From the NCBI RefSeq assembly GCF_036237275.1, contig NZ_CP108352.1:4526001-4590000 (forward strand): a stretch of 64,000 nucleotides of DNA, read 5' to 3'. The notes under the pieces are model-generated. The model had not been told where the DNA came from, did not search any database, and worked only from the letters and a program-made list of their open reading frames with translations. The DNA is from Streptomyces sp. NBC_01353. Lineage in GTDB: Bacteria > Actinomycetota > Actinomycetes > Streptomycetales > Streptomycetaceae. Every line of letters begins with the position of its first letter. Positions within the stretch are counted from its first letter, which is position 1. The position numbers were made by a program, and so were the translations under genes. Below, in pieces: positions 1-64,000 of the stretch.

Positions 1-2
1 AG

Positions 3-1055
3 GTCGCCCGCCGCGTCGCCGCCTGGTGCGTCGTCCTGCTGCTCGTCGCGGGGGTCGCCGCGGTCGCGATCTGGCTGTGCGTGGTGTTCCAGACGGCTGT
101 CACACCTGTCCTGCTCGCGATCCTCGGCACCGCGCTCCTCGGGCCGCTCTACCGGCGCCTGCTGCGGATGAAGGTGCGGAAGTCGCTCGCCGCCGGGCTC
201 ACGGTCCTCGCGGTCCTCGGCTTCGTCGGCGGCGCCACCTACATCGTGGTCCTCGCGCTCATCGAGACCGGCGACCAGATCATCGCCTCGCTGCGGCAGG
301 CCGCCGTCGACATCGCCGACCATCTGGGCGCGGCCGGGACCTCGATCGACGACCTCGCCAAGAACGCGAAGGCGCTGCTGGAGAAGTTCGGCGGGACCGC
401 CGCCTCCGGGGTGCTCTCGGGGCTGAGCGTCGTCGCCCAGGTGGCCGCCATGGGCGTCCTCGCCCTGCTGCTGATCTTCTTCTTCCTCAAGGACTCCGAC
501 AAGGCCGCCGGGGCCCTGCGCTCGCTCGCCCCCCGCTCGACCGGCGACACGCTGGAGGCCATGGGCCGCCGCGCGTTCGAGGCCGTCGAGGGGTTCATGC
601 GCGGGACGACCGTCGTCGCCCTCGTCGACGCGGTCCTCATCACCATCGGGCTGCTGATCCTGCGCGTGCCCGGCGCCGTCGGGCTCGGTGCGCTCGTCTT
701 CGTCACCGCCTACATCCCGTACCTCGGCGCGTTCCTCTCCGGGGCCGTCGCCGTCCTCGTCGCCCTCGCCGATCGCGGCTTCGTCATCGCGCTGTGGGTC
801 CTCGGGGTCGTCCTGGCCGTCCAGGTCATCGAGGGCAACGTCCTCCAGCCCGCAATCCAGAGCCGGACCGTTCAGATGCATCCGGCCGTCGTCATGCTCG
901 CCATCACGGCGGGGGCGTCCGTCGCCGGGATCCTGGGCATGTTGCTGGCCGTACCGGTGACGGCGGCCGCCTTCGGGGTGATCGGCGAGCTGCGGAGCCG
1001 GTACGGGACCCAGGACACGGGCACTTCGGGCGCGGGCGCCCCGGCCGAGGAGTGA
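3..1055 (+). CDS. AI-2E (UPF0118/PerM) family transporter, 5' end outside window
   Basis: The reading frame is open from the first full codon, so the start lies upstream of the window; an internal GTG at 81 is not the likely start. What is visible is about 350 residues of very hydrophobic protein: an N-terminal segment (VVLLLVAGVAAVAIWL), further helices, a polar central part (roughly residues 85-150) and a C-terminal group of helices. Alternating hydrophobic stretches round a soluble middle, and the late motif QPAIQSRTVQMHP, fit the AI-2E transporter family, integral membrane proteins assigned to autoinducer export, cation/proton exchange or unknown substrates. The substrate cannot be read from the sequence. 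The Pro/Gly/Ala-rich tail ends at TGA 1053-1055, nine bases from the stop codon of the convergent next gene. Confidence 0.85.
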   Translation, partial: VARRVAAWCVVLLLVAGVAAVAIWLCVVFQTAVTPVLLAILGTALLGPLYRRLLRMKVRKSLAAGLTVLAVLGFVGGATYIVVLALIETGDQIIASLRQAAVDIADHLGAAGTSIDDLAKNAKALLEKFGGTAASGVLSGLSVVAQVAAMGVLALLLIFFFLKDSDKAAGALRSLAPRSTGDTLEAMGRRAFEAVEGFMRGTTVVALVDAVLITIGLLILRVPGAVGLGALVFVTAYIPYLGAFLSGAVAVLVALADRGFVIALWVLGVVLAVQVIEGNVLQPAIQSRTVQMHPAVVMLAITAGASVAGILGMLLAVPVTAAAFGVIGELRSRYGTQDTGTSGAGAPAEE

Positions 1056-1064
1056 CGTCGGCGC

Positions 1065-1883
1065 TCAGGTCGCCGCCGGGATGCCGCCCGGCTCGAAGGA
1101 CGCCAGCATCTGCTCGAGTGCCGCCTGGTCCGGGCCCACGAACGGGTCCGAGTCCGGGGCCATCGTGATCGTCTCGATCATCAGGTCGGTCATCCGCACC
1201 GCGGGCGGCAGATGGGTCGACAGCACGATCTCCGGGTTCATCTCCCGCAGCGGCTCGACCGTCGCCCGGTACTTCGCCTGGTCCACGACATGCACCCACG
1301 GGCTGTCCACGGTCGCCCACAGCAGCTGCGCCTGCCGCAGCTCCTCGGGCTTGAGGTCGTTCGCGTGCCCGCTCTCGGCGAGCTCCGCGGTCGGCATCGG
1401 GCCGCCGAAGCAGTCGGAGCTGAAGCAGATCCGGGTCTTCTCGTCGTAGAAGCCCACCGTGGCGGGGTTGTCGTAGAGCGGTGGCTTGAAGGCGTGCAAC
1501 ATACGGTCGCCGACGTCGAGGGACTGACCGGGGTTGAGGAAGTAGACGCGGTCCATCGGCAGCGGGCGCTCGGTGGTCATGATCCCGGCGCCGATGAAGG
1601 TGGTCACGACCTTGGCCTTCGGCGCGGCCACGAGCAGGTCGAAGATGCCGCCGGTGTGATCGCGGTCGGGGTGGGTGAGCCAGATCCAGCGGACGTCGGC
1701 GGGGTCCATGACGGAGCCGAGGGCGCTGACGAAGTTCCGGTCGGAGAGGGAGAGTCCGGTGTCGACGACGACCGGTTCCTTGGCGGTGAGGACGTACGCG
1801 TTGGCGGGGATGTGGCCGATCCCCGGGACTTCGAGGCTGTCGGCCAGAACAGTGGTGTCGCTGCCGACCTTGTGGGTGTCCAT
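1065..1883 (-). CDS. MBL-fold metallo-hydrolase with diiron-type ligand set
   Basis: A 272-residue protein of the metallo-beta-lactamase fold. The ATG at 1883 was chosen because GGAG lies 7 bases upstream; the frame stays open further 5' but runs into low-complexity DNA. The metal motif near residues 71-80 reads HPDRDHTGG, an H-x-D-x-D-H arrangement with an acid where classic MBL hydrolases have the second His. Acid in that position is typical of the diiron MBL domain of flavodiiron and oxygen-sensing ODP-like proteins (there usually Glu). Further probable ligands lie in SSDCFGG (the Asp) and LSTHLPP (the His). No flavodoxin domain follows, so an O2-binding or redox role is inference; a hydrolase remains possible. 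It is convergent with the AI-2E transporter gene. Confidence 0.8.
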   Translation of the reverse strand: MDTHKVGSDTTVLADSLEVPGIGHIPANAYVLTAKEPVVVDTGLSLSDRNFVSALGSVMDPADVRWIWLTHPDRDHTGGIFDLLVAAPKAKVVTTFIGAGIMTTERPLPMDRVYFLNPGQSLDVGDRMLHAFKPPLYDNPATVGFYDEKTRICFSSDCFGGPMPTAELAESGHANDLKPEELRQAQLLWATVDSPWVHVVDQAKYRATVEPLREMNPEIVLSTHLPPAVRMTDLMIETITMAPDSDPFVGPDQAALEQMLASFEPGGIPAAT

Positions 1884-2194
1884 GGCAAACTCCGTGGTCC
1901 CCCCGGCGACGGCCGTACGACACCAGTCTCCCGCGCCGGACCAGGTGGCGCGCGCGGTGGCGCCGGGCCCGTGCGCGCCTCGCGGTGGCGACCCACGGCT
2001 CCGGGCCTGTCCGCGCCTCGCGGGCGGTGCTGCCCGCACCCGAGGGGCTGGCCCCGGCCCCGAGGCGCTGCCGCGCACCCGAGGCCCGCTCAGGCGCCGC
2101 ACCCGCGCGCGGTGGCCGCGCGCCCGTCCGGTCAGCCCCCACGCGCGCGTGGGGCCCTACGCGCATGCGCCGCCCCCACGCGCGCGTGCAGCCT
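1884..2194. other. Non-coding GC-rich spacer with direct repeats and a Z-DNA-like palindrome
   Basis: About 310 bases between two minus-strand genes. I see no credible gene. It holds loosely repeated pieces (two copies of a stretch containing GCGCCTCGCGG near 1972 and 2009; the decamer GCACCCGAGG at 2036 and 2074) and two copies of a CCCCACGCGCGCGTG motif near its right end, one being a perfect 18-bp palindrome at 2137-2154. Confidence 0.6.
2137..2154. repeat. Perfect 18-bp palindrome with alternating CG core
   Basis: CCCC-ACGCGCGCGT-GGGG is a perfect inverted repeat just downstream of the SpoIIE-type phosphatase gene. The core alternates purine and pyrimidine for ten bases. A partial second copy lies at 2174-2188. 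It could terminate the phosphatase transcript (no U-tract follows) or serve as a binding or Z-DNA-prone site. Confidence 0.5.
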
Positions 2195-4375
2195 CTACGC
2201 GCCGACGCCGCCCTCTCCCTTCGCCGGCTCGTTCAGTTCGAACCAGATCGACTTGCCCTCGCCCCGCGGGTCCACGCCCCACGCGTGCGCCAGCATCTCC
2301 ATCAGGACCAGGCCGCGACCCGACGACGCCATCTCGCCCGGGTGTCGCTTGTGCGGCAGCTCGTCGCTCGCGTCCGCGACCTCCACCCGCAGCCGGCGGC
2401 CGCCGTCGTCGCAGGTCACCTCCGCGACGATCAGGGCGTCGCCGTCCGTGTGGATCAGGACGTTGGTGACCATCTCGGAGACCATCAGGACCGCCGAGTC
2501 GAGCTGGTCCTCGTCCGCCCAGTCGTGCAGGAGCTGGCGCATGTGCTGGCGGGCCGCCGCGATCCGTTCCGGTTCCGCCTGGGCGACGGTCATCATCGTG
2601 CGGCGCGGCGCCTCGCGGACGGCCGGGCCCTGGCGGGACAGGAGCAGGACCGCGATGTCGTCCTCGCGCCGGTCGGCGAGCGGCCCGGTCGTGTGGTGGG
2701 AGCCGGGGCCGTGGACGGCCTCGACGAGGCTGTCGGCCAGGTCCTCCAGGGAGTCCCCGTCGTGCCCTTCGAGCAGCGCACGGATGCGTTCCCAGCCGCT
2801 GTCCAGGTCGTGGCCGCCGGTCTCCAGGAGCCCGTCGGTGCACATCATCAGGGTCTCCCCGGGCTCCAGGGTGAACCGGGTGGTCGGGTAGTCGGTGTCC
2901 GGGTCGATGCCGAGGGGCAGGCCGCCGGCGGTGGGCCGCAGGAGAACCGTCCCGTCGGTCATCCGCACCGCCGGGTCGGGGTGTCCGGCCCGGGCGATGT
3001 CCACGGCGCCGGTGACGGGGTCGATCTCCATGTAGAGGCAGGTCGCGAAGCGCGGCCCACCGTTGTGAGTGCCCTTGTCGGGGCCCTCCCCGCCGATCCT
3101 GAAGGGCCCGGCCCCGGCTTCGTGCCCGCCCCCGTCCCCGCCCCCGCCCGCGACGGACCCGTCCCCGTCCCCGTCCGTGATCCCGTACAGGAAGCGCGAG
3201 GCGCGGGAGAGGACGGCGTCCGGGCGGTGGCCCTCGGAGGCGTACGCCCGCAGCGCGATCCGGAGCTGGCCCATCAGCCCGGCGGCGCGGACGTCGTGGC
3301 CCTGGACGTCGCCGATCACGAGCGCGATACGGCCTCCGGGAAGCTGGATCATGTCGTACCAGTCGCCGCCGACCTGGAGTCCGCCGCCGGTGGGGACGTA
3401 CCGCGCGGCGACGTGCAGGCCCGGGATCCCGGGGCCGAGCACCGGCATCATCGTGCGCTGCAGGCCCAGCGACAGCTCGCGCTCGGACTCCGCGACCCCG
3501 GCCCGGGCAAGGGCCTGGGCGAGCATCCGGGCGACCGTGGTCAGGACGGACCGCTCGTCGGGGGTGAAGGCGACCTGGTGTTTGAAGGCGGCCATCCAGG
3601 CGCCCATGGTGCGCCCGGCGACGATGAGCGGGAGGTACGCCCACGACTGCCGGCCGAAGCGCTGCGCGAGAGGCCAGGTGACCGGGAAGCGCCGTAGGTA
3701 CTCCTCCGGCGACGGGAGATAGATCGCCCGCCCGGTCCGTACGACCTCGGCCGCCGGATAGTCGGTGTCGACCGACATCGAGGTGAAGGGGCCCTCGTCG
3801 CCCGCGTTGTGCCCGTGGTGGCCGATGATCGTGAGCCGTTCGCCCGCGACCCCGAAGACGGCGAGTCCGTCGGGCGAGAAGCCCGGCATGGAGAGCGAGG
3901 CGGCGACCCGCAGCACCTCGGCGGTCGACCGGGCCTCGGCCAGCGCCCGCCCCGCGTCGAGCAGGAACGCCTCGCGCGAGCGGCGCCAGTCGCCGGTGAT
4001 GGGCGTACGGGCGGCGGTGCCGGGCTGGGGTTCGGCGACCTCCTGGAGCGTGCCGACGAGCTGATAGTCACCGGCCTCGATGAGCGGCTTGGATCTGCTC
4101 CGTACGGTACGGATCACCCGTCCGTGTCCGTCCATGATCCGCAGCCGGGCCTCGGCGAGGGTCCCCTCGGCCACGGCGAGGTTCACGACCCCGTCGATCT
4201 CGTTCCAGTCGACGGGATGAAAACGGGAGCGGACGGCGGCTTCCGTGAGCTGGACCGGTTCGGCGGGCAGCCCGAGGAGCCGGGCCGCCTCGGCGTCGAG
4301 CGTGACGATCCCGGACGCGTTGTCCCAGCACCACATGCCGGTCGCGATCGCGGCCAGGACGTCCTCGGTGCGCAT
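2195..4375 (-). CDS. PAS-GAF-SpoIIE (PP2C)-HATPase multidomain phosphatase
   Basis: A 726-residue signalling protein. Visible order: PAS-like domain (about 5-115), GAF-like domain (about 135-295), SpoIIE-type PP2C phosphatase (about 305-580) and an RsbW-like ATPase domain (about 595-715). The phosphatase carries its metal-binding landmarks GGDWYD (336-341), GDVQGH (355-360), TDGLLE (513-518) and DD (572-573). The kinase-like domain has the N-box SEMVTNVLIHT (633-643) and the Gly box SSGRGLV (684-690). A Gly/Asp-rich low-complexity insert (401-440) interrupts the phosphatase domain. Such proteins usually dephosphorylate and rephosphorylate STAS anti-sigma antagonists in sigma-factor partner switching. 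The partner is not in this window. It is divergent from aspS, 136 bp away. Confidence 0.9.
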   Translation of the reverse strand: MRTEDVLAAIATGMWCWDNASGIVTLDAEAARLLGLPAEPVQLTEAAVRSRFHPVDWNEIDGVVNLAVAEGTLAEARLRIMDGHGRVIRTVRSRSKPLIEAGDYQLVGTLQEVAEPQPGTAARTPITGDWRRSREAFLLDAGRALAEARSTAEVLRVAASLSMPGFSPDGLAVFGVAGERLTIIGHHGHNAGDEGPFTSMSVDTDYPAAEVVRTGRAIYLPSPEEYLRRFPVTWPLAQRFGRQSWAYLPLIVAGRTMGAWMAAFKHQVAFTPDERSVLTTVARMLAQALARAGVAESERELSLGLQRTMMPVLGPGIPGLHVAARYVPTGGGLQVGGDWYDMIQLPGGRIALVIGDVQGHDVRAAGLMGQLRIALRAYASEGHRPDAVLSRASRFLYGITDGDGDGSVAGGGGDGGGHEAGAGPFRIGGEGPDKGTHNGGPRFATCLYMEIDPVTGAVDIARAGHPDPAVRMTDGTVLLRPTAGGLPLGIDPDTDYPTTRFTLEPGETLMMCTDGLLETGGHDLDSGWERIRALLEGHDGDSLEDLADSLVEAVHGPGSHHTTGPLADRREDDIAVLLLSRQGPAVREAPRRTMMTVAQAEPERIAAARQHMRQLLHDWADEDQLDSAVLMVSEMVTNVLIHTDGDALIVAEVTCDDGGRRLRVEVADASDELPHKRHPGEMASSGRGLVLMEMLAHAWGVDPRGEGKSIWFELNEPAKGEGGVGA

Positions 4376-4454
4376 TGCCCTACTTTATGAATATCGGAGT
4401 GCTGGTCGCCACTGAGAGTATTCGAAGGTCGATCTTGGGGCGCCCGGTACCCTT

Positions 4455-4485
4455 GATGGGCCTGGATATGTCCAGGCTCCCCATC
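4455..4485 (+). promoter_or_regulatory. Stem-loop in the aspS 5' leader
   Basis: GATGGG-CCTGGA-TATG-TCCAGG-(ctc)-CCCATC folds into a 12-bp stem with a 4-base loop and a 3-base bulge. It ends 26 bases before the aspS start codon. There is no T-tract after it, and no T-box or specifier sequence is recognisable. It may be a leader structure or a protein-binding site; its function is unknown. Confidence 0.5.
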
Positions 4486-4511
4486 GATCCCAGAAGACTG
4501 GATGAACGACG

Positions 4512-6329
4512 ATGCATCGGTACAGGTCCCACACCTGCGGCGAGCTCCGCGCCTCTGACGTCGGCACCGACGTCCGGCTGAGCGGCTGGCTGCACAATCG
4601 GCGCGACCTGGGCGGCATCCTCTTCATCGATCTGCGCGACCACTACGGCATCACGCAGCTCGTCGCCCGGCCCGGCACCGCCGCGGCCGAGGTCCTCGAC
4701 AAGCTGACGAAGGAGACCGTCGTCCGTGTCGACGGCAAGGTCGTCTCGCGTGGCGCGGAGAACGTCAACGGGGAGCTCGCCACCGGCGAGATCGAGATCG
4801 AGGCCGCCGAGGTCGAGGTCTTGGGCGCGGCGAAGCAGATCCCGTTCACCATCAACGCCGACGACGGCGTGAACGAGGAGCGGCGCCTGGAGTACCGCTT
4901 CCTCGACCTGCGCCGCGAGCGGATGCACCGCAACATCATGCTGCGCTCCGCCGTCATCGCCTCCATCCGCTCCAAGATGGTGGCCCTCGGCTTCAACGAG
5001 ATGGCGACCCCGATCCTCGCCGCGACCTCCCCCGAGGGCGCCCGCGACTTCGTCGTCCCGTCCCGCCTGAACCCGGGCAAGTTCTACGCGCTGCCGCAGG
5101 CGCCGCAGCAGTTCAAGCAGCTGCTGATGATCTCCGGCTTCGACCGCTACTTCCAGATCGCGCCGTGCTTCCGCGACGAGGACGCCCGCGCCGACCGTTC
5201 GCCGGGCGAGTTCTACCAGCTCGACGTCGAGATGAGCTTCGTCGAGCAGGAGGACGTCTTCCAGCCGATCGAGAAGCTCATGACCGAGCTCTTCGAGGAG
5301 TTCGGCGGCGGCCGCCACGTCACCTCCCCGTTCCCGCGGATCCCGTTCCGCGAGTCGATGCTCAAGTACGGCAACGACAAGCCGGACCTGCGGACGTCGC
5401 TCGAACTCGTAGACATCTCGGACGTCTTCGAGGCGTCGGAGTTCAAGGCCTTCGCGGGCAAGCACGTCCGCGCGCTCGCCGTCCCGAACACCGGTGACCA
5501 GCCGCGCAAGTTCTTCGACCAGCTCGGCGACTTCGCCGTCTCCCTCGGCGCGAAGGGCCTGGCCTGGGTCCGCGTGGGCGAAGGTGGTTCGCTGACCGGC
5601 CCGATCGCCAAGTTCCTGACCGAGGAGAACGTCAAGGTCCTCACCGAGCGCCTCGGCCTGGAGCCCGGCCACGCGATCTTCTTCGGCGCGGGCGAGTTCG
5701 ACGAGGTCTCCAAGATCATGGGCCCGGTCCGGGTCGAAGCCGCCAAGCGTGCCGGCCAGTTCGAGGAGAACGTCTTCCGGTTCGCCTGGATCGTCGACTT
5801 CCCGATGTACGAGCGGGACGAGGAGACCGGCAAGATCGACTTCTCGCACAACCCGTTCTCCATGCCGCAGGGCGGCCTCGAGGCCCTGGAGACCCAGGAC
5901 CCGCTGGACGTCCTCGGCTGGCAGTACGACATCGTCTGCAACGGCATCGAGCTGTCCTCGGGCGCGATCCGGAACCACGAGCCCGAGATCATGTTCAAGG
6001 CCTTCGAGATCGCGGGCTACTCGCGCGAGACGGTCGAGCACGAGTTCGCGGGCATGCTCCGCGCCTTCGAGTACGGCGCCCCGCCGCACGGCGGCATCGC
6101 CCCGGGCGTGGACCGCATCGTGATGCTCCTGGCCGACGAGCCGAACATCCGCGAGACGATCGCCTTCCCGCTCAACGGCAACGCCCAGGACCTCCTGATG
6201 GGCGCCCCGACGGAACTGGACGAGGCCCGCCTGCGCGAGCTGAACATCCAGCTCCGCAAGCCGGTCGAGACGAAGGTCGTGACGGACCGCCCGGTGACGG
6301 ACGCGGTCCACCCGGACGCGGCGCGGTAG
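4512..6329 (+). CDS. aspS: Aspartyl-tRNA synthetase
   Basis: A 605-residue class II aminoacyl-tRNA synthetase that charges tRNA-Asp. An N-terminal OB-fold anticodon-binding domain (about 1-110, with [19 protein letters not shown]) precedes the catalytic domain and the bacterial insertion domain. Motif 2 appears as [20 protein letters not shown] and motif 3 as [16 protein letters not shown]. Length is usual for bacterial AspRS. The residue after RRD is Leu (position 33); His at this place marks many nondiscriminating AspRS enzymes, so Asp/Asn-tRNA specificity deserves a look. The gene has its own leader with a stem-loop and is followed by a strong terminator, so it is probably monocistronic. 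Confidence 0.97.
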
Positions 6330-6350
6330 TCGCTGACGTTCACTCGCTGA

Positions 6351-6383
6351 AGGGCCCGGGATCCTCGGATCCCGGGCCCTTTT
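6351..6383 (+). terminator. Rho-independent terminator after aspS
   Basis: A perfect 14-bp stem (AGGGCCCGGGATCC and its complement) with a 2-base loop at 6365-6366, followed by a short T run (6380-6383). It lies 22 bases after the aspS stop codon. Confidence 0.9.
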
Positions 6384-6474
6384 GCCGTACGCGTCCAGGT
6401 TCTTGGCCGCACGCACAGCAACTCACAGCTGCCGCCCATACCTCTGACAGCGGGGCTTCCTAGGGTCCTCGCCC

Positions 6475-7470
6475 ATGAGCGAGAACGCGAAGCACAAGAG
6501 GACCATGACGCGGCGCCGGGCGCTGGTCGCGGGCGGCGGTGTGGTGGTCGCGGCCGGGATCGGCGCCGGGGCGGTCGCGACGGCGTCGGCCGGCTCGTCG
6601 GGCAAGGGCACGTCCGGCTCGTCGGGCAAGAGCGCGTCGGGAGAGGCGTGCTACCGCCTGACGTCGGAGACGACCGAAGGGCCGTACTACATCGACGCCG
6701 ACAAGATTCGGCGGGACATCACCGAAGACCGGGAGGGCATCCCGCTGACCGTGCGGCTGAAGGTGATCGACGCGGACACCTGCAAGCCGCTGCGGAACGC
6801 GGCCGTCGACATCTGGCACTGCGACGCGCTGGGGATCTACTCGGGGTACGAGAGCCTGAGCACGGGCGGCGGCGGTGGTGGCGGCGGAACACCGCCGACG
6901 GACATGCCGACCGACATGCCGACCGACATGCCGACCGACATGCCGAGCGGGACTCCCACCGGGACACCCCCCACCGGAGGACCTGGCGGCGGTGGCGGTG
7001 GCGGCCACGAGGAGCCCACGGACGACAAGCGCTACCTGCGCGGCACCCAACTCACCGACAAACAGGGGTACGTGGAGTTCAAGACGGTCTTCCCCGGCTG
7101 GTACCGAGGCCGCTGCGTCCACGTCCACACGAAGGTGCACGTCGGCGGGAAGATGACGTCGACCGGCTACGAGGGCGGCCACACCTGCCACACGGGCCAG
7201 CTGTTCTTCGCCGAGTCCGCGGTCCTGGACTCCGCGAAGGTCGCCCCGTACTCCACCAGCACGACGGAACGCACGACGCTCGACGACGACACCATCTATC
7301 CGGGCAACGGCACCGAGGGCGGCCTGCTGACGCTCAAGTACCGCAAGGGCGCCATCGCGAAGGGCGTGGTCGCCACCCTCACGATGGGCGTCGACCCGGA
7401 CGAGACCCACACGGGCACGGACGGCGGCGCACAGCCGGGAGCGTCCGCCTCGGCCTCCGCCTCGTCCTGA
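6475..7470 (+). CDS. Tat-exported intradiol ring-cleavage dioxygenase-like protein
   Basis: A 331-residue protein with a twin-arginine signal (TRRRALVAGGGVVVAAG, about residues 12-28), so probably exported folded. The mature part matches the intradiol (catechol/protocatechuate) dioxygenase family: EGPYYIDADKIRRDI, DIWHCDALGIYSGY and FPGWYRGRCVHVHTKVH, where Tyr and the HxH pair are the expected non-haem Fe(III) ligands. An unusual Gly-rich and (P-T-D-M)n low-complexity insert (about residues 130-180) splits the core just after the WHCDALGIYSGY strand; it is coded by a 12-bp tandem repeat. The substrate is unknown; secreted actinobacterial members are thought to act on lignin-type aromatics. 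The Ala/Ser tail is short. Confidence 0.88.
   Translation: MSENAKHKRTMTRRRALVAGGGVVVAAGIGAGAVATASAGSSGKGTSGSSGKSASGEACYRLTSETTEGPYYIDADKIRRDITEDREGIPLTVRLKVIDADTCKPLRNAAVDIWHCDALGIYSGYESLSTGGGGGGGGTPPTDMPTDMPTDMPTDMPSGTPTGTPPTGGPGGGGGGGHEEPTDDKRYLRGTQLTDKQGYVEFKTVFPGWYRGRCVHVHTKVHVGGKMTSTGYEGGHTCHTGQLFFAESAVLDSAKVAPYSTSTTERTTLDDDTIYPGNGTEGGLLTLKYRKGAIAKGVVATLTMGVDPDETHTGTDGGAQPGASASASASS
6901..6948 (+). repeat. 12-bp tandem repeat inside the dioxygenase gene
   Basis: Four copies of GACATGCCGACC (the last with one change) encode the D-M-P-T repeat. They lie between a poly-Gly coding stretch and a second Gly-rich stretch, so copy number could vary without shifting the frame. Confidence 0.9.
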
Positions 7471-7478
7471 TCAAGGCG

Positions 7479-8258
7479 TCACCCGCGTAGCGCGTCCAGG
7501 AACAGGGCAGCGGCCAGCAGATGGCCGCTGCCCCTCGGGCTCAGGCCGCGCTCCCGCAGCCGCCGGTCGAAGTCGTCGAGGGCGAGTCGGCCCTCGACGA
7601 CGCCCCGGGCGCCGTCCTGCACCTCGCGCAGCCCGTGCGGTCCGCCCGCGTGCAGCAGCCCGGTGTCCTGAAGGGTCGTCATGACGACGAGCAGAGCCCG
7701 GAGCCGAGCCTCGGGCTCCCGAGCCCCGCCCCGCCGGGCCGCGTCGAGAGCGTCCAATGCCCGTCGTACGTGCGGGAATCCGGCCCGAGCCTCACCCTTC
7801 GCGCCGGCGGCCCCGAACCGTACGGACATCGCCGATCCGATCGTGGGCGTACGGGGAGCACGCGGGTCCGGATGGGCGGCGATCTGCCGCGCGAACCCGG
7901 TCAACTCCTCCGGAGTCCCTCCCGGCGCGAGCGCGGCCCCGGCGACGAGCAACCCGAGCGGCCACAGAGCCCCGTGATGCAGTCCCCGCCCCCCATCCGC
8001 CCGAGCCATGTCCCGCTCCGCGGCCCGCCCGATCGCCCCGAGCTCGACCCGCAACCCCTTGCCGGCCTCCCCGACCCGCCGCGCCACGGCGGCCATCGCA
8101 GCAAGCCCGGGCACCATCGCCTCTCCGGCCCACCGCAGGGCCCCGGGGTCCCCCTCGCGCCCGTCCGACAGCCCCGGACTGGGCGTCAACGCGGCCCCGG
8201 CCGGCAGCCCCGCCACAGCGGCCCGCCCCAGGCGCCCGTCCTCGCTGCTCACCATCAT
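7479..8258 (-). CDS. CitG/MdcB-like triphosphoribosyl-dephospho-CoA synthase family protein
   Basis: About 259 residues. The C-terminal GLSPRGSGHLLAAALFLD and the earlier GLHHGALWPLGLLVAGAAL resemble the CitG/MdcB family, which makes the 2'-(5''-triphosphoribosyl)-3'-dephospho-CoA precursor of the citrate or malonate lyase prosthetic group. The usual N-T-H-K/R-G motif has become GLHHGA and the SPGGSADLL motif has become SPRGSGHLL. No citrate or malonate decarboxylase genes lie nearby, so activity may differ. Two adjacent ATG codons (8258, 8255) are possible starts; neither has a strong ribosome binding site. Its stop codon lies 8 bases from that of the convergent dioxygenase gene. Confidence 0.65.
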   Translation of the reverse strand: MMVSSEDGRLGRAAVAGLPAGAALTPSPGLSDGREGDPGALRWAGEAMVPGLAAMAAVARRVGEAGKGLRVELGAIGRAAERDMARADGGRGLHHGALWPLGLLVAGAALAPGGTPEELTGFARQIAAHPDPRAPRTPTIGSAMSVRFGAAGAKGEARAGFPHVRRALDALDAARRGGAREPEARLRALLVVMTTLQDTGLLHAGGPHGLREVQDGARGVVEGRLALDDFDRRLRERGLSPRGSGHLLAAALFLDALRG

Positions 8259-8468
8259 GCGCGGCAGGCTAGGCCCGGGACCTGGGTACATTCTCGCCCC
8301 GGCCTGTGAACCGGCTGTGTCACCCGCAGGTGTGAAGGCTCGGCATCCACAGATCCCGAGCCTCTGGCATATGCCAGGCTGCCCGTCATGGCGACAGCGA
8401 CGAACCCGGCCGCGAGGGCGGGGGAACACGTACCGTGGAAGGCACCACCGATCCCGGAGGAGGCCCAC

Positions 8469-9056
8469 GTGGGTGCTGTCGAGCAGCGGACGCGTGCCAT
8501 GACCCAGAGCACGTTCGAGGAGCTCGCGCGCGTGGGCGACCGGCTGAGCGACGCGCTGCGTCTGGAGTTCATCGATGGGAAGATCGGGGAGAAGGCTTTG
8601 CCGGACGGCGACCACGGGCGGATCATCGAGTGGCTCACCCGCCGGTGTATTCAGACCGACGTGGGCTGGTGGTTGTACCCGGACCAAGGGCTGCGCGTTG
8701 AGACGTACCGCAAGGGCAACGCCCGCCCCGACGGGGTCCTCGCGCCCAGCGGTACGTTCGTTGGCCAGGGTGAATGGGCAGGCACCGAGGGCGTTCTGAT
8801 GACGGTCGAGGTGACCTCGCACGACTCCGACACCGACCAAAGGGACAGAGTGGAGAAGCCACGTGCCTATGCCGAGGCCGGTATCCCTGTCTATCTGTTG
8901 ATCGACCGCGTCGCGGGCGAGGTCAAGGTTCACTCCCAGCCCGGCGACGGCCGTTACGACGTGGTCACCACCGTGACCTTCGGCAAGACGGTCATGCTCC
9001 CGGACCCGGTGGGCTTCGAGCTGGCCACCGAGCCGCTCAAGGACTGGGTGCACTGA
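8469..9056 (+). CDS. Uma2-family (DUF820) PD-(D/E)XK restriction-like nuclease
   Basis: A 195-residue protein. I chose the GTG at 8469 because GGAGGAGG lies just upstream; an ATG at 8388 in the same frame lacks such a site. The Uma2 catalytic layout is visible: Asp in NARPDGVLAP, Glu in LMTVEVTSHDSDTD, Lys in RVEKPRAYAEAGI, then the core strand PVYLLIDRVAG. Members are abundant in Streptomyces and cyanobacteria, have a PD-(D/E)XK nuclease fold and no settled function. The gene is monocistronic and faces the 3' end of the toxin-immunity operon. Confidence 0.88.
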   Translation: MGAVEQRTRAMTQSTFEELARVGDRLSDALRLEFIDGKIGEKALPDGDHGRIIEWLTRRCIQTDVGWWLYPDQGLRVETYRKGNARPDGVLAPSGTFVGQGEWAGTEGVLMTVEVTSHDSDTDQRDRVEKPRAYAEAGIPVYLLIDRVAGEVKVHSQPGDGRYDVVTTVTFGKTVMLPDPVGFELATEPLKDWVH

Positions 9057-9093
9057 ACCGAGCGACGCGCAGCGACGGCCTGCCGCCATCAAG

Positions 9094-9678
9094 TCATGGG
9101 AGTCTCGGGATCAAAGTCAACCATGCCGCGATGTCCGGGTGGATCGGGCCATATTCGCCCAAGATCCCCTGAATCGCCGCCAACGGAGCAATCATGTTTT
9201 TGGCACGTCGCAGTCGAAGCATCTGTTCTCGCGGAGCGTTCCGCCAGTTTGTGGCCATCAAGGCGGCTTCGGTGGGCGACATGCCGATGTTGCCAATAAT
9301 GTACGCGTAAAGCGCGGTAGGGTTTCGCACTTCGTTGGACTCGCTCACTCCGAATTCCTGGATCATGTACGACCGTACGCGTACTGATTCTGCTGCCAGT
9401 TTCAAGTGGTCGTCGGCTGCCAGCGTAGACTTCTTGGAGATTGCGGAAAGTGCGAGGCGACCCCATCGGATCCGAGTGTCATTCGAGTACCTGATGGACT
9501 GCATCCTGCCGACGCTCAGCTCGCGCAGTTGCTCCCATGCGTCCACTGGCGAAGCTGTCGCCGCGGTTACCTCGACGTGCTGCTCCAATTCTGGCAGCGA
9601 GGAGTTGGGAATATCGACTCCGCTTGCGGGTCGATCATCGCCATCCGGAAGATCATCAGAGGAATTTGATTCCTGCAC
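9094..9678 (-). CDS. Putative immunity protein for the RHS toxin
   Basis: A 194-residue protein of unrecognised family. The GTG at 9678 was chosen because AGGGAAG lies 9 bases upstream; it starts inside the toxin's last codons (23-bp overlap), which suggests translational coupling. The protein is soluble, helical-looking and moderately charged, with no signal peptide or membrane segment. Position right behind an RHS toxin tip is the standard place for a cognate immunity gene, so function is inferred from context only. The gene is clearly less GC-rich than the surrounding chromosome, as is the toxin tip, which suggests the two moved together. Downstream is the convergent Uma2 gene. Confidence 0.6.
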   Translation of the reverse strand: MQESNSSDDLPDGDDRPASGVDIPNSSLPELEQHVEVTAATASPVDAWEQLRELSVGRMQSIRYSNDTRIRWGRLALSAISKKSTLAADDHLKLAAESVRVRSYMIQEFGVSESNEVRNPTALYAYIIGNIGMSPTEAALMATNWRNAPREQMLRLRRAKNMIAPLAAIQGILGEYGPIHPDIAAWLTLIPRLP

Positions 9679-12600
9679 GCTCAAAGGCTTCCCTGCCTGT
9701 TTCAAGGCTCTCGAGTGAAGGTTTGTAGTGTCCGCTGCTGTTGTTGATTTCCATGCAGAAGTATGATCCCTGCCCGCCGGCGATCTCCGCTTCGCCCGCA
9801 GCCCGTACAGGGGCTCCATTGGTCAGCACGGGGTGCTTCAGTTCCACGGTACCCACGTTCTTCGGTATGACCACCAACTCCCCGTCCATGGTCACCGCCC
9901 ACTTAATCGTGCCGGAGTTGATAGCCTCGTCGAACCCATCCTGTCCGACCTTCAAAGGTTTCACTCCGAGGCGTTCGGCATCCGCGAGTTCGCCTGCCAA
10001 TTCACCCGGCAGCTGATTCTCGAAAGGGCACGGGGCCAGGCCTAGCGGGTCGCTCCACGTGTGTGGATTGTGGACGTACGTCGCCGGGTTGGGGGCCGGG
10101 GCGAGGCCCAGGGGGTCCTGGCTGAGGTAGCGCGCCGACTCCGGGTCGTAATAGCGGAAGTAGTTGTAGTGGAGGCCCGATTCCGGGTCGAAGTACTGGC
10201 CCGGGAAGCGGAGCGGGGTGTACGCCGTCGCGTCGCGGTTCCATGTCGTCGTGCCCCAGAGCGTGGTGCGGGTGCGCCAGGCCAGATCCCCCGACTCGTC
10301 GACCAGTTCGGTCGGGGTGCCGATCAGGTCGGTGACTATGGCGAAGAAGCGGTCCTCGTCTGTGTCCCCCCTGCGCTCCGTCTGGGTCAGGGGGCGTAGG
10401 CCCGCGTGGTCCCAGGTGAGGGTGATGTCCTCGGTCGTCTGCTCGCACAGCGTCGTGCCGTCCCAAGTGAAGTGGACGGTCTCCGAGGGGGATCGCTTGG
10501 AGATTCGGCGGCCCAGCGGGTCGTAGGCGTACTGCCAGACCGTGCCGTCCGGGGTGGTCACCGACGTGAGGCGGTCCTCCGCGTCCCACGTGTAGCGCCA
10601 GGTGTCCGGCTTACGCGACAGGCGGGTCCTCTGGCGTAGGACGATCCGGCCCTGGCCGTCGTGTTCGTAGCGGACCGAGCCCGCGCGGGTGATGCGCGTG
10701 CCCTGGTAGGCGCGTGGACCCGTCGAGGCGTGAGCCGGGTGGGTGGACGGCCAGGACGCCTCCGTCTGGTTGCCGGCCTCGTCGTACGCGTACCGCTCCG
10801 TCCAGTCGTTCGCATGGACGGCCGTGACGCGCCCCGCCGCGTCCAGGTCGAAGCGGCGGGCGCCCGAGAGCTCGTCCGTGATGCCGACGAGACCCCCGTC
10901 CGCCCGGTAGGTGTACGCGCGGTGCTGCAGAAGCCGGCCCGAACCGCCGGTGACCTCCTGATCGGTGAGGCGGCCCATCGTGTCGAACGACGAGGTCAGG
11001 GCAGCGAAGTCGCCGATGCCCCAGGAGGTTTCCCGGCCCAGGGCGTCATGGGCGAAGGTCAGCGTCCGGCCCGAGGATGTCAGTTCCGTCCGGCGGCCCG
11101 CCGCGTCGTACGACCACGAACTCGTGGAACCGGCCGGCGTTGTCCGCCCCACCCGACGGCCCACCTCGTCGTACGTGAAGGACACCGTCCGACTGTTCAC
11201 CGTCTCCGAGACCAGGCGGCCGTGGCGGTCGCGGAGACGGGTCAGGGCCGCGTCAGGAGCGGTCGCCGCCGCCAGTTCGTCGAAGATGTCGTACTCGTAC
11301 GTCGTCACCGCGCCCGCCGCCTCCTTGCGGACGACCTGGCCGAGCTCGTTGTGCTCGAACCGGACGGTCTGCCCCAGGGCGTTCGAACGGGACGCCAGCC
11401 GGCCCGCCCCGTCATACGCGTACGTCAGCGTCCGGTCGTCGAAGTCCGTCTCCGCGGTCACTCGACCGGCGGGGTCGTAGCGGTAGTCCCAGGTCAGCCC
11501 CTGAGAGTTCGTGACCTGGGTCAGCCGGAGCGTGGCATCGTGGGTGAACGCGTAGCGGACCCCGTCCGGGCCCGTACGAGACGTCATCACGTCGAAGTCG
11601 CCGTACTCGAAGCGGGTCGTGGCGCCCATCGCGTCCGTGTGGGTCAGGCAGTTGCCTTCGCCGTCGTACGTCCACGACTCCGTCGTGCCGTCCGGTGCGG
11701 TACGGCGCGCCGGCCGGCCCTCGACCGTCCAGTCCAGACGGGTCACCGTGCCGAGGGGGTCCGTGATCCGGACCGTACGGCCGAAGGCGTCCCGCTCGTA
11801 GCGGGTGGTGGTGCCCAGAGGGTCGGTGACCTCCAGAGGCAGGCCGGTGCGGTCGGTGCGTATGCGCGTGGTGGCGCCCAGCGGGTCCGTCACCGCGGTG
11901 AGCCGGCCCGCCTCGTCGTAGGTGAACGCAGTCCGCGCACCCGACGTCTCCGTCACCGACGTGCGGTTGCCGTGCTCGTCGTATGTCTGGCGGACCGTCG
12001 TGCCATCCGGCCGTGTCACGCGGACCGGGAGGCCGAGCGTGTCGTACTCGGCGGTCGTGGTGCGGCCGTCCGGGCGCACCGCCGCGACGACGCGGCCGTC
12101 TTCGTCGTACGAGAAGCGAGTGATGGAGCCCAGCGGGTCCGTACGGGACAGCAGGCGTCCTCGGCCGTCCCGCTCGTAGCGGGTGACCGCCCCCGTCGGA
12201 TCGGTCTCGGCGACGATCTGTCTGCGGTCGTCCACCTCGTACCGTGTCGTGCGGCCGAGGGCGTCCGTGATCGTCGTCAGGTCGTCGGCCCAGGTGTACT
12301 GGAAGGCCATGACGCCGTCCTGGCCGGCCTGGGAGACGCAGCGGTGCTGGTCGTCGTAGACGTACTCGTAGCGACTGTTGTTGGTGTCGGTCCAGGAGGT
12401 CATCCGACCGTGCTCGTCGTAGCCGAAGCTCAGCGGGCGCCCGGAGGAGTTGGTGACCGAAGAGAGGTGGCCGTCCGTGTATCCGTAGCGGACGATCTCC
12501 TGCTCGCCCAGGTGCAGGGCGGTCACACGGGAGCCGTCGGTCGTCAGCTTCAGGTGGTAGCCGCCGTGGTGGACGACTGAGGTCGGGGCACCGGACGCGT

Positions 12601-14188
12601 CGTACTCGAAGGTGATCCAGTTGCCGTTGCGGTCGTCGATCTGGGTGAGGAGAGCCAGGTCGGTGGCGTGCACGGCGAAGTGGTGGACGCGGCCGCTGTC
12701 CGGATCCGTGACCGCGTACGTGTCGCCCTCGCGGTCCAGTGACCAGCGGCGGCTGCCATGCGTGGGCAGCACCGGGACACCCGGCGCCGGGTGCGGGAAT
12801 GCGAGCAGGCTGGTGTCGGCGCAGAGGAGGACGACTCCTTCGGCGTCGATCTCCAGGCGCTGGTCCAGCGTGCTCGCCCACGTCGGACCGAACCAGCGCC
12901 CCGCACGGTAGGACGATTCGAAGGTGCGCGTGAACACCAGTGGCAGGTTGCCCGGCAGGGTGATGTCGGTCTGAGGCAGGATCATCCTGCCCGTCGCCAT
13001 GTCGACGGGGTCGCCGCCTTTGCACTTCGCCCCGTCCGGGCGGCAGGTGCCGTGCGGGTCCTCCGTGTGCCCCTGGCGGCCTTTGTTCTTCGGGCTGTCG
13101 ACGAGGTCCTTGACGCGCGAGATCGTTTTCAGGCCACCCGCGCCCTTCGGGCCGAGTACCTCCGGGAGCAGCCGTCCCCCGAACTCGCTCGGGTCGCTCT
13201 TCGCCGACTCCCACGCAGCCTTCAGCGCCCGGTCCGGATGGGCGGCCGTGGAGGCGACACCGGACAGCGTCATGTTGACGTTCTCGTAGTACTCGGCCGG
13301 GTGCGTGCGGTTGTACGCGTCCCGTGGGTCGATCGAGCGGACGAAGTTGGTGATGCCGACGACGCCCTTCACCGCGCCTCCGACGAAGTGCAGGCGCTCG
13401 GCGCCCGTGCCCAGGGCGTAGTCCATCGCGTCGATCTTGAGCCGGTCCCCGAGCGACGGCTCGGCGGGTGCGTGGGCCAGAGCGGCCGCGATCGCCTTCT
13501 TCGCCGTCTCCGCCGCCTCGTTCCGCTGGCGGCGCGCGTCGGTAAGGATCTCCTGCGCGCGGGCCCGCTGGGCGTCGCCCGGGTCCGTCCCCGGGGCAGG
13601 GCACGGCAGCGGATCGTCACCGTCGAGCGATGCCTTGTAGTCGGCGACCTTCTTCTCGTACGCGGCCTGTGCCGTCGTCGAGGATGCGTTGCCCTGCTTG
13701 TGCAGAGCGATCGCCTCACGCGCCTTGCCCTGCGCCCAGGTGACGGTCGTCCCGTACGCCTCCAGAGCCGCCGCGGCGTCTCCGAAGGCATCGGACGCGT
13801 GCAGCCAGCTCGTCGGCAGGGCTTGGAACTTCTCCTGGAACGCCTTCTGCGCCTCGCCCTTCCAGCGGCCGGATCCCTCCACCCCCTTCAGGCCACGGCC
13901 GACGCTGTCGAACGCCGACTGGAAGTCACGCAGGTTCTTCACCGTCGCCGTGATCTCGCCGACGTTGCCGTGCACGAGCTCGTTCGGTTCCTCGGACTGC
14001 CCGAGCTGCGCCTCGCCGACCTCCGCCCCGAGCGAGGACGCGGCGCGGTCGCCCCAGTCCTCGACCTTGTCCGCGGCGCCTTCCGCACCCACGTAGTCCA
14101 GGCCGTCGCCGATGATGTTCGTGGCGCCGTCGATGCCCTTGCCGACCAGCCTCTTGCCGCTGTCGAACAGTTCCCCCCACTCCGGCAT
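9656..14188 (-). CDS. RHS-repeat polymorphic toxin with WXG-like N-terminus
   Basis: A 1510-residue protein. Residues 1-330 are helical with a W-x-G element (GRWKGEAQKAFQEKF), suggesting delivery by an ESX/type VII-like route. A DUF6531-type entry motif follows (DPVDMATGRMILPQTDITLP), then about 1,000 residues of YD/RHS repeats (Y-D-x-x-G-R), which form a shell round the toxin. The RHS core ends with FPGQYFDPESGLHYNYFRYY and two D-P-L-G-L-A-P motifs. The last ~124 residues are the variable tip; conserved-looking pieces are TIKWAVTMDGELVVIPK and EINNSSGHYKPS, but I cannot assign an activity. DNA of the tip is less GC-rich than that of the shell. It is third in a four-gene operon; its ATG lies 2 bases after the preceding stop codon. 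Confidence 0.9.
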   Translation of the reverse strand: MPEWGELFDSGKRLVGKGIDGATNIIGDGLDYVGAEGAADKVEDWGDRAASSLGAEVGEAQLGQSEEPNELVHGNVGEITATVKNLRDFQSAFDSVGRGLKGVEGSGRWKGEAQKAFQEKFQALPTSWLHASDAFGDAAAALEAYGTTVTWAQGKAREAIALHKQGNASSTTAQAAYEKKVADYKASLDGDDPLPCPAPGTDPGDAQRARAQEILTDARRQRNEAAETAKKAIAAALAHAPAEPSLGDRLKIDAMDYALGTGAERLHFVGGAVKGVVGITNFVRSIDPRDAYNRTHPAEYYENVNMTLSGVASTAAHPDRALKAAWESAKSDPSEFGGRLLPEVLGPKGAGGLKTISRVKDLVDSPKNKGRQGHTEDPHGTCRPDGAKCKGGDPVDMATGRMILPQTDITLPGNLPLVFTRTFESSYRAGRWFGPTWASTLDQRLEIDAEGVVLLCADTSLLAFPHPAPGVPVLPTHGSRRWSLDREGDTYAVTDPDSGRVHHFAVHATDLALLTQIDDRNGNWITFEYDASGAPTSVVHHGGYHLKLTTDGSRVTALHLGEQEIVRYGYTDGHLSSVTNSSGRPLSFGYDEHGRMTSWTDTNNSRYEYVYDDQHRCVSQAGQDGVMAFQYTWADDLTTITDALGRTTRYEVDDRRQIVAETDPTGAVTRYERDGRGRLLSRTDPLGSITRFSYDEDGRVVAAVRPDGRTTTAEYDTLGLPVRVTRPDGTTVRQTYDEHGNRTSVTETSGARTAFTYDEAGRLTAVTDPLGATTRIRTDRTGLPLEVTDPLGTTTRYERDAFGRTVRITDPLGTVTRLDWTVEGRPARRTAPDGTTESWTYDGEGNCLTHTDAMGATTRFEYGDFDVMTSRTGPDGVRYAFTHDATLRLTQVTNSQGLTWDYRYDPAGRVTAETDFDDRTLTYAYDGAGRLASRSNALGQTVRFEHNELGQVVRKEAAGAVTTYEYDIFDELAAATAPDAALTRLRDRHGRLVSETVNSRTVSFTYDEVGRRVGRTTPAGSTSSWSYDAAGRRTELTSSGRTLTFAHDALGRETSWGIGDFAALTSSFDTMGRLTDQEVTGGSGRLLQHRAYTYRADGGLVGITDELSGARRFDLDAAGRVTAVHANDWTERYAYDEAGNQTEASWPSTHPAHASTGPRAYQGTRITRAGSVRYEHDGQGRIVLRQRTRLSRKPDTWRYTWDAEDRLTSVTTPDGTVWQYAYDPLGRRISKRSPSETVHFTWDGTTLCEQTTEDITLTWDHAGLRPLTQTERRGDTDEDRFFAIVTDLIGTPTELVDESGDLAWRTRTTLWGTTTWNRDATAYTPLRFPGQYFDPESGLHYNYFRYYDPESARYLSQDPLGLAPAPNPATYVHNPHTWSDPLGLAPCPFENQLPGELAGELADAERLGVKPLKVGQDGFDEAINSGTIKWAVTMDGELVVIPKNVGTVELKHPVLTNGAPVRAAGEAEIAGGQGSYFCMEINNSSGHYKPSLESLETGREAFERAGIKFL

Positions 14189-14190
14189 CG

Positions 14191-14835
14191 TCAGCGGTCC
14201 CCCCAGTTCGGCTGCCGGGCCTGGTCGACGGCCGCCTGTGACGGGTCGATGCCCTCACGTAGCCGCTCGTCCATCGCCGCGCGCTGCTCCGGGTCGATGA
14301 CGCCGGCATTGCCCATCGAGTCGAGCAGCCCGTCCTCGACGTCGTACGCCGTGTCCCGCCAGTTCTGCTCGACATTGCGTTGAGCCTGGGCCATCGACTC
14401 GGGGCTGTAGTCGGCGTTGTCGGTCGGGCTCTGGTTCTTGATCTCGTCCCAGGTCTTCTGCTTGACCTCGTCCTCGGACAGGTGCGGATTGCCGTTGAAG
14501 GCGTTCGTCGCGATCTTGATCGTGTCCTTGATGTAGCGCTCCTGCTCGCCGTACGCGCCCGCCGACACCCCCAGCGCGGCCGTGAACACGTTCGCCTTCT
14601 GCATCAAGTCCCGCACGCCCCAGCCCCAGCGATCACAGAACGTCCCGAACTGCTCCGCGAGCCCCAGATGTCCCAACTGCACACCCGACAGCGCCAGCGT
14701 GGAGACTCCGCGGCCGGTGATGGCCTGCTGACCGACCGACAGGTCCTTCAGTTCCCCGTGCGCCTTGTCGATGCCCTGCGCGATCAGTTCGAGCGCGCCC
14801 TCCGGCGCCGCCAGGTCCGGATCGGTACCGCTCAT
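14191..14835 (-). CDS. WXG-like helical protein, partner of the RHS toxin
   Basis: A 214-residue, helix-rich protein without signal peptide. It has an aromatic W-x-W-G element (FCDRWGWGVRDLM) within a heptad-like N-terminal half, reminiscent of WXG/LXG helper or export-targeting proteins coded next to type VII-dispatched toxins. The ATG at 14835 is preceded by a G-rich Shine-Dalgarno stretch and overlaps the upstream stop codon as ATGA. The toxin gene starts 2 bases after its stop codon. I infer a role in folding, targeting or export of the RHS protein; the family itself is not one I can name. Confidence 0.6.
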   Translation of the reverse strand: MSGTDPDLAAPEGALELIAQGIDKAHGELKDLSVGQQAITGRGVSTLALSGVQLGHLGLAEQFGTFCDRWGWGVRDLMQKANVFTAALGVSAGAYGEQERYIKDTIKIATNAFNGNPHLSEDEVKQKTWDEIKNQSPTDNADYSPESMAQAQRNVEQNWRDTAYDVEDGLLDSMGNAGVIDPEQRAAMDERLREGIDPSQAAVDQARQPNWGDR

Positions 14836-15266
14836 GCCCCACCCCCGAGATCCACCACCGCCGAGTCCGGGACGACGCCCTCGACCGGCGGGAACACCAT
14901 TCCGTCGTCGCTGCCCGCGTCCAGCGCCACCCCGGCGGGTGCGCCCGACGCAGCGGTCAGCTTCGGCACCAGTACGTCCAGCAGGCGTGCGCCGAGGATC
15001 GTGCGGTACTCCCACTCACGCGCCGCTTCACCCTGTGCCCGCGCGAATCGCGCCAGGGACTCCTCGTTCGAGAACGCGCAGATCCAGCGCACCCCGCCGT
15101 GCTCGGCCGTCCACGGACTTCCGTAAGGATCGATCGGCACCAGGACCGCCGTACGCCGGAACTCACCCAGCAGCACCGCGAACTCGTGCTCGGCAGCGGC
15201 AGACGGATCCGCCAGCGGTGGTGCCGGTGTCGCCATCGATGTGTCAGCCAGATCAGACAGTCGCAT
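14832..15266 (-). CDS. SseB-like small protein heading the toxin operon
   Basis: A 144-residue protein resembling the SseB N-terminal fold: EFAVLLGEFRRTAVLVPID, then VRWICAFSNEESLARFARA and a distal MVFPP segment. The start at 15266 has GGGGAGGGG upstream. In actinobacteria such proteins often sit beside ESX-type secretion genes and are proposed chaperones or adaptors. It is the first gene of the operon, separated from the next upstream minus-strand gene by a strong hairpin terminator, so the operon promoter should lie at about 15267-15358. Function is inferred from fold and position. Confidence 0.6.
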   Translation of the reverse strand: MRLSDLADTSMATPAPPLADPSAAAEHEFAVLLGEFRRTAVLVPIDPYGSPWTAEHGGVRWICAFSNEESLARFARAQGEAAREWEYRTILGARLLDVLVPKLTAASGAPAGVALDAGSDDGMVFPPVEGVVPDSAVVDLGGGA

Positions 15267-15359
15267 GTGCCCCTCCCCCGTCACGCACACGTGTGCGATC
15301 GTCACACACCGCCGTTCCCGACTGCAATCACGTTGGCCGGAAACGGAGGTGGCCCGAGT

Positions 15360-15391
15360 GGGCGGCCCGGCACGTGTGTGCCGGGCCGCCC
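15360..15391 (-). terminator. Strong hairpin between the toxin operon and the upstream gene
   Basis: A perfect 14-bp GC stem (GGGCGGCCCGGCAC and complement) round a GTGT loop. It follows the membrane-anchored protein gene on the minus strand and insulates the toxin operon. No strong T run is present, as is common in Streptomyces. Confidence 0.8.
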
Positions 15392-15494
15392 GACCGCGCT
15401 CTCCGTCACCGGTGCGCCCGCCGGGAGGTTGCCTCACGCGGTCGTGGCCTGGACCGGCTGGGCAGCCGGTGACGTACCCGCGTCGGCTCCACGG

Positions 15495-16289
15495 TCAGCT
15501 GAGCGGGCGGCGCGTCTCCTCGCGGACCTTGAGTGTGGTTCGGGCCGCCTTCGTCAGGTCGATGGACTCCGGGCTCACGCCCGCGGACTCCGTCGTCATC
15601 TCGCCGACGGCTGCGTTGGTGTTGTCGTCCGCCCATGCGCACAGGGGGTAGGTCACCCGGCCTCCGTCCGCCTGTTCCGTGGCGAGGACCTGGCAGGTCA
15701 CCGTCGTGTTCGCCCCGGACACGGTGACGTCCTTCGGCGGGACGAGCACACTGGTGCCCGCCGCCTCGCGGGCGCCCTTGAGGATCTTCTCCCTGGCCAG
15801 GTCCGGATCCTTGATCCGCCCGTACAGGCCGGAGACGACCAGGACGCCGGTGCCGTTCTCCCCGGCAGCCGTGTACTGGCCCATCACGCCCTTCGGGTCG
15901 CGGATGTTGGCGGTGCTCGTGTTCTCGAGCTCGGCGTCGGCCTGGCCCGAGCGGTCGTCGGCGAGTGTGTACCGGCCGTCCAGCAGGGTCTGTGGGAGGG
16001 TAAGCCGGTGCGTCGCGGCCGGGTAGGACCCGGAGGCGGAGCCGCCGCGGAGGCCCCCGTTGCCGATCCACGACAGCGTCAGCAACCCGACGATGGACGC
16101 GGCGACGATCCCGAGGATCAGACCGGTCCGATTCTTCGGCGGCGGCGGTGGCGGGGGCGCGCCCCAGGCACCCTGCGGCGGGTAGTACGGCGATTGCGCG
16201 GGGCCGGGCCCGTACGTGTTCGGCTGCGGGTACGCCGGGGGCGGGGGCCCCTGGTGCGCGAATGGCCCGGGGGGCGGCGGCATGGACAT
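15495..16289 (-). CDS. Proline-rich membrane-anchored hypothetical protein
   Basis: About 264 residues. The N-terminal 50 residues are Pro/Gly/Tyr/Ala-rich and presumably cytoplasmic. One membrane segment follows (TGLILGIVAASIVGLLTL), then an extracytoplasmic domain of about 185 residues with no motif I recognise. This layout is common in Streptomyces cell-surface proteins of unknown role. The start at 16289 (MSMPPPP) is chosen over an in-frame ATG at 16346 because protein-like composition begins here; a CGAGG element lies close upstream. It lies downstream of metG on the same strand with a 148-bp gap. Confidence 0.75.
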   Translation of the reverse strand: MSMPPPPGPFAHQGPPPPAYPQPNTYGPGPAQSPYYPPQGAWGAPPPPPPPKNRTGLILGIVAASIVGLLTLSWIGNGGLRGGSASGSYPAATHRLTLPQTLLDGRYTLADDRSGQADAELENTSTANIRDPKGVMGQYTAAGENGTGVLVVSGLYGRIKDPDLAREKILKGAREAAGTSVLVPPKDVTVSGANTTVTCQVLATEQADGGRVTYPLCAWADDNTNAAVGEMTTESAGVSPESIDLTKAARTTLKVREETRRPLS

Positions 16290-16437
16290 GCCTCGAACCG
16301 TATGCCGGCCACCATGGCGACCGGTCCTGTTCGGCCACCCGGACATCTCGGTTCCACCTCGTCCGTCCGCGTACGACGATGGCCGCCGTCCCCCCGGAGG
16401 GAGCGGCGGCCACAGCCGTGCGTACGAGAAGAGAGCG

Positions 16438-18045
16438 TCAGCCCTTCTTCGGCTCCTCCAGGCGCGGGAAGAGCACCGCGCCCTTCGTCACCGTCGAGCC
16501 CGCCGGGAGTCGGCCCCAGTCGCCGGCCGACTGGACCGGCTGGCTGGACAGGGCGCCCAGGGTGGGTTCGGCGCCGAGGGAGTCCCAGAGCTTCTGGGAG
16601 GTCTCCGGCATGATCGCGTTCAGCAGGACCGCGACCGCGCGCAGCGACTCGGCCGCCGTGTACAGGATCGTCGCCAGGCGGGCGCGGCCCGTCTCCGACT
16701 CGTCCTTCGCGACCTTCCACGGCTCCTGCTCCGTGATGTAGCCGTTGACCTGCTTCACGAAGTCGAAGATCGCCAGGATTCCGCCCTGGAAGTCCAGCTC
16801 CTCGCCGATCTTCAGGTCGGCCGTCGCGACCGCCTTCGCCAGGCCCTCGTGGATCGCCTTCTCCGCGTCGCCGTCGGCCGTCGCGGCCGGCAGGGCGCCG
16901 TCGAAGTACTTGCCGACCATCGCCGCGACCCGGGACGCCAGGTTGCCGTAGTCGTTCGCCAGCTCGCTCGTGTAGCGGGCGGTGAAGTCCTCCCAGGAGA
17001 ACGAGCCGTCCTGGCCGAACGCGATCGCGCGCAGGAAGTACCAGCGGTACGCGTCCACGCCGAAGTGCGAGGTCAGGTCCTGCGGCTTGATGCCCGTCAG
17101 GTTCGACTTCGACATCTTCTCGCCGCCGACCATGAGCCAGCCGTTCGCGGCCACGCGGCCCGGCACCGGCAGGCCCTGGGCCATCAGCATCGCCGGCCAG
17201 ATGATGGCGTGGAAGCGCAGGATGTCCTTGCCGATGAGGTGGACGTTGGCCGGGAAGGTCTCGTTGAACTTCTCCGGGTTCTCGTTGTAGCCGACCGCTG
17301 TCGCGTAGTTCAGCAGCGCGTCGATCCACACGTAGATGACGTGCTTCTCGTCCCACGGGACCGGGACGCCCCAGTCGAACGTCGAGCGCGAGATCGAGAG
17401 GTCCTCGAGGCCCTGCTTGACGAAGTTCAGCACCTCGTTGCGCGCCGACTCCGGCTGGATGAAGCCCGGGTTCGCCTCGTAGAACTCGATGAGCTTCGGG
17501 CCGTACTCGCTCAGCTTGAAGAAGTAGTTCTCCTCCTTGAGGATCTCCACCGGCTTCTTGTGGACGGCGCACAGCTTCGTGCCGTCCTCGGCCTCGATGA
17601 GATCGCCCGGGAGCTTGTACTCCTCACAGCCCACGCAGTACGGGCCTTCGTACCCGCCCTTGTAGATCTCGCCCTTGTCGTACAGGTCCTGCACGAACTC
17701 CTGGACACGGTCCGTGTGCCGCTTCTCCGTCGTCCGGATGAAGTCGTCGTTCGCGATGTTCAGGTGCTCCCAGAGGGGCTTCCAGGCCTCCTCGACGAGC
17801 TTGTCGCACCAGGCCTGGGGCGTGACGTTGTTCGCCTCGGCCGTGCGCATGATCTTCTGACCGTGCTCGTCCGTGCCGGTGAGGTACCACACCTTCTCGC
17901 CGCGCTGACGGTGCCAGCGCGTGAGCACGTCGCCTGCGACGGTCGTGTAGGCGTGGCCCAGGTGAGGAGCGTCGTTGACGTAGTAGATGGGGGTCGAGAC
18001 GTAGAACGCCTTCGCCCCCTGCTTCTCGGATCCAGTGGCCGCCAT
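16438..18045 (-). CDS. metG: Methionyl-tRNA synthetase
   Basis: A 535-residue class I synthetase that charges initiator and elongator tRNA-Met. The HIGH signature is HLGH (28-31) within YVNDAPHLGHAYTT; the KMSKS loop is exact (310-314, GGEKMSKSNLTG). A zinc-knuckle-like insertion is visible as CVGC followed later by CAVH. The C-terminal dimerisation (Trbp111-like) domain of longer MetRS enzymes is absent, which is normal for this length class. ATG at 18045 is chosen; a longer frame to 18078 lacks support. It is divergent from the two-component system, with 126 bp between the start codons. Confidence 0.96.
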   Translation of the reverse strand: MAATGSEKQGAKAFYVSTPIYYVNDAPHLGHAYTTVAGDVLTRWHRQRGEKVWYLTGTDEHGQKIMRTAEANNVTPQAWCDKLVEEAWKPLWEHLNIANDDFIRTTEKRHTDRVQEFVQDLYDKGEIYKGGYEGPYCVGCEEYKLPGDLIEAEDGTKLCAVHKKPVEILKEENYFFKLSEYGPKLIEFYEANPGFIQPESARNEVLNFVKQGLEDLSISRSTFDWGVPVPWDEKHVIYVWIDALLNYATAVGYNENPEKFNETFPANVHLIGKDILRFHAIIWPAMLMAQGLPVPGRVAANGWLMVGGEKMSKSNLTGIKPQDLTSHFGVDAYRWYFLRAIAFGQDGSFSWEDFTARYTSELANDYGNLASRVAAMVGKYFDGALPAATADGDAEKAIHEGLAKAVATADLKIGEELDFQGGILAIFDFVKQVNGYITEQEPWKVAKDESETGRARLATILYTAAESLRAVAVLLNAIMPETSQKLWDSLGAEPTLGALSSQPVQSAGDWGRLPAGSTVTKGAVLFPRLEEPKKG

Positions 18046-18171
18046 GGTCGAAATCCTAACGGGCAGTTCAAGATCCACTCACATCGATAACGGGCCCGGG
18101 CGCACGGAGACGTCCGCGAAACGTTCGGCCCCGTAGAAAGTACCGGTGAGGCAGGGGCGAGGGAGGAACGT

Positions 18172-18825
18172 ATGCGGGTACTGGTCGCCGAGGACGAGGC
18201 GGTCCTCGCCGAGCTCGTCGCCACCGGGCTGCGGCGCGCCGGCTTCGCCGTCGACACCGTCTACAGCGGCGACGCCGCCCTCGCCTACCTGGGCCTGCAC
18301 GACTACGACGTCGTCGTCCTCGACCGCGACCTGCCCCGCGTACACGGCGACGACGTCGCACGCGCGCTCGTCGCCCGGACGGCCCGGACCCGGATCCTGA
18401 TGCTGACCGCCTCGGCCTCCACCGAGGACCGGGTCGAGGGGCTCGACCTCGGCGCGGACGACTATCTCGGCAAGCCCTTCGAGTTCCCCGAGCTGGTGTC
18501 CCGGGTACGGGCGCTGCGGCGGCGCAGCGCCCGTCCCGTACCGCCGCAGCTGGAACGGGCGGGGATGGTCATGGACACCGTGCGGAGGACCGTGACCCGG
18601 GACGGACGCGCGCTCGACCTCTCGCCGAAGGAGTTCTCCGTGCTCCAGATCCTGCTGGAGGCGGACGGCGCCACGGTCTCCGCCGAGGAGCTCCTGGAAC
18701 GCGCCTGGGACGCGCACATCGACCCCTTCACGGGCGCGGTACGGGTCTGCATGAGCAAGCTGCGCGCGAAGCTCGGCGAGCCCGCGCTGATCCGGACGGT
18801 GCAGGGCGTGGGGTACGCGCTGTGA
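18172..18825 (+). CDS. OmpR/PhoB-family response regulator (CutR-like)
   Basis: A 217-residue two-domain regulator. The receiver domain (1-120) has the acidic pair E7/D8, the phosphoacceptor D51 (VVLDRDLP), T79 and K101 (LGKPFEF). The winged-helix DNA-binding domain (about 128-217) ends with VRVCMSKLRAKLG and LIRTVQGVGYAL, typical of the OmpR class. GGGAGGA lies 4 bases before the ATG. Its stop codon overlaps the GTG start of the sensor kinase (GTGA), so the two are co-translated. Target genes cannot be read from the window. Confidence 0.93.
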   Translation: MRVLVAEDEAVLAELVATGLRRAGFAVDTVYSGDAALAYLGLHDYDVVVLDRDLPRVHGDDVARALVARTARTRILMLTASASTEDRVEGLDLGADDYLGKPFEFPELVSRVRALRRRSARPVPPQLERAGMVMDTVRRTVTRDGRALDLSPKEFSVLQILLEADGATVSAEELLERAWDAHIDPFTGAVRVCMSKLRAKLGEPALIRTVQGVGYAL

Positions 18826-20018
18826 GCGCGGGTCTCCTCGGGGCGGGGTCGACGATCCGGACCCGGATCGCGCTCGTGTACGGGGGAGTGTTCGTCGTCC
18901 TCGGCGGTTGTCTGCTGGGGGTCGTGAACCTGCTGTCCCGGGCCGGTACGCAGGGGGAGGCGGAGGCCATAGCGGCACGGGTACGGGTGGTGGCGCCGTT
19001 CGAGACGGTCACCGCGTACCGGCTGAGTGACGACGTCAGCCGGGCGGCGGGCGAGCAGTGGCTCATGTGGTCCTGCCTCGCCCTGGTCGTCATGGCCTTC
19101 GGCGCGGTCGTCGTGGGCTGGTGGACCGCCGGTCGGGTGCTGCGGCCGGTCCACGAGATGACCGCGCGGGCGCGGCGGCTCTCGGAGCGGAACCTGCACG
19201 TGGGGGTCCCCCCGGACGGAGTCTGGGGGAGGATCGCGGCGGGCGGGCCCGACGACGAGCTGAAGGAGCTCGGCGACACGATCGACGCGCTGCTGGGGCG
19301 GCTGGAGGCGGCGTTCGACAGTCAGCGGCGGTTCATCGCGAACGCCTCGCACGAGCTGCGGACCCCGCTCGCCACCCAGCGCACCGCGATCCAGGTCGGG
19401 CTGGACGACTCCTCCGAGGTCAAGCAGGTGCTGCTGGACAGCAACCGCCGCAGCGAACGGCTCATCGAGGGGCTGCTGCTCCTGGCCCGGAGCGAGCGGG
19501 GCCTTGAGGCGCGGGAGGACGTGCGGCTGGGGGAGGTCGTCGAGGAGGAGTGCGAGACATATGGGGTGGACGTGGTGGTCGGGACGGTCGGTGCGGCCGC
19601 TGTGGGGGCCTCTGCGGGGGGCGCCTCGGGCGGTGTCGCGGGGGACGGTGTGGCCTCTGCCGGCGGTGTCGTACGGGGGAATCGCGTGCTGCTCGGGCAG
19701 CTCGTACGGAATCTCGTCGCGAACGCGGTCGCGTACAACGTGCCCGGCGGGCTGGTGGAGGTGTCCGTCCAGGGAGGCGTGCTGACCGTCGTCAACACCG
19801 GGCCCGTGGTGGCGGCCGACGAGGTGCCCGGGCTCTTCGAACCCTTCCGGCGGGGGCAGGGGCGCGACCGGATGGGGCCGGGCGCGGGGCTCGGTCTGTC
19901 GATCGTACGGTCGATCGCGGCGGCGCACGGGGGAACGGTCGGGGCCGTGGCGCGGGGGGTGGAGCAGGGTGGGGGCCTGGTGGTGACGGTGACGTTGCCC
20001 GTCACCACCAGGTCCTGA
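18822..20018 (+). CDS. Membrane sensor histidine kinase (CutS-like)
   Basis: A 398-residue kinase, partner of the preceding regulator. Two membrane segments (about 18-38 and 78-99) flank a short extracytoplasmic loop of about 40 residues, so the sensor is probably intramembrane or periplasm-proximal. A HAMP linker follows, then the H-box with His177 (NASHELRTPLATQ), and the ATP-binding domain with N-box (LVRNLVANAVAYN) and Gly-rich box (GPGAGLGLSIV). A Gly/Ala/Val-rich insert (about 255-285) sits in front of the N-box. A palindromic hairpin (19207-19230) lies inside the frame, coding G-V-P-P-D-G-V-W-G after the HAMP region. Convergent with the vWA gene, 15 bp apart. Confidence 0.92.
   Translation: MSAGLLGAGSTIRTRIALVYGGVFVVLGGCLLGVVNLLSRAGTQGEAEAIAARVRVVAPFETVTAYRLSDDVSRAAGEQWLMWSCLALVVMAFGAVVVGWWTAGRVLRPVHEMTARARRLSERNLHVGVPPDGVWGRIAAGGPDDELKELGDTIDALLGRLEAAFDSQRRFIANASHELRTPLATQRTAIQVGLDDSSEVKQVLLDSNRRSERLIEGLLLLARSERGLEAREDVRLGEVVEEECETYGVDVVVGTVGAAAVGASAGGASGGVAGDGVASAGGVVRGNRVLLGQLVRNLVANAVAYNVPGGLVEVSVQGGVLTVVNTGPVVAADEVPGLFEPFRRGQGRDRMGPGAGLGLSIVRSIAAAHGGTVGAVARGVEQGGGLVVTVTLPVTTRS
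19207..19230 (+). repeat. Small palindromic element inside the kinase gene
   Basis: TCCCCCCGGAC-gga-GTCTGGGGGA forms a near-perfect hairpin. Elements with C/G-rich outer arms and a GGAC/GTCC inner stem recur in Streptomyces; a relative lies in cobK (44071-44096) in this window. Here it is read through in frame. Confidence 0.5.
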
Positions 20019-20033
20019 GGCCTCGCGCCCCGG

Positions 20034-22055
20034 CTAGATCTGCCAGTCGGCGAGCAGCCCGCCGTAGAACGCGGAGTGCGCGGTCTCGGACGGGGTCGCG
20101 CCGGCGAGGAAGTGGCCGGTGCGGGGGGCGGTGAGCTTACGGAGGTAGTCGAAGGCCTTGTTGTCCTCCTCGCCCCAGGCCACGAACTGCCAGTGGATCG
20201 GGCGGTCGGCGGCCTCGGCGAGGGCCTGGGTGGCGGCGGTCTTCGACTCGGGGGCGCCGTCGGTCTGGAAGACGACGAACGCGGGTCGGGTCGGGTCGGC
20301 CTTCTCGTGGTGGGCGAGGACCTCTTCGACGGCGCGGTGGTAGTTCGTACGGCCCAGGCGGCCGAGGCCCGCGTTGATCTCGTCGATGCGGCCCTCGAGG
20401 CCCTGGGGGCGGAGCTCGGCGGTGCCGTCGATGTCCGTCGAGAAGAAGACGGCGGTGACGGTGGCGTCCTCGTCGAGGTGGGCGGCGAGGGCGACGGTCT
20501 GCTCGGCGATGCGCTGCACGGAGCCGTCCTTGAAGTACCCGCGCATCGACCCGGACCGGTCGACGACGAGGTACACGGCGGCCCGCGCCCCGACGAGCCC
20601 CTGCTTCTTGAGCACGGCCCCGGCAGCCTTGTACGCGTCGACCAGGTGGGGGGCGTCGGCCTTGACCTGGGCGAGCGTGGTGGCGGGGGCGTCCTGCGCC
20701 TTCGGCTTGGGTGACTCGGAGACCGGGGACTCCACGGCCGCGGCGACCGCCTCGGGCGCGGTCTCGTCTGCGACGAGTGCGGCCTCGGCCTCCGGCTCGG
20801 CGGTGGCGTCGTCGGCGGACGTCTCCGACTCGGCCTCCGGTCCGGGGGTGGTGTCGGGCGCGACGTCTGCCTCCGGCGCGGTCTCCGTGACGGGAGCGAC
20901 GTCTGCGGCAGCCGCGACGAGCGCGTCCTGAGCCTGCGGCTCTGCCGCGTCAGCCTCGGCGTCGTTCTGCGCCTCCGGCTCGGCGACAGCTTCGGCCTTC
21001 GGCTCGGCAACGGCCGCTTCCTGAGCCGTGGCTGCCTCGGCGTCGCCCGCCGACGCCGTCACGACGTCGTCGTCCGCGGTCGCGTCCGTCGGCGCGGTTG
21101 CCGCGTCCGCCGGCTCCGCCTCGGCCTCCGCTGCCTCAGCCTTGACCTCGGCGTCCGCCTCGGCCGCCGCCTTCGGCTGGGCCTCAGCCACCGCGTCCGT
21201 CGTCGCCTCCGGCTCGGCGTCCACTGCCTCGGCATTCGCCTCGGCCGACGGCTCGACCTCGACCGCCGCGTCCTCCGTGAGCGCCTCCGGCTCGGCCTCG
21301 GTCGCGTCCGCCGCCTCGACGTCCGCCTCGGTCGTCGCCTCCGGCTCCGCCGTCGCCGAGTCCGTCGTCAGCGCCTCTGCCTCCGCCTCGGTCACCTCGG
21401 TCGCGTCCGAAGCGAGCACCTCGGCCTCCGGCTCAGCCTTAGCCGCCGCGGTCGCCTCCGGCTCCGCCTCGGCCGCAACCGTCTCCGGCGTCGGCTCAGC
21501 CTCGGCCGCAACCGTCTCCGTCTCCGCCTCGGCCGCAACCGTCTCCGGCGCCGTCTCAGCCTCGGCGACAGCCGTCTCCGCCTTGGCCTCGGCGGCAACC
21601 GTCTCCGCCTCGGCCGCAACCGTCTCCGGCGCCGTCTCAGCCTCGGCGACAGCCGTCTCCGCCTTGGCCTCGGCGGCAACCGTCTCCGCCTCGGCCGCAA
21701 CCGTCTCCGGCTCAACCGCGGCCACAGCCTCCGTCGCCTTCGGCTCCGCCGACCTCGCCCCGGGGACCTTCGGGTTGTCGAAGGCCGCCGCCACCAGGTC
21801 GTCCGCGGCGCGCTGGGCCGCCGAATCCTTCGGGCGGGTGGGCGTCGACGCGCGCGCCCGCTCCGGCGCCGCAGCAGCCGTTCCCGCCGGCTCCGTCGTC
21901 CGTTCCGCAGACGTCGGAGACGGGAGCGTCACCGACTGCTTCTCCTCGGACGTCGCGCGGTCCGCCTGGGGCGGGACGGAGGTTGCCGGAGTTTCGTCGT
22001 GCCGGTCCGCACGGTCGCGTCCGAACACCTTGCGCAGCAAGCTCCGAATGCCCAT
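20034..22055 (-). CDS. vWA-domain protein with long Ala/Glu repeat linker
   Basis: A 673-residue protein in three parts. A short basic N-terminus (MGIRSLLRKVFGRDRADRHD) is followed by about 380 residues of Ala/Glu/Pro/Thr low complexity built from A-E-A-E-T-V-A-A-type units, in places exact 27-residue repeats. The C-terminal ~200 residues are a von Willebrand A domain with MIDAS D499-R-S501-G-S503 (LVVDRSGSMRGY) and the later FVVFQTDGAPES. The vWA part resembles TerF/TerY-like proteins of tellurite/stress clusters; no ter genes are in the window. ATG at 22055 is preceded by GAAAGG at good spacing. The very acidic linker suggests an extended tether. Confidence 0.85.
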   Translation of the reverse strand: MGIRSLLRKVFGRDRADRHDETPATSVPPQADRATSEEKQSVTLPSPTSAERTTEPAGTAAAAPERARASTPTRPKDSAAQRAADDLVAAAFDNPKVPGARSAEPKATEAVAAVEPETVAAEAETVAAEAKAETAVAEAETAPETVAAEAETVAAEAKAETAVAEAETAPETVAAEAETETVAAEAEPTPETVAAEAEPEATAAAKAEPEAEVLASDATEVTEAEAEALTTDSATAEPEATTEADVEAADATEAEPEALTEDAAVEVEPSAEANAEAVDAEPEATTDAVAEAQPKAAAEADAEVKAEAAEAEAEPADAATAPTDATADDDVVTASAGDAEAATAQEAAVAEPKAEAVAEPEAQNDAEADAAEPQAQDALVAAAADVAPVTETAPEADVAPDTTPGPEAESETSADDATAEPEAEAALVADETAPEAVAAAVESPVSESPKPKAQDAPATTLAQVKADAPHLVDAYKAAGAVLKKQGLVGARAAVYLVVDRSGSMRGYFKDGSVQRIAEQTVALAAHLDEDATVTAVFFSTDIDGTAELRPQGLEGRIDEINAGLGRLGRTNYHRAVEEVLAHHEKADPTRPAFVVFQTDGAPESKTAATQALAEAADRPIHWQFVAWGEEDNKAFDYLRKLTAPRTGHFLAGATPSETAHSAFYGGLLADWQI
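21520..21709 (-). repeat. 81-bp tandem repeat in the vWA gene linker
   Basis: The block 21520-21600 is repeated at 21601-21681 and begins again at 21682-21709; near-perfect copies encode the same 27-residue Ala/Glu unit. Degenerate relatives of the unit extend further on both sides. The unit is a multiple of three, so length changes keep the frame. Confidence 0.85.
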
Positions 22056-22188
22056 GGGCGAGGCCTTTCGCATGAGTTGGGTGCGATGAATGTCCGTACT
22101 GGGAGGAATCATCCCTGGCCAGGGCGGACACGTAAGGTTAGCGGCCCCTGGTGTGTCGCCATCGGCGCCCCATCGGCCACCTGTCCGG

Positions 22189-22248
22189 CCCCCAAGCGGC
22201 CCCCCAAGCGGCCCCCCAAGCGGCCCCCCGAGCGGCCTCCCGAGCGGC
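22189..22248. repeat. Five-copy 12-bp direct repeat upstream of phoX
   Basis: Three identical copies of CCCCCAAGCGGC followed by two variants (CCCCCGAGCGGC, CTCCCGAGCGGC), head to tail. It lies in the non-coding space between divergent genes, about 70 bp from the PHO box. Confidence 0.85.
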
Positions 22249-22319
22249 ACCCCCGTCCGCCCTCCGGCCCCTCGCCGATCCGTCCTCAACGGCCCCCCAA
22301 CCGCCCCCGGTTCCCCCAC

Positions 22320-22341
22320 ATTCATCCGACGTTCACCCCGG
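22320..22341 (+). promoter_or_regulatory. PHO box (PhoP-binding direct repeat) upstream of phoX
   Basis: Two adjacent 11-bp units, ATTCATCCGAC and GTTCACCCCGG, match the Streptomyces PhoP direct-repeat consensus (G-T-T-C-A-C-C-C-G-G-C type). A weaker third unit may precede it. The site lies about 25 bp before a possible -10 and 104 bp before the phoX start, fitting phosphate-starvation induction. Confidence 0.7.
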
Positions 22342-22445
22342 CGCCGCCCCCGTGCAGATGTGCACACATAACGTCACCGCGGATGGAATCCCGACACCAT
22401 GTCGGGACCAAGGGGCGGCGCAAGTACGCGCCGGAGGAGGACCAA

Positions 22446-24512
22446 GTGCGCAAACTGCTGCCGCTGCTGAGCACCAACCCGCACGGAGGCGGCCGTTCCG
22501 CCCTCACCTGTCGGTTCCGCTGTGGTGACGCCTGCTTCCACGAGGTGCCCAACACCAGCGACAACGAGTACGTCGGCGACGTCATAGCCGGCGCCTACTC
22601 CCGCCGTTCGATGATCCGCGCCGCCGCCGTCGTCACCGTCGCGGCCGCCGCCGGTGGCGCCGTCGTCGGTTCGGGCAGCACCCCCGCCGTCGCCTCCCCG
22701 GCAGACGGCCAGGGCCACGGGCACAAGCCCGGCAAGCCCGCCGACGGCGCCCGCGGCCTGCGCTTCGCGCCCGTCGCGCCCAACACCGCCGACAAGGTCA
22801 CGGTCCCCTCCGGCTACGAGCAGAACGTCGTCATCCGCTGGGGCGAGCCGATCCTCCGCGGCGCCCCGGCCTTCGACGCCGACAAGCAGACCGCCAAGGC
22901 GCAGGCCGGACAGTTCGGTTACAACAACGACTTCCTGAGCCTGCTTCCGCTCCGTGGCGAGCACAACCGCCAGGTCCTCGTCGCGAACCACGAGTACACC
23001 GACGAAATCCTGATGTTCAAGGGTTACGACGCCGCCAACCCGACCCGCGAGCAGGTCGAGATCGCCTGGGCCGCTCACGGTCTCTCCGTCGTCGTGGTCC
23101 AGGAGGAGCACCGCTCCGGCAAGCTCACGCCCGTCACCCGGCACCCGCTCAACCGCCGCCTCCACACCACCAGCGCGTTCGAGCTGACCGGCCCGGCCGC
23201 CGGCTCCGCGCTGCTGAAGACCTCCGCCGACCCGTCCGGCCGCAAGGTTCTCGGCACCCTCAACAACTGCGCCGGCGGCACCACCCCGTGGGGCACCACC
23301 CTCCACGGCGAGGAGAACTTCAACCAGTACTTCGCCAACGGCTCCAGCGCTACCGACAAGCGCTACGGCATCGGCTCCGGCGCCACCGAGCGCAAGTGGG
23401 AGCGGTTCGACAAGCGCTTCGACCTCAAGCAGGAGCCCAACGAGGTCCACCGCCAGGGCTGGGTCGTCGAGCTCGACCCGTACGACCCCGACTCCACCCC
23501 GAAGAAGCGCACCGCGCTCGGCCGCTTCAAGCACGAGGCCGCGCAGCCCCGCCTCACCGAGGACGGCCGCCCGGTCGTCTACATGGGCGACGACGAGCGC
23601 TTCGACTACTTCTACAAGTTCGTCTCGTCCAAGCGGATGAAGAAGGGCAGCTCCCGCGCCGCCCGCGAGCACAACCTGACCCTGCTCGACGAGGGCACCC
23701 TCTACGTCGCCAAGCTGACCGGCGACAGCCCGGCCACCGAGATCGACGGCACGGGCAAGCTGCCCGACGACGGTGAGTTCGACGGCAGCGGCCAGTGGAT
23801 CCCGCTCGCCACCGGCAACGTCTCCCACGTACCCGGCATGACCGCCGAAGAGGTGTACGTCTTCACCCGCCTCGCCGGTGACAAGGTCGGCGCCACGAAG
23901 ATGGACCGCCCCGAGGACGTCGAGCCGTCCCCGCGCTCCGGCCGCGTCTACGTCGCGCTCACCAACAACACCGACCGCGGCAAGGCCGGCAAGGCCGGTA
24001 CGGACGAGGCCAACCCGCGCAACCTCAACAAGCACGGCCAGATCCTGGAGCTCGCCGAGCACTGGGACGACCCGTCCTCCGACGGCTTCGCCTGGCGTCT
24101 CTTCCTCGTCGCCGGCGACCCGAACGACCCGGCCACGTACTTCGCCGGCTTCCCCAAGGAGAAGGTCTCCCCCATCTCCTGCCCGGACAACGTCGCCTTC
24201 GACCCGCACGGCAACCTGTGGATCTCCACCGACGGCAACCAGCTCGGCTCGCACGACGGCCTCTTCGGCGTCGCCACGAAGGGTGAGCGCCGCGGTGAGC
24301 TCAAGCAGTTCCTGACGGTCCCGAAGGGCGCCGAGACCTGCGGCCCGATCATCCAGGACCGCCGTGTCGTCGTCGCAGTCCAGCACCCGGGCGAGCTCGA
24401 CGGCGCCTCCGTCGAGAACCCCAAGTCGGAGTGGCCCGACGGACCCGGCAAGATCGTCCGCCCGTCCGTCGTCGCCGTCTGGCGCAAGGACGGCCGCGAC
24501 ATCGGCGTCTGA
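22446..24512 (+). CDS. phoX: PhoX-family (DUF839) secreted alkaline phosphatase
   Basis: A 688-residue protein of the PhoX family, calcium/iron-dependent phosphomonoesterases that release phosphate outside the cell. GTG at 22446 was chosen because GGAGGAGG precedes it by 5 bases; ATG codons further upstream lack a site. The leader is long: a Cys-bearing stretch (TCRFRCGDAC, 21-30), then a twin-arginine-type signal SRRSMIRAAAVVTVAAAAG (52-70). Family landmarks include LVANHEYTDE, NNCAGGTTPWGTTLHGEENF, YMGDDERFDYFYKFVS and SCPDNVAFDPHGNLWISTDG. The PHO box upstream points to PhoP control. A long GC stem follows the stop codon. Confidence 0.92.
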   Translation: MRKLLPLLSTNPHGGGRSALTCRFRCGDACFHEVPNTSDNEYVGDVIAGAYSRRSMIRAAAVVTVAAAAGGAVVGSGSTPAVASPADGQGHGHKPGKPADGARGLRFAPVAPNTADKVTVPSGYEQNVVIRWGEPILRGAPAFDADKQTAKAQAGQFGYNNDFLSLLPLRGEHNRQVLVANHEYTDEILMFKGYDAANPTREQVEIAWAAHGLSVVVVQEEHRSGKLTPVTRHPLNRRLHTTSAFELTGPAAGSALLKTSADPSGRKVLGTLNNCAGGTTPWGTTLHGEENFNQYFANGSSATDKRYGIGSGATERKWERFDKRFDLKQEPNEVHRQGWVVELDPYDPDSTPKKRTALGRFKHEAAQPRLTEDGRPVVYMGDDERFDYFYKFVSSKRMKKGSSRAAREHNLTLLDEGTLYVAKLTGDSPATEIDGTGKLPDDGEFDGSGQWIPLATGNVSHVPGMTAEEVYVFTRLAGDKVGATKMDRPEDVEPSPRSGRVYVALTNNTDRGKAGKAGTDEANPRNLNKHGQILELAEHWDDPSSDGFAWRLFLVAGDPNDPATYFAGFPKEKVSPISCPDNVAFDPHGNLWISTDGNQLGSHDGLFGVATKGERRGELKQFLTVPKGAETCGPIIQDRRVVVAVQHPGELDGASVENPKSEWPDGPGKIVRPSVVAVWRKDGRDIGV

Positions 24513-24524
24513 GCCGAGTGAGAC

Positions 24525-24560
24525 GTGGTGTGGGGGGCGTGGCACCGCCCCTCACACCAC
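24525..24560. terminator. Bidirectional terminator after phoX
   Basis: A 15-bp stem with one mismatch (GTGGTGTGGGGGGCG paired with CGCCCCTCACACCAC) and a 6-base loop lies between the convergent phoX and the next minus-strand gene, overlapping the last codons of the latter. Confidence 0.7.
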
Positions 24561-25541
24561 CCCCAGGCCCTCCCTGAACCGTACGAACTGCTCCTCCGGA
24601 TCGCCGGTGTACGACCACGGCACCCACGACGCCCGCGCCCCGAGCATCCCGAGCACCTCCCGGGCCACCTCCACCTGGCCCGCGTAACACGCGGCGTGCG
24701 CCAGGTAGTTGAGGTCAGGCACCTCTTCCGGTGCCACCGGACGCCCCGGTTCCCGGCCGCCGATCCAGCGGGCGTGCGTCCGGCGCAGCTCCGTCACCGC
24801 CAGCTCGTGCTTCCAGTGCTGGTCGAAGCCGCGCACCGGGCCCCGCCCGAGCGCCCCGTCCGCGATGTAGCGGTACTCCTCCACCCGCGCGACCTGGACC
24901 AGGATCGGCAGCGGCGAGCCCGGTGGTGCCACGCCCGCCGCGTCCCGCGCGAAGTCGTACATCGCGCCGTGCGTGCCGTGCCACCGCGCCGACCAGTAGC
25001 GCAGCAGTTGCGCGTGACCCTCCGTGTTGTACGGGTCCCTCCGCCGCAACTCGTCGAACCACTGTCGCAGTTCGCGCCGCTGCACCCCGCCCTCGTAGAG
25101 CCGCGCCACCGACAGCAGCGAGACCCACGGCATCGGGTCCGCGGGCGCCGCCTGCGCCGCGCCGAGGCAGGAGTCCACGGTCGCGTCGAGCCGTCCCCGG
25201 TCCACGATGCTGCCCCGGCCGGCCGCGATGGCCGTGTCGAAGACCCGGACCACCTCGGTCGCGGCCCGTAGCACCGCCGCGTCCGGGCTGTCCGGCTCGG
25301 CGGCCCGCCAGGCATCGACCGTCGAGCTGCCCGCGGCGGCGTGCGCCAGGAGCCGCAGCCGGTGCGTCCGACGCGGCCAGTCCTCGCCCGTCGCCCGCAG
25401 CAGGTCCCGTACGCCCTGCCAGCGACCGATGACCATGTCGTGGCGCGCCTCGGTGAGCGCGCGGTCCCCGAAGTCCGGGTTGAGGTCGGGCGTGAAGCGT
25501 GCCGAGCGCGCCGAGCGGGACGGTCGGCGGAGAGCGGCCAT
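24552..25541 (-). CDS. Conserved hypothetical protein, TPR-like
   Basis: A 329-residue soluble, Ala/Arg-rich helical protein with no signal peptide or catalytic motif that I recognise. Helical stretches such as HDMVIGRWQGVRDLLRA, DPYNTEGHAQLLRYWSARW and LNYLAHAACYAGQVEVAREV look like tetratricopeptide-type repeats, which suggests a scaffold or interaction role. It is downstream of the amino-acid permease gene on the same strand with an 82-bp gap holding a 15-bp tandem repeat, so cotranscription is possible. Function unknown. Confidence 0.75.
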   Translation of the reverse strand: MAALRRPSRSARSARFTPDLNPDFGDRALTEARHDMVIGRWQGVRDLLRATGEDWPRRTHRLRLLAHAAAGSSTVDAWRAAEPDSPDAAVLRAATEVVRVFDTAIAAGRGSIVDRGRLDATVDSCLGAAQAAPADPMPWVSLLSVARLYEGGVQRRELRQWFDELRRRDPYNTEGHAQLLRYWSARWHGTHGAMYDFARDAAGVAPPGSPLPILVQVARVEEYRYIADGALGRGPVRGFDQHWKHELAVTELRRTHARWIGGREPGRPVAPEEVPDLNYLAHAACYAGQVEVAREVLGMLGARASWVPWSYTGDPEEQFVRFREGLGVV

Positions 25542-25560
25542 CCGGGTCCTCCCTCAGAAG

Positions 25561-25605
25561 CCAGTAGTTCAGTGACCAGTAGTTCAGTGACCGGTAGTCG
25601 AGTGG
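25561..25605. repeat. 15-bp tandem repeat between permease and hypothetical gene
   Basis: Two exact copies of CCAGTAGTTCAGTGA and a third degenerate copy (CCGGTAGTCGAGTGG), in non-coding DNA. Confidence 0.85.
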
Positions 25606-25623
25606 CGAGCGGGAGCCCCGCCG

Positions 25624-27096
25624 TCAGAAGTCCGTCGCCAGGCTCTCGTCCGCCCGCCGGGCCCTCGGCCTCGTCGGGCCGAACGGGTCCGCCGCCGCCA
25701 GCGCACGGGCCGCGTCGAGTCGGGCCGGGCGGTAGTACGCGCTCCCCTTCCGCCAGTACACGAGCATCGGGACGACCCCGGCGAGCAGCCCGCCGAGGCC
25801 GATGGTCAGGGACGTCGTGGAGAGTTCGCCCAGAGACTCGACGAACGCCCACAGCATGAACGCCGCGCCCAGAAGCGGCCAGGCGCCGCCGATGAGGAAG
25901 TTGCGTACGGAGGTCAGCAGCATCCCCTTGTACGCGACGACCGCGGCGATGCCCGCGAGGCCGTAGTAGAACGCGATCTGGAGGCCGATCGCGGAGACCG
26001 CGTCGCGGAGGATCGACCCCATGGAACCGGCGGCGGCCGCCGCGCCGAACATCAGCAGCGCCGCGGCCCCGACGGCGGCGATCGCCACCCATGGTGTGTT
26101 CCAGCGGCGGTGCACGGTGCCGAGCGCGGCCGGCATCGTGCGGTCGCGGCCCATCGCGAACAGCGAGCGGGTCACCTGGATGAGGGTGGTTTCCAGAGTG
26201 GCGACCGTGGACAGCAGCACCGCGATGATCAGCAGTTTTCCGCCGACGCCCGGCCAGATCTGCTGGCCGAGGACGGCCAGGACGTTCGCCCCGGCGGACT
26301 CGATCCGGCCCGCGCTCAGGAGCACGTTGACCGCGACCGTGAACGCCTCGAAGAGCAGGAAGACGACGCCGACGCCGACGAGGGCGGCGAGCCCGGCGGT
26401 GCGGCGGCTGTCGCGGGTCTCCTCGCTGAGGTTGCTGGTGACGTCCCAGCCCCAGTAGTAGAACGCGGCGATCAGCGCGCCCGAGGCGAAGCCGGCCGGG
26501 CCGTCGAAGTGCTCGAAGCCGAACCAGGACCAGTCGAAGGCGGTGGCGTGTCCGCGGTGCAGGACGGCGGCCAGGACGAAGGCGACGAGGATCAGCATCT
26601 CGACGCCCGACATGAGCAGTTGGGCCCGGACGGTGAGCCGGGCGCCGCCCAGGACCACGAGCAGCATTATCAGGAACCAGCCTGCGCCCACGGCGGCGGC
26701 CAGCGGGGTGTTGTCGGCGAGGTCCGGATCGATCAGGGAGAGCGTCATCGCGCCGGCGGGCAGCGAGCCGGCGACCATGAAGACGGTCGCGGAGACGACG
26801 AGGGCCCAGCCGGAGAGGAAGCCGAGGAAGGGGTGGAGGGTGCGCCCCACCCAGGAGTATCCGGCGCCCGCGTTGACGTCGATCCGGCCGAGGCGGGCGT
26901 AGGCGAGCACGATGCCCAGCATCGGTATCGCGCAGTAGAGCAGCGCCGCCGGTCCGGCGAGGCCGACCGCGCCGAAGAGGACGGCGGTGGTGGCGGCCAG
27001 CGAGTAGGCGGGTGCGCTGCCCGCGACGGCCATGACGATCGTGTCGAAGGTCCCGAGGACATTGGGCTGGAGCCCTCTGCCGGTGGTGGTGCGCAT
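25624..27096 (-). CDS. APC-superfamily amino-acid permease
   Basis: A 490-residue integral membrane transporter with about 12 hydrophobic segments. The first is preceded by a short basic tail (MRTTTGRGLQPNVLG); family features include the unwound-helix segment GSAPAYSLAATTA in TM1, AGAGYSWVGRTLHP in TM3 and WGWDVTSNLSEETRDSRRT in TM6. These place it with proton-coupled amino-acid or polyamine permeases. ATG at 27096 has AAGGA 8 bases upstream; the longer frame to 27273 is not needed. The substrate is unknown. The C-terminal tail is Ala/Arg-rich and cytoplasmic. Neighbours give no metabolic clue. Confidence 0.9.
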   Translation of the reverse strand: MRTTTGRGLQPNVLGTFDTIVMAVAGSAPAYSLAATTAVLFGAVGLAGPAALLYCAIPMLGIVLAYARLGRIDVNAGAGYSWVGRTLHPFLGFLSGWALVVSATVFMVAGSLPAGAMTLSLIDPDLADNTPLAAAVGAGWFLIMLLVVLGGARLTVRAQLLMSGVEMLILVAFVLAAVLHRGHATAFDWSWFGFEHFDGPAGFASGALIAAFYYWGWDVTSNLSEETRDSRRTAGLAALVGVGVVFLLFEAFTVAVNVLLSAGRIESAGANVLAVLGQQIWPGVGGKLLIIAVLLSTVATLETTLIQVTRSLFAMGRDRTMPAALGTVHRRWNTPWVAIAAVGAAALLMFGAAAAAGSMGSILRDAVSAIGLQIAFYYGLAGIAAVVAYKGMLLTSVRNFLIGGAWPLLGAAFMLWAFVESLGELSTTSLTIGLGGLLAGVVPMLVYWRKGSAYYRPARLDAARALAAADPFGPTRPRARRADESLATDF

Positions 27097-27295
27097 GGCG
27101 GATGTCCTTGGGGGCACGTGGGGGTGGCGCAGGACGAAGTGACCGTGTCGCCGGGTCACTTGTTCGCCGGAACGAGCACGGATCAAGGTGAATCGAGCGC
27201 ATCGTAGTCGCACCTGTGGATTCCGGTAACGGCGGTATGGAGGGTTCCGTTCAGTGACCGCCGGTAAGGGCATCCGTACGCCCCGCGTCGGGTGT

Positions 27296-29257
27296 TTAGT
27301 CCGTCTCGCGCCGGGGAGTGGCGATGGCCCGGGCCGCGCTCACCTCCTGGCGCAGCGGTGCGAGGACCCCCTCCTCGTCGCCGCGCAGCTCCGTCGGTAC
27401 CTCCACCAGAACGGCGCTGCTGCGCAGCCCGTCGGCGAGCTCCCGCAACTGCTGTTCCACTTCCGCCACTTCCGCCGGGTCGGGGGCGGGTGCGCCGTGG
27501 TTGACGCGGACCCGGGCGGCGGTCGTCGCGTCGACGATCCGTTCCACGGCGACGACCAGCGGCCACCAGGCGGAGGCGACGGTGCCGGTCGGCGGCGGTT
27601 CGGTCAGGGCGCGCTGGAACTCGGAGCGTACGGCCGACAGGTCGCGGTAGAGCCTGCGCCGGGCCCGGATCCGAGCGGCCTGGTCCGCCTGCTCGGGCGC
27701 GCAGAACGCGCGGTTCACATAGGCCGCGGAGTCGGCGACGGCGTCCGCGAGCCGGTCGCCGATCCGGCTGTGCCAGGACTCCGGCCAGAGCAGATATCCG
27801 GCGACCAGCGCGATCGCGCAACCGACGAGCGAGTCCCACAGCCGGGGCAGGACCAGGTCGAAGCCCTGGTGGTTGAGGAGGTCGGAGAGCAGCAGGATGA
27901 CGGGGGTGATCGCCGCGGTCTGGAAGACGTACCCCTTCGCGGAGAAGGCCGGGATCAGCCCTGCGAGCACCAGCATGATCGGGACGTACCACCAGCCGCG
28001 CGGCACCTCGGCGAAGACCAGGGCGGCGGTGACGAGCCCGCCGGCGGTGCCGGCGGCGCGCAGCACGGCGCGGGAGAAGACGGAGCCGAAGTCCGGCTTC
28101 AGGACGAAGGTGACGGTGAGGGCGACCCAGTAGGAGCGGGGTACGTCGATGAGCGAGACCAGCGCCTGGGCGAGGCCGATGCAGAGCGCGAGCCGCAGCC
28201 CGTACCGCCAGGACGCCTCGGAGAACAGGACGGAGCGGGCCGTGCGGCGGACCCGTACGCGCAGGGCGGCGGGGCGGCCGAGGCGGTCGTCGACGTTGAA
28301 GGGGTTCGGTTCCGCTTCGTGGACGACGGTCGCCGCGTAGCGCAGGGCCTGGTCGACGGCCTTCTCGGACGGGCGCACGGCCTCCGGGAGGTCCAGGACG
28401 GGGGTGCCTGTGCGGCCGCCCTCCTCGATCGTGTCGGCAAGCTCGCGCACGGCGGCCGGGATCTCGGCGGGCAGCGGCCGGTGGAACCGCCGGGCCGCGA
28501 AGTGCGCGGCCGGGGCGGCCTCCACCAGCGGGATCACCACGTTCAGCTGGGCGAGCAGCCGGACGAGGGTGGGTGCGCGGCCGTGGAAGCGGGTGCGGCG
28601 GGCGAGGACGAGGTCGTAGGACTGGTTGAGGGAGGTGGTGACGGCCTGCCGTTTCTCTTCGTACGTCTCCGAGCCGGCGGCTTCGAGGACGTCGGCGACG
28701 GCCCGGTATGTGCCGGCCACCGCCGCCCGCTCCGGGATGCCGCCGCGCAGCGGCCAGCCGAGCAGGGTGAGGAAGAGGACGACGACCCCGCCGAGGGTGA
28801 GCAGCAGGGGCGCCTTCCACCAGGGCTCGGGCATGGGCAGGCCGGCGCCGACGACCGCGTTGAGGAGGAGCAGCAGGCCGGAGACGGAGGCGACGGCGCC
28901 GATAGAGGAGATCATCCCGGAGACGAGCGCGACGAGGGTCAGGACGACGACGGCGAGCCAGCCCTGGTCGAAGACGAGGGTGCCGAGGGTGACGCCGAGC
29001 GCACCGAAGAGCTGGGGGACGGCGATGTTGTAGAACCGCATCCGGTACGCGTCGGCGGTGTCGCCGATGACGCCGGAGAGGGCGCCCATGGAGACGAGGG
29101 CGCCGTAGACGGGCTCGTCGATCGCGAACCCGACGGCGAGGGGCGCGGAGAGCGCGACGGAGGCGCGGGCGACGGCGGCCCACGGGATGGGCGCGGCGGC
29201 CGGTCGAAGCCCGGCGGTGAGCCAGGGGGGCGGGGTGAGCCGGGGGGTACGCGCCAT
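27296..29257 (-). CDS. FUSC-family (aromatic acid exporter-like) membrane protein
   Basis: A 653-residue protein with two membrane modules, each with about 5-6 segments (residues about 20-165 and 345-500), and soluble stretches after each. This duplicated layout, with RSYWVALTVTFVLKPDFGSV in the second module, fits the FUSC/YccS/AaeB family, which exports aromatic acids or fusaric acid. The gap upstream of it holds the palindrome cluster at 29291-29645. It is not linked to a LysR or MarR regulator here. Substrate unknown. Confidence 0.88.
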   Translation of the reverse strand: MARTPRLTPPPWLTAGLRPAAAPIPWAAVARASVALSAPLAVGFAIDEPVYGALVSMGALSGVIGDTADAYRMRFYNIAVPQLFGALGVTLGTLVFDQGWLAVVVLTLVALVSGMISSIGAVASVSGLLLLLNAVVGAGLPMPEPWWKAPLLLTLGGVVVLFLTLLGWPLRGGIPERAAVAGTYRAVADVLEAAGSETYEEKRQAVTTSLNQSYDLVLARRTRFHGRAPTLVRLLAQLNVVIPLVEAAPAAHFAARRFHRPLPAEIPAAVRELADTIEEGGRTGTPVLDLPEAVRPSEKAVDQALRYAATVVHEAEPNPFNVDDRLGRPAALRVRVRRTARSVLFSEASWRYGLRLALCIGLAQALVSLIDVPRSYWVALTVTFVLKPDFGSVFSRAVLRAAGTAGGLVTAALVFAEVPRGWWYVPIMLVLAGLIPAFSAKGYVFQTAAITPVILLLSDLLNHQGFDLVLPRLWDSLVGCAIALVAGYLLWPESWHSRIGDRLADAVADSAAYVNRAFCAPEQADQAARIRARRRLYRDLSAVRSEFQRALTEPPPTGTVASAWWPLVVAVERIVDATTAARVRVNHGAPAPDPAEVAEVEQQLRELADGLRSSAVLVEVPTELRGDEEGVLAPLRQEVSAARAIATPRRETD

Positions 29258-29689
29258 GCGACCAACTTACGGCGCGGGCGGGTTTTGACCTGTTGTGGGC
29301 AGGCGTTCCACCGGGTCGGCGCCCACGCGCCCCTCGTCTGGGGCCCTCCGTTGTGGGCATTCGTTCCGCTGGGGCGGTACCCACCCCCCGGGCTCGCCCA
29401 CCCCCGTTGTGGGCAACTGTTCCGCTGGGGCGGAACGGGTGGGCACAACGGAACGGCGCCCTTGCCGGGCCCAGGCTCCCGGTCCGTACGGTGCCCACAG
29501 GTGCGGCGCCGTCGTGGGTTGTGCCCACCCGTTCCGCCCTGCGGAACGCCTGCCCACAACGCGCGCGGGCGGGGCTTGCGGGTGGGTACCGCCATGCGGA
29601 ACACGTGCCCATAACTGGCGCGGATGGAGCGCTCGCCCACAACCCCGCGTGAGCGGCGGGGCGCCCGCCCGCAAACCGAGGGCGTACAG
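29258..29689. repeat. Cluster of interrupted palindromes in a 430-bp gap
   Basis: No credible gene. At least five copies of a ~45-bp interrupted inverted repeat lie at about 29291-29326, 29350-29384, 29405-29450, 29518-29561 and 29579-29615, with a partial copy near 29636. Each contains some version of GTTGTGGGCA, then CGTTCCGC, a short middle, GCGGAACG and TGCCCACAAC. Some copies are in opposite orientation and differ in the arms. Open frames across the region are artefacts of the repeats. Confidence 0.85.
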
Positions 29690-29938
29690 CTAGCTGCGGT
29701 AGCTTTCCACCTCCGCGGCTGGGCGGACCGCCGCCGTGTCCGGGTCCTCGCCGAATTCCGCCTTCGCTCGCCGCTGGCGCAGCAGGTCCCAGCACTGGTC
29801 CAGTTGCACCTCCAGCTCGGCGAGCCGGGTTCGCTCCTCGTCGAGCAGCCCGCCGACCCGCTGCCGCAGGGCCCGCTCCTCTTCGACGAGGGCGCCGATG
29901 TTCGCCAGTATCTGCTCGTCGTCGTACATCTGGTCCAT
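29690..29938 (-). CDS. DUF2630 family small protein
   Basis: An 82-residue, highly charged helical protein. The core LAELEVQLDQCWDLLRQRRA and the start DDEQILANIGALVEEERALR are characteristic of DUF2630, a small actinobacterial family of unknown function predicted to be a coiled coil. ATG at 29938. It lies 18 bp downstream of the endonuclease-fold gene on the same strand and could be cotranscribed with it. The tail has a D-P-D-T-A-A-V-R-P element common in the family. Confidence 0.85.
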   Translation of the reverse strand: MDQMYDDEQILANIGALVEEERALRQRVGGLLDEERTRLAELEVQLDQCWDLLRQRRAKAEFGEDPDTAAVRPAAEVESYRS

Positions 29939-29956
29939 GTAATCCAGCGTGGCCGA

Positions 29957-30964
29957 TCAGCGGCCCGCGTGCAGGTCGAGCTCGGCGAGCACGGCCCGGT
30001 GGTCCGACCCCGTGAGGTCGAGGAACCGCACCCCGCGCACCCGGAAGTCGTCGCTGACCAGCACATGGTCGATCTGGACGTACGGCGGCAGCGGCCCCTG
30101 CCCCTCCCGCGGCCACGTCGGGGTCCGGGCCGCGCCCGCGAGCCGGGCGGCGTCGTGGAGCCGGCCTGCGTCGAGGAGCGAGCGGAAGGCGGCGTGATCC
30201 TGGGAGGCGTTGAAGTCGCCGGCGAGGATCACGGGCCCGCCGTCTCGGTGCGCGGCGGCGAAGGCCTCCACCCGTCCCAGCTCGCGCTTCCACTGGTCGA
30301 CCTGGCGGGGGATCGGCGGCAGCGGGTGCGCGAGCCGGAGCTGCACGGTCCGGCCGCCGATCCGCGCCGTGGCACCCGGCATCCCCATCACCGCCGGGAT
30401 CGGGGGCTGCGCGGTCAGTGGGTACGCGCTCAGGACGACCGATCCCGTCGAGCCCCAGCCGTCCACGACCGCCCGATGGGGGAGGCTCGCGCCCACGGCG
30501 GCGGTGAGGGTGCGGACACAGACGCGGTCGCACTCGGAGACGTACACGAGCTGCGGCCGCTCCCGTCGCACCGTCTCGGCCAGGGCCTCCGTGCCCTGGC
30601 CGAACTCGACGTTGGCGGTGAGCACGCGGAGCCGTTCGACGACGGGGCCGCGGGCGGTGGTCGTGTCCGGGCCGTACGGCAGGACGAACCAGGCGGTCAC
30701 CGCGAGGACGAGCGCCGCCCATGCGGCGAGCAGCCGCCGCCGGGCGACCAGCGCGAGCAGCAGCGCGAGACCGGCCGGGACGGCCAGCCAAGGCAGGAAG
30801 GACAGCAACTGCGGTACGGGGGTGACCGCGTCGACGCCGATGAGCCGGCATCCGACCACCACGCTCGGCACGGCGACCGACAACCCCGCGGCCCAGGCGG
30901 CGAGGCGCCGTCTGGGCCGTACGGGGGGCGGGAGGGTCTCGACGGCGGTACGGACGGAGGTCAC
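29957..30964 (-). CDS. Endonuclease/exonuclease/phosphatase-fold membrane protein
   Basis: A 335-residue protein with three N-terminal membrane segments (about 22-40, 50-70 and 78-96) and a C-terminal EEP domain (DNase I-like). Motifs: LTANVEFGQG, LVYVSECDR, ILAGDFNASQDHAAF, QIDHVLVS and the catalytic TGSDHRAVLAEL. The domain probably faces outside and hydrolyses a phosphodiester or phospholipid headgroup; such proteins are common in Streptomyces. Just upstream lies the lipoprotein gene (stop codon 4 bp away), on the same strand, suggesting an operon 31843-29690. Confidence 0.88.
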   Translation of the reverse strand: MTSVRTAVETLPPPVRPRRRLAAWAAGLSVAVPSVVVGCRLIGVDAVTPVPQLLSFLPWLAVPAGLALLLALVARRRLLAAWAALVLAVTAWFVLPYGPDTTTARGPVVERLRVLTANVEFGQGTEALAETVRRERPQLVYVSECDRVCVRTLTAAVGASLPHRAVVDGWGSTGSVVLSAYPLTAQPPIPAVMGMPGATARIGGRTVQLRLAHPLPPIPRQVDQWKRELGRVEAFAAAHRDGGPVILAGDFNASQDHAAFRSLLDAGRLHDAARLAGAARTPTWPREGQGPLPPYVQIDHVLVSDDFRVRGVRFLDLTGSDHRAVLAELDLHAGR

Positions 30965-30968
30965 GCCC

Positions 30969-31412
30969 TCAGTGTCGCAGCGCCTGCTGGACCTCCGCCG
31001 TCGTCTCCCCGGAGAGCGTGCGATTGCTGCGCGCCGTCCCGGTCTTGGACTTCCCCGGCTCGACGACGTCGATGTTCACGACGACGGCGTCGAGCAGATT
31101 GCCGCCGTCGTCACGGAAGTTGACCAGGATCGTGTAGTCCGCGTTCTTGTCGGTCGGGTTGGTGGCGGTGAGCTCCGTGGTGATCCGGTCGCCGTCGACC
31201 TCGGTCGGACCGGCCTTCACGTCCCCGGTGGCGTTCACCCCGTCCTTGACCTGGTTCATCTTCTCCTGGGCCGCCGAAGCGGCCGCCGCCGTGGCGGAGG
31301 AGACGATGTCCTCCGCCGCCTGCTGGCTCTCCTCGGTACAGCCGGCGACGCCGGTCACCGCCAGGGTGAGCAGGGCGGTGGCGGAGACGGCGAGGGCGCG
31401 GCCGCGGATCAC
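30969..31412 (-). CDS. Small lipoprotein, FxLYD-like
   Basis: A 147-residue secreted lipoprotein. The GTG start at 31412 overlaps the stop codon of the upstream membrane gene as GTGA, which favours it over longer frames. Signal peptide ALAVSATALLTLAVTGVAGC ends in a lipobox (GVAGC). The mature part begins with an Ala/Gln/Ser helix and then a beta-rich domain (TTELTATNPTDKNADYTILV) like the FxLYD/telomeric-repeat-like domains of surface proteins. Function unknown; coupled translation suggests it works with the membrane protein before it. Confidence 0.75.
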   Translation of the reverse strand: MIRGRALAVSATALLTLAVTGVAGCTEESQQAAEDIVSSATAAAASAAQEKMNQVKDGVNATGDVKAGPTEVDGDRITTELTATNPTDKNADYTILVNFRDDGGNLLDAVVVNIDVVEPGKSKTGTARSNRTLSGETTAEVQQALRH

Positions 31413-31843
31413 GCCACGCCGCTCTTCCGGAAGGAGGTGTCGTCCGTGGCCAGCGCCCAGATCACGAAGATCGAGATGGCCATCGAGAAGAGCGCCCACC
31501 AGGGGTGATAGGGCAGGAAGAGGAACTGGGCGATGACGTTCAGGGAGGCCAGGGTGATGCCGCCCATCCGTCCCCACTCGGATCCCTTGAGGATCCCGGC
31601 GCCCGCGAGGGCGACGAGGATGCCGAGGATGAGGTGGATCCAGCCCCAGCTGGTCAGATCGAACTTGAAGACGTAGTCGCCGACGCGGGTGTAGACGTCG
31701 TCCTCGGCGATGGCGGCGATGCCCTGGAGGATGTCCAGGATGCCGATGACCACCATGAGGACACCGGCGAACAGGGTGCCGCTGGATGCCCCTGTGCCGC
31801 CGGACGCGGCCTGGGGCGCGCGGGGTGCGGTGTTCTGGCTCAT
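31409..31843 (-). CDS. Four-helix membrane protein (DUF7144-like)
   Basis: A 144-residue integral membrane protein with four predicted segments: GTLFAGVLMVVIGILDILQG, WIHLILGILVALAGAGIL, ITLASLNVIAQFLFL and FSMAISIFVIWALA. The spacing and the YHPWWALFSMAI motif fit the actinobacterial DUF7144 group of small membrane proteins. ATG at 31843 after a Ser/Ala/Gly-rich upstream stretch. Its stop codon overlaps the lipoprotein start, so it begins the small operon. Function unknown. Confidence 0.8.
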   Translation of the reverse strand: MSQNTAPRAPQAASGGTGASSGTLFAGVLMVVIGILDILQGIAAIAEDDVYTRVGDYVFKFDLTSWGWIHLILGILVALAGAGILKGSEWGRMGGITLASLNVIAQFLFLPYHPWWALFSMAISIFVIWALATDDTSFRKSGVA

Positions 31844-31914
31844 GGGCTCATCGTCCGGCCGTTGCCCTGGAAGCGATCGTTCAACTGCTCCGAACGAGTG
31901 AGCGGACGCCGGGG

Positions 31915-31968
31915 CATACACCCGGACGCATACACCCGGACGCACACAGCCGGACTCGCACAGCCGAG
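31915..31968. repeat. 14-bp tandem repeat upstream of the membrane-protein operon
   Basis: Two exact copies of CATACACCCGGACG, then degenerate copies CACACAGCCGGACT and CGCACAGCCGAG..., immediately before the stop codon of the alpha/beta hydrolase gene and about 70 bp upstream of the operon start. Confidence 0.8.
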
Positions 31969-31970
31969 CT

Positions 31971-32750
31971 TCAGACAGAGTCGAGGAACGCGTCGAGCGC
32001 CGCGTCGAACTCCTCCGGACGTTCCAGGTTCGGCATGTGCGCGGCCCGTTCGACCACGACGAGCGTGGAGTCGGGAAGCAGCGCGTGCATCGACTCCGCG
32101 TCCGCCACCGGGGTGTACGCGTCGTCGCGGCCGACGACCACCAGCGCGGGTACGGAGACGGCGCGGAGCACGGCCTTGTAGTCGGGGCGCTCGGCCCGGC
32201 CGCGCAGCGCCGCCGCCGCGCCCTCGGGATCGGTGGCGCACATCATCCGGTGGACGTGGGGCGCGGCATGCGTGTTGTACGGCGCGACCATCCGGTCGAT
32301 GACCTCGTCGGCGTACCCCTTCATGCCCTCCCGGACCAGCCGGTCGGCGAGGGCGCGGCGGCCGGCCTTCCCCTCCTCGGTCTCGGCGCCGGGGAACGTG
32401 TCGGCGAGGACCAGGCCTCGGATGCGGCCGGGGAAGAGGCGGTGGCACTCCATGACGATCTGACCGCCCATGGAGAGCCCGCCGAGGATGAACTCCTCGA
32501 TGCCGAGGTGGTCGAGGAGGGCGGCGAGGTCCTCGGCGAACGTGGAGAGCGGGGTGGTGCCGGGGACGACGGTGGTCGCTCCGTAGCCGCGCAGGTCGGG
32601 GGCGACGACCCGGTGCGTGGCCGAGAAGCGGTCGATCTGGGGCTGCCACATGGTGCGGTCGAAGGGATGGCCGTGGACCAGGACGAGCGCGGGGCCGGTG
32701 CCCCGGTCCTCGTAGCCGATCGTGAGTCCGTCGATCTCTGCGGAGGGCAT
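31971..32750 (-). CDS. Alpha/beta-hydrolase
   Basis: A 259-residue single-domain hydrolase. The oxyanion motif is VHGHPFDRTMW, the nucleophile elbow GLSMGGQ (Ser), the acid in VVGRDDAYTP, and the catalytic His in ERAAHMPNLERPEEF. This fits the esterase/3-oxoadipate-enol-lactonase-like group; the substrate is not evident. No signal peptide. It is divergent from the Rrf2 regulator with 96 bp between the start codons; that gap also holds the Rrf2 operator candidate, so joint control is possible. Confidence 0.9.
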   Translation of the reverse strand: MPSAEIDGLTIGYEDRGTGPALVLVHGHPFDRTMWQPQIDRFSATHRVVAPDLRGYGATTVVPGTTPLSTFAEDLAALLDHLGIEEFILGGLSMGGQIVMECHRLFPGRIRGLVLADTFPGAETEEGKAGRRALADRLVREGMKGYADEVIDRMVAPYNTHAAPHVHRMMCATDPEGAAAALRGRAERPDYKAVLRAVSVPALVVVGRDDAYTPVADAESMHALLPDSTLVVVERAAHMPNLERPEEFDAALDAFLDSV

Positions 32751-32824
32751 GGTCCGAGGCTAGGCAGCCGCTCCTCCTCGGTGCAATGAGGGAGGACGGT
32801 CGAGCCGCGCTTGCATCGGGGATC

Positions 32825-32843
32825 CTGGACATCTAATATCCAG
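32825..32843. promoter_or_regulatory. Probable Rrf2 operator, copy 1
   Basis: CTGGACAT-CTA-ATATCCAG, a 19-bp near-perfect palindrome ending 3 bases before the Rrf2 gene's ATG. It matches 14 of 19 bases of the site over the MFS gene start (33402-33420), with identical CTGGA/TCCAG ends. Confidence 0.7.
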
Positions 32844-32846
32844 AAC

Positions 32847-33326
32847 ATGAGGATGAACGAGGGCGTCGAATGGGCGCTGCACAGCTGCCTCAACCTGGCC
32901 TGGATCGGGCCGGAGCGGGCGGTGACGGCAGCGCGGCTCGCGGCGTACCACGAACTGCCCGCCGCCTACCTCAACAAGCAGCTCCAGGCCCTCTCCCGGG
33001 CCGGGATCGTCAGCTCGGTCTCCGGGCCCAAGGGTGGCTTCCGACTGGCGCGGCCGCTCGACCGGATCACCCTCATGGACGTCGTCACGGCGATCGAAGG
33101 CCCGGAGGACGCGTTCCGCTGTTCCGAGATCCGGCAGCAGGGGCCCGGTGCCGGACCGGAGGGGAGTTACGGGGCCGAGTGTGCGATCGCGGGCGCCATG
33201 GGCGCGGCGGAGCTGGCCTGGAGGCGGGAGCTGGCGGCCCGCACCCTGGACGACGTACGGGAACGGGCGGAGCTCCAGGCGCCCGCGGCCCCGGACCGTA
33301 TCCGCCACTGGTTCGCCAACGCCTGA
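32847..33326 (+). CDS. Rrf2-family transcriptional regulator
   Basis: A 159-residue regulator. The N-terminal winged helix has the typical Rrf2 order: a first helix (EGVEWALHSCLNLAWI), recognition helix region LPAAYLNKQLQALSRAGIV and wing SSVSGPKGGFRLARP, then the dimerisation helix ITLMDVVTAIEG. A late CAIAGAM and an earlier FRCSEI give two Cys, not the three-Cys cluster of Fe-S Rrf2 members such as IscR, so sensing may be thiol-based or absent. The operator candidate at its start implies autorepression; the second copy implies control of the MFS-RidA genes. A terminator follows. Confidence 0.88.
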   Translation: MRMNEGVEWALHSCLNLAWIGPERAVTAARLAAYHELPAAYLNKQLQALSRAGIVSSVSGPKGGFRLARPLDRITLMDVVTAIEGPEDAFRCSEIRQQGPGAGPEGSYGAECAIAGAMGAAELAWRRELAARTLDDVRERAELQAPAAPDRIRHWFANA

Positions 33327-33365
33327 CCGGCTCGGCGATCCGATCGGTGGTTCCGAGTTCGAGGT

Positions 33366-33388
33366 GCCCTCCCGACGGGAGGGCCTTT
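33366..33388 (+). terminator. Terminator between rrf2-like gene and MFS gene
   Basis: GCCCTCCC-gac-GGGAGGGC, an 8-bp perfect stem followed by CTTT. It separates the regulator from the MFS gene, so the latter needs the operator-bearing promoter. Confidence 0.75.
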
Positions 33389-33401
33389 CAAGGGGGTTAT
33401 T

Positions 33402-33420
33402 CTGGATGTTGAATGTCCAG
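33402..33420. promoter_or_regulatory. Probable Rrf2 operator, copy 2, overlapping the MFS start codon
   Basis: CTGGATGT-TGA-ATGTCCAG, a 19-bp palindrome that contains the MFS ATG (33406). Bound repressor would cover the start region. Confidence 0.7.
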
Positions 33421-34593
33421 GTTAGGGGCCAAGGGAGCTGGGCCCGCGTCGGGGCGGTCACGCTCGGCATCTTCACCGTGATGACGGCGGAGCTGCTGCC
33501 GGTCGGCCTGCTCACCCCGGTCGCGTCCGAGCTGAGCGTGTCCGCCGGTACGGCGGGCCTGATGGTGACCGTCCCGGGCCTCGTGGCCGCCGTCGCCGCC
33601 CCGCTGATCGCCCTTCGGGCGGCCGGCGCCGACCGGCGCGCGGTCCTCGTCGTCCTGATGGCGCTCGTCGCCGCCGCGAACCTCGCCACCGCGGCCGCCG
33701 GACACTTCGCGGTCGTCCTCGGCGCCCGTGTCCTGCTCGGGATCGCCATCGGCGGTTTCTGGGCCCTCGCGGGCGGCCTGGCGCCCCGGCTCGTCCCCAC
33801 GGCCGACATCGGGCGGGCCACCGCCGTGATCTTCGGCGGAGTCTCGGCCGCCTCCGTCCTCGGCGTCCCGGCGGCCACCACGGCGGCGGAATGGACCGGC
33901 TGGCGTGGGGCGTTCGCGGGAGTGGGGGTGATGGCGGTGGCGGCGACGGTGGCTCTTGCCGGGCTGCTGCCACGCCTGCCGGGCACCCGGCGCGCTCCCG
34001 GACTCCGCACCGGGTTCGGAGGGCTGCTGCGGCTGCCGCGCGACAACGCGCGCGTCCGCACCGGACTGCTCCTCACCCTCCTCCTGGTGACCGGCCACTT
34101 CCTCGCGTACTCCTTCGTACGGCCCGTGCTCGCCGAGCACGTCCGCGTCTCCGAGGGACTCGTCGGCGGGCTCCTCCTCGGGTACGGACTCGCGGGCGTG
34201 GCCGGGAACTTCGCCGCGGGCCCCGCGGCCGGCCGCTCCCCCCGCCGTACGCTCGCCGTCCTCTCCGCCGTCCTCACCGCGGCGCTCCTCGCGCTCGCCC
34301 ACACCGGTGGTGCGACCCCAACCGGCGCCGGCCTGCTGCTCCTGTGGGGGCTCGCCTACGGCGGGGTCTCCGTCGGGCTGCAGTCCTGGTTCATGGCCGC
34401 CGCACCCGAGGACGTGGAGACGGCGACCGGCCTCTACGTCAGCGTCTTCTGCCTCTCGATCGCGCTCGGCGCCCTCCTCGGTGGGCTGCTCGTCGACGCG
34501 ACCCCGCTCGTCGCGGTGCTCCGCACGGGCGCCGCGCTCACTCTGGCCGCCTGCCTGGCGGCCGTACTCCCCGGAAGGATCCCCACCTCATGA
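33406..34593 (+). CDS. MFS efflux transporter (DHA1/AraJ-like)
   Basis: A 395-residue transporter with about 12 membrane segments; first helix VGAVTLGIFTVMTAELLPVG, then TAGLMVTVPGLVAAVAAPLI and a motif-A-like RAAGADRRAVLV between TM2 and TM3. It fits drug/sugar efflux permeases of the DHA1 class. ATG at 33406 was chosen because GGGGG lies 9 bases upstream and no other in-frame ATG or GTG precedes the first helix. Its stop codon overlaps the RidA start (ATGA). An Rrf2-type operator covers the start, so expression is probably inducible. Confidence 0.88.
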   Translation: MLNVQVRGQGSWARVGAVTLGIFTVMTAELLPVGLLTPVASELSVSAGTAGLMVTVPGLVAAVAAPLIALRAAGADRRAVLVVLMALVAAANLATAAAGHFAVVLGARVLLGIAIGGFWALAGGLAPRLVPTADIGRATAVIFGGVSAASVLGVPAATTAAEWTGWRGAFAGVGVMAVAATVALAGLLPRLPGTRRAPGLRTGFGGLLRLPRDNARVRTGLLLTLLLVTGHFLAYSFVRPVLAEHVRVSEGLVGGLLLGYGLAGVAGNFAAGPAAGRSPRRTLAVLSAVLTAALLALAHTGGATPTGAGLLLLWGLAYGGVSVGLQSWFMAAAPEDVETATGLYVSVFCLSIALGALLGGLLVDATPLVAVLRTGAALTLAACLAAVLPGRIPTS

Positions 34594-35003
34594 CCAGCAC
34601 CGACCAGCGCACGATCACCAACCCGGCGACGCTCCACGACCCGTCCCCCTTCGGCTACAGCCACGCCGCCTCCGCCCCCGGCGAACTGGTCTTCATCGGC
34701 GGCCAGTACGCCTCCGACGCGACCGGTTCCCCCGTCCCGGGGGACTTCGCCGCCCAGGTCGAGCTGTCCTTCACCAACCTCCGGCTCGCGCTGGAGGGCG
34801 TGGGGCTCGGCTTCGAGCACGTCGTGCGGCTCGGCTCGTACATCGTCGACCACGACCTCGCGAAACTGGAGGTGTTGGGCAAGGCGCTCCACGGCGCCTT
34901 CGGCGACCGGCTGCCCGCGCAGACGCTCAGCGGGGTCGCGTCCCTTGCGCTGCCGGGGATGCTCTTCGAGATCGACGCGGTCGCGGTGCGACCGGCGGGC
35001 TGA
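34590..35003 (+). CDS. RidA (YjgF/UK114)-family protein lacking the key Arg
   Basis: A 137-residue protein of the RidA fold, trimeric enzymes that hydrolyse reactive imines/enamines from PLP enzymes. Family motifs: ELVFIGGQYASDATG, VELSFTNLRLALEGVG and LPAQTLSGVASLALPGMLFE. In active RidA the segment reads P-A-R-T and the Arg anchors the imine substrate; here it is P-A-Q-T, so classical deaminase activity is doubtful and another Rid role is likely. It is translationally coupled to the MFS transporter and shares its Rrf2 operator. Confidence 0.88.
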   Translation: MTSTDQRTITNPATLHDPSPFGYSHAASAPGELVFIGGQYASDATGSPVPGDFAAQVELSFTNLRLALEGVGLGFEHVVRLGSYIVDHDLAKLEVLGKALHGAFGDRLPAQTLSGVASLALPGMLFEIDAVAVRPAG

Positions 35004-35100
35004 TCGGCCCGCATCGGCCCGCATCGGCCCGCATCGGCTCGGATCGGCCCGGATCGGCCCGCATCGGCCTGGGCCGGCCTGGATCGACCCAGGATCGGCT
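35001..35100. repeat. Ten-copy decamer repeat after the RidA gene
   Basis: Ten head-to-tail 10-bp units of consensus GSATCGGCCC (e.g. GCATCGGCCC at 35011 and 35021) start exactly at the stop codon of the RidA gene. The last three units are degenerate. Each unit is about one helical turn, so any bound protein would line up on one face. Confidence 0.85.
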
Positions 35101-35191
35101 CGGAGCCGGGCTGTCCAGTTGCGGGAGCGGGGGCTCCGGGTGTGCCCTTGAGGGTGAAGGTGGAGGGGGCGAGAGTGAAGGAGCTCCTGCC

Positions 35192-35605
35192 ATGGCCGCA
35201 CACGCAGCGGTGCCGACCCGACGGCCCATGAGCACCCACGGCTTGGGGCTGCCCGTGACGATGGGCGTCATCTACGGCTTCTACGCGGCCTTCCTCCAAC
35301 GCGACGGCGGAGCGATCACCTGGGGCCAGGTCCTGCTCGGTTTCGTGTCCGCGATCGTGCTCGCCGGGGCGATGTACGCACTGCGCCGCGGCGGTCACGT
35401 CCTGATGCGCGAGCTGCGGGCCGCCGCGTGGGCGGCGCTGGCGGGCCTCGCGATGGGGTTCCTGGTCAGCCTGTCCGACACGAGCGTGCTGTCGACGATC
35501 ATCCTGGCGCTGGTGGTTGCGGCCTCCGTGGGCGGCATCGCGTTCTACTGGTTCTACACGCACGAGGACGCCTCCGGCGGGCCCCCGGCCCGCAGGTTGC
35601 CGTAG
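35192..35605 (+). CDS. Small integral membrane protein
   Basis: A 137-residue protein with four predicted membrane segments: LPVTMGVIYGFYAAFL, WGQVLLGFVSAIVLAGAMYAL, AAWAALAGLAMGFLVSL and STIILALVVAASVGGIAFYW. AAGGAG lies 8 bases before ATG 35192. The tail is short and polar (EDASGGPPARR). I do not recognise a named family; similar short proteins are common in Streptomyces. It stands alone between the decamer repeat and the ABC-exporter genes. Confidence 0.75.
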   Translation: MAAHAAVPTRRPMSTHGLGLPVTMGVIYGFYAAFLQRDGGAITWGQVLLGFVSAIVLAGAMYALRRGGHVLMRELRAAAWAALAGLAMGFLVSLSDTSVLSTIILALVVAASVGGIAFYWFYTHEDASGGPPARRLP

Positions 35606-35777
35606 CGGCCGGTCCGCCCCCCCGCCCCCTCGCCCGCCCCGCCACCCCCCACCGCCCCGGTGACGCCCCCGCCCCCCACCCGTACAGACGACCCCCCGTC
35701 CTTCCCCTGGCATCCCGACCGGAGCCGTCGGAGACTGGTTGAAGCGGAACCGACGCCGGCAGCCGGGAGGACAGCGC

Positions 35778-36833
35778 ATGACCGACCTCGCCATCGAGAC
35801 CGAGGGCCTGGTCAAGGTCTTTGGCACGAACCGGGCCGTCGACGGCATCGACCTGCGCGTTCCCGCCGGCACCGTCTACGGCGTCCTCGGACCCAACGGC
35901 GCCGGCAAGACCACCGCCGTCAAGATGCTCGCCACCCTCCTCCGCCCCGACGGCGGCCGGGCCCGCGTCTTCGGCAACGACGTCGTCAAGGACGCCGACA
36001 CCGTGCGCGGCCGGGTCAGCCTCACCGGCCAGTACGCCTCCGTCGACGAGGACCTGACCGGCACCGAGAACCTCGTCCTGCTCGGCCGCCTCCTCGGCCA
36101 CACCCGCCCCGCCGCCCGCGACCGCTCCGCGCAGTTGCTCGGCGCGTTCGGGCTCGCCGACGCCGCCGACAAGCAGATCAAGAACTACTCGGGCGGCATG
36201 CGGCGCCGTATCGACATCGCCGCGTCCATCCTCAACACCCCCGACCTGCTCTTCCTCGACGAACCGACCACCGGCCTCGACCCGCGCAGCCGCAACCAGG
36301 TCTGGGACATCGTCCGCGCCGTGGTCGCCCAGGGCACGACCGTCCTGCTCACCACCCAGTACCTGGACGAGGCGGACCAGCTGGCCTCCCGTATCGCCGT
36401 CATCGACCACGGGAAGGTGATCGCGGAGGGCACGAAGGGCGAGCTGAAGGCCTCCGTCGGCTCGGGTTCGGTGCACGTACGGCTCCGGAACCCCGAGCAG
36501 CGCCCGGAGGCCGAGCGGGTCCTCCAGAGCGCCCTGAAGGCGTCCGTGCAGCTCGAACCCGACCCCGTCGCGCTCACCGCCACCGTCAACGGTCACGGAA
36601 CCGACCTCGACGCCGCCGAGCAGGCCGCGCGGGCGCTGGCGGAGCTGGCGCGGGCCGGGATCACGGTCGACAACTTCGGGCTCGGCCAGCCCAGCCTCGA
36701 CGAGGTGTTCCTGGCGCTGACGGACAGGCCCGCGGACGCGACGGGCACCCAAGGGAACGGAACCCACCATCCCGGCACCCCCGCCACCGGCGCCGACGGA
36801 ACCGACACCGACCGGAAGGGACCGACGGCATGA
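35778..36833 (+). CDS. DrrA-like ABC transporter ATP-binding protein
   Basis: A 351-residue ATPase of the daunorubicin-resistance (DrrA) subfamily. Walker [10 protein letters not shown] (about 38-46), Q-loop in [15 protein letters not shown], signature [16 protein letters not shown], Walker [16 protein letters not shown] and H-loop region [14 protein letters not shown] are all present; Gln stands at the usual switch-His position in TTQYLDEAD, as is typical for DrrA. The C-terminal domain (about 225-325) is the usual DrrA extension, ending in a Thr/Gly/Asp-rich tail. GGGAGG precedes the ATG. It overlaps the permease gene by ATGA. Confidence 0.93.
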
Positions 36834-37696
36834 CCACCGTCACCACCGGCAAGGACACGCAGACCACCGACACCCTCGACTTCGTCGCCCCGAAGGCGGA
36901 CGAACTCGCGGCGCTGCTCGTGGGCAGGTCCCGCCCTCCCCGCCCCAGCGCCCTCTCCGCCTCGATGACCTTCGGCTGGCGGGCCATGCTGAAGATCAAG
37001 CACGTGCCGGAGCAGCTGTTCGACGTGACGGCGTTCCCGATCATGATGGTGCTGATGTACACGTACCTCTTCGGAGGCGCGCTGGCCGGCTCGGTCTCGG
37101 CGTACATCCAGTTCCTGCTGCCGGGCATCCTTGTGATGAGCGTCGTGATGATCACGATGTACACGGGCGTCTCGGTCAACACCGACATCGAGAAGGGCGT
37201 CTTCGACCGCTTCCGTACGCTCCCGATCTGGCGGCCCGCGCCGATGGTCGGCTATCTGCTGGGCGACGTCGTCCGCTATCTGATCGCCTCTGCGGTCATG
37301 CTCACCGTCGGCATCATCATCGGCTACCGGCCGGACGGCGGTATCGCCGGCGTGCTGCTCGGGGTCGCGCTGCTGCTGGTGTTCTCGTTCGCGTTCTCGT
37401 GGATCTGGACCATGTTCGGACTGATGCTGCGCAGCGAGAAGTCCGTCATGGGCGTCAGCATGATGGTGATCTTCCCGCTGACGTTCCTGTCCAACGTCTT
37501 CGTCGATCCGAGCACGATGCCGGGGTGGCTCCAGGCCTTCGTGAACAACAGCCCGGTGACCCATCTGGCGACGGCCGTACGCGAGTTGATGGCCGGGAAC
37601 TGGCCGGCGGCGGACATCGCCTGGTCGCTCGGGTGGTCGGCGCTGTTCGTGGTCGTCTTCGGAGCGATCACGATGCGGCTCTACAACCGCAAGTAG
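36830..37696 (+). CDS. DrrB-like ABC-2 permease
   Basis: A 288-residue membrane protein with six segments, partner of the preceding ATPase. After a polar N-terminus (about 55 residues) come [40 protein letters not shown], the [15 protein letters not shown] coupling-type stretch and further helices. This matches DrrB/ABC-2 exporters of anthracyclines and other lipophilic compounds. Substrate unknown; no biosynthetic cluster is nearby. The last codons and stop codon are partly duplicated just downstream (37710-37740). Confidence 0.92.
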
Positions 37697-37740
37697 TACC
37701 TGCCTGACGCTCTACAACCGCGATTGGCACCTGCCTGACG
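37679..37740 (+). repeat. 31-bp duplication of the permease gene end
   Basis: The last codons, stop codon and following bases (37679-37709) are repeated at 37710-37740 with a few changes, which remove the stop codon in the second copy. Start and end of the unit (CTCTACAACCGC and CCTGCCTGACG) are identical. Confidence 0.85.
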
Positions 37741-37747
37741 TGAGCCG

Positions 37748-38119
37748 TCACTTACCCCGCGGAGTCGTCTGCTGGACCGCCCACCGGTTGCCGTCCGGGT
37801 CCGCGAAGTAGACGAACGAGCCCCAGGGCTGGTCGTCGATCTCGCTGACCTCGATGCCCCGTGCGCTGAGGTCGGCGTGCGCCTCCTCGATGTCGGTGAC
37901 GACGACCTGCATGTTGTCGAGGGAGCCCGGGGTCATGGTGGTGATGCCCTTGCCGAAGGTGATCGAGCACGCCGATCCGGGCGGGGTCATCTGGACGAAG
38001 CGGATGTCGTCGCTGACGGGGATGTCGTGATCGGCGTGGAAGCCCACCTGCTCGTAGAAGGCCTTGGCCCGGTCGATGTCGGTGACGGGGACGCCGATCA
38101 GTTCGAGCTTGATGTCCAT
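37748..38119 (-). CDS. VOC-family (glyoxalase/bleomycin-resistance fold) protein
   Basis: A 123-residue single-domain protein with two beta-alpha-beta-beta-beta modules: MDIKLELIGVPVTDIDRAKA begins the first, and the second ends in FVYFADPDGNRWAVQQ. The Glu near the end of many VOC metal enzymes is absent in that strand (WAVQQ instead of W-x-l-x-E), so metal-dependent catalysis is uncertain and a binding function is possible. Convergent with the ABC exporter. ATG at 38119. Confidence 0.88.
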   Translation of the reverse strand: MDIKLELIGVPVTDIDRAKAFYEQVGFHADHDIPVSDDIRFVQMTPPGSACSITFGKGITTMTPGSLDNMQVVVTDIEEAHADLSARGIEVSEIDDQPWGSFVYFADPDGNRWAVQQTTPRGK

Positions 38120-38220
38120 GAAGGCATCATGCGCCCGGTTCGTCCCGGACGCATGATCTGGCGTCACTCACCGTGAACCGCCCCACGGCGAGCCCCGACG
38201 CGAGCCGCGAGTTGCGACGA

Positions 38221-38847
38221 TCAGTCGAGCCGCAGGTCCGCGAGTTGGCGCTCGAACGGCACGACCTCGTCGTCGTCCGCCTCCCCCGCCGGGCCCCGCG
38301 CCGCCACCAGGTCGGCGAGATCGTGTCCCGCCCGGGCGATCCGGGACGGCAGCCCGTCCGTGTACTCGTCGCCGCCCGAACCCCAGTCCTCCGAGGCCGC
38401 GTACACGGCCGTCGGGACGACCAGCGCCCGCAGGTAGGAGAAGAGCGGTCGCATGGCGTGGTCGAGCACGAGGGAGTGGCGGGCGGTGCCGCCGGTCGCG
38501 CCGATCAGCACCGGCTTGCCGGTCAGCGCGGCCGGGTCGATCAGGTCGAAGAAGGACTTGAACAGACCGCTGTACGAGGCGGTGAACACCGGGCTCACCG
38601 CGATGACCCCGTCCGCTCCCGTCACCGCGTCGATCGACTCCTGGAGCTCCGCCGAGGGGAAGCCCGTCACGAAGTTCTTCGCGATGTCGACGGCGTGGTC
38701 GCGCAGCTCGACGACCCGGACCTCGACCACGTACTCCTGCTCGGTGAGCCGCTCCTGGGCCGCCTTGGCGAGCCGGTCGGCGAGCAGCCTCGTCGAGGAC
38801 GGGGCGCTCAGCCCGGCGGACACGGCGACCAGCTTCAGGGTCTGCAT
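38221..38847 (-). CDS. CE1759-type FMN reductase (NADPH-dependent)
   Basis: A 208-residue flavodoxin-like FMN reductase. The phosphate-binding loop is SAGLSAPSSTRLLADRLAKA near the N-terminus; later SPVFTASYSGLFKSFFDLID and IGATGGTARHSLVLDHAMRP match the CE1759 subgroup. It starts 3 bases after the stop codon of the LLM oxidoreductase gene, so the pair is an operon: the reductase supplies reduced flavin to the luciferase-like monooxygenase. Such pairs are usual in corynebacteria and Streptomyces, with unknown substrate. Confidence 0.9.
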   Translation of the reverse strand: MQTLKLVAVSAGLSAPSSTRLLADRLAKAAQERLTEQEYVVEVRVVELRDHAVDIAKNFVTGFPSAELQESIDAVTGADGVIAVSPVFTASYSGLFKSFFDLIDPAALTGKPVLIGATGGTARHSLVLDHAMRPLFSYLRALVVPTAVYAASEDWGSGGDEYTDGLPSRIARAGHDLADLVAARGPAGEADDDEVVPFERQLADLRLD

Positions 38848-38850
38848 GAC

Positions 38851-39936
38851 TTACGCCTCCTGGGTGCGTACGGCGGGGTGGAGCGGGGCGGTCGCCGGGA
38901 CGTCGGCCGGCCGCAGGTTGGCGAACTCCTTGCGGAGCACCGGGACGACCTCCTCGCCGAGGATGTCGAGCTGCTCCAGGACCGTCTTCAGCGGCAGACC
39001 CGCGTGGTCCACCAGGAAGAGCTGGCGCTGGTAGTCGCCGACGTACTCCCGGAACGAGAGCGTGCGGTCGATGACCTCCTGCGGGGAGCCGACGGTCAGC
39101 GGGGTCTCGCGGCTGAACTCCTCCAGCGACGGACCGTGGCCGTAGACGGGCGCGTTGTCGAAGTACGGGCGGAACTCCCGTACCGCGTCCTGGGAGTTCT
39201 TGCGCATGAACACATGGCCGCCCAGACCGACGACGGCCTGCTCGGGGGTGCCGTGACCGTAGTGCGCGTAACGCCGGCGGTAGAGGCTGACCATCTTCTC
39301 GGTGTGCTGCTTGGGCCAGAAGATGTGGTTGGCGAAGAAGCCGTCGCCGTAGTACGCGGCCTGCTCGGCGATCTCGGGGGAGCGGATGGAGCCGTGCCAG
39401 ACGAACGGCGGGACGCCGTCGAGGGGGCGGGGTGTCGAGGTGAAGCCCTGGAGGGCGCTGCGGAACTTGCCCTCCCAGTCGACGACGTCCTCCCTCCACA
39501 GCTTGTGGAGAAGCGCGTAGTTCTCGATGGCGAGCGGGATGCCCTGGCGGATGTCCTGGCCGAACCACGGGTAGACGGGCCCGGTGTTGCCGCGCCCCAT
39601 CATCAGGTCGACGCGGCCGTCGGCGAGGTGCTGGAGGGTGGCGTAGTCCTCGGCGATCTTCACCGGGTCGTTGGTGGTGATCAGCGTGGTCGAGGTGGAG
39701 AGGATCAGGTTCTCGGTCCGTGCGGCGATGTGCCCGAGGAGGGTCGTCGGGGAGGACGGCACGAAGGGCGGGTTGTGGTGCTCGCCGGTCGCGAAGACGT
39801 CGAGCCCGACCTCCTCCGCCTTGAGCGCGATGGCGACCGTGTTCTTGATCCGCTCGTGCTCGGTCGGGGTACGGCCGGTGGTGGGGTCGGTCGTCACGTC
39901 GCCGACGGTGAAGATCCCGAACTGCATCGTGCTCAC
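38851..39936 (-). CDS. LLM-class flavin-dependent oxidoreductase (CE1758-like)
   Basis: A 361-residue luciferase-like TIM-barrel monooxygenase. Family features: MQFGIFTVGDVTTDPTTGRT start, EEVGLDVFATGEHHNPPFVP, STSTTLITTNDPVKIAEDYA, LMMGRGNTGPVYPWFG and the later TPLTVGSPQEVIDRTLSFRE. First gene of the pair with the FMN reductase. The divergent upstream space contains a palindrome (39964-39981) suited to a MarR-type repressor, which commonly controls such pairs; no regulator gene is adjacent. Confidence 0.92.
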   Translation of the reverse strand: MSTMQFGIFTVGDVTTDPTTGRTPTEHERIKNTVAIALKAEEVGLDVFATGEHHNPPFVPSSPTTLLGHIAARTENLILSTSTTLITTNDPVKIAEDYATLQHLADGRVDLMMGRGNTGPVYPWFGQDIRQGIPLAIENYALLHKLWREDVVDWEGKFRSALQGFTSTPRPLDGVPPFVWHGSIRSPEIAEQAAYYGDGFFANHIFWPKQHTEKMVSLYRRRYAHYGHGTPEQAVVGLGGHVFMRKNSQDAVREFRPYFDNAPVYGHGPSLEEFSRETPLTVGSPQEVIDRTLSFREYVGDYQRQLFLVDHAGLPLKTVLEQLDILGEEVVPVLRKEFANLRPADVPATAPLHPAVRTQEA

Positions 39937-39963
39937 CTCTCGCTGGGGCGTTTCCCGGACTAT

Positions 39964-39981
39964 TGGTTGAAGCTTAAACCA
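39964..39981. promoter_or_regulatory. Candidate operator upstream of the LLM/FMN-reductase pair
   Basis: TGGTT-GAAGCTTA-AACCA, with an AAGCTT centre, sits 28 bp before the LLM gene start. It is AT-rich against its surroundings, as promoters are. The regulator is unknown. Confidence 0.45.
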
Positions 39982-40051
39982 TCAACCGTCACGCTCAACC
40001 GTCTGCCCGAGCCCTGTATTCCGCGGGTCCCTCTCATCACCTTCACCGTAC

Positions 40052-40065
40052 CGGATAGCTATCCG
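40052..40065. promoter_or_regulatory. Perfect 14-bp palindrome upstream of the DUF6126 gene
   Basis: CGGATAGCTATCCG, perfectly symmetric, followed at once by GTTTAGCTAC, which repeats part of it. It lies 52 bp before the small gene's ATG, about where a -35/-10 region would be. Confidence 0.55.
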
Positions 40066-40117
40066 TTTAGCTACAAGCGGCCGGGGCGCCCGTACTCCGG
40101 CCCGTACTCTGGTGGGC

Positions 40118-40246
40118 ATGTCCGACTACGAGCGCTGGAAAGAACGCGGCGTCCTCCTGCGCGTCTTCGTGTACGTCTTCGCCACGCACGCGTTCGCCGG
40201 CTTCGTCTGGCTGCTCTTCTACGTGGGACAGAACGCCCAGAAGTAA
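40118..40246 (+). CDS. DUF6126-like single-helix membrane protein
   Basis: A 42-residue protein: MSDYERWKERGVLLRVFVYV, then a hydrophobic stretch FAGFVWLLFYVGQNA and a short tail AQK, stop TAA. The amphipathic, charged N-terminus plus one membrane helix fits DUF6126, very small Streptomyces membrane proteins often next to HTH regulators. No HTH gene is adjacent here. A GGTGGG element precedes the ATG. Function unknown. Confidence 0.7.
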   Translation: MSDYERWKERGVLLRVFVYVFATHAFAGFVWLLFYVGQNAQK

Positions 40247-40294
40247 GCACGGTCACGAGGAGGGCGAACGGGCCCTCCCGTAGAGTTCGCCGAC

Positions 40295-41536
40295 GTGAGC
40301 ACCGTTCCCCTGCCTGCGATATCGGTCGTCGGAATCGGCGCGGACGGCTGGGACGGGCTCCCCGAGAACGCCCGCCGGACCCTGCGCGCCGCCGAGGTCC
40401 TGATCGGCGGCCCCCGCCAGCTCGATCTGCTGCCCGCCGCCGAGTGCCCCGGCGAGCGCGTCACCTGGCCCTCCCCGCTGCGCCCCGCCGTCCCCGGACT
40501 GCTCGCCGCCCACGAGGGGCGCCGGATCGCGGTCCTCGCCAGCGGCGACCCGACGTTCTACGGCATCGGCCGCACCCTCGCCGAGACCGTCGGCGCCGAC
40601 CGGCTCCACGTCCTGCCGCACCCGTCCTCCGTCTCGTACGCCTGCGCCCGCCTCGGCTGGCCCCTGGAGGCCGTCGAGACCGTCTCCCTGGTCGCCCGGC
40701 CGCTCGCCTCGCTCACCGCCTCCCTCCACGACGGGCGGCGGCTGCTGGTTCTCAGCGAGAGCCGCCACACCCCGGCGCTGGTCGCCGCTCTGCTGCGGGA
40801 GAAGGGGTACGGCGGCAGCCGGATGCGGGTGCTCGAACAGCTCGGCGGCCCTCACGAGCGGCTCGTCGACGGCACGGCCGGCACCTGGTCCGACGACGAG
40901 CGGCTCGACGCCCTCAACGTCCTCGCCCTCGACTGCGTACGCGCCCCCGACACCCTCCGCCTCGGCGCCGTACCCGGCCTGCCGGACGAGGCGTACGAGA
41001 ACGACGGACAGCTCACCAAGCGGTACGTCCGCGCCGCCACCCTCGCGGCCCTCGCCCCCGCCGCCGGCGAACTGCTCTGGGACATCGGCGGCGGCTCCGG
41101 CTCCATCGGCATCGAGTGGATGCGCACCGACCGCTCCTGCCGGGCGATCGCCGTCGAGAAGGCCCCTGAGCGGGCCGCCCGCATCGCGCGCAACGCCACC
41201 ACCCTCGGCGTACCGGCGCTGCGGGTCGTCACCGCGGCCGCCCCCGACGGGCTCGCCGACCTCCCCACCCCCGACGCCGTCTTCATCGGCGGCGGCCTGA
41301 CCGCCCCCGGCCTGCTCGACGCCTGCTGGGACGCGCTGCCCGCGGGCGGCCGGCTGGTTGCCAACACGGTGACCATGGAGTCCGAGGCGCTGCTGGCGGA
41401 GCGCTACCGCCGGCACGGCGGGGAGCTGGTCCGGCTCGCCGTCGCCCAGGCCGTCCCGGTGGGCGGCTTCACCGGCTGGCGCCAGGCGATGCCGGTCACG
41501 CAGTGGTCCGTAACGAAAGCAGGAGTTGGAGCATGA
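40295..41536 (+). CDS. cobL: Precorrin-6Y C5,15-methyltransferase (decarboxylating), CbiE-CbiT fusion
   Basis: A 413-residue fused enzyme that methylates C5 and C15 and removes the acetate carboxyl on ring C of the corrin precursor. Residues about 1-210 are the CbiE-type SAM-dependent tetrapyrrole methylase (SVVGIGADGWDGL, VLASGDPTFYGIGRTL); residues about 225-413 are the CbiT-type Rossmann methylase (LLWDIGGGSGSIGIEWMR). GTG start at 40295. Its stop codon overlaps the cobM start (ATGA), so the two form an operon. Confidence 0.94.
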   Translation: MSTVPLPAISVVGIGADGWDGLPENARRTLRAAEVLIGGPRQLDLLPAAECPGERVTWPSPLRPAVPGLLAAHEGRRIAVLASGDPTFYGIGRTLAETVGADRLHVLPHPSSVSYACARLGWPLEAVETVSLVARPLASLTASLHDGRRLLVLSESRHTPALVAALLREKGYGGSRMRVLEQLGGPHERLVDGTAGTWSDDERLDALNVLALDCVRAPDTLRLGAVPGLPDEAYENDGQLTKRYVRAATLAALAPAAGELLWDIGGGSGSIGIEWMRTDRSCRAIAVEKAPERAARIARNATTLGVPALRVVTAAAPDGLADLPTPDAVFIGGGLTAPGLLDACWDALPAGGRLVANTVTMESEALLAERYRRHGGELVRLAVAQAVPVGGFTGWRQAMPVTQWSVTKAGVGA

Positions 41537-42282
41537 CCGTCTACTTCATCGGCGCGGGCCCGGGCGCCGCCGACCTGATCACTCTGCGGGGCGCCCGCAC
41601 CCTCGCCGCCTGCGGCGTCTGCCTGTACGCGGGCTCGCTCGTCCCCCGCGAGCTGCTCGCCGAGTGCCCGCCGGACGCGCGCCTGGTCGACACCGCGGAC
41701 CTCGACCTGGACCAGATCATGGCCGAGATCGTCCGCGCCCACGAGGCAGGCCAGGACGTGGCCCGGCTCCACTCCGGCGACCCGTCCGTCTTCAGCGCCG
41801 TGGCGGAGCAGATGCGCCGGCTCGACGCGCTGGACATCCCGTACGAGGTCGTGCCGGGCGTCCCGGCGTTCGCGGCGGCCGCCGCCGCGCTCAAGCGGGA
41901 GCTCACCGTCCCGACCGTGGGCCAGACGGTCATCCTCACCCGCATCGCCCAGCAGGCCACTCCCATGCCGGAGGGCGAGGATCTCGCCACGCTCGGCCGC
42001 AGCGGCGCCCTGCTCGTCCTCCACCTGGCCGCCCGCTACGTCGACCGGGTCGTGTCCGAGCTCCTGCCGCACTACGGCGCCGACTGCCCGGCCGCGGTCG
42101 TGGCGATGGCGAGCCGCCCGGACGAGATCGTGCTGCGGGGCACGCTGGAGGACATCGCGGCGCAGATGAAGGAGGCCGGCATCACGAAGACGGCCGTGAT
42201 CCTGGTCGGCCGCACGCTGGCGGCCTCGCAGTTCCGCGACAGCCACCTCTACGACCCGGCGCGGGAGCGGCACGTCTGCTGA
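41533..42282 (+). CDS. cobM: Precorrin-4 C11-methyltransferase
   Basis: A 249-residue SAM-dependent tetrapyrrole methylase. Motifs: VYFIGAGPGAADLITLRGA, CGVCLYAGSLVPRELL, the GDPSVFSAV loop and VVPGVPAFAAAAAAL. It adds the C11 methyl in the aerobic-type B12 route. ATG at 41533 has AGGAG upstream and overlaps the end of cobL. A 13-bp stem terminator follows between it and the convergent small ribosomal-protein-like gene. Confidence 0.95.
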   Translation: MTVYFIGAGPGAADLITLRGARTLAACGVCLYAGSLVPRELLAECPPDARLVDTADLDLDQIMAEIVRAHEAGQDVARLHSGDPSVFSAVAEQMRRLDALDIPYEVVPGVPAFAAAAAALKRELTVPTVGQTVILTRIAQQATPMPEGEDLATLGRSGALLVLHLAARYVDRVVSELLPHYGADCPAAVVAMASRPDEIVLRGTLEDIAAQMKEAGITKTAVILVGRTLAASQFRDSHLYDPARERHVC

Positions 42283-42344
42283 TCTCATCCCCGCCCGCCG
42301 GTCGCCCTGTGAGCGGTGGGGCCTCAACACCCCGTGACGCGCCC

Positions 42345-42373
42345 GGGCCGGACACCCGACGGGTGTCCGGCCC
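42345..42373. terminator. Bidirectional terminator after cobM
   Basis: GGGCCGGACACCC-gac-GGGTGTCCGGCCC: a perfect 13-bp stem with a 3-base loop between two convergent genes. Confidence 0.85.
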
Positions 42374-42379
42374 CGGCTT

Positions 42380-42454
42380 CTAGGCGTTCGGCCGCTTGCC
42401 GTGATTCGCCTTCTTCTTCTTGCGGGCGCGCTTCTTGTTGCCTCGCTTCGCCAT
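42380..42454 (-). CDS. bL37-like 24-residue ribosomal protein
   Basis: A 24-codon gene coding MAKRGNKKRARKKKKANHGK followed by RPNA. From memory this closely matches bL37, a 24-residue protein found on the large ribosomal subunit of mycobacteria (same MAKRG start, KKRxRK core and ANHGKRPNA end). Strongly basic composition suits binding to 23S rRNA. AGAGGG lies 9 bases before the ATG; an ATG at 42463 with AGGAG 6 bases upstream would add three residues (M-C-P). It lies inside the cobalamin region by position only. Confidence 0.75.
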   Translation of the reverse strand: MAKRGNKKRARKKKKANHGKRPNA

Positions 42455-42543
42455 CGGGCACATCCCTCTCTCCTGGGGGCCTTGCCCTCGCAAGCCTAGG
42501 TTCGCGGGGGAGGCGGCGCATCCGGTGTCGGTGGGGTGCCGGC

Positions 42544-43674
42544 TTACGGCCCCGCCGTGGTCGAGCGGCCCACCACCGTGCCCGCGCGGTCGATGCAGAT
42601 GACGTCGACCGCGACCGGGGCGCCGCGGAGGACGGCGAGGGCCTCGTCCCGGGAGCGGGCGGCCACCAGGTCGCCCAGGGGGACGCCCGCGGCCTCGCAG
42701 AGGCGGAGGGCCGCCAGGCCCGTGTTCGCCGTGGCGATCTCCTCGGCGAGAGCCTCCGACGCGCCGCCCGTACGGGCCAGGTCGGCCAGGAACCCCTTGT
42801 CGACCTGCGAGCGGGCCGAGTGGAGGTCCAGATGGCCCGCCGCCAGCTTCGACAGCTTCGCGAAGCCGCCACAGATCGTCAGCCGGTCGACCGGATGGCG
42901 GCGGATGTACTTCAGGACCGCCCCCGCGAAGTCCCCCATGTCGAGCAGCGCGATCTCCGGCAGGTCGTAGAGCGTCGACACCGTCTTCTCGGAGGTGGAG
43001 CCCGTACACCCCGCCACATGGGTGAGACCCGCCGCCCGCGCCACGTCCACCCCGCGACGGATGGAGTCGATCCAGGCCGAGCACGAGTACGGCACGACGA
43101 TGCCCGTCGTCCCCAGGATGGACAGCCCGCCCAGGATGCCGATCCGCGGGTTCCAGGTGGAGCGGGCGATCTCCTCGCCATGATCGACGGAGACCGTGAT
43201 CTCCACATCGCCCGTGCCGCCGTGCGCCGCCGCGACCTCCGCCACATGCGCGCGCATCATCTGCCGCGGGACCGGGTTGATCGCCGGTTCCCCGACCTCC
43301 AGGGGCAGGCCGGGCAGCGTCACCGTACCGACGCCCGCCCCCGCCCGGAAGACGACACCGGACCCGGCCGGGAGGATCCGTACCGTCGACCGGACCAGTG
43401 CGCCGTGCGTCACGTCCGGGTCGTCGCCCGCGTCCTTCACGATCCCCGCCATCGCGGCGTCGGGGGTCAGCTCCTCCGCCGCCAGCGCGAACGCCGGACG
43501 CCCGCCCTTCGGCAGCGTGATCGTCACCGGGTCGGGAAACTCGCCGGTCAGCAGCGCCGTGTACGCGGCCGTCGTCGCCGCCGTCGCACAGGCACCGGTC
43601 GTCCAGCCCGGGCGCAGACCCGTGTGCTTGAGTTGGGCGTCGCGCCCGCCGCCCGGACTGCCGCCGGCACTCAT
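42544..43674 (-). CDS. cbiD: Cobalt-precorrin-5B C1-methyltransferase
   Basis: A 376-residue CbiD protein that methylates C1 of the corrin ring. Family landmarks: LRPGWTTGACATAATTAAY at the start, SVDHGEEIARSTWNPRIGI and LGTTGIVVPYSCSAWIDSI, VAGCTGSTSEKTV and CGGFAKLSKLAAGHLDLHS. CbiD belongs to the anaerobic-type route, yet the neighbouring CobG is the oxygen-using enzyme, so the pathway here is mixed. ATG at 43674 has GGGAG 7 bases upstream; cobK starts only 12 bp away on the other strand. Confidence 0.94.
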   Translation of the reverse strand: MSAGGSPGGGRDAQLKHTGLRPGWTTGACATAATTAAYTALLTGEFPDPVTITLPKGGRPAFALAAEELTPDAAMAGIVKDAGDDPDVTHGALVRSTVRILPAGSGVVFRAGAGVGTVTLPGLPLEVGEPAINPVPRQMMRAHVAEVAAAHGGTGDVEITVSVDHGEEIARSTWNPRIGILGGLSILGTTGIVVPYSCSAWIDSIRRGVDVARAAGLTHVAGCTGSTSEKTVSTLYDLPEIALLDMGDFAGAVLKYIRRHPVDRLTICGGFAKLSKLAAGHLDLHSARSQVDKGFLADLARTGGASEALAEEIATANTGLAALRLCEAAGVPLGDLVAARSRDEALAVLRGAPVAVDVICIDRAGTVVGRSTTAGP

Positions 43675-43686
43675 GAAAGGACTCCC

Positions 43687-44460
43687 GTGCACGTACTCAT
43701 TCTCGGCGGCACCACCGAGGCCCGCGCCCTCGCCACGGCGCTGCACCCCCGCGTCCGCGTCACCAGCTCCCTCGCCGGACGCGTCGCCGAGCCCCGGCTG
43801 CCGGCCGGCGAGGTACGCGTCGGGGGCTTCGGCGGCGTCGACGGACTCGTGGCCTGGGTGCGCGAGCACCACGTGGACGCGGTCATCGACGCCACCCATC
43901 CCTTCGCGGAGAACATCAGCTTCAACGCGGCCCGAGCGGCCGCCACCGCCCATGTTCCCCTGCTGGCCCTGCGCCGCCCCGGCTGGGTCCGGGTGGACGG
44001 CGACGACTGGCACGAGGTCGCCTCGCTGGAGGAGGCGGCGGGGGTCGTGGGGGACTTCGGCTGGGGGCACCTCCCAGGACGAAGTCCTAGGGGGAGGGTG
44101 TTCCTGACGACCGGACGGATGGGACTCGCCGCGTTCGCCGAGTGCCCGCAGTGGTTCCTCGTACGGTCCGTCGACGCCCCCCAGCCCCCGATGCCCGCCC
44201 GCACCGAAGTCCTCCTGGACCGGGGGCCCTTCACCCTGGAGGGGGAGTCGGAACTGTTGAGTCGGTACGGCATCGATGTCCTCGTCACCAAGGACAGCGG
44301 CGGCGCGGCGACGGCCCCGAAGCTCCGTGCGGCGAGGGAGGCGGGGGTCCCGGTGGTGATCGTCCGGCGGCCGGCGGTGCCGGAGGGGGTCGCGGTGGCG
44401 GGGACGGTGGGGGAGGCGGTGGAGTGGGTGGGGGTGGTGGGGGTGGTGGGGGGTTTCTGA
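43687..44460 (+). CDS. cobK: Precorrin-6A reductase
   Basis: A 257-residue NADPH-dependent reductase. N-terminus VLILGGTTEARALATAL, then VDAVIDATHPFAENISFNAA and DVLVTKDSGGAATAPKLRAA match CobK/CbiJ. GTG at 43687 with AAAGGA 5 bases upstream. Two oddities: an in-frame palindromic insert (44071-44096) codes the segment L-P-G-R-S-P-R-G-R in mid-protein, and the C-terminus trails off in a Val/Gly repeat (VGVVGVVGGF) coded by GTGGGG-type repeats. The accessory segment begins right after the stop codon. Confidence 0.9.
   Translation: MHVLILGGTTEARALATALHPRVRVTSSLAGRVAEPRLPAGEVRVGGFGGVDGLVAWVREHHVDAVIDATHPFAENISFNAARAAATAHVPLLALRRPGWVRVDGDDWHEVASLEEAAGVVGDFGWGHLPGRSPRGRVFLTTGRMGLAAFAECPQWFLVRSVDAPQPPMPARTEVLLDRGPFTLEGESELLSRYGIDVLVTKDSGGAATAPKLRAAREAGVPVVIVRRPAVPEGVAVAGTVGEAVEWVGVVGVVGGF
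44071..44096 (+). repeat. Palindromic element inside cobK
   Basis: CTCCC-a-GGAC-gaa-GTCC-ta-GGGGGAG forms a hairpin within the cobK frame. It resembles the element at 19207-19230 in the kinase gene; both keep the frame open. Confidence 0.55.
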
Positions 44461-44530
44461 GGTCTGTGGTCTGGGCGGGTTTGCGGGCTTCGGGTTTCTG
44501 AGGGGCCCGGCCTGGCGGCTCTTGTGGGCT

Positions 44531-44842
44531 TCTGGTGCGGCCGCCCTCGTTCCGAGTGTGGCGACCGGAGGCGGTGCGTCAAGGGCGCTCCTGCGTCGCG
44601 TCGCTGCGCGATTCCGCTTCGCTCCACCCTTGACCCACCGCCTCCGGTCGCCTTTTCACACTCGGAGGGCGGCCGGGGGGCGTGGCCGCGCGGGCAGGCG
44701 GGTTTGCGCCTCGGCCGGGATCGGCGCCTGCGGGTGCGTGGGTGGGTTTGCGCGGCAGTTGAATGGGGCGGCCCGGCGGCGCTCAGCGTGTGACCGCCGT
44801 CGGTCGGCCGGGACTCATGCCCCGCTGGTCACTCCCGGTGGG
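44531..44842 (+). repeat. Left copy of ~312-bp inverted repeat, containing a large hairpin
   Basis: This block recurs in reverse orientation at 45711-46026. Shared anchors: GGCCGCCCTC near one end, GGGCGCTCCT, GCGCTCCACCCTTGACC-type centre, TTTTCACACTCGGAGGGCGG, GCGCGGCAGTTGAATGG and, at the other end, CCCGCTGGTCACTCCCGGTG. Within it 44539-44585 and 44626-44674 are long imperfect inverted arms (about 47 nt each) that fold into one large hairpin with a loop of about 40 nt. Confidence 0.85.
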
Positions 44843-44868
44843 TGGTGAGGTGAGTTGGTGGGCGTGAG

Positions 44869-44956
44869 CGTCCCTAAGTCTCCCCAACTCGCCTCCGTCG
44901 GGCCCCAAAGGGCCCCATCCGGCGAAGTTACCGCGAGTAGTGGAGAGTTAGGGACG
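44869..44956. repeat. Long-range inverted repeat next to the left copy
   Basis: CGTCCCTAAGTCTCC (44869-44883) pairs with GGAGAGTTAGGGACG (44942-44956) with one mismatch, enclosing about 58 nt that itself contains GGGCCCCAAAGGGCCCC, a small hairpin. It lies between the left repeat and the lipoprotein gene. Confidence 0.55.
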
Positions 44957-45172
44957 GCAGTCGTTGCTCCGACGCCGCCCCCACCTCACGTGCCCGACCG
45001 CGATCGGCCGCTGTGGTTGCGGTACTTCGCTGCCGTACCGCCTCATGCCTCGTCAAGAGTGGCCGCCGACCACTACGACTTGAACGCGTTCAAACTCTGT
45101 GTCAGGGTGCGGCATGCGTTCTTGAGCTCACCGGTCGCGCACGCGGCCTGCGGAACCCGCTAGGGGTGGAGT

Positions 45173-45613
45173 GTGTTGCGTTCCTGTCGTACTGCGCTGA
45201 TCTTGCTCGCCTTGGCCGCTCTCACGGCTTGCGGCAGGCTCTACGACCTGCCGCCGCCTGAGGGCGAACCGGTCGTTCTGAAGCCGGCCGAACTTGCGAC
45301 CACATGGACCGATGGAGACGACGGCACCCTCACGCTGAAGCAGGACGGGACGTTCATCGCCGATAAAGTGTGCATCGCCGTCGGCTGGGAGGAAGGTTTG
45401 ACCTGGTCCGGAACAGGCACCTGGAAGCAAGGCTCCAACGAGAAGCAAAGCTTCGTCGGTGTGACCTTCGACGCCGCTCACCCCGAAACGGGTGAGCGGA
45501 AGCCCGACTCCTACGCCGCCTTGAGGCAAGGCAAGGCCCTGAAGCTCTGGGCCGCCGTCGGCGATCCGGACCACGATTATCCGAACTGCGTCCTGACCAG
45601 CCCGGCGAGTTGA
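45173..45613 (+). CDS. Small lipoprotein lying between the inverted repeats
   Basis: A 146-residue protein, GTG start at 45173 with GGGGTGGA close upstream. The signal peptide LRSCRTALILLALAALTAC ends in a lipobox (LTAC), so it is probably anchored outside the membrane. The mature part is beta-rich with DDGTLTLKQDGTFIADKV and TWSGTGTWKQG, a pattern of Streptomyces lipoproteins with lipocalin-like or glucanase-like repeats; I cannot name a family. Base composition is lower in GC than the cob genes, consistent with acquisition as part of the repeat-flanked segment. Confidence 0.75.
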   Translation: MLRSCRTALILLALAALTACGRLYDLPPPEGEPVVLKPAELATTWTDGDDGTLTLKQDGTFIADKVCIAVGWEEGLTWSGTGTWKQGSNEKQSFVGVTFDAAHPETGERKPDSYAALRQGKALKLWAAVGDPDHDYPNCVLTSPAS

Positions 45614-45710
45614 CCCGGCTGCCGCGCGGCCGGGTGACCTACACAGGGTCCGGCATCGCAGAAACGCGGTTCCAGCCGATCGTGTCCCCTGCCGTGAGGC
45701 AGGAGATCAG

Positions 45711-46026
45711 CCCACCGGGAGTGACCAGCGGGGCTTGAGTCCCGGCCGAACGGCGGCCGTCAGCCGCTGAGCCGTGCCCCGCCGCTCCATTCAACTGCCG
45801 CGCAATCCCGACGACTCGGCCGCAGGCGCTGAGCGGAGGCCAGGCACGAACCCAGCTCCCCGCGTGGCCACGCCCCCGGGCCGCCCTCCGAGTGTGAAAA
45901 GGCGGGTGGAGGTGGCGGGTCAAGGGTGGAGCGCAGCGGAATCGGCGGAGCCGACGCGACGTAGGAGCGCCCTTGAGGCGTCGCCGGAACCCGCCACACT
46001 CGGAGAGAGGGCGGCCGAACCAGAGG
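45711..46026 (-). repeat. Right copy of the ~312-bp inverted repeat
   Basis: Reverse-complement copy of 44531-44842, diverged but with all anchors kept in order. Its hairpin arms lie in 45879-46016 (GGCCGCCCTCCGAGTGTG at one end, CACACTCGGAGAGAGGGCGG at the other). The two copies are separated by 868 bp containing the lipoprotein gene. Confidence 0.85.
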
Positions 46027-46040
46027 CCGACGAAGGGCGG

Positions 46041-46178
46041 TCAACCGGTGAGCCCCGCGACGAATGTGGACCAGGCCTCGGGGGCGACCCCGAACGTCGG
46101 GCCGTCGGTGACCTTGGAGTCACGGAGGTGGACGGAGTGGGGGCAGGCGGCGACCTCGACGCAGTCGCCGCCGCCGGC
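46041..46178 (-). pseudogene. 3' fragment of a DUF397 gene
   Basis: Reading the minus strand gives GGDCVEVAACPHSVHLRDSK, then VTDGPTFGVAPEAWSTFVAG and a stop codon at 46041. This is the C-terminal half of a DUF397 protein, small Streptomyces proteins usually paired with an XRE regulator. The N-terminal half is missing; after about 46178 the frame continues into unrelated sequence. No start codon or ribosome binding site is left, and no XRE partner is present. Confidence 0.75.
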
Positions 46179-46461
46179 CGACGCCAAGCCGGCGAAGGAG
46201 GCCGACGCCTACACCGGTACGTACTCCAGTGACTACTACGGACAGTTGAAGGTCACCGCGGGCGACGACGGGCGGCTGACGCTGTCCTTGGGGCCGAAGC
46301 CCGAGACGTACCCGCTGACGCACTACGACGGCGACACGTTCAGCTTCGCGACGCGCGGCGAGAACGCCGTGGGTCTGACCGGGGTCACCTTCTCCCCGAA
46401 CGGGAAGTCCGTCCGCGTCGAGTATCTGGACACCACCGGCCTGGGGACCTCCACCCGTTGA
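46179..46461 (+). pseudogene. 3' fragment of a serine hydrolase gene (DUF3471 domain)
   Basis: The frame ending at 46461 codes ADAYTGTYSSDYYGQLKVTA, then LSLGPKPETYPLTHYDGDTF and a terminal VRVEYLDTTGLGTSTR. This is the C-terminal DUF3471-type beta domain that follows beta-lactamase-like serine hydrolases. The catalytic domain (S-x-x-K and Y-x-N) is absent. The fragment starts abruptly at the junction with the oppositely oriented DUF397 fragment, so both genes were cut at or near 46160-46180. Confidence 0.75.
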
Positions 46462-46575
46462 CGTGGAGTGCGAGTCCGGCGAGCGGCCCGGTGCCAACGA
46501 CCGACCTCGCCGCGGAGTCCGGCCCCGCCGCGACGAGCCGCCTCGCCGCGACCGGCCCCGTCCCCGCGGCCCCCG

Positions 46576-48084
46576 TCACTCCTCCGGGTACCGCCGTGGT
46601 GTCCAGGTGATCGTGCGGCCGTCGCCGCGTTCGACCGCGCGCGTCTGCGACGAGCCGATGAGGAGCAGCGTCCGCATGTCGACCTCGCTCGGCTCCAGGG
46701 TCTTCAGGGTCACCACCCGTACCGACTGCTCCGGGCCGCCGACGTCCCGTGCCACGACCACCGGGGTCTCGGGCGAGCGGAGTTCGAGCAGCAGGTCGCG
46801 GGCGGCCGCCACCTGGTGCGTACGGGACTTCGAGCCCGGGTTGTAGAGCGCCAGGACCAGGTCCGCCCGGGTGGCGGCGCGCAGGCGGGCGGCGATCACG
46901 TCCCAGGGCTTGAGCCGGTCGGAGAGGGAGATCGTGGCGTAGTCGTGGCCGAGCGGGGCGCCCGCCGCGGCGGCTGCCGCGTTCGCGGCCGTCACGCCCG
47001 GGAGGACCCGTACGGGAACGTCCGCGTACCGCTCCTCCGACGCCACCTCCAGGACCGCCGTGGCCATGGCGAAGACACCGGGGTCGCCGCCCGAGACGAC
47101 CGCGACCCGGCGCCCGCGCCGGGCGAGGTCGAGGGCGAACTCGGCGCGCTCGGACTCGACCTTGTTGTCCGAGCCGTGCCGGCGCTGGCCGGGACGCAGC
47201 GCCGGGACGCGGTCGAGGTAGGTGGTGTAGCCGACCAGGTCGTCGGCGTTGATCAGCGCGCCGCGCGACTCCGGCGTCAGCCAGGGCGCGCCCGCCGGGC
47301 CGGTGCCGACGACGACGACCTCGCCGCCGGTCTCCCGGGATTCGGGGGTGACGGCGTCGATACGGGAGGGCAGCACGGCGACCGAGAAGTACGGGACGGT
47401 CTCGGCGTCCACCTCGGAGAGGATCTCCGTCCGCTCGCCCGCCATGAACGCCCGTTCCACGTACCGCGCGTCGTCAAGACGGCCCGCGCGTTCCAGGGCG
47501 CGGCGCACGGTCGGGAACGTGCGGCCGAGCTTCATCACGACCGCCGAGTCGGTGCCCGCGAGGCGGGCCGTCAGCTCGTCCTCGGGCAGTGTGCCGGGGA
47601 TGATCGTCAGGACCTCCTCCGCCTCGCACAGCGGCTCGCCGAGCCGGGCCGCGGCGGCGGACACGGAGGTGACGCCGGGGATGACGGTGGTGTCGTAGCG
47701 GTGCGCGAGCCGCTTGTGCATGTGCTGGTAGGAGCCGTAGAAGAGCGGGTCGCCCTCGGCGAGCACGGCGACGGTGCGGCCGGCGTCGAGGTGGGCGGCG
47801 AGCCGGGCCGCGGCCTCCTCGTAGAAGTCGTCGAGCGCGCCGCGGTAGCCGCCGGGGTGGTCGGTGGTCTCCACCGTGAGCGGGTACATGAGCCGCTCCT
47901 CGATGTGGTCCTCGCGGAGGTGCTCGGCGGCGATGGAGCGCGCGATGGAGCGGCCGTGGCGGGCGGAGTGGTACGCGACGACGTCGGCGGACGCGATGGC
48001 CTTCACCGCGGCGACGGTCATCAGGTTCGGGTCGCCGGGGCCGAGGCCGACTCCGTACAGCTTGCCGGGGGCGTTGGCGCTCAT
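46576..48084 (-). CDS. cobIJ: Fused precorrin-2 C20- / precorrin-3B C17-methyltransferase
   Basis: A 502-residue bifunctional enzyme. Residues about 1-240 are CobI ([55 protein letters not shown]), and about 250-502 are CobJ ([56 protein letters not shown]). It adds the C20 methyl and later the C17 methyl with ring contraction. The fusion is usual in actinobacteria. Last gene of the cobG-cobH-cobIJ operon; its ATG overlaps the cobH stop codon. Confidence 0.95.
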
Positions 48085-48734
48085 GCCTGGATCTCCGCTT
48101 CCGTCGCGATGGCGTTGATCGCGGCGGCGGTCATCGCGCTGCCGCCGCGCCGGCCCCGTACGACGAGGTAGTCGAGGCCCAGGGTCTGGGCGGCGAGGGC
48201 GTCCTTGGACTCGGCTGCGCCGATGAAGCCGACCGGTATGCCGAGGACGGCGGCCGGGCGGGGTGCGCCCTTCGCGATCATCTCCAGGAGGTGGAAGAGG
48301 GCGGTGGGCGCGTTGCCGATGGCGACGACGGAGCCTTCGAGGCGGTCGCGCCAGAGTTCGAGGGCGGCGGCGCTGCGGGTGGTGCCGAGCTCGGTGGCGA
48401 GGGCGGGCACGGAGGGGTCGGAGAGGGTGCAGACCACGTCGTTGTCGGCGGGCAGCCGCTTGCGGGTCACGCCGCTGGCGACCATCTGCGCGTCGCAGAG
48501 GATCGGTGCGCCGGCGCGCAGGGCGGCGCGGGCGCGGGAGACGACCTGCGGCGAGTAGGCGAGGTCGCGGACGAGGTCGGTCATGCCGCAGGCGTGGATC
48601 ATGCGGACCGCGACCGTGGCGACGTCGGCGGGCAGATCCGCGAGGTCCGCCTCGGCGCGGATCGTGGCAAAGGACTGGCGGTAGATCTCCGCGCCGTCCT
48701 TCTCGTAGGCGAACATCGTGTCGTTCTCGCTCAT
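48081..48734 (-). CDS. cobH: Precorrin-8X methylmutase
   Basis: A 217-residue enzyme that moves the C11 methyl to C12, giving hydrogenobyrinic acid. Motifs: [20 protein letters not shown] (with the catalytic His), [29 protein letters not shown] and [17 protein letters not shown]. Both ends overlap neighbours by ATGA, showing tight translational coupling in the operon. Length is normal. Confidence 0.95.
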
Positions 48735-50269
48735 CTCGTTGTGCGGGCCGTTGCGACTGCTTCGGTCAGGGAGGTACGGGGGGTGGGGCGGCCGTCGACG
48801 AGGTAGGTGCCCTCGGCGGTGGCGAGGACGTCGACCCAGGTGCCGGGGGCGCCTTGGGGGTGGCCGCACCGGCGCTCGCACCCCGAGAAGTGGACGGGGA
48901 GGCCCGGCGTGCCGGGTACGGCGTCCGCCCGGACGTCGGCGAGGGACTTGGCGCAGCCGGGCCGCCCGGTGCAGGCGCCGACACCGACCCAGGGGTCGTC
49001 GGGGCGGGTGATCAGCCCGGCCGCCTCCAGCTCGGGCAGCCGTGTTCGGGTGGCCCCGACGACGACGGCTCCGCGCCAGGGCGTGAGCCGCACCTCGTCG
49101 GCGGGCAGCAGCGCCCGCAGCTGGGTGGCCGTCAGGCGCCCGAGCGGCGCGAGCACGTGCAGTGCGTTCCCGCCGAGGGGCCCGGGCGCGGGCGGCGCGC
49201 CGTGCGGTCGCGGCGGCGCGGGGATGACGGGCTGGGCGTCGACCCCGGCCCGCGCGAGCGCGGCGGCGAGGTCGAGGAGACCGGTGGTGCCACCGCCCGG
49301 GGCGCCCGCGGGCCGGGCGCCCGGCAGCTCCTTCACACCGGTGGCGTCGACGGCCTCCGCGCCCGGCGCGCCGGAGCCCGGCAGCTCCTTCACACGCCAC
49401 GCGCCGTTCCCGGCGGCCTGTGCGGCCCGTAGGAACGCGTCGGCCGCGGCGAGCGCCGCTCGCGGCGCGTCGGCGCCCGCGACGCGGAACGCCTGCGCGC
49501 CGACGTACAACAGGGCGTCGGCCGCGCGCGGGGTCGGGCCGGCGCAGCCGCCCACCGAGGCTCCGGCTCCGCCGGGCGACTGGCTCCCGTCCGTCGATGC
49601 TCGGGTCTCGTCGGGCGATGGGCTCCCGGCCGCCGAGGCTCCGTCCGCCGAGGGCTCGCTCGCGCCCGGCTCCCGGTCTCCGGCCGCCGAGGCTCCGGTC
49701 TCGTCGGGGGACGGGCTCCCGCCCGTCCCCCGGTCGCCGTCCGCCCACGGCCCTCCTGCGATCAAGGTCACATCTCCACCCAGCCCCGCCACGTCCCCGC
49801 GGCCGTCGTCCAGGACGAAGAGGAAGCGGCCCGAGAGGGTCGCCGTCCAGGGGGTCGCGCAGAGCAGGGTGTCCAGTTCGCGGGCCCACAACTGGACGTC
49901 CGCGTGGCCGAGTCCGTCCAGTCCCGCGGTCGGGGAGGCGACGATGTTGCGGACGCGTTCGTGGGTGGCGGAGGGCAGGAGGCCCGCCTCCGTCAGCCGC
50001 TCCGCCAGATCGGCGCCACAGCCCTCGCCGAGGCCGCGCAGCTCCACGTTCCCCCGGGACGTGACCGTGACCCGGCCGTCGCCCAGCGACTCCGACGCCG
50101 ACGCCAGGACCTGGACCTGACGAGACGTCAACAGGCCTGCGGGCAGGCGCAGTCGGCCCAGACCGCCGTCGTCGGCGGGGTGCAGGCGCAGCGCGCCGGG
50201 GCAGGCATCGCCACGGTCCCGTATGAGAGGTTCGCCCCGGTTGGGCGTTGTGGGTGGGGTGGGCGGCAT
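48731..50269 (-). CDS. cobG: Precorrin-3B synthase, with long low-complexity insert
   Basis: About 512 residues. This is the monooxygenase that uses O2 to make precorrin-3B, a marker of the aerobic pathway. It has the sulfite/nitrite-reductase-like fold; the 4Fe-4S cysteines are C433, C439, C464 and C468 (ACTGRPGC and FSGCERRC). The N-terminal ferredoxin-like half has [16 protein letters not shown] and [14 protein letters not shown]. Residues about 174-242 are a Ser/Pro/Gly/Ala/Asp-rich insert made of repeated S-P-S-P-D-E-T-x-A-S units, and V-K-E-L-P-G occurs twice (about 293 and 312), so both linkers have expanded. Start is uncertain (50269 or 50281); neither has a clear ribosome binding site. 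First gene of the operon. Confidence 0.88.
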
Positions 50270-50371
50270 GGCGGCGAGCATACCCACGTGGATCGGGACG
50301 ACCCCTGGGGACGACCCCTGCCCGCCGTGAGCACGATCTACTATGCAGACGGCATGGGGTCCCAGGACCCC

Positions 50372-50490
50372 GGGGAGGAAGCCCGGTGAGAATCCGGCGC
50401 GGTCCCGCCACTGTGAGCCAGGTCGCACCAGCGGCCGGGTGAGTCAGGAACTCCCTTCCCCAAGCTCTCGGCTTCGCTCGAGCAGGGGAG
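50372..50490 (+). promoter_or_regulatory. Cobalamin riboswitch of cobN, with adjacent repeat hairpin
   Basis: The conserved core is plain: GGAAGCCCGGTGAGAATCCG, then GCGGTCCCGCCACTGTGA with the B12-box GCCACTG, and GGTGAGTCAGGAACTCCC at the 3' side. The closing stem can be GGGAG (50373-50377) with CTCCC (50451-50455). Straight after it lies a hairpin (TCCCC..GCTC/GAGC..GGGGA) whose GGGAG (50486-50490) can also pair with the same CTCCC. Bound cobalamin would be expected to lower cobN expression. Some 5' bases before 50372 may belong to it. Confidence 0.88.
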
Positions 50491-50548
50491 GCCCCAACCC
50501 ATACGACCACCCGGGGCGCGGACAACCCCGAGGAAGGCCTGCGCACGC

Positions 50549-53500
50549 ATGCGAATTCTGTTGCTGTCGCACTCCGACACCGACCTGCTCAGCGCCCGCG
50601 CGGCCGGCGGCCCCGTCGAGTACCGGTTCGCCAACCCCTCCCGCCTCGCCCTGGACGACCTGCCCGGGCTCCTGGACGGCGCCGACCTCGTCGTCGTACG
50701 TCTCCTCGGCGGTCTGCGCGCCTGGGAGGAGGGCCTGCAGGCCCTGCGGACGGCGGAGAAGCCGCTGGTCGTGCTCTCCGGCGAACAGGCCCCCGACGCC
50801 CAGCTCATGGAGACCTCCACCGTCCCCATCGGCGTCGCCACCGAGGCCCACGCCTACCTCGCGCACGGCGGCCCGGCCAACCTGGAGCAGCTGGCCCGCT
50901 TCCTCTCCGACACCGTGCTGCTCACCGGACACGGCTTCGACGCCCCGGCCGCCGCGCCGACCTGGGGCCCGCTGGAGCGTGAGCCGCGCGTCACGGACGG
51001 CCCGACGATCGCCGTGCTCTACTACCGCGCCCACCACATGAGCGGGAACACCGCCTTCATCGGCACCCTCTGCGAGGCCATCGAGGACACCGGCGCCCAG
51101 GCCCTGCCGCTGTACGTCGCGTCCCTGCGCGCCCCCGAGCCGGAGCTGCTCGACCGCCTGCGCGGCGCCGACGCGATCGTCACGACCGTCCTCGCGGCCG
51201 GCGGCACCAAGCCCGCCGAGGCGCAGGCCGGCGGCGACGAGGAGGCCTGGGACGCGGGCGCGCTCGCCGCCCTCGACGTACCGATCCTGCAGGCGCTCTG
51301 CCTCACCGGCTCGCGCTCGGCCTGGGAGGAGAACGACGAGGGTCTCTCTCCGCTGGACGCCGCCAGCCAGGTCGCCGTCCCCGAGTTCGACGGCCGGCTC
51401 ATCACGGTCCCGTTCTCCTTCAAGGAGATCGACGAGGACGGTCTGCCCGCGTACGTCGCCGACACCGAGCGCGCCGCCCGGGTCGCCGGGATCGCGGTCC
51501 GCCACGCCCGTCTGCGTCACATCCCGAACGCCGAGAAGAAGCTCGCTCTTGTCCTCTCCGCGTACCCGACCAAGCACTCCCGGATCGGCAACGCGGTCGG
51601 CCTGGACACCCCCGCCTCCGCCGTCGCGCTCCTGCGGCGTCTGCGGGAGGAGGGCTACGACTTCGGTCCGGTCGAGGAGATCCCGGGCCTGGTCTCCGGC
51701 GACGGCGACGAGCTGATCTACGCCCTGATCGAGGCCGGCGGCCACGACCAGGACTGGCTCACCGAGGAGCAGCTGGCGAAGAACCCGGTTCGCATCCCGG
51801 CCGCCGACTACAAGCGTTGGTACGCGCAGCTCCCGACCGAGCTGCGCGCGGCGGTCGAGGAGCACTGGGGCCCGGCGCCCGGCGAGATGTTCCTGGACCG
51901 GTCCCGCAACCCCGAGGGCGACATCGTCCTCGCCGCCCTGCGGCGCGGGAACCTGCTGATCCTCATCCAGCCGCCGCGCGGCTTCGGCGAGAACCCGATC
52001 GCGATCTACCACGACCCCGATCTCCCGCCGTCCCACCACTACCTGGCCGCCTACCGTTGGATCGCGGCGCGTGCCGAGGACGGCGGCTTCGGTGCGGACG
52101 CGATGGTCCACCTCGGCAAGCACGGCAACCTGGAGTGGCTGCCCGGCAAGAACGCCGGCCTGTCGGCCGCCTGTGGCCCGGACGCGGCGCTCGGTGACAT
52201 CCCTCTGATCTACCCGTTCCTGGTCAACGACCCGGGCGAGGGCACGCAGGCCAAGCGGCGCGTGCACGCGACGCTCGTGGACCACCTGGTGCCGCCGATG
52301 GCGCGCGCCGACTCGTACGGCGACATCGCGCGCCTGGAGCAGCTGCTCGACGAGTACGCGCAGATCTCCTCCATGGACCCGTCCAAGCTGCCTGCGATCC
52401 GCGCGCAGATCTGGACGCTGATCCAGGCGGCGAAGCTCGACCACGACCTGGGGCTCGAGGACCGCCCGGAGGACGACGGCTTCGACGACTTCCTGCTGCA
52501 CGTCGACGGCTGGCTGTGCGAGGTCAAGGACGCGCAGATCAGGGACGGTCTGCATGTGCTCGGCGGGGCGCCGGTGGGCGAGGCGCGGGTCAACCTCGTG
52601 CTCTCGATCCTGCGCGCCCGGCAGATCTGGGGCGGTACGCAGGCCCTGCCGGGTCTGCGCGAGGCCCTGGGTCTGGACGAGTCGGCCGCGACCCGGACGA
52701 CCGCCGACGAGGCGGAGGCGACGGCGCGCGAGCTGGTCGAGGCGATGGAGGCGGCGGACTGGTCCGTGGACGCGGTCCCGGCGGTCGCCGCCGCGTACGG
52801 CGCGGACGTCCAGGCCGTGCTCCGCTTCGCCTGCGAGCAGGTCGTCCCGCGGCTCTCCGCCACGACCGACGAACTCACCCACGCCGTCCACGCGTTGGAC
52901 GGCGGCTTCGTGCCGGCCGGCCCGTCCGGCTCGCCGCTGCGCGGTCTGGTGAACGTGCTGCCGACCGGCCGGAACTTCTACTCCGTCGACCCCAAGGCCG
53001 TTCCCTCCCGCCTCGCGTGGGAGACCGGCCAGGCGCTCGCCGACTCTCTTCTGGAGCGCTACCGCTCCGACAACGGAGAGTGGCCGACCTCCGTCGGTCT
53101 CTCCCTGTGGGGGACGAGCGCGATGCGCACGGCGGGCGACGACGTGGCCGAGGCGCTGGCCCTGCTGGGCGTCCGCCCCACCTGGGACGACGCCTCGCGC
53201 CGGGTGAACGGCCTGGAGGCCGTCCCGCTCGCCGAGCTGGGCCGTCCGCGCATCGATGTGACGCTGCGCATCTCGGGCTTCTTCCGGGACGCGTTCCCGC
53301 ACGTCATCGTGCTTCTCGACGACGCCGTACGGCTGGCCGCCTCGCTCGACGAGCCGGCCGAGGACAACTTCGTACGGGCGCACGCGCAGGCCGACCTGGC
53401 CGAGCACGGCGACGAGCGGCGTGCGACCACCCGTATCTTCGGCTCGCGGCCGGGCACGTACGGCGCGGGCATCCTCCAGCTGATCGACTCGCGCGACTGG

Positions 53501-54157
53501 CGTACGGACGCGGACCTCGCCGAGGTGTACACGGTGTGGGGCGGGTACGCGTACGGCCGCGGTCTCGAAGGGCGTCCGGCCCGTTCGGAGATGGAGACGG
53601 CGTACAAGCGGATCGCGGTGGCCGCGAAGAACACGGACACGCGCGAGCACGACATCGCCGACTCGGACGACTACTTCCAGTACCACGGCGGCATGGTGGC
53701 AACCGTCCGCGCGCTGACGGGCTCGGCGCCCGAGGCGTACATCGGCGACTCCACCCGCCCGGAGACGGTCCGCACCCGGACCTTGGTCGAGGAGACCTCG
53801 CGGGTCTTCCGCGCCCGGGTGGTCAACCCGAAGTGGATCGAGGCGATGCGCCGCCACGGCTACAAGGGCGCGTTCGAGCTGGCGGCGACGGTCGACTACC
53901 TCTTCGGCTACGACGCGACGACCGGTGTGGTCGCCGACTGGATGTACGACAAGCTCACGGAGACGTACGTCCTCGACCCGGAGAACCAGGCCTTCCTGAA
54001 GGAGGCCAACCCCTGGGCCCTGCACGGCATCGCGGAACGCCTCCTGGAGGCGGAGTCGCGCGGCATGTGGGAGAAGCCGGACCCGGAGACCCTGGCGGCG
54101 CTGCGGCAGGTGTTCCTGGATACGGAGGGCGACCTGGAGGACGACGGGGAGGGCTGA
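50549..54157 (+). CDS. cobN: Cobaltochelatase subunit CobN
   Basis: A 1202-residue, Mg-chelatase BchH-like large subunit that inserts cobalt into hydrogenobyrinic acid a,c-diamide with an ATPase pair (CobS/CobT or ChlI/ChlD types), not coded in this window. Landmarks: [15 protein letters not shown] at the start, [72 protein letters not shown] and [23 protein letters not shown] at 50549 with GAGGAAGG upstream. It lies directly behind a cobalamin riboswitch and divergent from cobG, so B12 represses the cobalt-insertion step at this gene. Confidence 0.96.
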
Positions 54158-54283
54158 CGCCCTCAGGTCACGGGGGCGCGGCGCGGGTCGACGGGGCGGA
54201 CGGTCCGCCCGCCGAAGAAGCGCCTCACGTGGGCGTCGAGCGCGGCGGTTGCTGTGTCGTCGGCCTGGTGCACGGCGGGTTGC

Positions 54284-55873
54284 CTATGCGCCGCGCGCGG
54301 CGCAGACCGTCGCCGGGGCCAGTTCGAGCCGGCGGCCCCGGAAGCCGGCCCTGATCCGGCGGTCGTGGGTGACGATCACCAAGGTGCCCGGGTAGGTGGC
54401 GAGGGCTGCCTCCAGGTCTTCCACCAGGCCGGGGGCCAGGTGGTTGGTCGGTTCGTCGAGGAGGAGCAGGTCCGACGGGCGGGTGACCAGGCGGGCCAGT
54501 TCCAGCTTGCGGCGCTGGCCCGTCGACAACTGCCGTACCGGCGTGGCGAGATCGGCGGCCCGGAAGAGTCCGAGCCGTAGCAGCTCCTCCTCCCGGCCCT
54601 CCCCGAACGCCGCGGCGACCGTACGGGGGTCGTCCGGCAGCTCGGTGTCCTGGCGGAGCATCCCGACCCGGGGCGGGGTCGTCACCGTCCCGCCGTCCGG
54701 GGTCAGTTCACCCGCGAGGATCTTGAGCAGGGTGGACTTGCCGGCGCCGTTCGGGCCGGTGACCAGGAGGCGTTCGCCGGGGGCCAGGTGCAGGGAGGCC
54801 GGCCGCAGCCGGCCCTCCACCCGTATGTCGGTCAGCGCGACCGCCCCCGCCGAGCCCTCGATGTCGGCCGTGAACCGCAGCGGGTCGGGCGGCGCCGCCA
54901 CCGCGTTCTCGGTGAGCCGCTGGAGCTTCTCGCGGGCGGCCCGGATCCTGCTCATCGCGCCGTGTGCCCGTGACCGGGCGCGGAAGGCGCCGGCCCCGCT
55001 GAAGGACGCCGGGGCCTTGCGGGGGATGGCGGAGAAGCGGTCGATGGTGGCGTCGGCGAGCGCCGCGTACCGGGCGGTCTCGGACCGCCACTCCTCGTAC
55101 TCCCGCTCCCACCGGGCCCGTTCGGCCGCCCGGCCGGTCAGATAGCCGGCGTAGCCGTTGCCGTATCTGCGGACCGTGCGCAGCTCGCCGTTCACCTCCA
55201 GGACGGCGGTCGTGACCCGGTCGAGGAAGACCCGGTCGTGGGTGACGGCGACGACCGTCCCCCGGTGGGTGCGCAGCCGTTCCTCCAGCCAGGTGACGGC
55301 CTCGTCGTCGAGGTCGTTGGTCGGCTCGTCGAGCAGCAGCAGTTCGGGGTCGGCGGCCAGGGTCGCGGCGAGGGCGAGCCGGGAGCGCTGCCCGCCGGAG
55401 AGCGTGCCGAGCGGGCGGTCGCGGTCGAGCGGCTCCCGCTCGCCGAGCTTCCGCAGGGTCGTCTCGACCCTGCGGTCGGCGTCCTGCCCGCCGCGCGCCT
55501 CGTACGCGGCGAGGAGGGTGGCGTACCCGGCGAGGTCGCCGGTGCGGGCGAGCTCCGCCTCGGCGGTCCGGATCGCCCGCTCCAGCTTCCGTACGTCGGC
55601 GAGCGCCTGGTCGACCGCGTCGCCGACGCGTGCGGTGCCGGGGAGGTCCAGGGTCTGGGCGAGGTGGCCGAGACCGCCGGGGGAGTCCACGGCGACGGTG
55701 CCGTTGTCGGGCTGCTCCAGGCCGGCGAGGAGTCGGAGGAAGGTGGACTTCCCGGAGCCGTTGTCGCCGACGACGCCGACGCGTTCGCCGGGGCGGACGG
55801 TGAGGGAGACCCGGTCGAGGACGAGCCGGTCGTCGTAGCGCTTGGTGACGTCGGTGAGTTGGACACGGAACAA
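54284..55873 (-). CDS. ABC-F family ATPase (ribosome protection/resistance type)
   Basis: A 529-residue soluble protein with two ABC domains and no membrane part. First Walker A GDNGSGKST (36-44), signature LGTLSGGQRSRLALA, Walker B LLLLDEPTNDLDDEA; second Walker A GPNGAGKST, degenerate signature QLSTGQRRKLELA, Walker B LLLLDEPTNHLAP. The inter-domain linker is charged and helical (about 245-330). ABC-F proteins bind ribosomes and often protect against macrolide, lincosamide or pleuromutilin drugs; which one is not evident. TTG at 55873 is chosen because GAAGGA lies 7 bases upstream and upstream ATGs fall in the operator. Confidence 0.9.
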   Translation of the reverse strand: MFRVQLTDVTKRYDDRLVLDRVSLTVRPGERVGVVGDNGSGKSTFLRLLAGLEQPDNGTVAVDSPGGLGHLAQTLDLPGTARVGDAVDQALADVRKLERAIRTAEAELARTGDLAGYATLLAAYEARGGQDADRRVETTLRKLGEREPLDRDRPLGTLSGGQRSRLALAATLAADPELLLLDEPTNDLDDEAVTWLEERLRTHRGTVVAVTHDRVFLDRVTTAVLEVNGELRTVRRYGNGYAGYLTGRAAERARWEREYEEWRSETARYAALADATIDRFSAIPRKAPASFSGAGAFRARSRAHGAMSRIRAAREKLQRLTENAVAAPPDPLRFTADIEGSAGAVALTDIRVEGRLRPASLHLAPGERLLVTGPNGAGKSTLLKILAGELTPDGGTVTTPPRVGMLRQDTELPDDPRTVAAAFGEGREEELLRLGLFRAADLATPVRQLSTGQRRKLELARLVTRPSDLLLLDEPTNHLAPGLVEDLEAALATYPGTLVIVTHDRRIRAGFRGRRLELAPATVCAARGA

Positions 55874-55900
55874 GGGCGGATCCTTCGCCTGGGGGTAGTG

Positions 55901-55923
55901 AAACGAGACGTCTCGTCTCGTTT
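55901..55923. promoter_or_regulatory. TetR-type operator upstream of the ABC-F gene
   Basis: AAACGAGACG-tct-CGTCTCGTTT is a perfect 10-bp inverted repeat; it also contains a perfect 14-bp palindrome ACGAGACGTCTCGT (55903-55916). A related half-size palindrome AGACG-ttc-CGTCT lies at 55957-55969, near the end of the nucleoside hydrolase gene. Its AT-rich ends and place 28 bp before the TTG start fit a repressor site. No TetR gene is adjacent. Confidence 0.75.
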
Positions 55924-55971
55924 TACTGACCATAAGGGGCCGCCCGTCATTCCGCAAGACGTTCCGTCTCG

Positions 55972-56925
55972 TCAGTTCCGGGATCGTTCGCCCAGCACCC
56001 GCACGGCCTCCACGATCAGGTCCCAGAAGCCCGGCACGTCGACCTCCATGCCCACCTCCGCGTTGGCCGGCCGGCCCGTCACGCCGTCCAGGTCCACGAC
56101 CGTCGCCCCGCGCGTGTGCGTACCCGTCAGCTCGATCGTCACCGCCGCCCGCACCAGGCTGATCAGCGAGGGGTCGATCAGATGCGCCACGGTCAGCGGA
56201 TCGTGCAGCGGCGGTGCGTCGAAGCCGTAGACCTCGCGGTAGGTGGCGGCGAAGTAGGTCAGCAGCTCGATGCAGAGCTTGGCGAGCGGTGTGCCCAGGG
56301 CCGCGATACGGGAGATGACGTCCGGGGTCGCCTGGGCCTGATGGGTGGCGTTGAGCCCGAACATCGTGATCGGCAGCCCGCTGTCGAAGACGATGTCCGC
56401 CGCCTCCGGGTCGCACAGGATGTTGAACTCCGCGGCCGGTGTGGTGTTTCCGCGCCCGGTCGACCCGCCCATCAGCACGATCCGCTCGATCCGGTGCGTC
56501 AGCTCCGGATGGGCGAGCAGCAGCGTCGCGATGTTGGTCCGCGGCCCGGTCGGGACGAGCGTCACGGGCGCGGGCTGGGTGAGCAGGATGTCCCGGGTGA
56601 GGGTGAGGGCGTCGCGCGGATCCTGCGGCACGTCCGGCTCGCCCTCGCCGAACCCGGGCCCGTCGAGCCCCGAGCCGCCGTGGATGTTCTCGGCGACCAG
56701 CGGCGCACCGTGCAGCGGCCGGGACCGGCCGGCCGCGATCGGCACTCCGCGGATCCCGGCGACCGCGCACACCCGGCGGGCGTTGAGGGTGGTCTTCTCC
56801 ACCGTCTGATTGCCCGCCACGGTGGTGATGGCCAGCAGGTCGACGGCCGGATGAGCCGCTGCCAGCAGGATGTTGAAGGCGTCGTCGTGACCGGGATCGC
56901 AGTCGAGGATCACGGGTACCGGCAT
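55972..56925 (-). CDS. Inosine/uridine-preferring nucleoside hydrolase family protein
   Basis: A 317-residue enzyme of the IunH fold that hydrolyses the N-glycosidic bond of ribonucleosides. The calcium-binding aspartate cluster is present at the start (PVILDCDPGHDDA), followed by LAITTVAGNQTVEKTTLNA, VLMGGSTGRGNTTPAAEFNI and the late His-Asp in PPLHDPLTVAHLID. ATG at 56925 (GGTGGA upstream) is preferred to 56943. It precedes the ABC-F gene on the same strand, but the TetR-type operator lies between them. Confidence 0.92.
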   Translation of the reverse strand: MPVPVILDCDPGHDDAFNILLAAAHPAVDLLAITTVAGNQTVEKTTLNARRVCAVAGIRGVPIAAGRSRPLHGAPLVAENIHGGSGLDGPGFGEGEPDVPQDPRDALTLTRDILLTQPAPVTLVPTGPRTNIATLLLAHPELTHRIERIVLMGGSTGRGNTTPAAEFNILCDPEAADIVFDSGLPITMFGLNATHQAQATPDVISRIAALGTPLAKLCIELLTYFAATYREVYGFDAPPLHDPLTVAHLIDPSLISLVRAAVTIELTGTHTRGATVVDLDGVTGRPANAEVGMEVDVPGFWDLIVEAVRVLGERSRN

Positions 56926-56951
56926 ACGTCCACCGTCCCACACGGCCGCCC

Positions 56952-57215
56952 GGTCGTCACCCCGCGCTCTCGCCCTGGCCCCGCGTCCGGGTGCCGCTCG
57001 ACGAGGTCGCGAGCGCGAGCGCGCGGGAGATCGACGCGCTCGCGGAGTTCGGCGGCTGGGGCTACCGCGCCCATCGCACGGGCATGGTGATGCGCTCGGG
57101 TGAGGGTCTGGTCGTACGGCTGGACGGCGGCCGGGAGTTCGCGGTCACCGTGCCCGACGCGCGGACGGCCGCGGCCCTGTTGAACACCCTGGTCGAGCGG
57201 CGTGGGAGGGCCTGA
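56952..57215 (+). pseudogene. 5'-truncated gene for a membrane protein tail, upstream of the GntR gene
   Basis: The frame ends with PWPRVRVPLDEVASASAREI, then LAEFGGWGYRAHRTGMVMRS and a tail TAAALLNTLVERRGRA. This looks like the C-terminal soluble part of a membrane protein that commonly precedes YtrA-type GntR genes in Streptomyces; the membrane segments are missing, since the frame runs upstream into the divergent nucleoside hydrolase start. A GTG at 56991 could start a 74-residue product but lacks a ribosome binding site. Likely a remnant. Confidence 0.55.
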
Positions 57216-57217
57216 CC

Positions 57218-57575
57218 ATGCTCTTCCGGGTCGATCCCGCCTCCGCCGTGCCCCTCGGCGACCAGATCGCCGCCTGTGTGCGCGGGGCCCTCGCCGACGG
57301 CTCGGCGAACCCCGGCGAATGCCTTCCGGCCGGCCGGGAGCTCGCCGACTCCTTGGGGGCCAACGTCCACACCGTCCTGCGCGGCTACCAGCGGCTGCGC
57401 GAGGAGGGCCTGATCGAACTCCGCCGCGGCCGGGGCGCGGTCATCGTGCCGGACGCCCCCGGACCGCGCCCGCCTCGTCGAGCGCGTCCACGGGGTCGTG
57501 GCGGAGGCCCGGACGCTGGGCCTCACGGACGACGAGGTCCTGTCGCTGGTCCGGACGAGCCTCGGGGCGTCGTGA
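57218..57575 (+). pseudogene. GntR (YtrA-like) regulator with a frameshift
   Basis: Residues 1-80 are a good GntR winged helix: VPLGDQIAACVRGALADGS, CLPAGRELADSLGANVHTVL, RGYQRLREEGLIELRRGRGA. After VIVPDAP the expected C-terminal helices are found in another frame: DRARLVERVHGVVAEART, then LGLTDDEVLSLVRTSLGAS and TGA at 57573-57575. One extra base (or two missing) near 57455-57462, in a C5G2 run, causes the break. Read straight, the first frame runs to 57589 with an Arg/Gly-rich nonsense tail. Either a real pseudogene or a sequencing error. It starts 3 bases after the truncated gene. Confidence 0.75.
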
Positions 57576-57714
57576 CAGCGAGGGCCTGACGAAGGGCGAG
57601 ACCCGGGACGGCTTGACGCCGTGGGCGTGTCGGCCCGGGCGTCGGCCGCAGGGCTCCCGTCGCCCGTTGTCGGCGGCGGTCGGCTCTCGTTCGTGATCCC
57701 TCCCGTCGTCCCCG

Positions 57715-58281
57715 TCAGCCGTCGGTCGTGGTGCCTGCCATCCCCTCGCCCAGGCGGAGGTTCCAGCGACCGTTCCGGCCGCTCAGATGGACCGTGGCCA
57801 GGGGGCGCACGTCGAGGCGCCAGAAGGTGGCGTCGGGCGCGCCGAGGGTGTGGACGACCGCGGCCCGGATCACGTCGGGTTCTGCGACGGCCCAGACGGT
57901 GCCCGCTTCCAGGGTGTCCAGCCAGCCGGCGACCCGGGTGCGCAGGGCCCGCAGCGACTCACCGCCGTGCGGGGCGGCGTCCGGGTCCGACAGCCAGGCG
58001 GCCACCGACTCCGGCTCCTCCGCGGTCAGTTCGTCGAGGCTTCGGCCCCGCCACCGGCCCATCGCGCAGCCGGCCAGGGCCGCCACGGGTGCCGCCTCCG
58101 TCAGGCCGAGAGCCTCGGCCGTTTGCCGGCAGCGGCCGGACGGCGAGCTGACGACCCGTACTCCAGGGGCGAGGCGGGGAGGGTCGGCCCGCACCGGCTC
58201 CACCGGCCCGTCGTCGTCGAACCGGGCCTCGCGCAGCGCCGCGTTCATGGCGGGGGCGATCAAGGCTATCCGCACAGTCAT
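57715..58281 (-). CDS. Histidine-phosphatase-fold protein without catalytic residues
   Basis: A 188-residue protein of the phosphoglycerate-mutase-like fold, near the CobC (alpha-ribazole phosphatase) type. The scaffold is clear: VVSSPSGRCRQTAEALGL, MGRWRGRSLDELTAEEPE and PHGGESLRALRTRVAGWLD. However, the catalytic R-H-G-x-T motif is replaced by LIAPAMNAALREARFD, and the second catalytic His region reads AEPDVIRAAVVHTLGAP, with Glu-Pro where His-Gly is expected. It is therefore probably not a phosphatase. It is divergent from the riboswitch-controlled cbtB-cbtA pair, suggesting a binding or regulatory role in cobalt/B12 handling. Confidence 0.75.
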   Translation of the reverse strand: MTVRIALIAPAMNAALREARFDDDGPVEPVRADPPRLAPGVRVVSSPSGRCRQTAEALGLTEAAPVAALAGCAMGRWRGRSLDELTAEEPESVAAWLSDPDAAPHGGESLRALRTRVAGWLDTLEAGTVWAVAEPDVIRAAVVHTLGAPDATFWRLDVRPLATVHLSGRNGRWNLRLGEGMAGTTTDG

Positions 58282-58364
58282 GGGTGATACATCCCTCAGG
58301 CGTTCGTGCGCTCTTGGCCTCGAAGGCCCGGCGCGGTACGGTCACCGCGGCAATTCAACTGAAT

Positions 58365-58473
58365 CGACGACGGCGAGACGGAAGCCCGGTGAAACTCCGG
58401 CACGGTCGCGCCACTGTGAGCCGCACACGCCCCCGGGTGTCGTGCGGTGAGTCAGACCCGCGGACCGTCGTCG
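58365..58473 (+). promoter_or_regulatory. Cobalamin riboswitch of cbtB-cbtA
   Basis: A 9-bp closing stem CGACGACGG (58365-58373) / CCGTCGTCG (58465-58473) encloses the conserved core GGAAGCCCGGTGAAACTCCG and GCACGGTCGCGCCACTGTGA, and ends with GGTGAGTCAGACCCGCGG. A hairpin CGCACACG..CGTGTCGTGCG-like lies in the variable part. It precedes cbtB by 42 bp, so B12 should repress cobalt uptake. Confidence 0.92.
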
Positions 58474-58515
58474 CGCACCACCGTATGGGACGCGAGTTCC
58501 CGAGGAGGTACCACC

Positions 58516-58746
58516 ATGGCCGAGGTCGTCGCCTCAACCGCCAATGTTTCCGCCCCTTCCGTCGCCCTTCCGGCCTCTCTGCCGGTCCGCGCCGTACTGC
58601 CCTGGGCCGTGTTCGCCGGAATCCTGATGCTCGTCGCGCTCTACTTCGTCGGCGCCGAACAGGGCGCCACGTCCGTCTTCGCGGGCGCCGACGTGCACGA
58701 ATGGGTGCACGACGGACGTCATCTGCTCGGCTTCCCCTGCCACTGA
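58516..58746 (+). CDS. cbtB: Cobalt transporter subunit CbtB
   Basis: A 76-residue one-helix membrane protein. Membrane segment AVLPWAVFAGILMLVALYFV, then a His-rich tail VHEWVHDGRHLLGFPCH that probably binds cobalt; this tail is the family hallmark. GAGGAGGT lies just before ATG 58516. It follows the cobalamin riboswitch and is cotranscribed with cbtA (14-bp gap). Together they are thought to import cobalt for B12 synthesis. Confidence 0.93.
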   Translation: MAEVVASTANVSAPSVALPASLPVRAVLPWAVFAGILMLVALYFVGAEQGATSVFAGADVHEWVHDGRHLLGFPCH

Positions 58747-58760
58747 GGGGCGGCACGACC

Positions 58761-59558
58761 ATGAACACCGCCACTGGCTCCACCGTCGGAAGACTGCTGG
58801 TCCGCGGCATGCTCGCGGGCCTGATCGCCGGACTCTTCGCCTTCGCCGTCGCCTACGTCGCCGGTGAACCGTCCGTCGACGCCTCGATCGCCGTCGAGGA
58901 GGCCAAGGCGGCCGCCGCGCACGCCCATGACGCGCACGCCGCCGCCGAGGCGGAGGAGGAACTCGTCGGCCGGAACGTCCAGTCCACGGCCGGCCTGGCC
59001 ACCGGCGTCCTTGTCTACGGCGTCGCCCTCGGAGGCATCGCCTCCCTCGCGTTCTGCTTCGTCCTCGGACGGGTGGGCCGCTTCACCCCGAGGGCGACCG
59101 CCGCGCTCGTCGCAGCGGCCGCCTTCACGACCGTGTATCTGGTGCCGTTCCTGAAGTACCCGGCGACCCCGCCGGCCGTCGGCAACCCGGACACCATCGG
59201 GCAGCGCACCACGCTCTTCTTCCTGATGATCCTGCTGAGCGTGCTGCTCGGCGTCGCGGCGGTCGTGGCGGGCCGCCGCCTCGCCCCGCGGCTCGGCAAC
59301 TGGAACGCGACCCTGGTCGCGGGCGCGGGCTTCGTCGTCGCGGTCGCGGTCGCGTGCGCCTTCCTGCCGGGGAACGAGGACGCTGTGCAGGAAGGCTTCC
59401 CGGCCGCGGTGCTGTGGGAGTTCAGGCTCGCCACGCTGGGTATCCAGGCGGCGCTGTGGGCGGCCTTCGGGATCGTCTTCGGCGTGTTCGCCGAACGGCT
59501 CCTGGCTCCGCGCGAGGCACCCGCCTCGGCGGCGCACGAGGCTGTCACGGCCGTCTGA
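58761..59558 (+). CDS. cbtA: Cobalt transporter CbtA
   Basis: A 265-residue integral membrane protein with about six segments. The first (MLAGLIAGLFAFAVAYVAGE) is followed by an extracytoplasmic Ala/Glu/His loop (AHAHDAHAAAEAEEE) that could collect metal. Later motifs TVYLVPFLKYPATPPAVGNP and TIGQRTTLFFLMILLS are characteristic of CbtA. Second gene of the riboswitch-controlled operon. A likely terminator (59579-59613) follows before the convergent dehydrogenase gene. Confidence 0.93.
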   Translation: MNTATGSTVGRLLVRGMLAGLIAGLFAFAVAYVAGEPSVDASIAVEEAKAAAAHAHDAHAAAEAEEELVGRNVQSTAGLATGVLVYGVALGGIASLAFCFVLGRVGRFTPRATAALVAAAAFTTVYLVPFLKYPATPPAVGNPDTIGQRTTLFFLMILLSVLLGVAAVVAGRRLAPRLGNWNATLVAGAGFVVAVAVACAFLPGNEDAVQEGFPAAVLWEFRLATLGIQAALWAAFGIVFGVFAERLLAPREAPASAAHEAVTAV

Positions 59559-59578
59559 GTCGCCCGACGCCCCTGCAA

Positions 59579-59613
59579 CGCCCCCCGTGCGCCCCACCCG
59601 GCGTACGGGGGCG
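59579..59613. terminator. Probable bidirectional terminator after cbtA
   Basis: CGCCCCCCGTGCGCC and GGCGTACGGGGGCG form a 14-bp stem with one bulge and one G-T-type mismatch, loop of 6. It sits between convergent genes. Confidence 0.55.
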
Positions 59614-59626
59614 CGTCCGTACCGGC

Positions 59627-60586
59627 TCAGCCGAGGACCCGCACCGGCGCCCCGGCCAGAAACGCCTCGATGTCCTCGACCGCCTGCCCGAAGTAGCGGG
59701 CGTAGTTGCCCTCCGTCACGTATCCCAGGTGCGGCAGCGCGAGGACGTTCGGCAGAGTGCGCAGCGGGTCATCGGCGGCGAGCGGTTCGGTGGCGTAGAC
59801 GTCGAGCCCCGCCCCCGCGATCCGGCCCTCGCGCAGCGCCCGCAGCAGCGCCTCGCCGTCGACCAGGCCCGCGCGGGAGGTGTTGACCAGGTACGCGGAC
59901 GGGCGCATCGCATCGAGTTCGGCCTCGCCGATCAGCCCCCGGGTGCGGTCGGACAGGACCATGTGCAGCGACACGATGTCGCTGCGCTCCATCAGCTCCC
60001 GCTTGTCCGCCGCGAGGGTCACCCCGTGCTCGGCCGCCCGTTCCCGCGTCAGGTTCGGGCTCCAGGTGAGGACGTCCATGCCGAAGGCGAGACCGATGCG
60101 GGCGACCCGGCCTCCGATCTTGCCGAGGCCCACGAGCCCCAGCGTCCGGCCGGCCAGGTCCATCCCGACCGTCGACTGCCAGGGCCCGCCCTCGCGCAGC
60201 GCCTGCGCCTCGGTCCGTACCTGGCGGGCCAGGCCCAGGATCAGTGCCCAGGTGAGTTCGGCGGGCGGCTCGGAGCTGCTGGCCGTACCGCAGACGGTGA
60301 TCCCCAGTCCGGCCGCGGCGTCCAGGTCGATCGAGGCGTTGCGCATCCCGGACGTGACGATCAGCCGCAGTCGCGGCAGCCGCTTCAGCAACTCGGCGTC
60401 CATCGGCGTCCGTTCCCGCATCACGACCACGATCTCGCAGTCCTCGATCGCGGCGACGAGCGCGTCCCGGTCGGTCAGGTGCTCGCGCAGCACGCGTACG
60501 TCGACGCGGTCGGCGAGCGGACTCCAGTCGGCGGAGGAGAGGGCGACGCCCTGATAGTCGTCGAGTACGGCGCAGCGCTGCTTCAT
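59627..60586 (-). CDS. D-2-hydroxyacid dehydrogenase family protein
   Basis: A 319-residue NAD(P)-dependent dehydrogenase. Nucleotide-binding motif TLGLVGLGKIGGRVARI (G-x-G-x-x-G), catalytic Arg in VNTSRAGLVDGEALL, Glu in DVYATEPLAADDPLR and His in LALPHLGYVTEGN are in place. LALPHLGYVTEGN is typical of the phosphoglycerate-dehydrogenase-like subgroup common in actinobacteria; the substrate is unknown. ATG at 60586 has GGGGG 7 bases upstream; ATG at 60592 in the same frame has none at proper distance. Convergent with cbtA. Confidence 0.9.
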   Translation of the reverse strand: MKQRCAVLDDYQGVALSSADWSPLADRVDVRVLREHLTDRDALVAAIEDCEIVVVMRERTPMDAELLKRLPRLRLIVTSGMRNASIDLDAAAGLGITVCGTASSSEPPAELTWALILGLARQVRTEAQALREGGPWQSTVGMDLAGRTLGLVGLGKIGGRVARIGLAFGMDVLTWSPNLTRERAAEHGVTLAADKRELMERSDIVSLHMVLSDRTRGLIGEAELDAMRPSAYLVNTSRAGLVDGEALLRALREGRIAGAGLDVYATEPLAADDPLRTLPNVLALPHLGYVTEGNYARYFGQAVEDIEAFLAGAPVRVLG

Positions 60587-60771
60587 GACCATGCCCCCAT
60601 GATCGCGCGGCCGGCCGATCGTACGACAGAGGGCGGCGGCCCGCTCCCCGCTGCTGCGGCACCCGGGTGACGGGGCGCGATCGGCCCAGCCCGGAGCGAC
60701 AAACCCACCACCCGCTCGGAGAATTGGCCTGATTCATAGCGATATCGGCGAATGCTCGGGAAAGCGGAGGG

Positions 60772-62079
60772 ATGAACACACCAGACTCCGACCGCGAACT
60801 GGAAGCGCTGCGGGCGCGCGTCGCCGCCCTGGAGGCGGAGGCTGGCCGGCCGCCCGTGCGCCGCCACCGGCTGCGCTCCTTCTTCGCCGCGCTGCTGATC
60901 GTCATCGGCTGCGTCCTCGCCCCGCTGGGCATCGTCGCCGCCTGGACGGCCGACGTCATCGGCGACACCGACCGTTACGTCTCCACGGTCGAACCGCTCG
61001 CCTCGGACCCGGACATCCAGGCCGCCGTGGCGAACCGGGTCACCGGCGCGGTCATGCAACACATCGACCTCCAAGACCTCCTGGAGGGCGTCGCCCCGGA
61101 ACAACGCCCGCTCCTGGCAAAGGCCTTGGGCCGTCTGGGTGACTCCCTGGAGAGCGCGGTCCAGAGCTTCGTCCACGACAAGGCGGAGGAGATCGTCGCC
61201 TCGGACGCCTTCGAGACGGTCTGGACCGACGCCAACCGAGCGATCCACACCTCGCTCGTCCGCGCCCTGACCGGCAGCGGCGAGGGCGCGGTGGAGATCA
61301 AGAACGACACGGTGACGCTCGACCTCGCGCCCGTCATCGAACGGGTCAAGCAACGCCTCGTCGAGTCCGGCCTCACGGTCGCCGAGAAGATCCCCGAGGT
61401 GCACACCGACTTCACCATCCTCAAGGCCGACGACATCGGGAAGGTGAAGACCGGCTTCCGGCTCCTCCAGCTGATGGGCTTCTGGCTGCCGGTCATCGCC
61501 GTCCTGCTCGCCGCGGCCGGTGTGCTGCTCTCCGCCCACCGGCGCCGCTCCCTGATCGCCGCGGCCCTCGGCTTCGCCGCCGCGGCCCTGGTGCTCGCCG
61601 TCGGCCTGACCGTCTTCCGTACGGTCTATCTCAACGCCCTGCCCGACACCGTGTCGCAGGCGGCCGCCGAGTCCGTCTACGACGCCCTGATCCGCCTCCT
61701 GCGGACGACGATCAGGATGGTCGTGGTCCTCGGGGTGGTCCTCGCGCTCGCGGCCTGGCTCTCCGGCCCCGGCCGATCCGCCACGGTGGTCCGCCAGCTG
61801 TGGCACTCGGGCATCCGGGCCACGCGTCAGACGGCCGACCGTGTGGGCCTGCGGACGGGCCCGGTCGGCCCGTTCGTCACCCGCCACCGGACGTGGATCA
61901 CCTGGATCCTCGTGGCCGCGGCGGTCGTCGTGTACGTCCTCTGGAGCTATCCGACGGGCTGGGTGGTCCTGGGCCTGGCGCTGGCGCTGCTGTTCGCGCT
62001 GGCCGTGACGGAGTTCCTCGCGGAGGACGAGAAGGAGGGGGAGGACGGGGAGAAGGAGGCGGAGCGGGAGCCCGTATGA
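60772..62079 (+). CDS. Large integral membrane protein of unknown function
   Basis: A 435-residue protein. After a charged coiled-coil-like start (DSDRELEALRARVAALEAEA) come one membrane segment (FFAALLIVIGCVLAPLGIVA), an extracytoplasmic domain of about 180 residues (60-235, with DRYVSTVEPLASDPDIQAAV), and several further segments (about 240-400). The C-terminal tail is Glu/Lys-rich (EDEKEGEDGEKEAEREPV). The layout is common among Streptomyces envelope proteins, and I cannot assign a function. GGAGGG directly precedes the ATG. Confidence 0.8.
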   Translation: MNTPDSDRELEALRARVAALEAEAGRPPVRRHRLRSFFAALLIVIGCVLAPLGIVAAWTADVIGDTDRYVSTVEPLASDPDIQAAVANRVTGAVMQHIDLQDLLEGVAPEQRPLLAKALGRLGDSLESAVQSFVHDKAEEIVASDAFETVWTDANRAIHTSLVRALTGSGEGAVEIKNDTVTLDLAPVIERVKQRLVESGLTVAEKIPEVHTDFTILKADDIGKVKTGFRLLQLMGFWLPVIAVLLAAAGVLLSAHRRRSLIAAALGFAAAALVLAVGLTVFRTVYLNALPDTVSQAAAESVYDALIRLLRTTIRMVVVLGVVLALAAWLSGPGRSATVVRQLWHSGIRATRQTADRVGLRTGPVGPFVTRHRTWITWILVAAAVVVYVLWSYPTGWVVLGLALALLFALAVTEFLAEDEKEGEDGEKEAEREPV

Positions 62080-62123
62080 GGGTCGTCCCCGACGAGGTTC
62101 GGTCCCCTACCCGGTGACGAGGT

Positions 62124-62867
62124 TCAGTCCCCCACCCGGACGAGCGCGAGGGTGATGTTGTCGGGTCCGCCGGCCTCGATGGCGGCCTTCCACAGCTCGA
62201 AGGCCGCCTTCCCGTCGTCGTGCACCCGCAGCAGATCCTCGATCTCCTCGTCCGGCACCGGGTCGGTGAGGCCGTCGCTGCACACCAGATAGCGATCGCC
62301 CAGGGAGAGCGGGAAGCTCACCACATGGGGCGTGACGGCGTTGTACGTGTGGCTGCCGCCGAGGGTCTGCAGGACGGCCGAGGTGGTGCGCTGTCCGGGT
62401 GGGGGCGGCGGGCTGTCGTCCACGCTGACCTGGCGCAACCCGGTCTGCGTCGCGTTGTACACCTTGCTGTCGCCGACGTTGAACGACAGCAGCGACCCCT
62501 CCAGGACGAGCGTGCCCGCCACCGTGGTCCCCATGGTGGCCAGGTCCGGGCGGCCGTCGGCCGCCGCGTACACGGCCCGGTTGCACAGCTCCAACGCCTC
62601 GCCCATGGCCTCCGTGCCGACCAGCGCCGGCGCGAGCGCGGCGAGTCGGCGCACGACCAGCCCGCTGGCCACCTCACCGGCCGGCTGCCCGCCCAGTCCG
62701 TCGGCGACGGCGACGAGAAGTGGCCGGTCGAGGGGGAACAGCATCGTCTGGGGGCTGTCGGTCACGGTCCCGCAGAGCGTCCACGGCCCGACGACGAGAC
62801 TGTCCTCGTTGTGGTCGCGCAGCAGCCCCGCATGGCTCAGGGCGGTCACGGCTATGTACGGCGTCAC
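62124..62867 (-). CDS. PP2C-family Ser/Thr protein phosphatase
   Basis: A 247-residue metal-dependent phosphatase. Motifs in order: RDHNEDSLVVG, LVAVADGLGGQPAGEVAS, MGTTVAGTLVLEG, NVGDSKVYNATQ, LVCSDGLTDPVPDEEIEDLL and GGPDNITLALVRVGD, i.e. all metal-binding aspartates of the family. GTG at 62867 was chosen because GAGGAGG lies 8 bases upstream. No membrane segment, so cytosolic; it probably reverses Hanks-type kinases. No kinase gene is adjacent. Confidence 0.92.
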   Translation of the reverse strand: MTPYIAVTALSHAGLLRDHNEDSLVVGPWTLCGTVTDSPQTMLFPLDRPLLVAVADGLGGQPAGEVASGLVVRRLAALAPALVGTEAMGEALELCNRAVYAAADGRPDLATMGTTVAGTLVLEGSLLSFNVGDSKVYNATQTGLRQVSVDDSPPPPPGQRTTSAVLQTLGGSHTYNAVTPHVVSFPLSLGDRYLVCSDGLTDPVPDEEIEDLLRVHDDGKAAFELWKAAIEAGGPDNITLALVRVGD

Positions 62868-63029
62868 GGCGTCCGCCTCCTCACGCCCTCCGCGGTCGTT
62901 CCCCGGCCTCTCTTCGTGTCCTCCCCGCGCCCTCCTCGCCCCCATTGTCCCGCGCTGACATGCGGGGCGCGGTCCGCCGTCGCACGCTGGTGCTGAGCTG
63001 CCTGGCCGCCGAGGAAAGGACGTCCGTCG

Positions 63030-63329
63030 ATGTACGCGAGGCTGAGCACGTACCAGGGGTCACCCGTTCCCGTGGAGGGCGACCTGGCCGCCAAGTCGGA
63101 GGTGATCGTCAAGCTGGTGGAGACCCTGCCGGGCTTCCGGGGCGCGTACTACCTCGTCGACCGCGCCACGGGGAAGGCGACGTCGCTGACCCTGTGGGAG
63201 GACGAGGCGTCCATGGTGGCCAGCGAGGACCGGGCGGCCGCGGTACGGGACGAGTCGTCGCAGCGGGAAGGGCAGCGGGTGGTGTCGGTGGAGCACTTCG
63301 AGGTGGCGTTCAGCCGGCTGGCACCGTAG
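63030..63329 (+). CDS. Small dimeric alpha/beta-barrel protein (ABM-like)
   Basis: A 99-residue protein: MYARLSTYQGSPVPVEGDLA, then LVETLPGFRGAYYLVDRATG and SLTLWEDEASMVASEDRAAA. The pattern (strand, helix, P-G-F-x-G-x-Y-x-L-V-D, then L-T-L-W-E-D/x-A) is that of antibiotic-biosynthesis-monooxygenase-like dimeric ferredoxin folds. Most such proteins in Streptomyces have no known substrate. GAGGAAAGG lies upstream of ATG 63030. Followed 44 bp later by the XRE-cupin regulator gene. Confidence 0.75.
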   Translation: MYARLSTYQGSPVPVEGDLAAKSEVIVKLVETLPGFRGAYYLVDRATGKATSLTLWEDEASMVASEDRAAAVRDESSQREGQRVVSVEHFEVAFSRLAP

Positions 63330-63351
63330 AAGGCCATGGCAGTGAATCCCG

Positions 63352-63374
63352 TATCTGAGATAGGTTCTCAGATA
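63352..63374. promoter_or_regulatory. Operator overlapping the XRE-cupin start codon
   Basis: TATCTGAGA-taggt-TCTCAGATA is a perfect 9-bp inverted repeat whose last base is the A of the ATG at 63374; CC/GG pairs extend it with one mismatch. It is AT-rich against its surroundings. Autoregulation by the following gene is the simplest reading. Confidence 0.75.
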
Positions 63375-63964
63375 TGGGATCAGTGGGATCAGGTGCCGAA
63401 TCCGAGCCGGCCGCGCTCGACACCCGCCTGGCGGGCCGTCTCGCCGAGCTGCGGACGGAGCGCCGCTGGTCGCTGGAGGACCTGGCCGGCCGTACGGGAG
63501 CGAGCCGGTCGACCCTGTCGCGCCTGGAGCGGGTCGAGCTGAGCCCGACGGCGGTCCTGCTGGGCAGGCTCTGTGCGGCGTACGGGCTGACGATGTCCCA
63601 GCTCCTCGCGGAGGTGGAGTCCGAGCCGCCCCTGGTGGTCCGCGCCGGGCGCCAGGAGGTGTGGCGTGACGAGTCCGTGGGGTTCACCCGCCGCTCGGTG
63701 TCGCCCCCGCATCCGGGGCTGCGCGGCGAGCTCGTCGAGGGGGTGCTCGGACCCGGTGGGGACATCGCGTACGACGGGCCTCCGGTCGCGGGCCTCGAGC
63801 AGCACATCTGGGTCCTTGAGGGGGTCCTGGAGGTGACCGAGGGCGGTCGCGTGCACGAGCTGGCGTCGGGGGACTGTCTGCGGTTCCGGCTCTGGGGACG
63901 CTCGCGCTTCCGCTGCCTGGGCCTGGAGCCGGTGCGGTACGCGCTCCTGATCGTCCTGCCCTGA
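63374..63964 (+). CDS. XRE-family regulator with cupin sensor domain
   Basis: A 196-residue regulator. Residues about 18-75 are a helix-turn-helix (LAGRLAELRTERRWSLEDLA, GASRSTLSRLERVELSPTAV, LGRLCAAYGLTMSQLLAEV); residues about 100-195 are a cupin barrel (LVEGVLGPGGDIAYDGPPVA, LEQHIWVLEGVLEVTEGG, LASGDCLRFRLWGRSRF). Such proteins sense small ligands and often control neighbouring transporters. The ATG at 63374 overlaps a perfect operator and has no proper ribosome binding site, so the mRNA may be leaderless; a GTG at 63383 is an alternative. The downstream neighbour lies outside the window. Confidence 0.88.
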   Translation: MGSVGSGAESEPAALDTRLAGRLAELRTERRWSLEDLAGRTGASRSTLSRLERVELSPTAVLLGRLCAAYGLTMSQLLAEVESEPPLVVRAGRQEVWRDESVGFTRRSVSPPHPGLRGELVEGVLGPGGDIAYDGPPVAGLEQHIWVLEGVLEVTEGGRVHELASGDCLRFRLWGRSRFRCLGLEPVRYALLIVLP

Positions 63965-64000
63965 GCGCGCCGCTCCGAGAACTCAGAGGAACCGAGGAAC

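Follow-up and report, generated by a model that had tools for sequence, protein, structure and literature searches.

The cobK-cobIJ locus of Streptomyces sp. NBC_01353 raises the question of what a pair of long inverted repeats, each with a large hairpin, is doing around a small gene. A first-pass annotation of the window (that is, of the whole 64,000-nt stretch of DNA analysed here) had described two reverse-complement copies of about 310 bp and had offered three readings of them: a non-autonomous mobile element family, a structured non-coding element family, or a structured RNA.

The inverted repeats between cobK and cobIJ

The two copies are readily recovered by alignment. Gapped alignment of 44520-44850 with the reverse complement of 45711-46035 gives 82% identity over 321 nt and a score of 315 bits, far above the best score, 32.8 bits, among 200 dinucleotide-block shuffles. 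The ungapped arm pairs are 44609-44842/45711-45944 (83%) and 44524-44603/45952-46031 (81%), and the inner arm pair is separated by 868 nt. Each copy has an outer hairpin of about 140 nt and, on its inner side, a conserved box of roughly 100 nt. The outer hairpin arms lie at 44541-44560/44657-44676 in the left copy and at 45881-45896/45995-46010 in the right copy, and the core of about 40 nt within each pair of arms is also structured; both the reverse-complement copies and the large hairpin described for each of them are therefore borne out. The left repeat matches copies elsewhere in its own genome at 99, 91, 89 and 86% identity and, in copies of the same type, reaches further outward, to about 44480-44490. 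The features of the element are given below; covariance models R1 and R2 were built with the window's own copies among their rows, so that the window scores by construction.

44520-44850, plus strand: left inverted repeat, type LT, about 320 nt (alignment to right copy)
44541-44676, minus strand: left hairpin, minus being the putative functional strand (GNA loops, 3' end outward; repeats, folds, and R2 at 82.4 bits by construction)
44577-44582, minus strand: -35-like TTGACG in the 3' arm of the left hairpin (coordinates checked; family pattern)
44555-44560, minus strand: -10-like CACACT of the left hairpin at 16-nt spacing (xANNNT peak at 16/17)
44869-44956, no strand assigned: extra inner hairpin beside LT-type repeats, 24-nt arms (inverted-repeat search)
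45173-45613, plus strand: cargo gene for a 146-aa putative lipoprotein (signal peptide with LTAC lipobox, by eye)
45711-46035, minus strand: right inverted repeat, type RT (alignment to left copy)
45881-46010, plus strand: right hairpin, plus being the putative functional strand (repeats, folds, and R2 at 70.1 bits by construction)
45973-45978, plus strand: -35-like TTGAGG in the 3' arm of the right hairpin
45995-46000, plus strand: -10-like CACACT of the right hairpin at 16-nt spacing

A stretch resembling the extra inner hairpin is also present in loci L060, L061 and L063. The putative lipoprotein has no Pfam match. The first-pass annotation had called the framed gene lower in GC; the gene and its frame stand, with the correction that the interior between the repeats is 66% GC. 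No transposase is present among the ORFs listed at the element, and no target duplication was seen, in agreement with that annotation.

The placement between cobK and cobIJ holds, with a correction on the right side. Pfam matches identify both flanking genes: cobK (PF02571), which ends at 44460, on the left, and cobIJ (PF00590) on the right. The right copy, however, adjoins not cobIJ but gene remnants, namely a DUF397 fragment (46041-46184, C-terminal part, with its stop at 46041) and a DUF3471 remnant (46189-46461), and cobIJ follows these. This debris at 46041-46461 suggests repeated rearrangement of the site. In relatives, 11 of 22 loci have both cobK and cobIJ, no more than about 750 bp apart, and the other loci may simply end too early; in the nine of the 22 loci given to model R2, no hairpin was found (0/9). 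Two relatives, compared by eye, suggest that an older serine-hydrolase-like gene once stood where the element now lies.

Covariation, orientation and cargo of the hairpin family

The hairpin core is TCAAGGG ... CCCTTGA around up to three mini-stems. In a first alignment, both partners have changed in 12 of 24 consensus pairs. In a set of 43 sequences from which same-length sequences more than 80% alike had been removed, Watson-Crick pairing of the arms is 0.708 vs. 0.396 for shuffled arms (maximum 0.462 of 300), and pairing of hairpin c is 0.886 vs. 0.696 (maximum 0.762 of 500; 42 parsed), with shuffles that ignore relatedness. Hairpin b hardly varies (0.988 vs. 0.956; the highest shuffle also gives 0.988). 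In plasmid copies the two sides of the stem have changed in concert, to TCCAGGG/CCCTGGA and to TCAAGAA/TTCTTGA. We conclude that there is covariation in the hairpin arms and in one inner mini-stem.

The loops have a consistent form on one strand. Of 84 mini-stem loops, 50 read TNC on the top strand (GNA below) and seven read TNNC (GNNA below); the other 27 mostly reflect a stem walk halted at a mismatch. Mismatches in hairpin c include T.C and C.T on the top strand, corresponding to sheared-type G.A on the strand below, and its wobbles, which are few, lean the other way (4 G.T vs. 1 A.C). In the first alignment, the arms' G.T wobbles seemed to favour one strand strongly; this signal was gone after removal of near-duplicates (64 vs. 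59), and UNCG tetraloops were set aside, the loops reading as symmetrical triloops or tetraloops. For the window core itself, the predicted fold is a rod with internal loops, not three mini-hairpins.

Within its own genome (8.57 Mb), the element has nine strong copies, arranged as four outward-facing inverted pairs and one solo copy, and model R1 counts a tenth, weaker match. The four pairs enclose unrelated interiors: a lipoprotein, a 96-aa protein of no named family, a GNAT acetyltransferase and an ankyrin-repeat protein. Across the genus, the repeat DNA was matched in 75 of 199 genomes at E<=0.001, many of these matches being short and weak and perhaps due to chance, and model R1, with at most 20 candidates scored per genome, matches 56 of 150 Streptomyces genomes, the own genome included. 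Among the matches listed for 120 pattern-fetched stretches, 29 of 30 neighbouring pairs less than 3.5 kb apart are outward-inverted; 28 of these listed pairs are from Streptomyces and one is from Nocardia (L260, 2.7 kb). Some pairs enclose only about 110-310 bp and no gene. The sole exception among the 30 pairs listed is in a Nocardia MAG (L229, 228-1149), where two hairpins 865 nt apart face inward.

Interior ORFs were listed for 26 elements, in some of which only one hairpin was located and a few of whose ORFs are doubtful; four elements gave no ORF. A Pfam scan of 20 cargo proteins (one of which, from L250, was added from a separate site comparison) gave matches for 14, one below the cut-off, and none for six, and no transposase, recombinase, integrase or relaxase is among the 14 matches. 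The absence of a transposase among these matches supports the earlier proposal that the element is non-autonomous.

At orthologous sites, the cargo differs between species, or is absent, or a single hairpin is located. Site X1 holds an aminotransferase in L150, a CYTH protein in L250, no gene passing the ORF filter in L234 and L243, and one hairpin in L203. Site X6 holds an aldo/keto reductase with, by eye, a TetR-like regulator in L133, and a 185-aa protein that by eye is membrane-like in L157. L157 and L148 have cargo (72% identity) and hairpins in common but no flank. The L121 site is empty in relatives: both flanks lie within 220 bp in 7 of 11 relatives, and a model search found a hairpin in none of the 11. 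L117 and L119 are 98.6% identical over 1149 bp; at the L117 site a hairpin is also found in 2 of 11 relatives, so that the identity may reflect gene conversion, and the case for L117 as a clean recent transposition is weakened. The spacers at the compared sites are too diverged to fix a target duplication or the exact element ends. We conclude that pair orientation is nearly fixed, that cargo varies and can be absent, and that some sites are empty in relatives. The proposal of an element family is thus upheld by many copies, covariation, variable cargo and empty sites; the outcome that the first-pass annotation had named as speaking against it, a block found only here, or arms that lack covariation and independent sites, is not what we find. 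As a separate observation, the L121 site of G074 is occupied by some other sequence of about 1 kb that has no hairpin (L295, about 400-1585), possibly a second kind of insertion there.

Promoter-like boxes and placement on mobile replicons

On the strand that carries GNA loops, the 3' arm of the hairpin opens with TTGAC or a near variant. This -35-like box is part of the pattern by which arms were selected, and only the -10-like box, xANNNT, is independent. Of 49 distinct arms (318 arms thinned at 70% identity), 35 have xANNNT 16 or 17 nt past the TTGAC-like box on the GNA strand. The box was chosen after inspection of plasmid arms, and the fairest controls are the other strand and other spacings: at spacings other than 16/17 nt it occurs in 0 to 10% of arms, and on the opposite strand at 16/17 nt in 0 of 49, with weak peaks at 21 nt (6/49) and 15 nt (4/49). 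In 2000 mononucleotide shuffles, 1.6 arms on average, and never more than seven, have the box. The box persists after stricter thinning (29/38 arms at 60% identity and 20/27 at 50%) and is found in 10 of 18 Streptomyces arms and 25 of 31 arms from other genera; four Streptomyces arms have it only at 19 nt. The first base of the -10-like box is T in just 2 of 35 arms (C in 15, G in 14, A in 4), and this rarity lowers our confidence in an ssDNA-promoter cassette and in its extension to Actinobacteria at large, both set out below.

Pairing within the hairpin is 0.45-0.71 over the -10-like box and just past it, vs. 0.78-0.88 just before it; pairing is also low directly after the -35-like box and moderate in mid-spacer. 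The start of the -10-like box is also where 15 of 80 5'-arm bulges fall. In the window hairpins, TTGACG or TTGAGG is followed after 16 nt by CACACT, and a 5-nt GAAAA bulge lies beside a -10-like box that is predicted to be paired. Judged by sequence pattern, the boxes appear to resemble those of the Frpo/ssi single-stranded-DNA promoters.

Beyond the genus, model R2, with at most 15 candidates scored per genome, has matches in 57 of 296 genomes from across the class, which come from 19 of 114 genera and include 10 Streptomyces, and in 6 of 198 genomes, including 2 Streptomyces, of a phylum sample. Outside Streptomyces the hairpin occurs as single copies on AICEs and plasmids; no outward pair within 3.5 kb was seen by eye for other genera in the R2 class list, and the Nocardia pair L260 is known from the pattern search. 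The order small ORF, hairpin, integrase, co-oriented with the GNA strand, is seen in three scanned loci (L336, which also has RepSA, L317 and L321) and, by layout alone, in several further loci; in a fourth locus (L316) the integrase lies on the other side of the hairpin. Searches of plasmids gave 4 and 21 records among 72,556, and 19 contexts were examined. A relaxase operon is in view in five of the 19, co-oriented with the GNA strand in every case (Gulosibacter, Cutibacterium, Arthrobacter, Micromonospora and Xylanimonas), and placement in the leading region of a conjugative element is possible for these five contexts; the Streptomyces pairs studied are mostly chromosomal. In one plasmid, a 'protein rep' gene, assumed to be of the rolling-circle type, lies about 220 bp downstream of the hairpin, and in two contexts the hairpin adjoins a DNA primase/polymerase gene; the remaining contexts have partition genes or nothing telling. 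Phages gave no match for the repeat DNA, and IMG/VR gave no exact match for the core pattern. Two further placements were observed. The linear Streptomyces plasmid NZ_CP109028 has a solitary hairpin about 600 bp inside its end (580-640 bp from the record start; L278, 4001-4061), and the core hairpin occurs on alphaproteobacterial plasmids of Acidiphilium and Lichenicola (L342, 4001-4046; L345, 4001-4052), the Acidiphilium copy with a compensatory stem change.

Competing explanations and known systems

We give about an even chance to the reading that the window holds a non-autonomous gene cassette with a putative ssDNA promoter or priming site at the 3' end of each strand, a reading drawn from sequence patterns. 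According to this hypothesis, the motif, when single-stranded, would fold into a double-stranded promoter usable by RNA polymerase, as in Frpo, ssi and sso elements, and RNA from the folded promoter would copy the strand's 5' side, priming synthesis of the complementary strand and possibly also acting as mRNA. In each paired hairpin the GNA strand has its 3' end outward, which would place one site at each strand's own 3' end, aimed inward; with such a site at each 3' end, either strand, once single-stranded, could become double-stranded, and its cargo be expressed, from the end inward. The fixed orientation of the pairs would be explained if single-stranded copies must be made double-stranded. 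The probable routes of spread would be single-stranded intermediates that other replicons produce and recombination of one cassette with another. A wider version of the hypothesis is possible but doubtful: in Actinobacteria there may be a distinct class of self-priming single-stranded gene cassettes, their hairpin being a general ssDNA promoter or origin of actinobacterial plasmids and AICEs, such that any ssDNA copy (from AICE, plasmid or chromosomal transfer) would become double-stranded and express its cargo at once, with possible shared ancestry or a shared binding partner with Streptomyces telomeres.

Movement of a long-TIR MITE or mobile insertion cassette in trans by a double-strand-DNA transposase, for which the hairpins would be terminal binding sites, is unlikely in our estimate. 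MITEs, mobile insertion cassettes and REPINs are non-autonomous intergenic inverted repeats that sometimes carry passenger genes, as here, and such an origin would account for the inverted pairs, the length of the inverted repeats, the cargo without transposase and the empty sites. It is at odds, however, with the lack of a target duplication or an autonomous copy among what was seen, and with the occurrence of the same core as lone copies, their arms unrelated, on the AICEs and plasmids of several genera, where it cannot be a paired transposon end; the -35/-10 pattern on one strand is likewise unexpected for transposon ends. The hairpin family also differs from MITEs and REPINs in having much longer repeats, single copies on plasmids and no link to Y1/RAYT as a mobiliser (PF01797 in 5/13 chosen carriers and 1/13 non-carriers; not associated). 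RepSA, present in 12 of 13 carriers and 12 of 13 non-carriers of pairs, is nearly universal and does not discriminate between them. The one-strand xANNNT peak at 16/17 nt is also what a single-strand origin or primase assembly site fails to predict. Such a site, recognised through its GNA hairpins by a primase or a Tap/telomere-like protein, the boxes being incidental, strikes us as quite unlikely, even though hairpins lie near rep, primase and relaxase genes and the loops have counterparts at replicon ends. Passages of one report describe GNA loops closed by sheared G:A at Streptomyces telomere 3' overhangs and draw a comparison with parvovirus rabbit ears (PMC4513846); over the last 400 nt of six replicon ends, with a seventh (G098) left out as non-telomeric, 25 of 31 outward-strand triloops are GNA. 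The cassette hairpins share with these overhang palindromes, as those passages describe them (PMC4513846), GNA-loop mini-hairpins on the strand whose 3' end faces outward, but they are internal rather than at replicon ends, have a different core and carry -35/-10-like boxes.

A structured RNA, which the first-pass annotation had entertained, or a bidirectional transcription terminator between convergent genes, is very unlikely. Several copies do lie directly after stop codons, and the predicted RNA fold is very stable; but many sites are co-directional by eye (a rule of convergent genes was rejected on this ground, several sites breaking it), the small loops are triloops rather than of the UNCG or GNRA kind, genes lie inside the pairs, and on AICEs and a plasmid single copies stand ahead of int or rep. 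Rfam at gathering thresholds gives no match at the element and below threshold gives only unrelated families there; together with the one-strand -35/-10 pattern and the GNA loops, which fit ssDNA better, this leaves the structured RNA unsupported. The only match at gathering score in the window, a cobalamin riboswitch (RF00174, 50339-50477, plus strand, 45.2 bits, near cob genes), lies away from the element, and the idea of a riboswitch at the element was dropped.

The ssDNA-promoter cassette can be set beside several known systems. Masai and Arai, in 1997, reportedly described Frpo/ssi single-stranded DNA promoters of F-type plasmids. According to passages of two further reports, a folded single strand acts as the promoter in Frpo, and the transcript copies that strand's 5' side (PMC9849209, PMC11541004). 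The likeness, drawn by description and for a putative activity, lies in a folded single strand that would rebuild -35 and -10, on mobile replicons and in some cases near conjugation or replication genes. Unlike Frpo/ssi, the hairpin family has a conserved core and GNA loops, is mostly actinobacterial, has a -10 that rarely begins with T, and in Streptomyces forms inverted pairs around chromosomal cargo. Sites of the sso type, such as pIJ101 sti as presented in part of one report (PMC4170104), would similarly convert rolling-circle ssDNA, and hairpin copies lie before a rep gene and in AICEs; pIJ101 itself, whose sso is known, lacks the hairpin motif, and its sso was rejected as a relative. Integron cassettes are small accessory genes without a mobility gene that have a folded single-strand site (attC), and in both respects resemble the present cassettes; compared by description, they differ in that here there are two inverted sites per cassette, scattered loci and no integrase platform seen. 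Among the top-ranked literature matches listed, none describes the motif as judged by title and abstract opening, and the matches listed by a literal-string search were all unrelated by title.

If the ssDNA reading is true, the element would be a new kind of gene cassette, able to travel as single-stranded DNA, and Actinomycetota would gain a family of ssDNA promoters or origins present on plasmids and AICEs of several genera. The shuffling of accessory genes (GNATs, glyoxalases, regulators, a reductase and lipoproteins) between Streptomyces chromosomes without a visible transposase would be explained, and early expression and second-strand synthesis after actinobacterial DNA transfer would become testable with one short sequence.

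Two minor observations concern other sequences. At the left end of an assembled chromosome (G000 C1; L303, about 1-110), a long C run is followed by further sequence, which we take to resemble a nanopore barcode adapter. Inside the cobK coding region of the window, at 44060-44099, is a palindrome of about 40 nt, of the GGGGGCACCTCCC...GGGGGAGG type. The own genome has similar stretches at five further positions, and where relatives match cobK over its full length, the match falls about 20-30 nt short on the palindrome-containing query; this is a dispersed palindromic repeat inside a gene.
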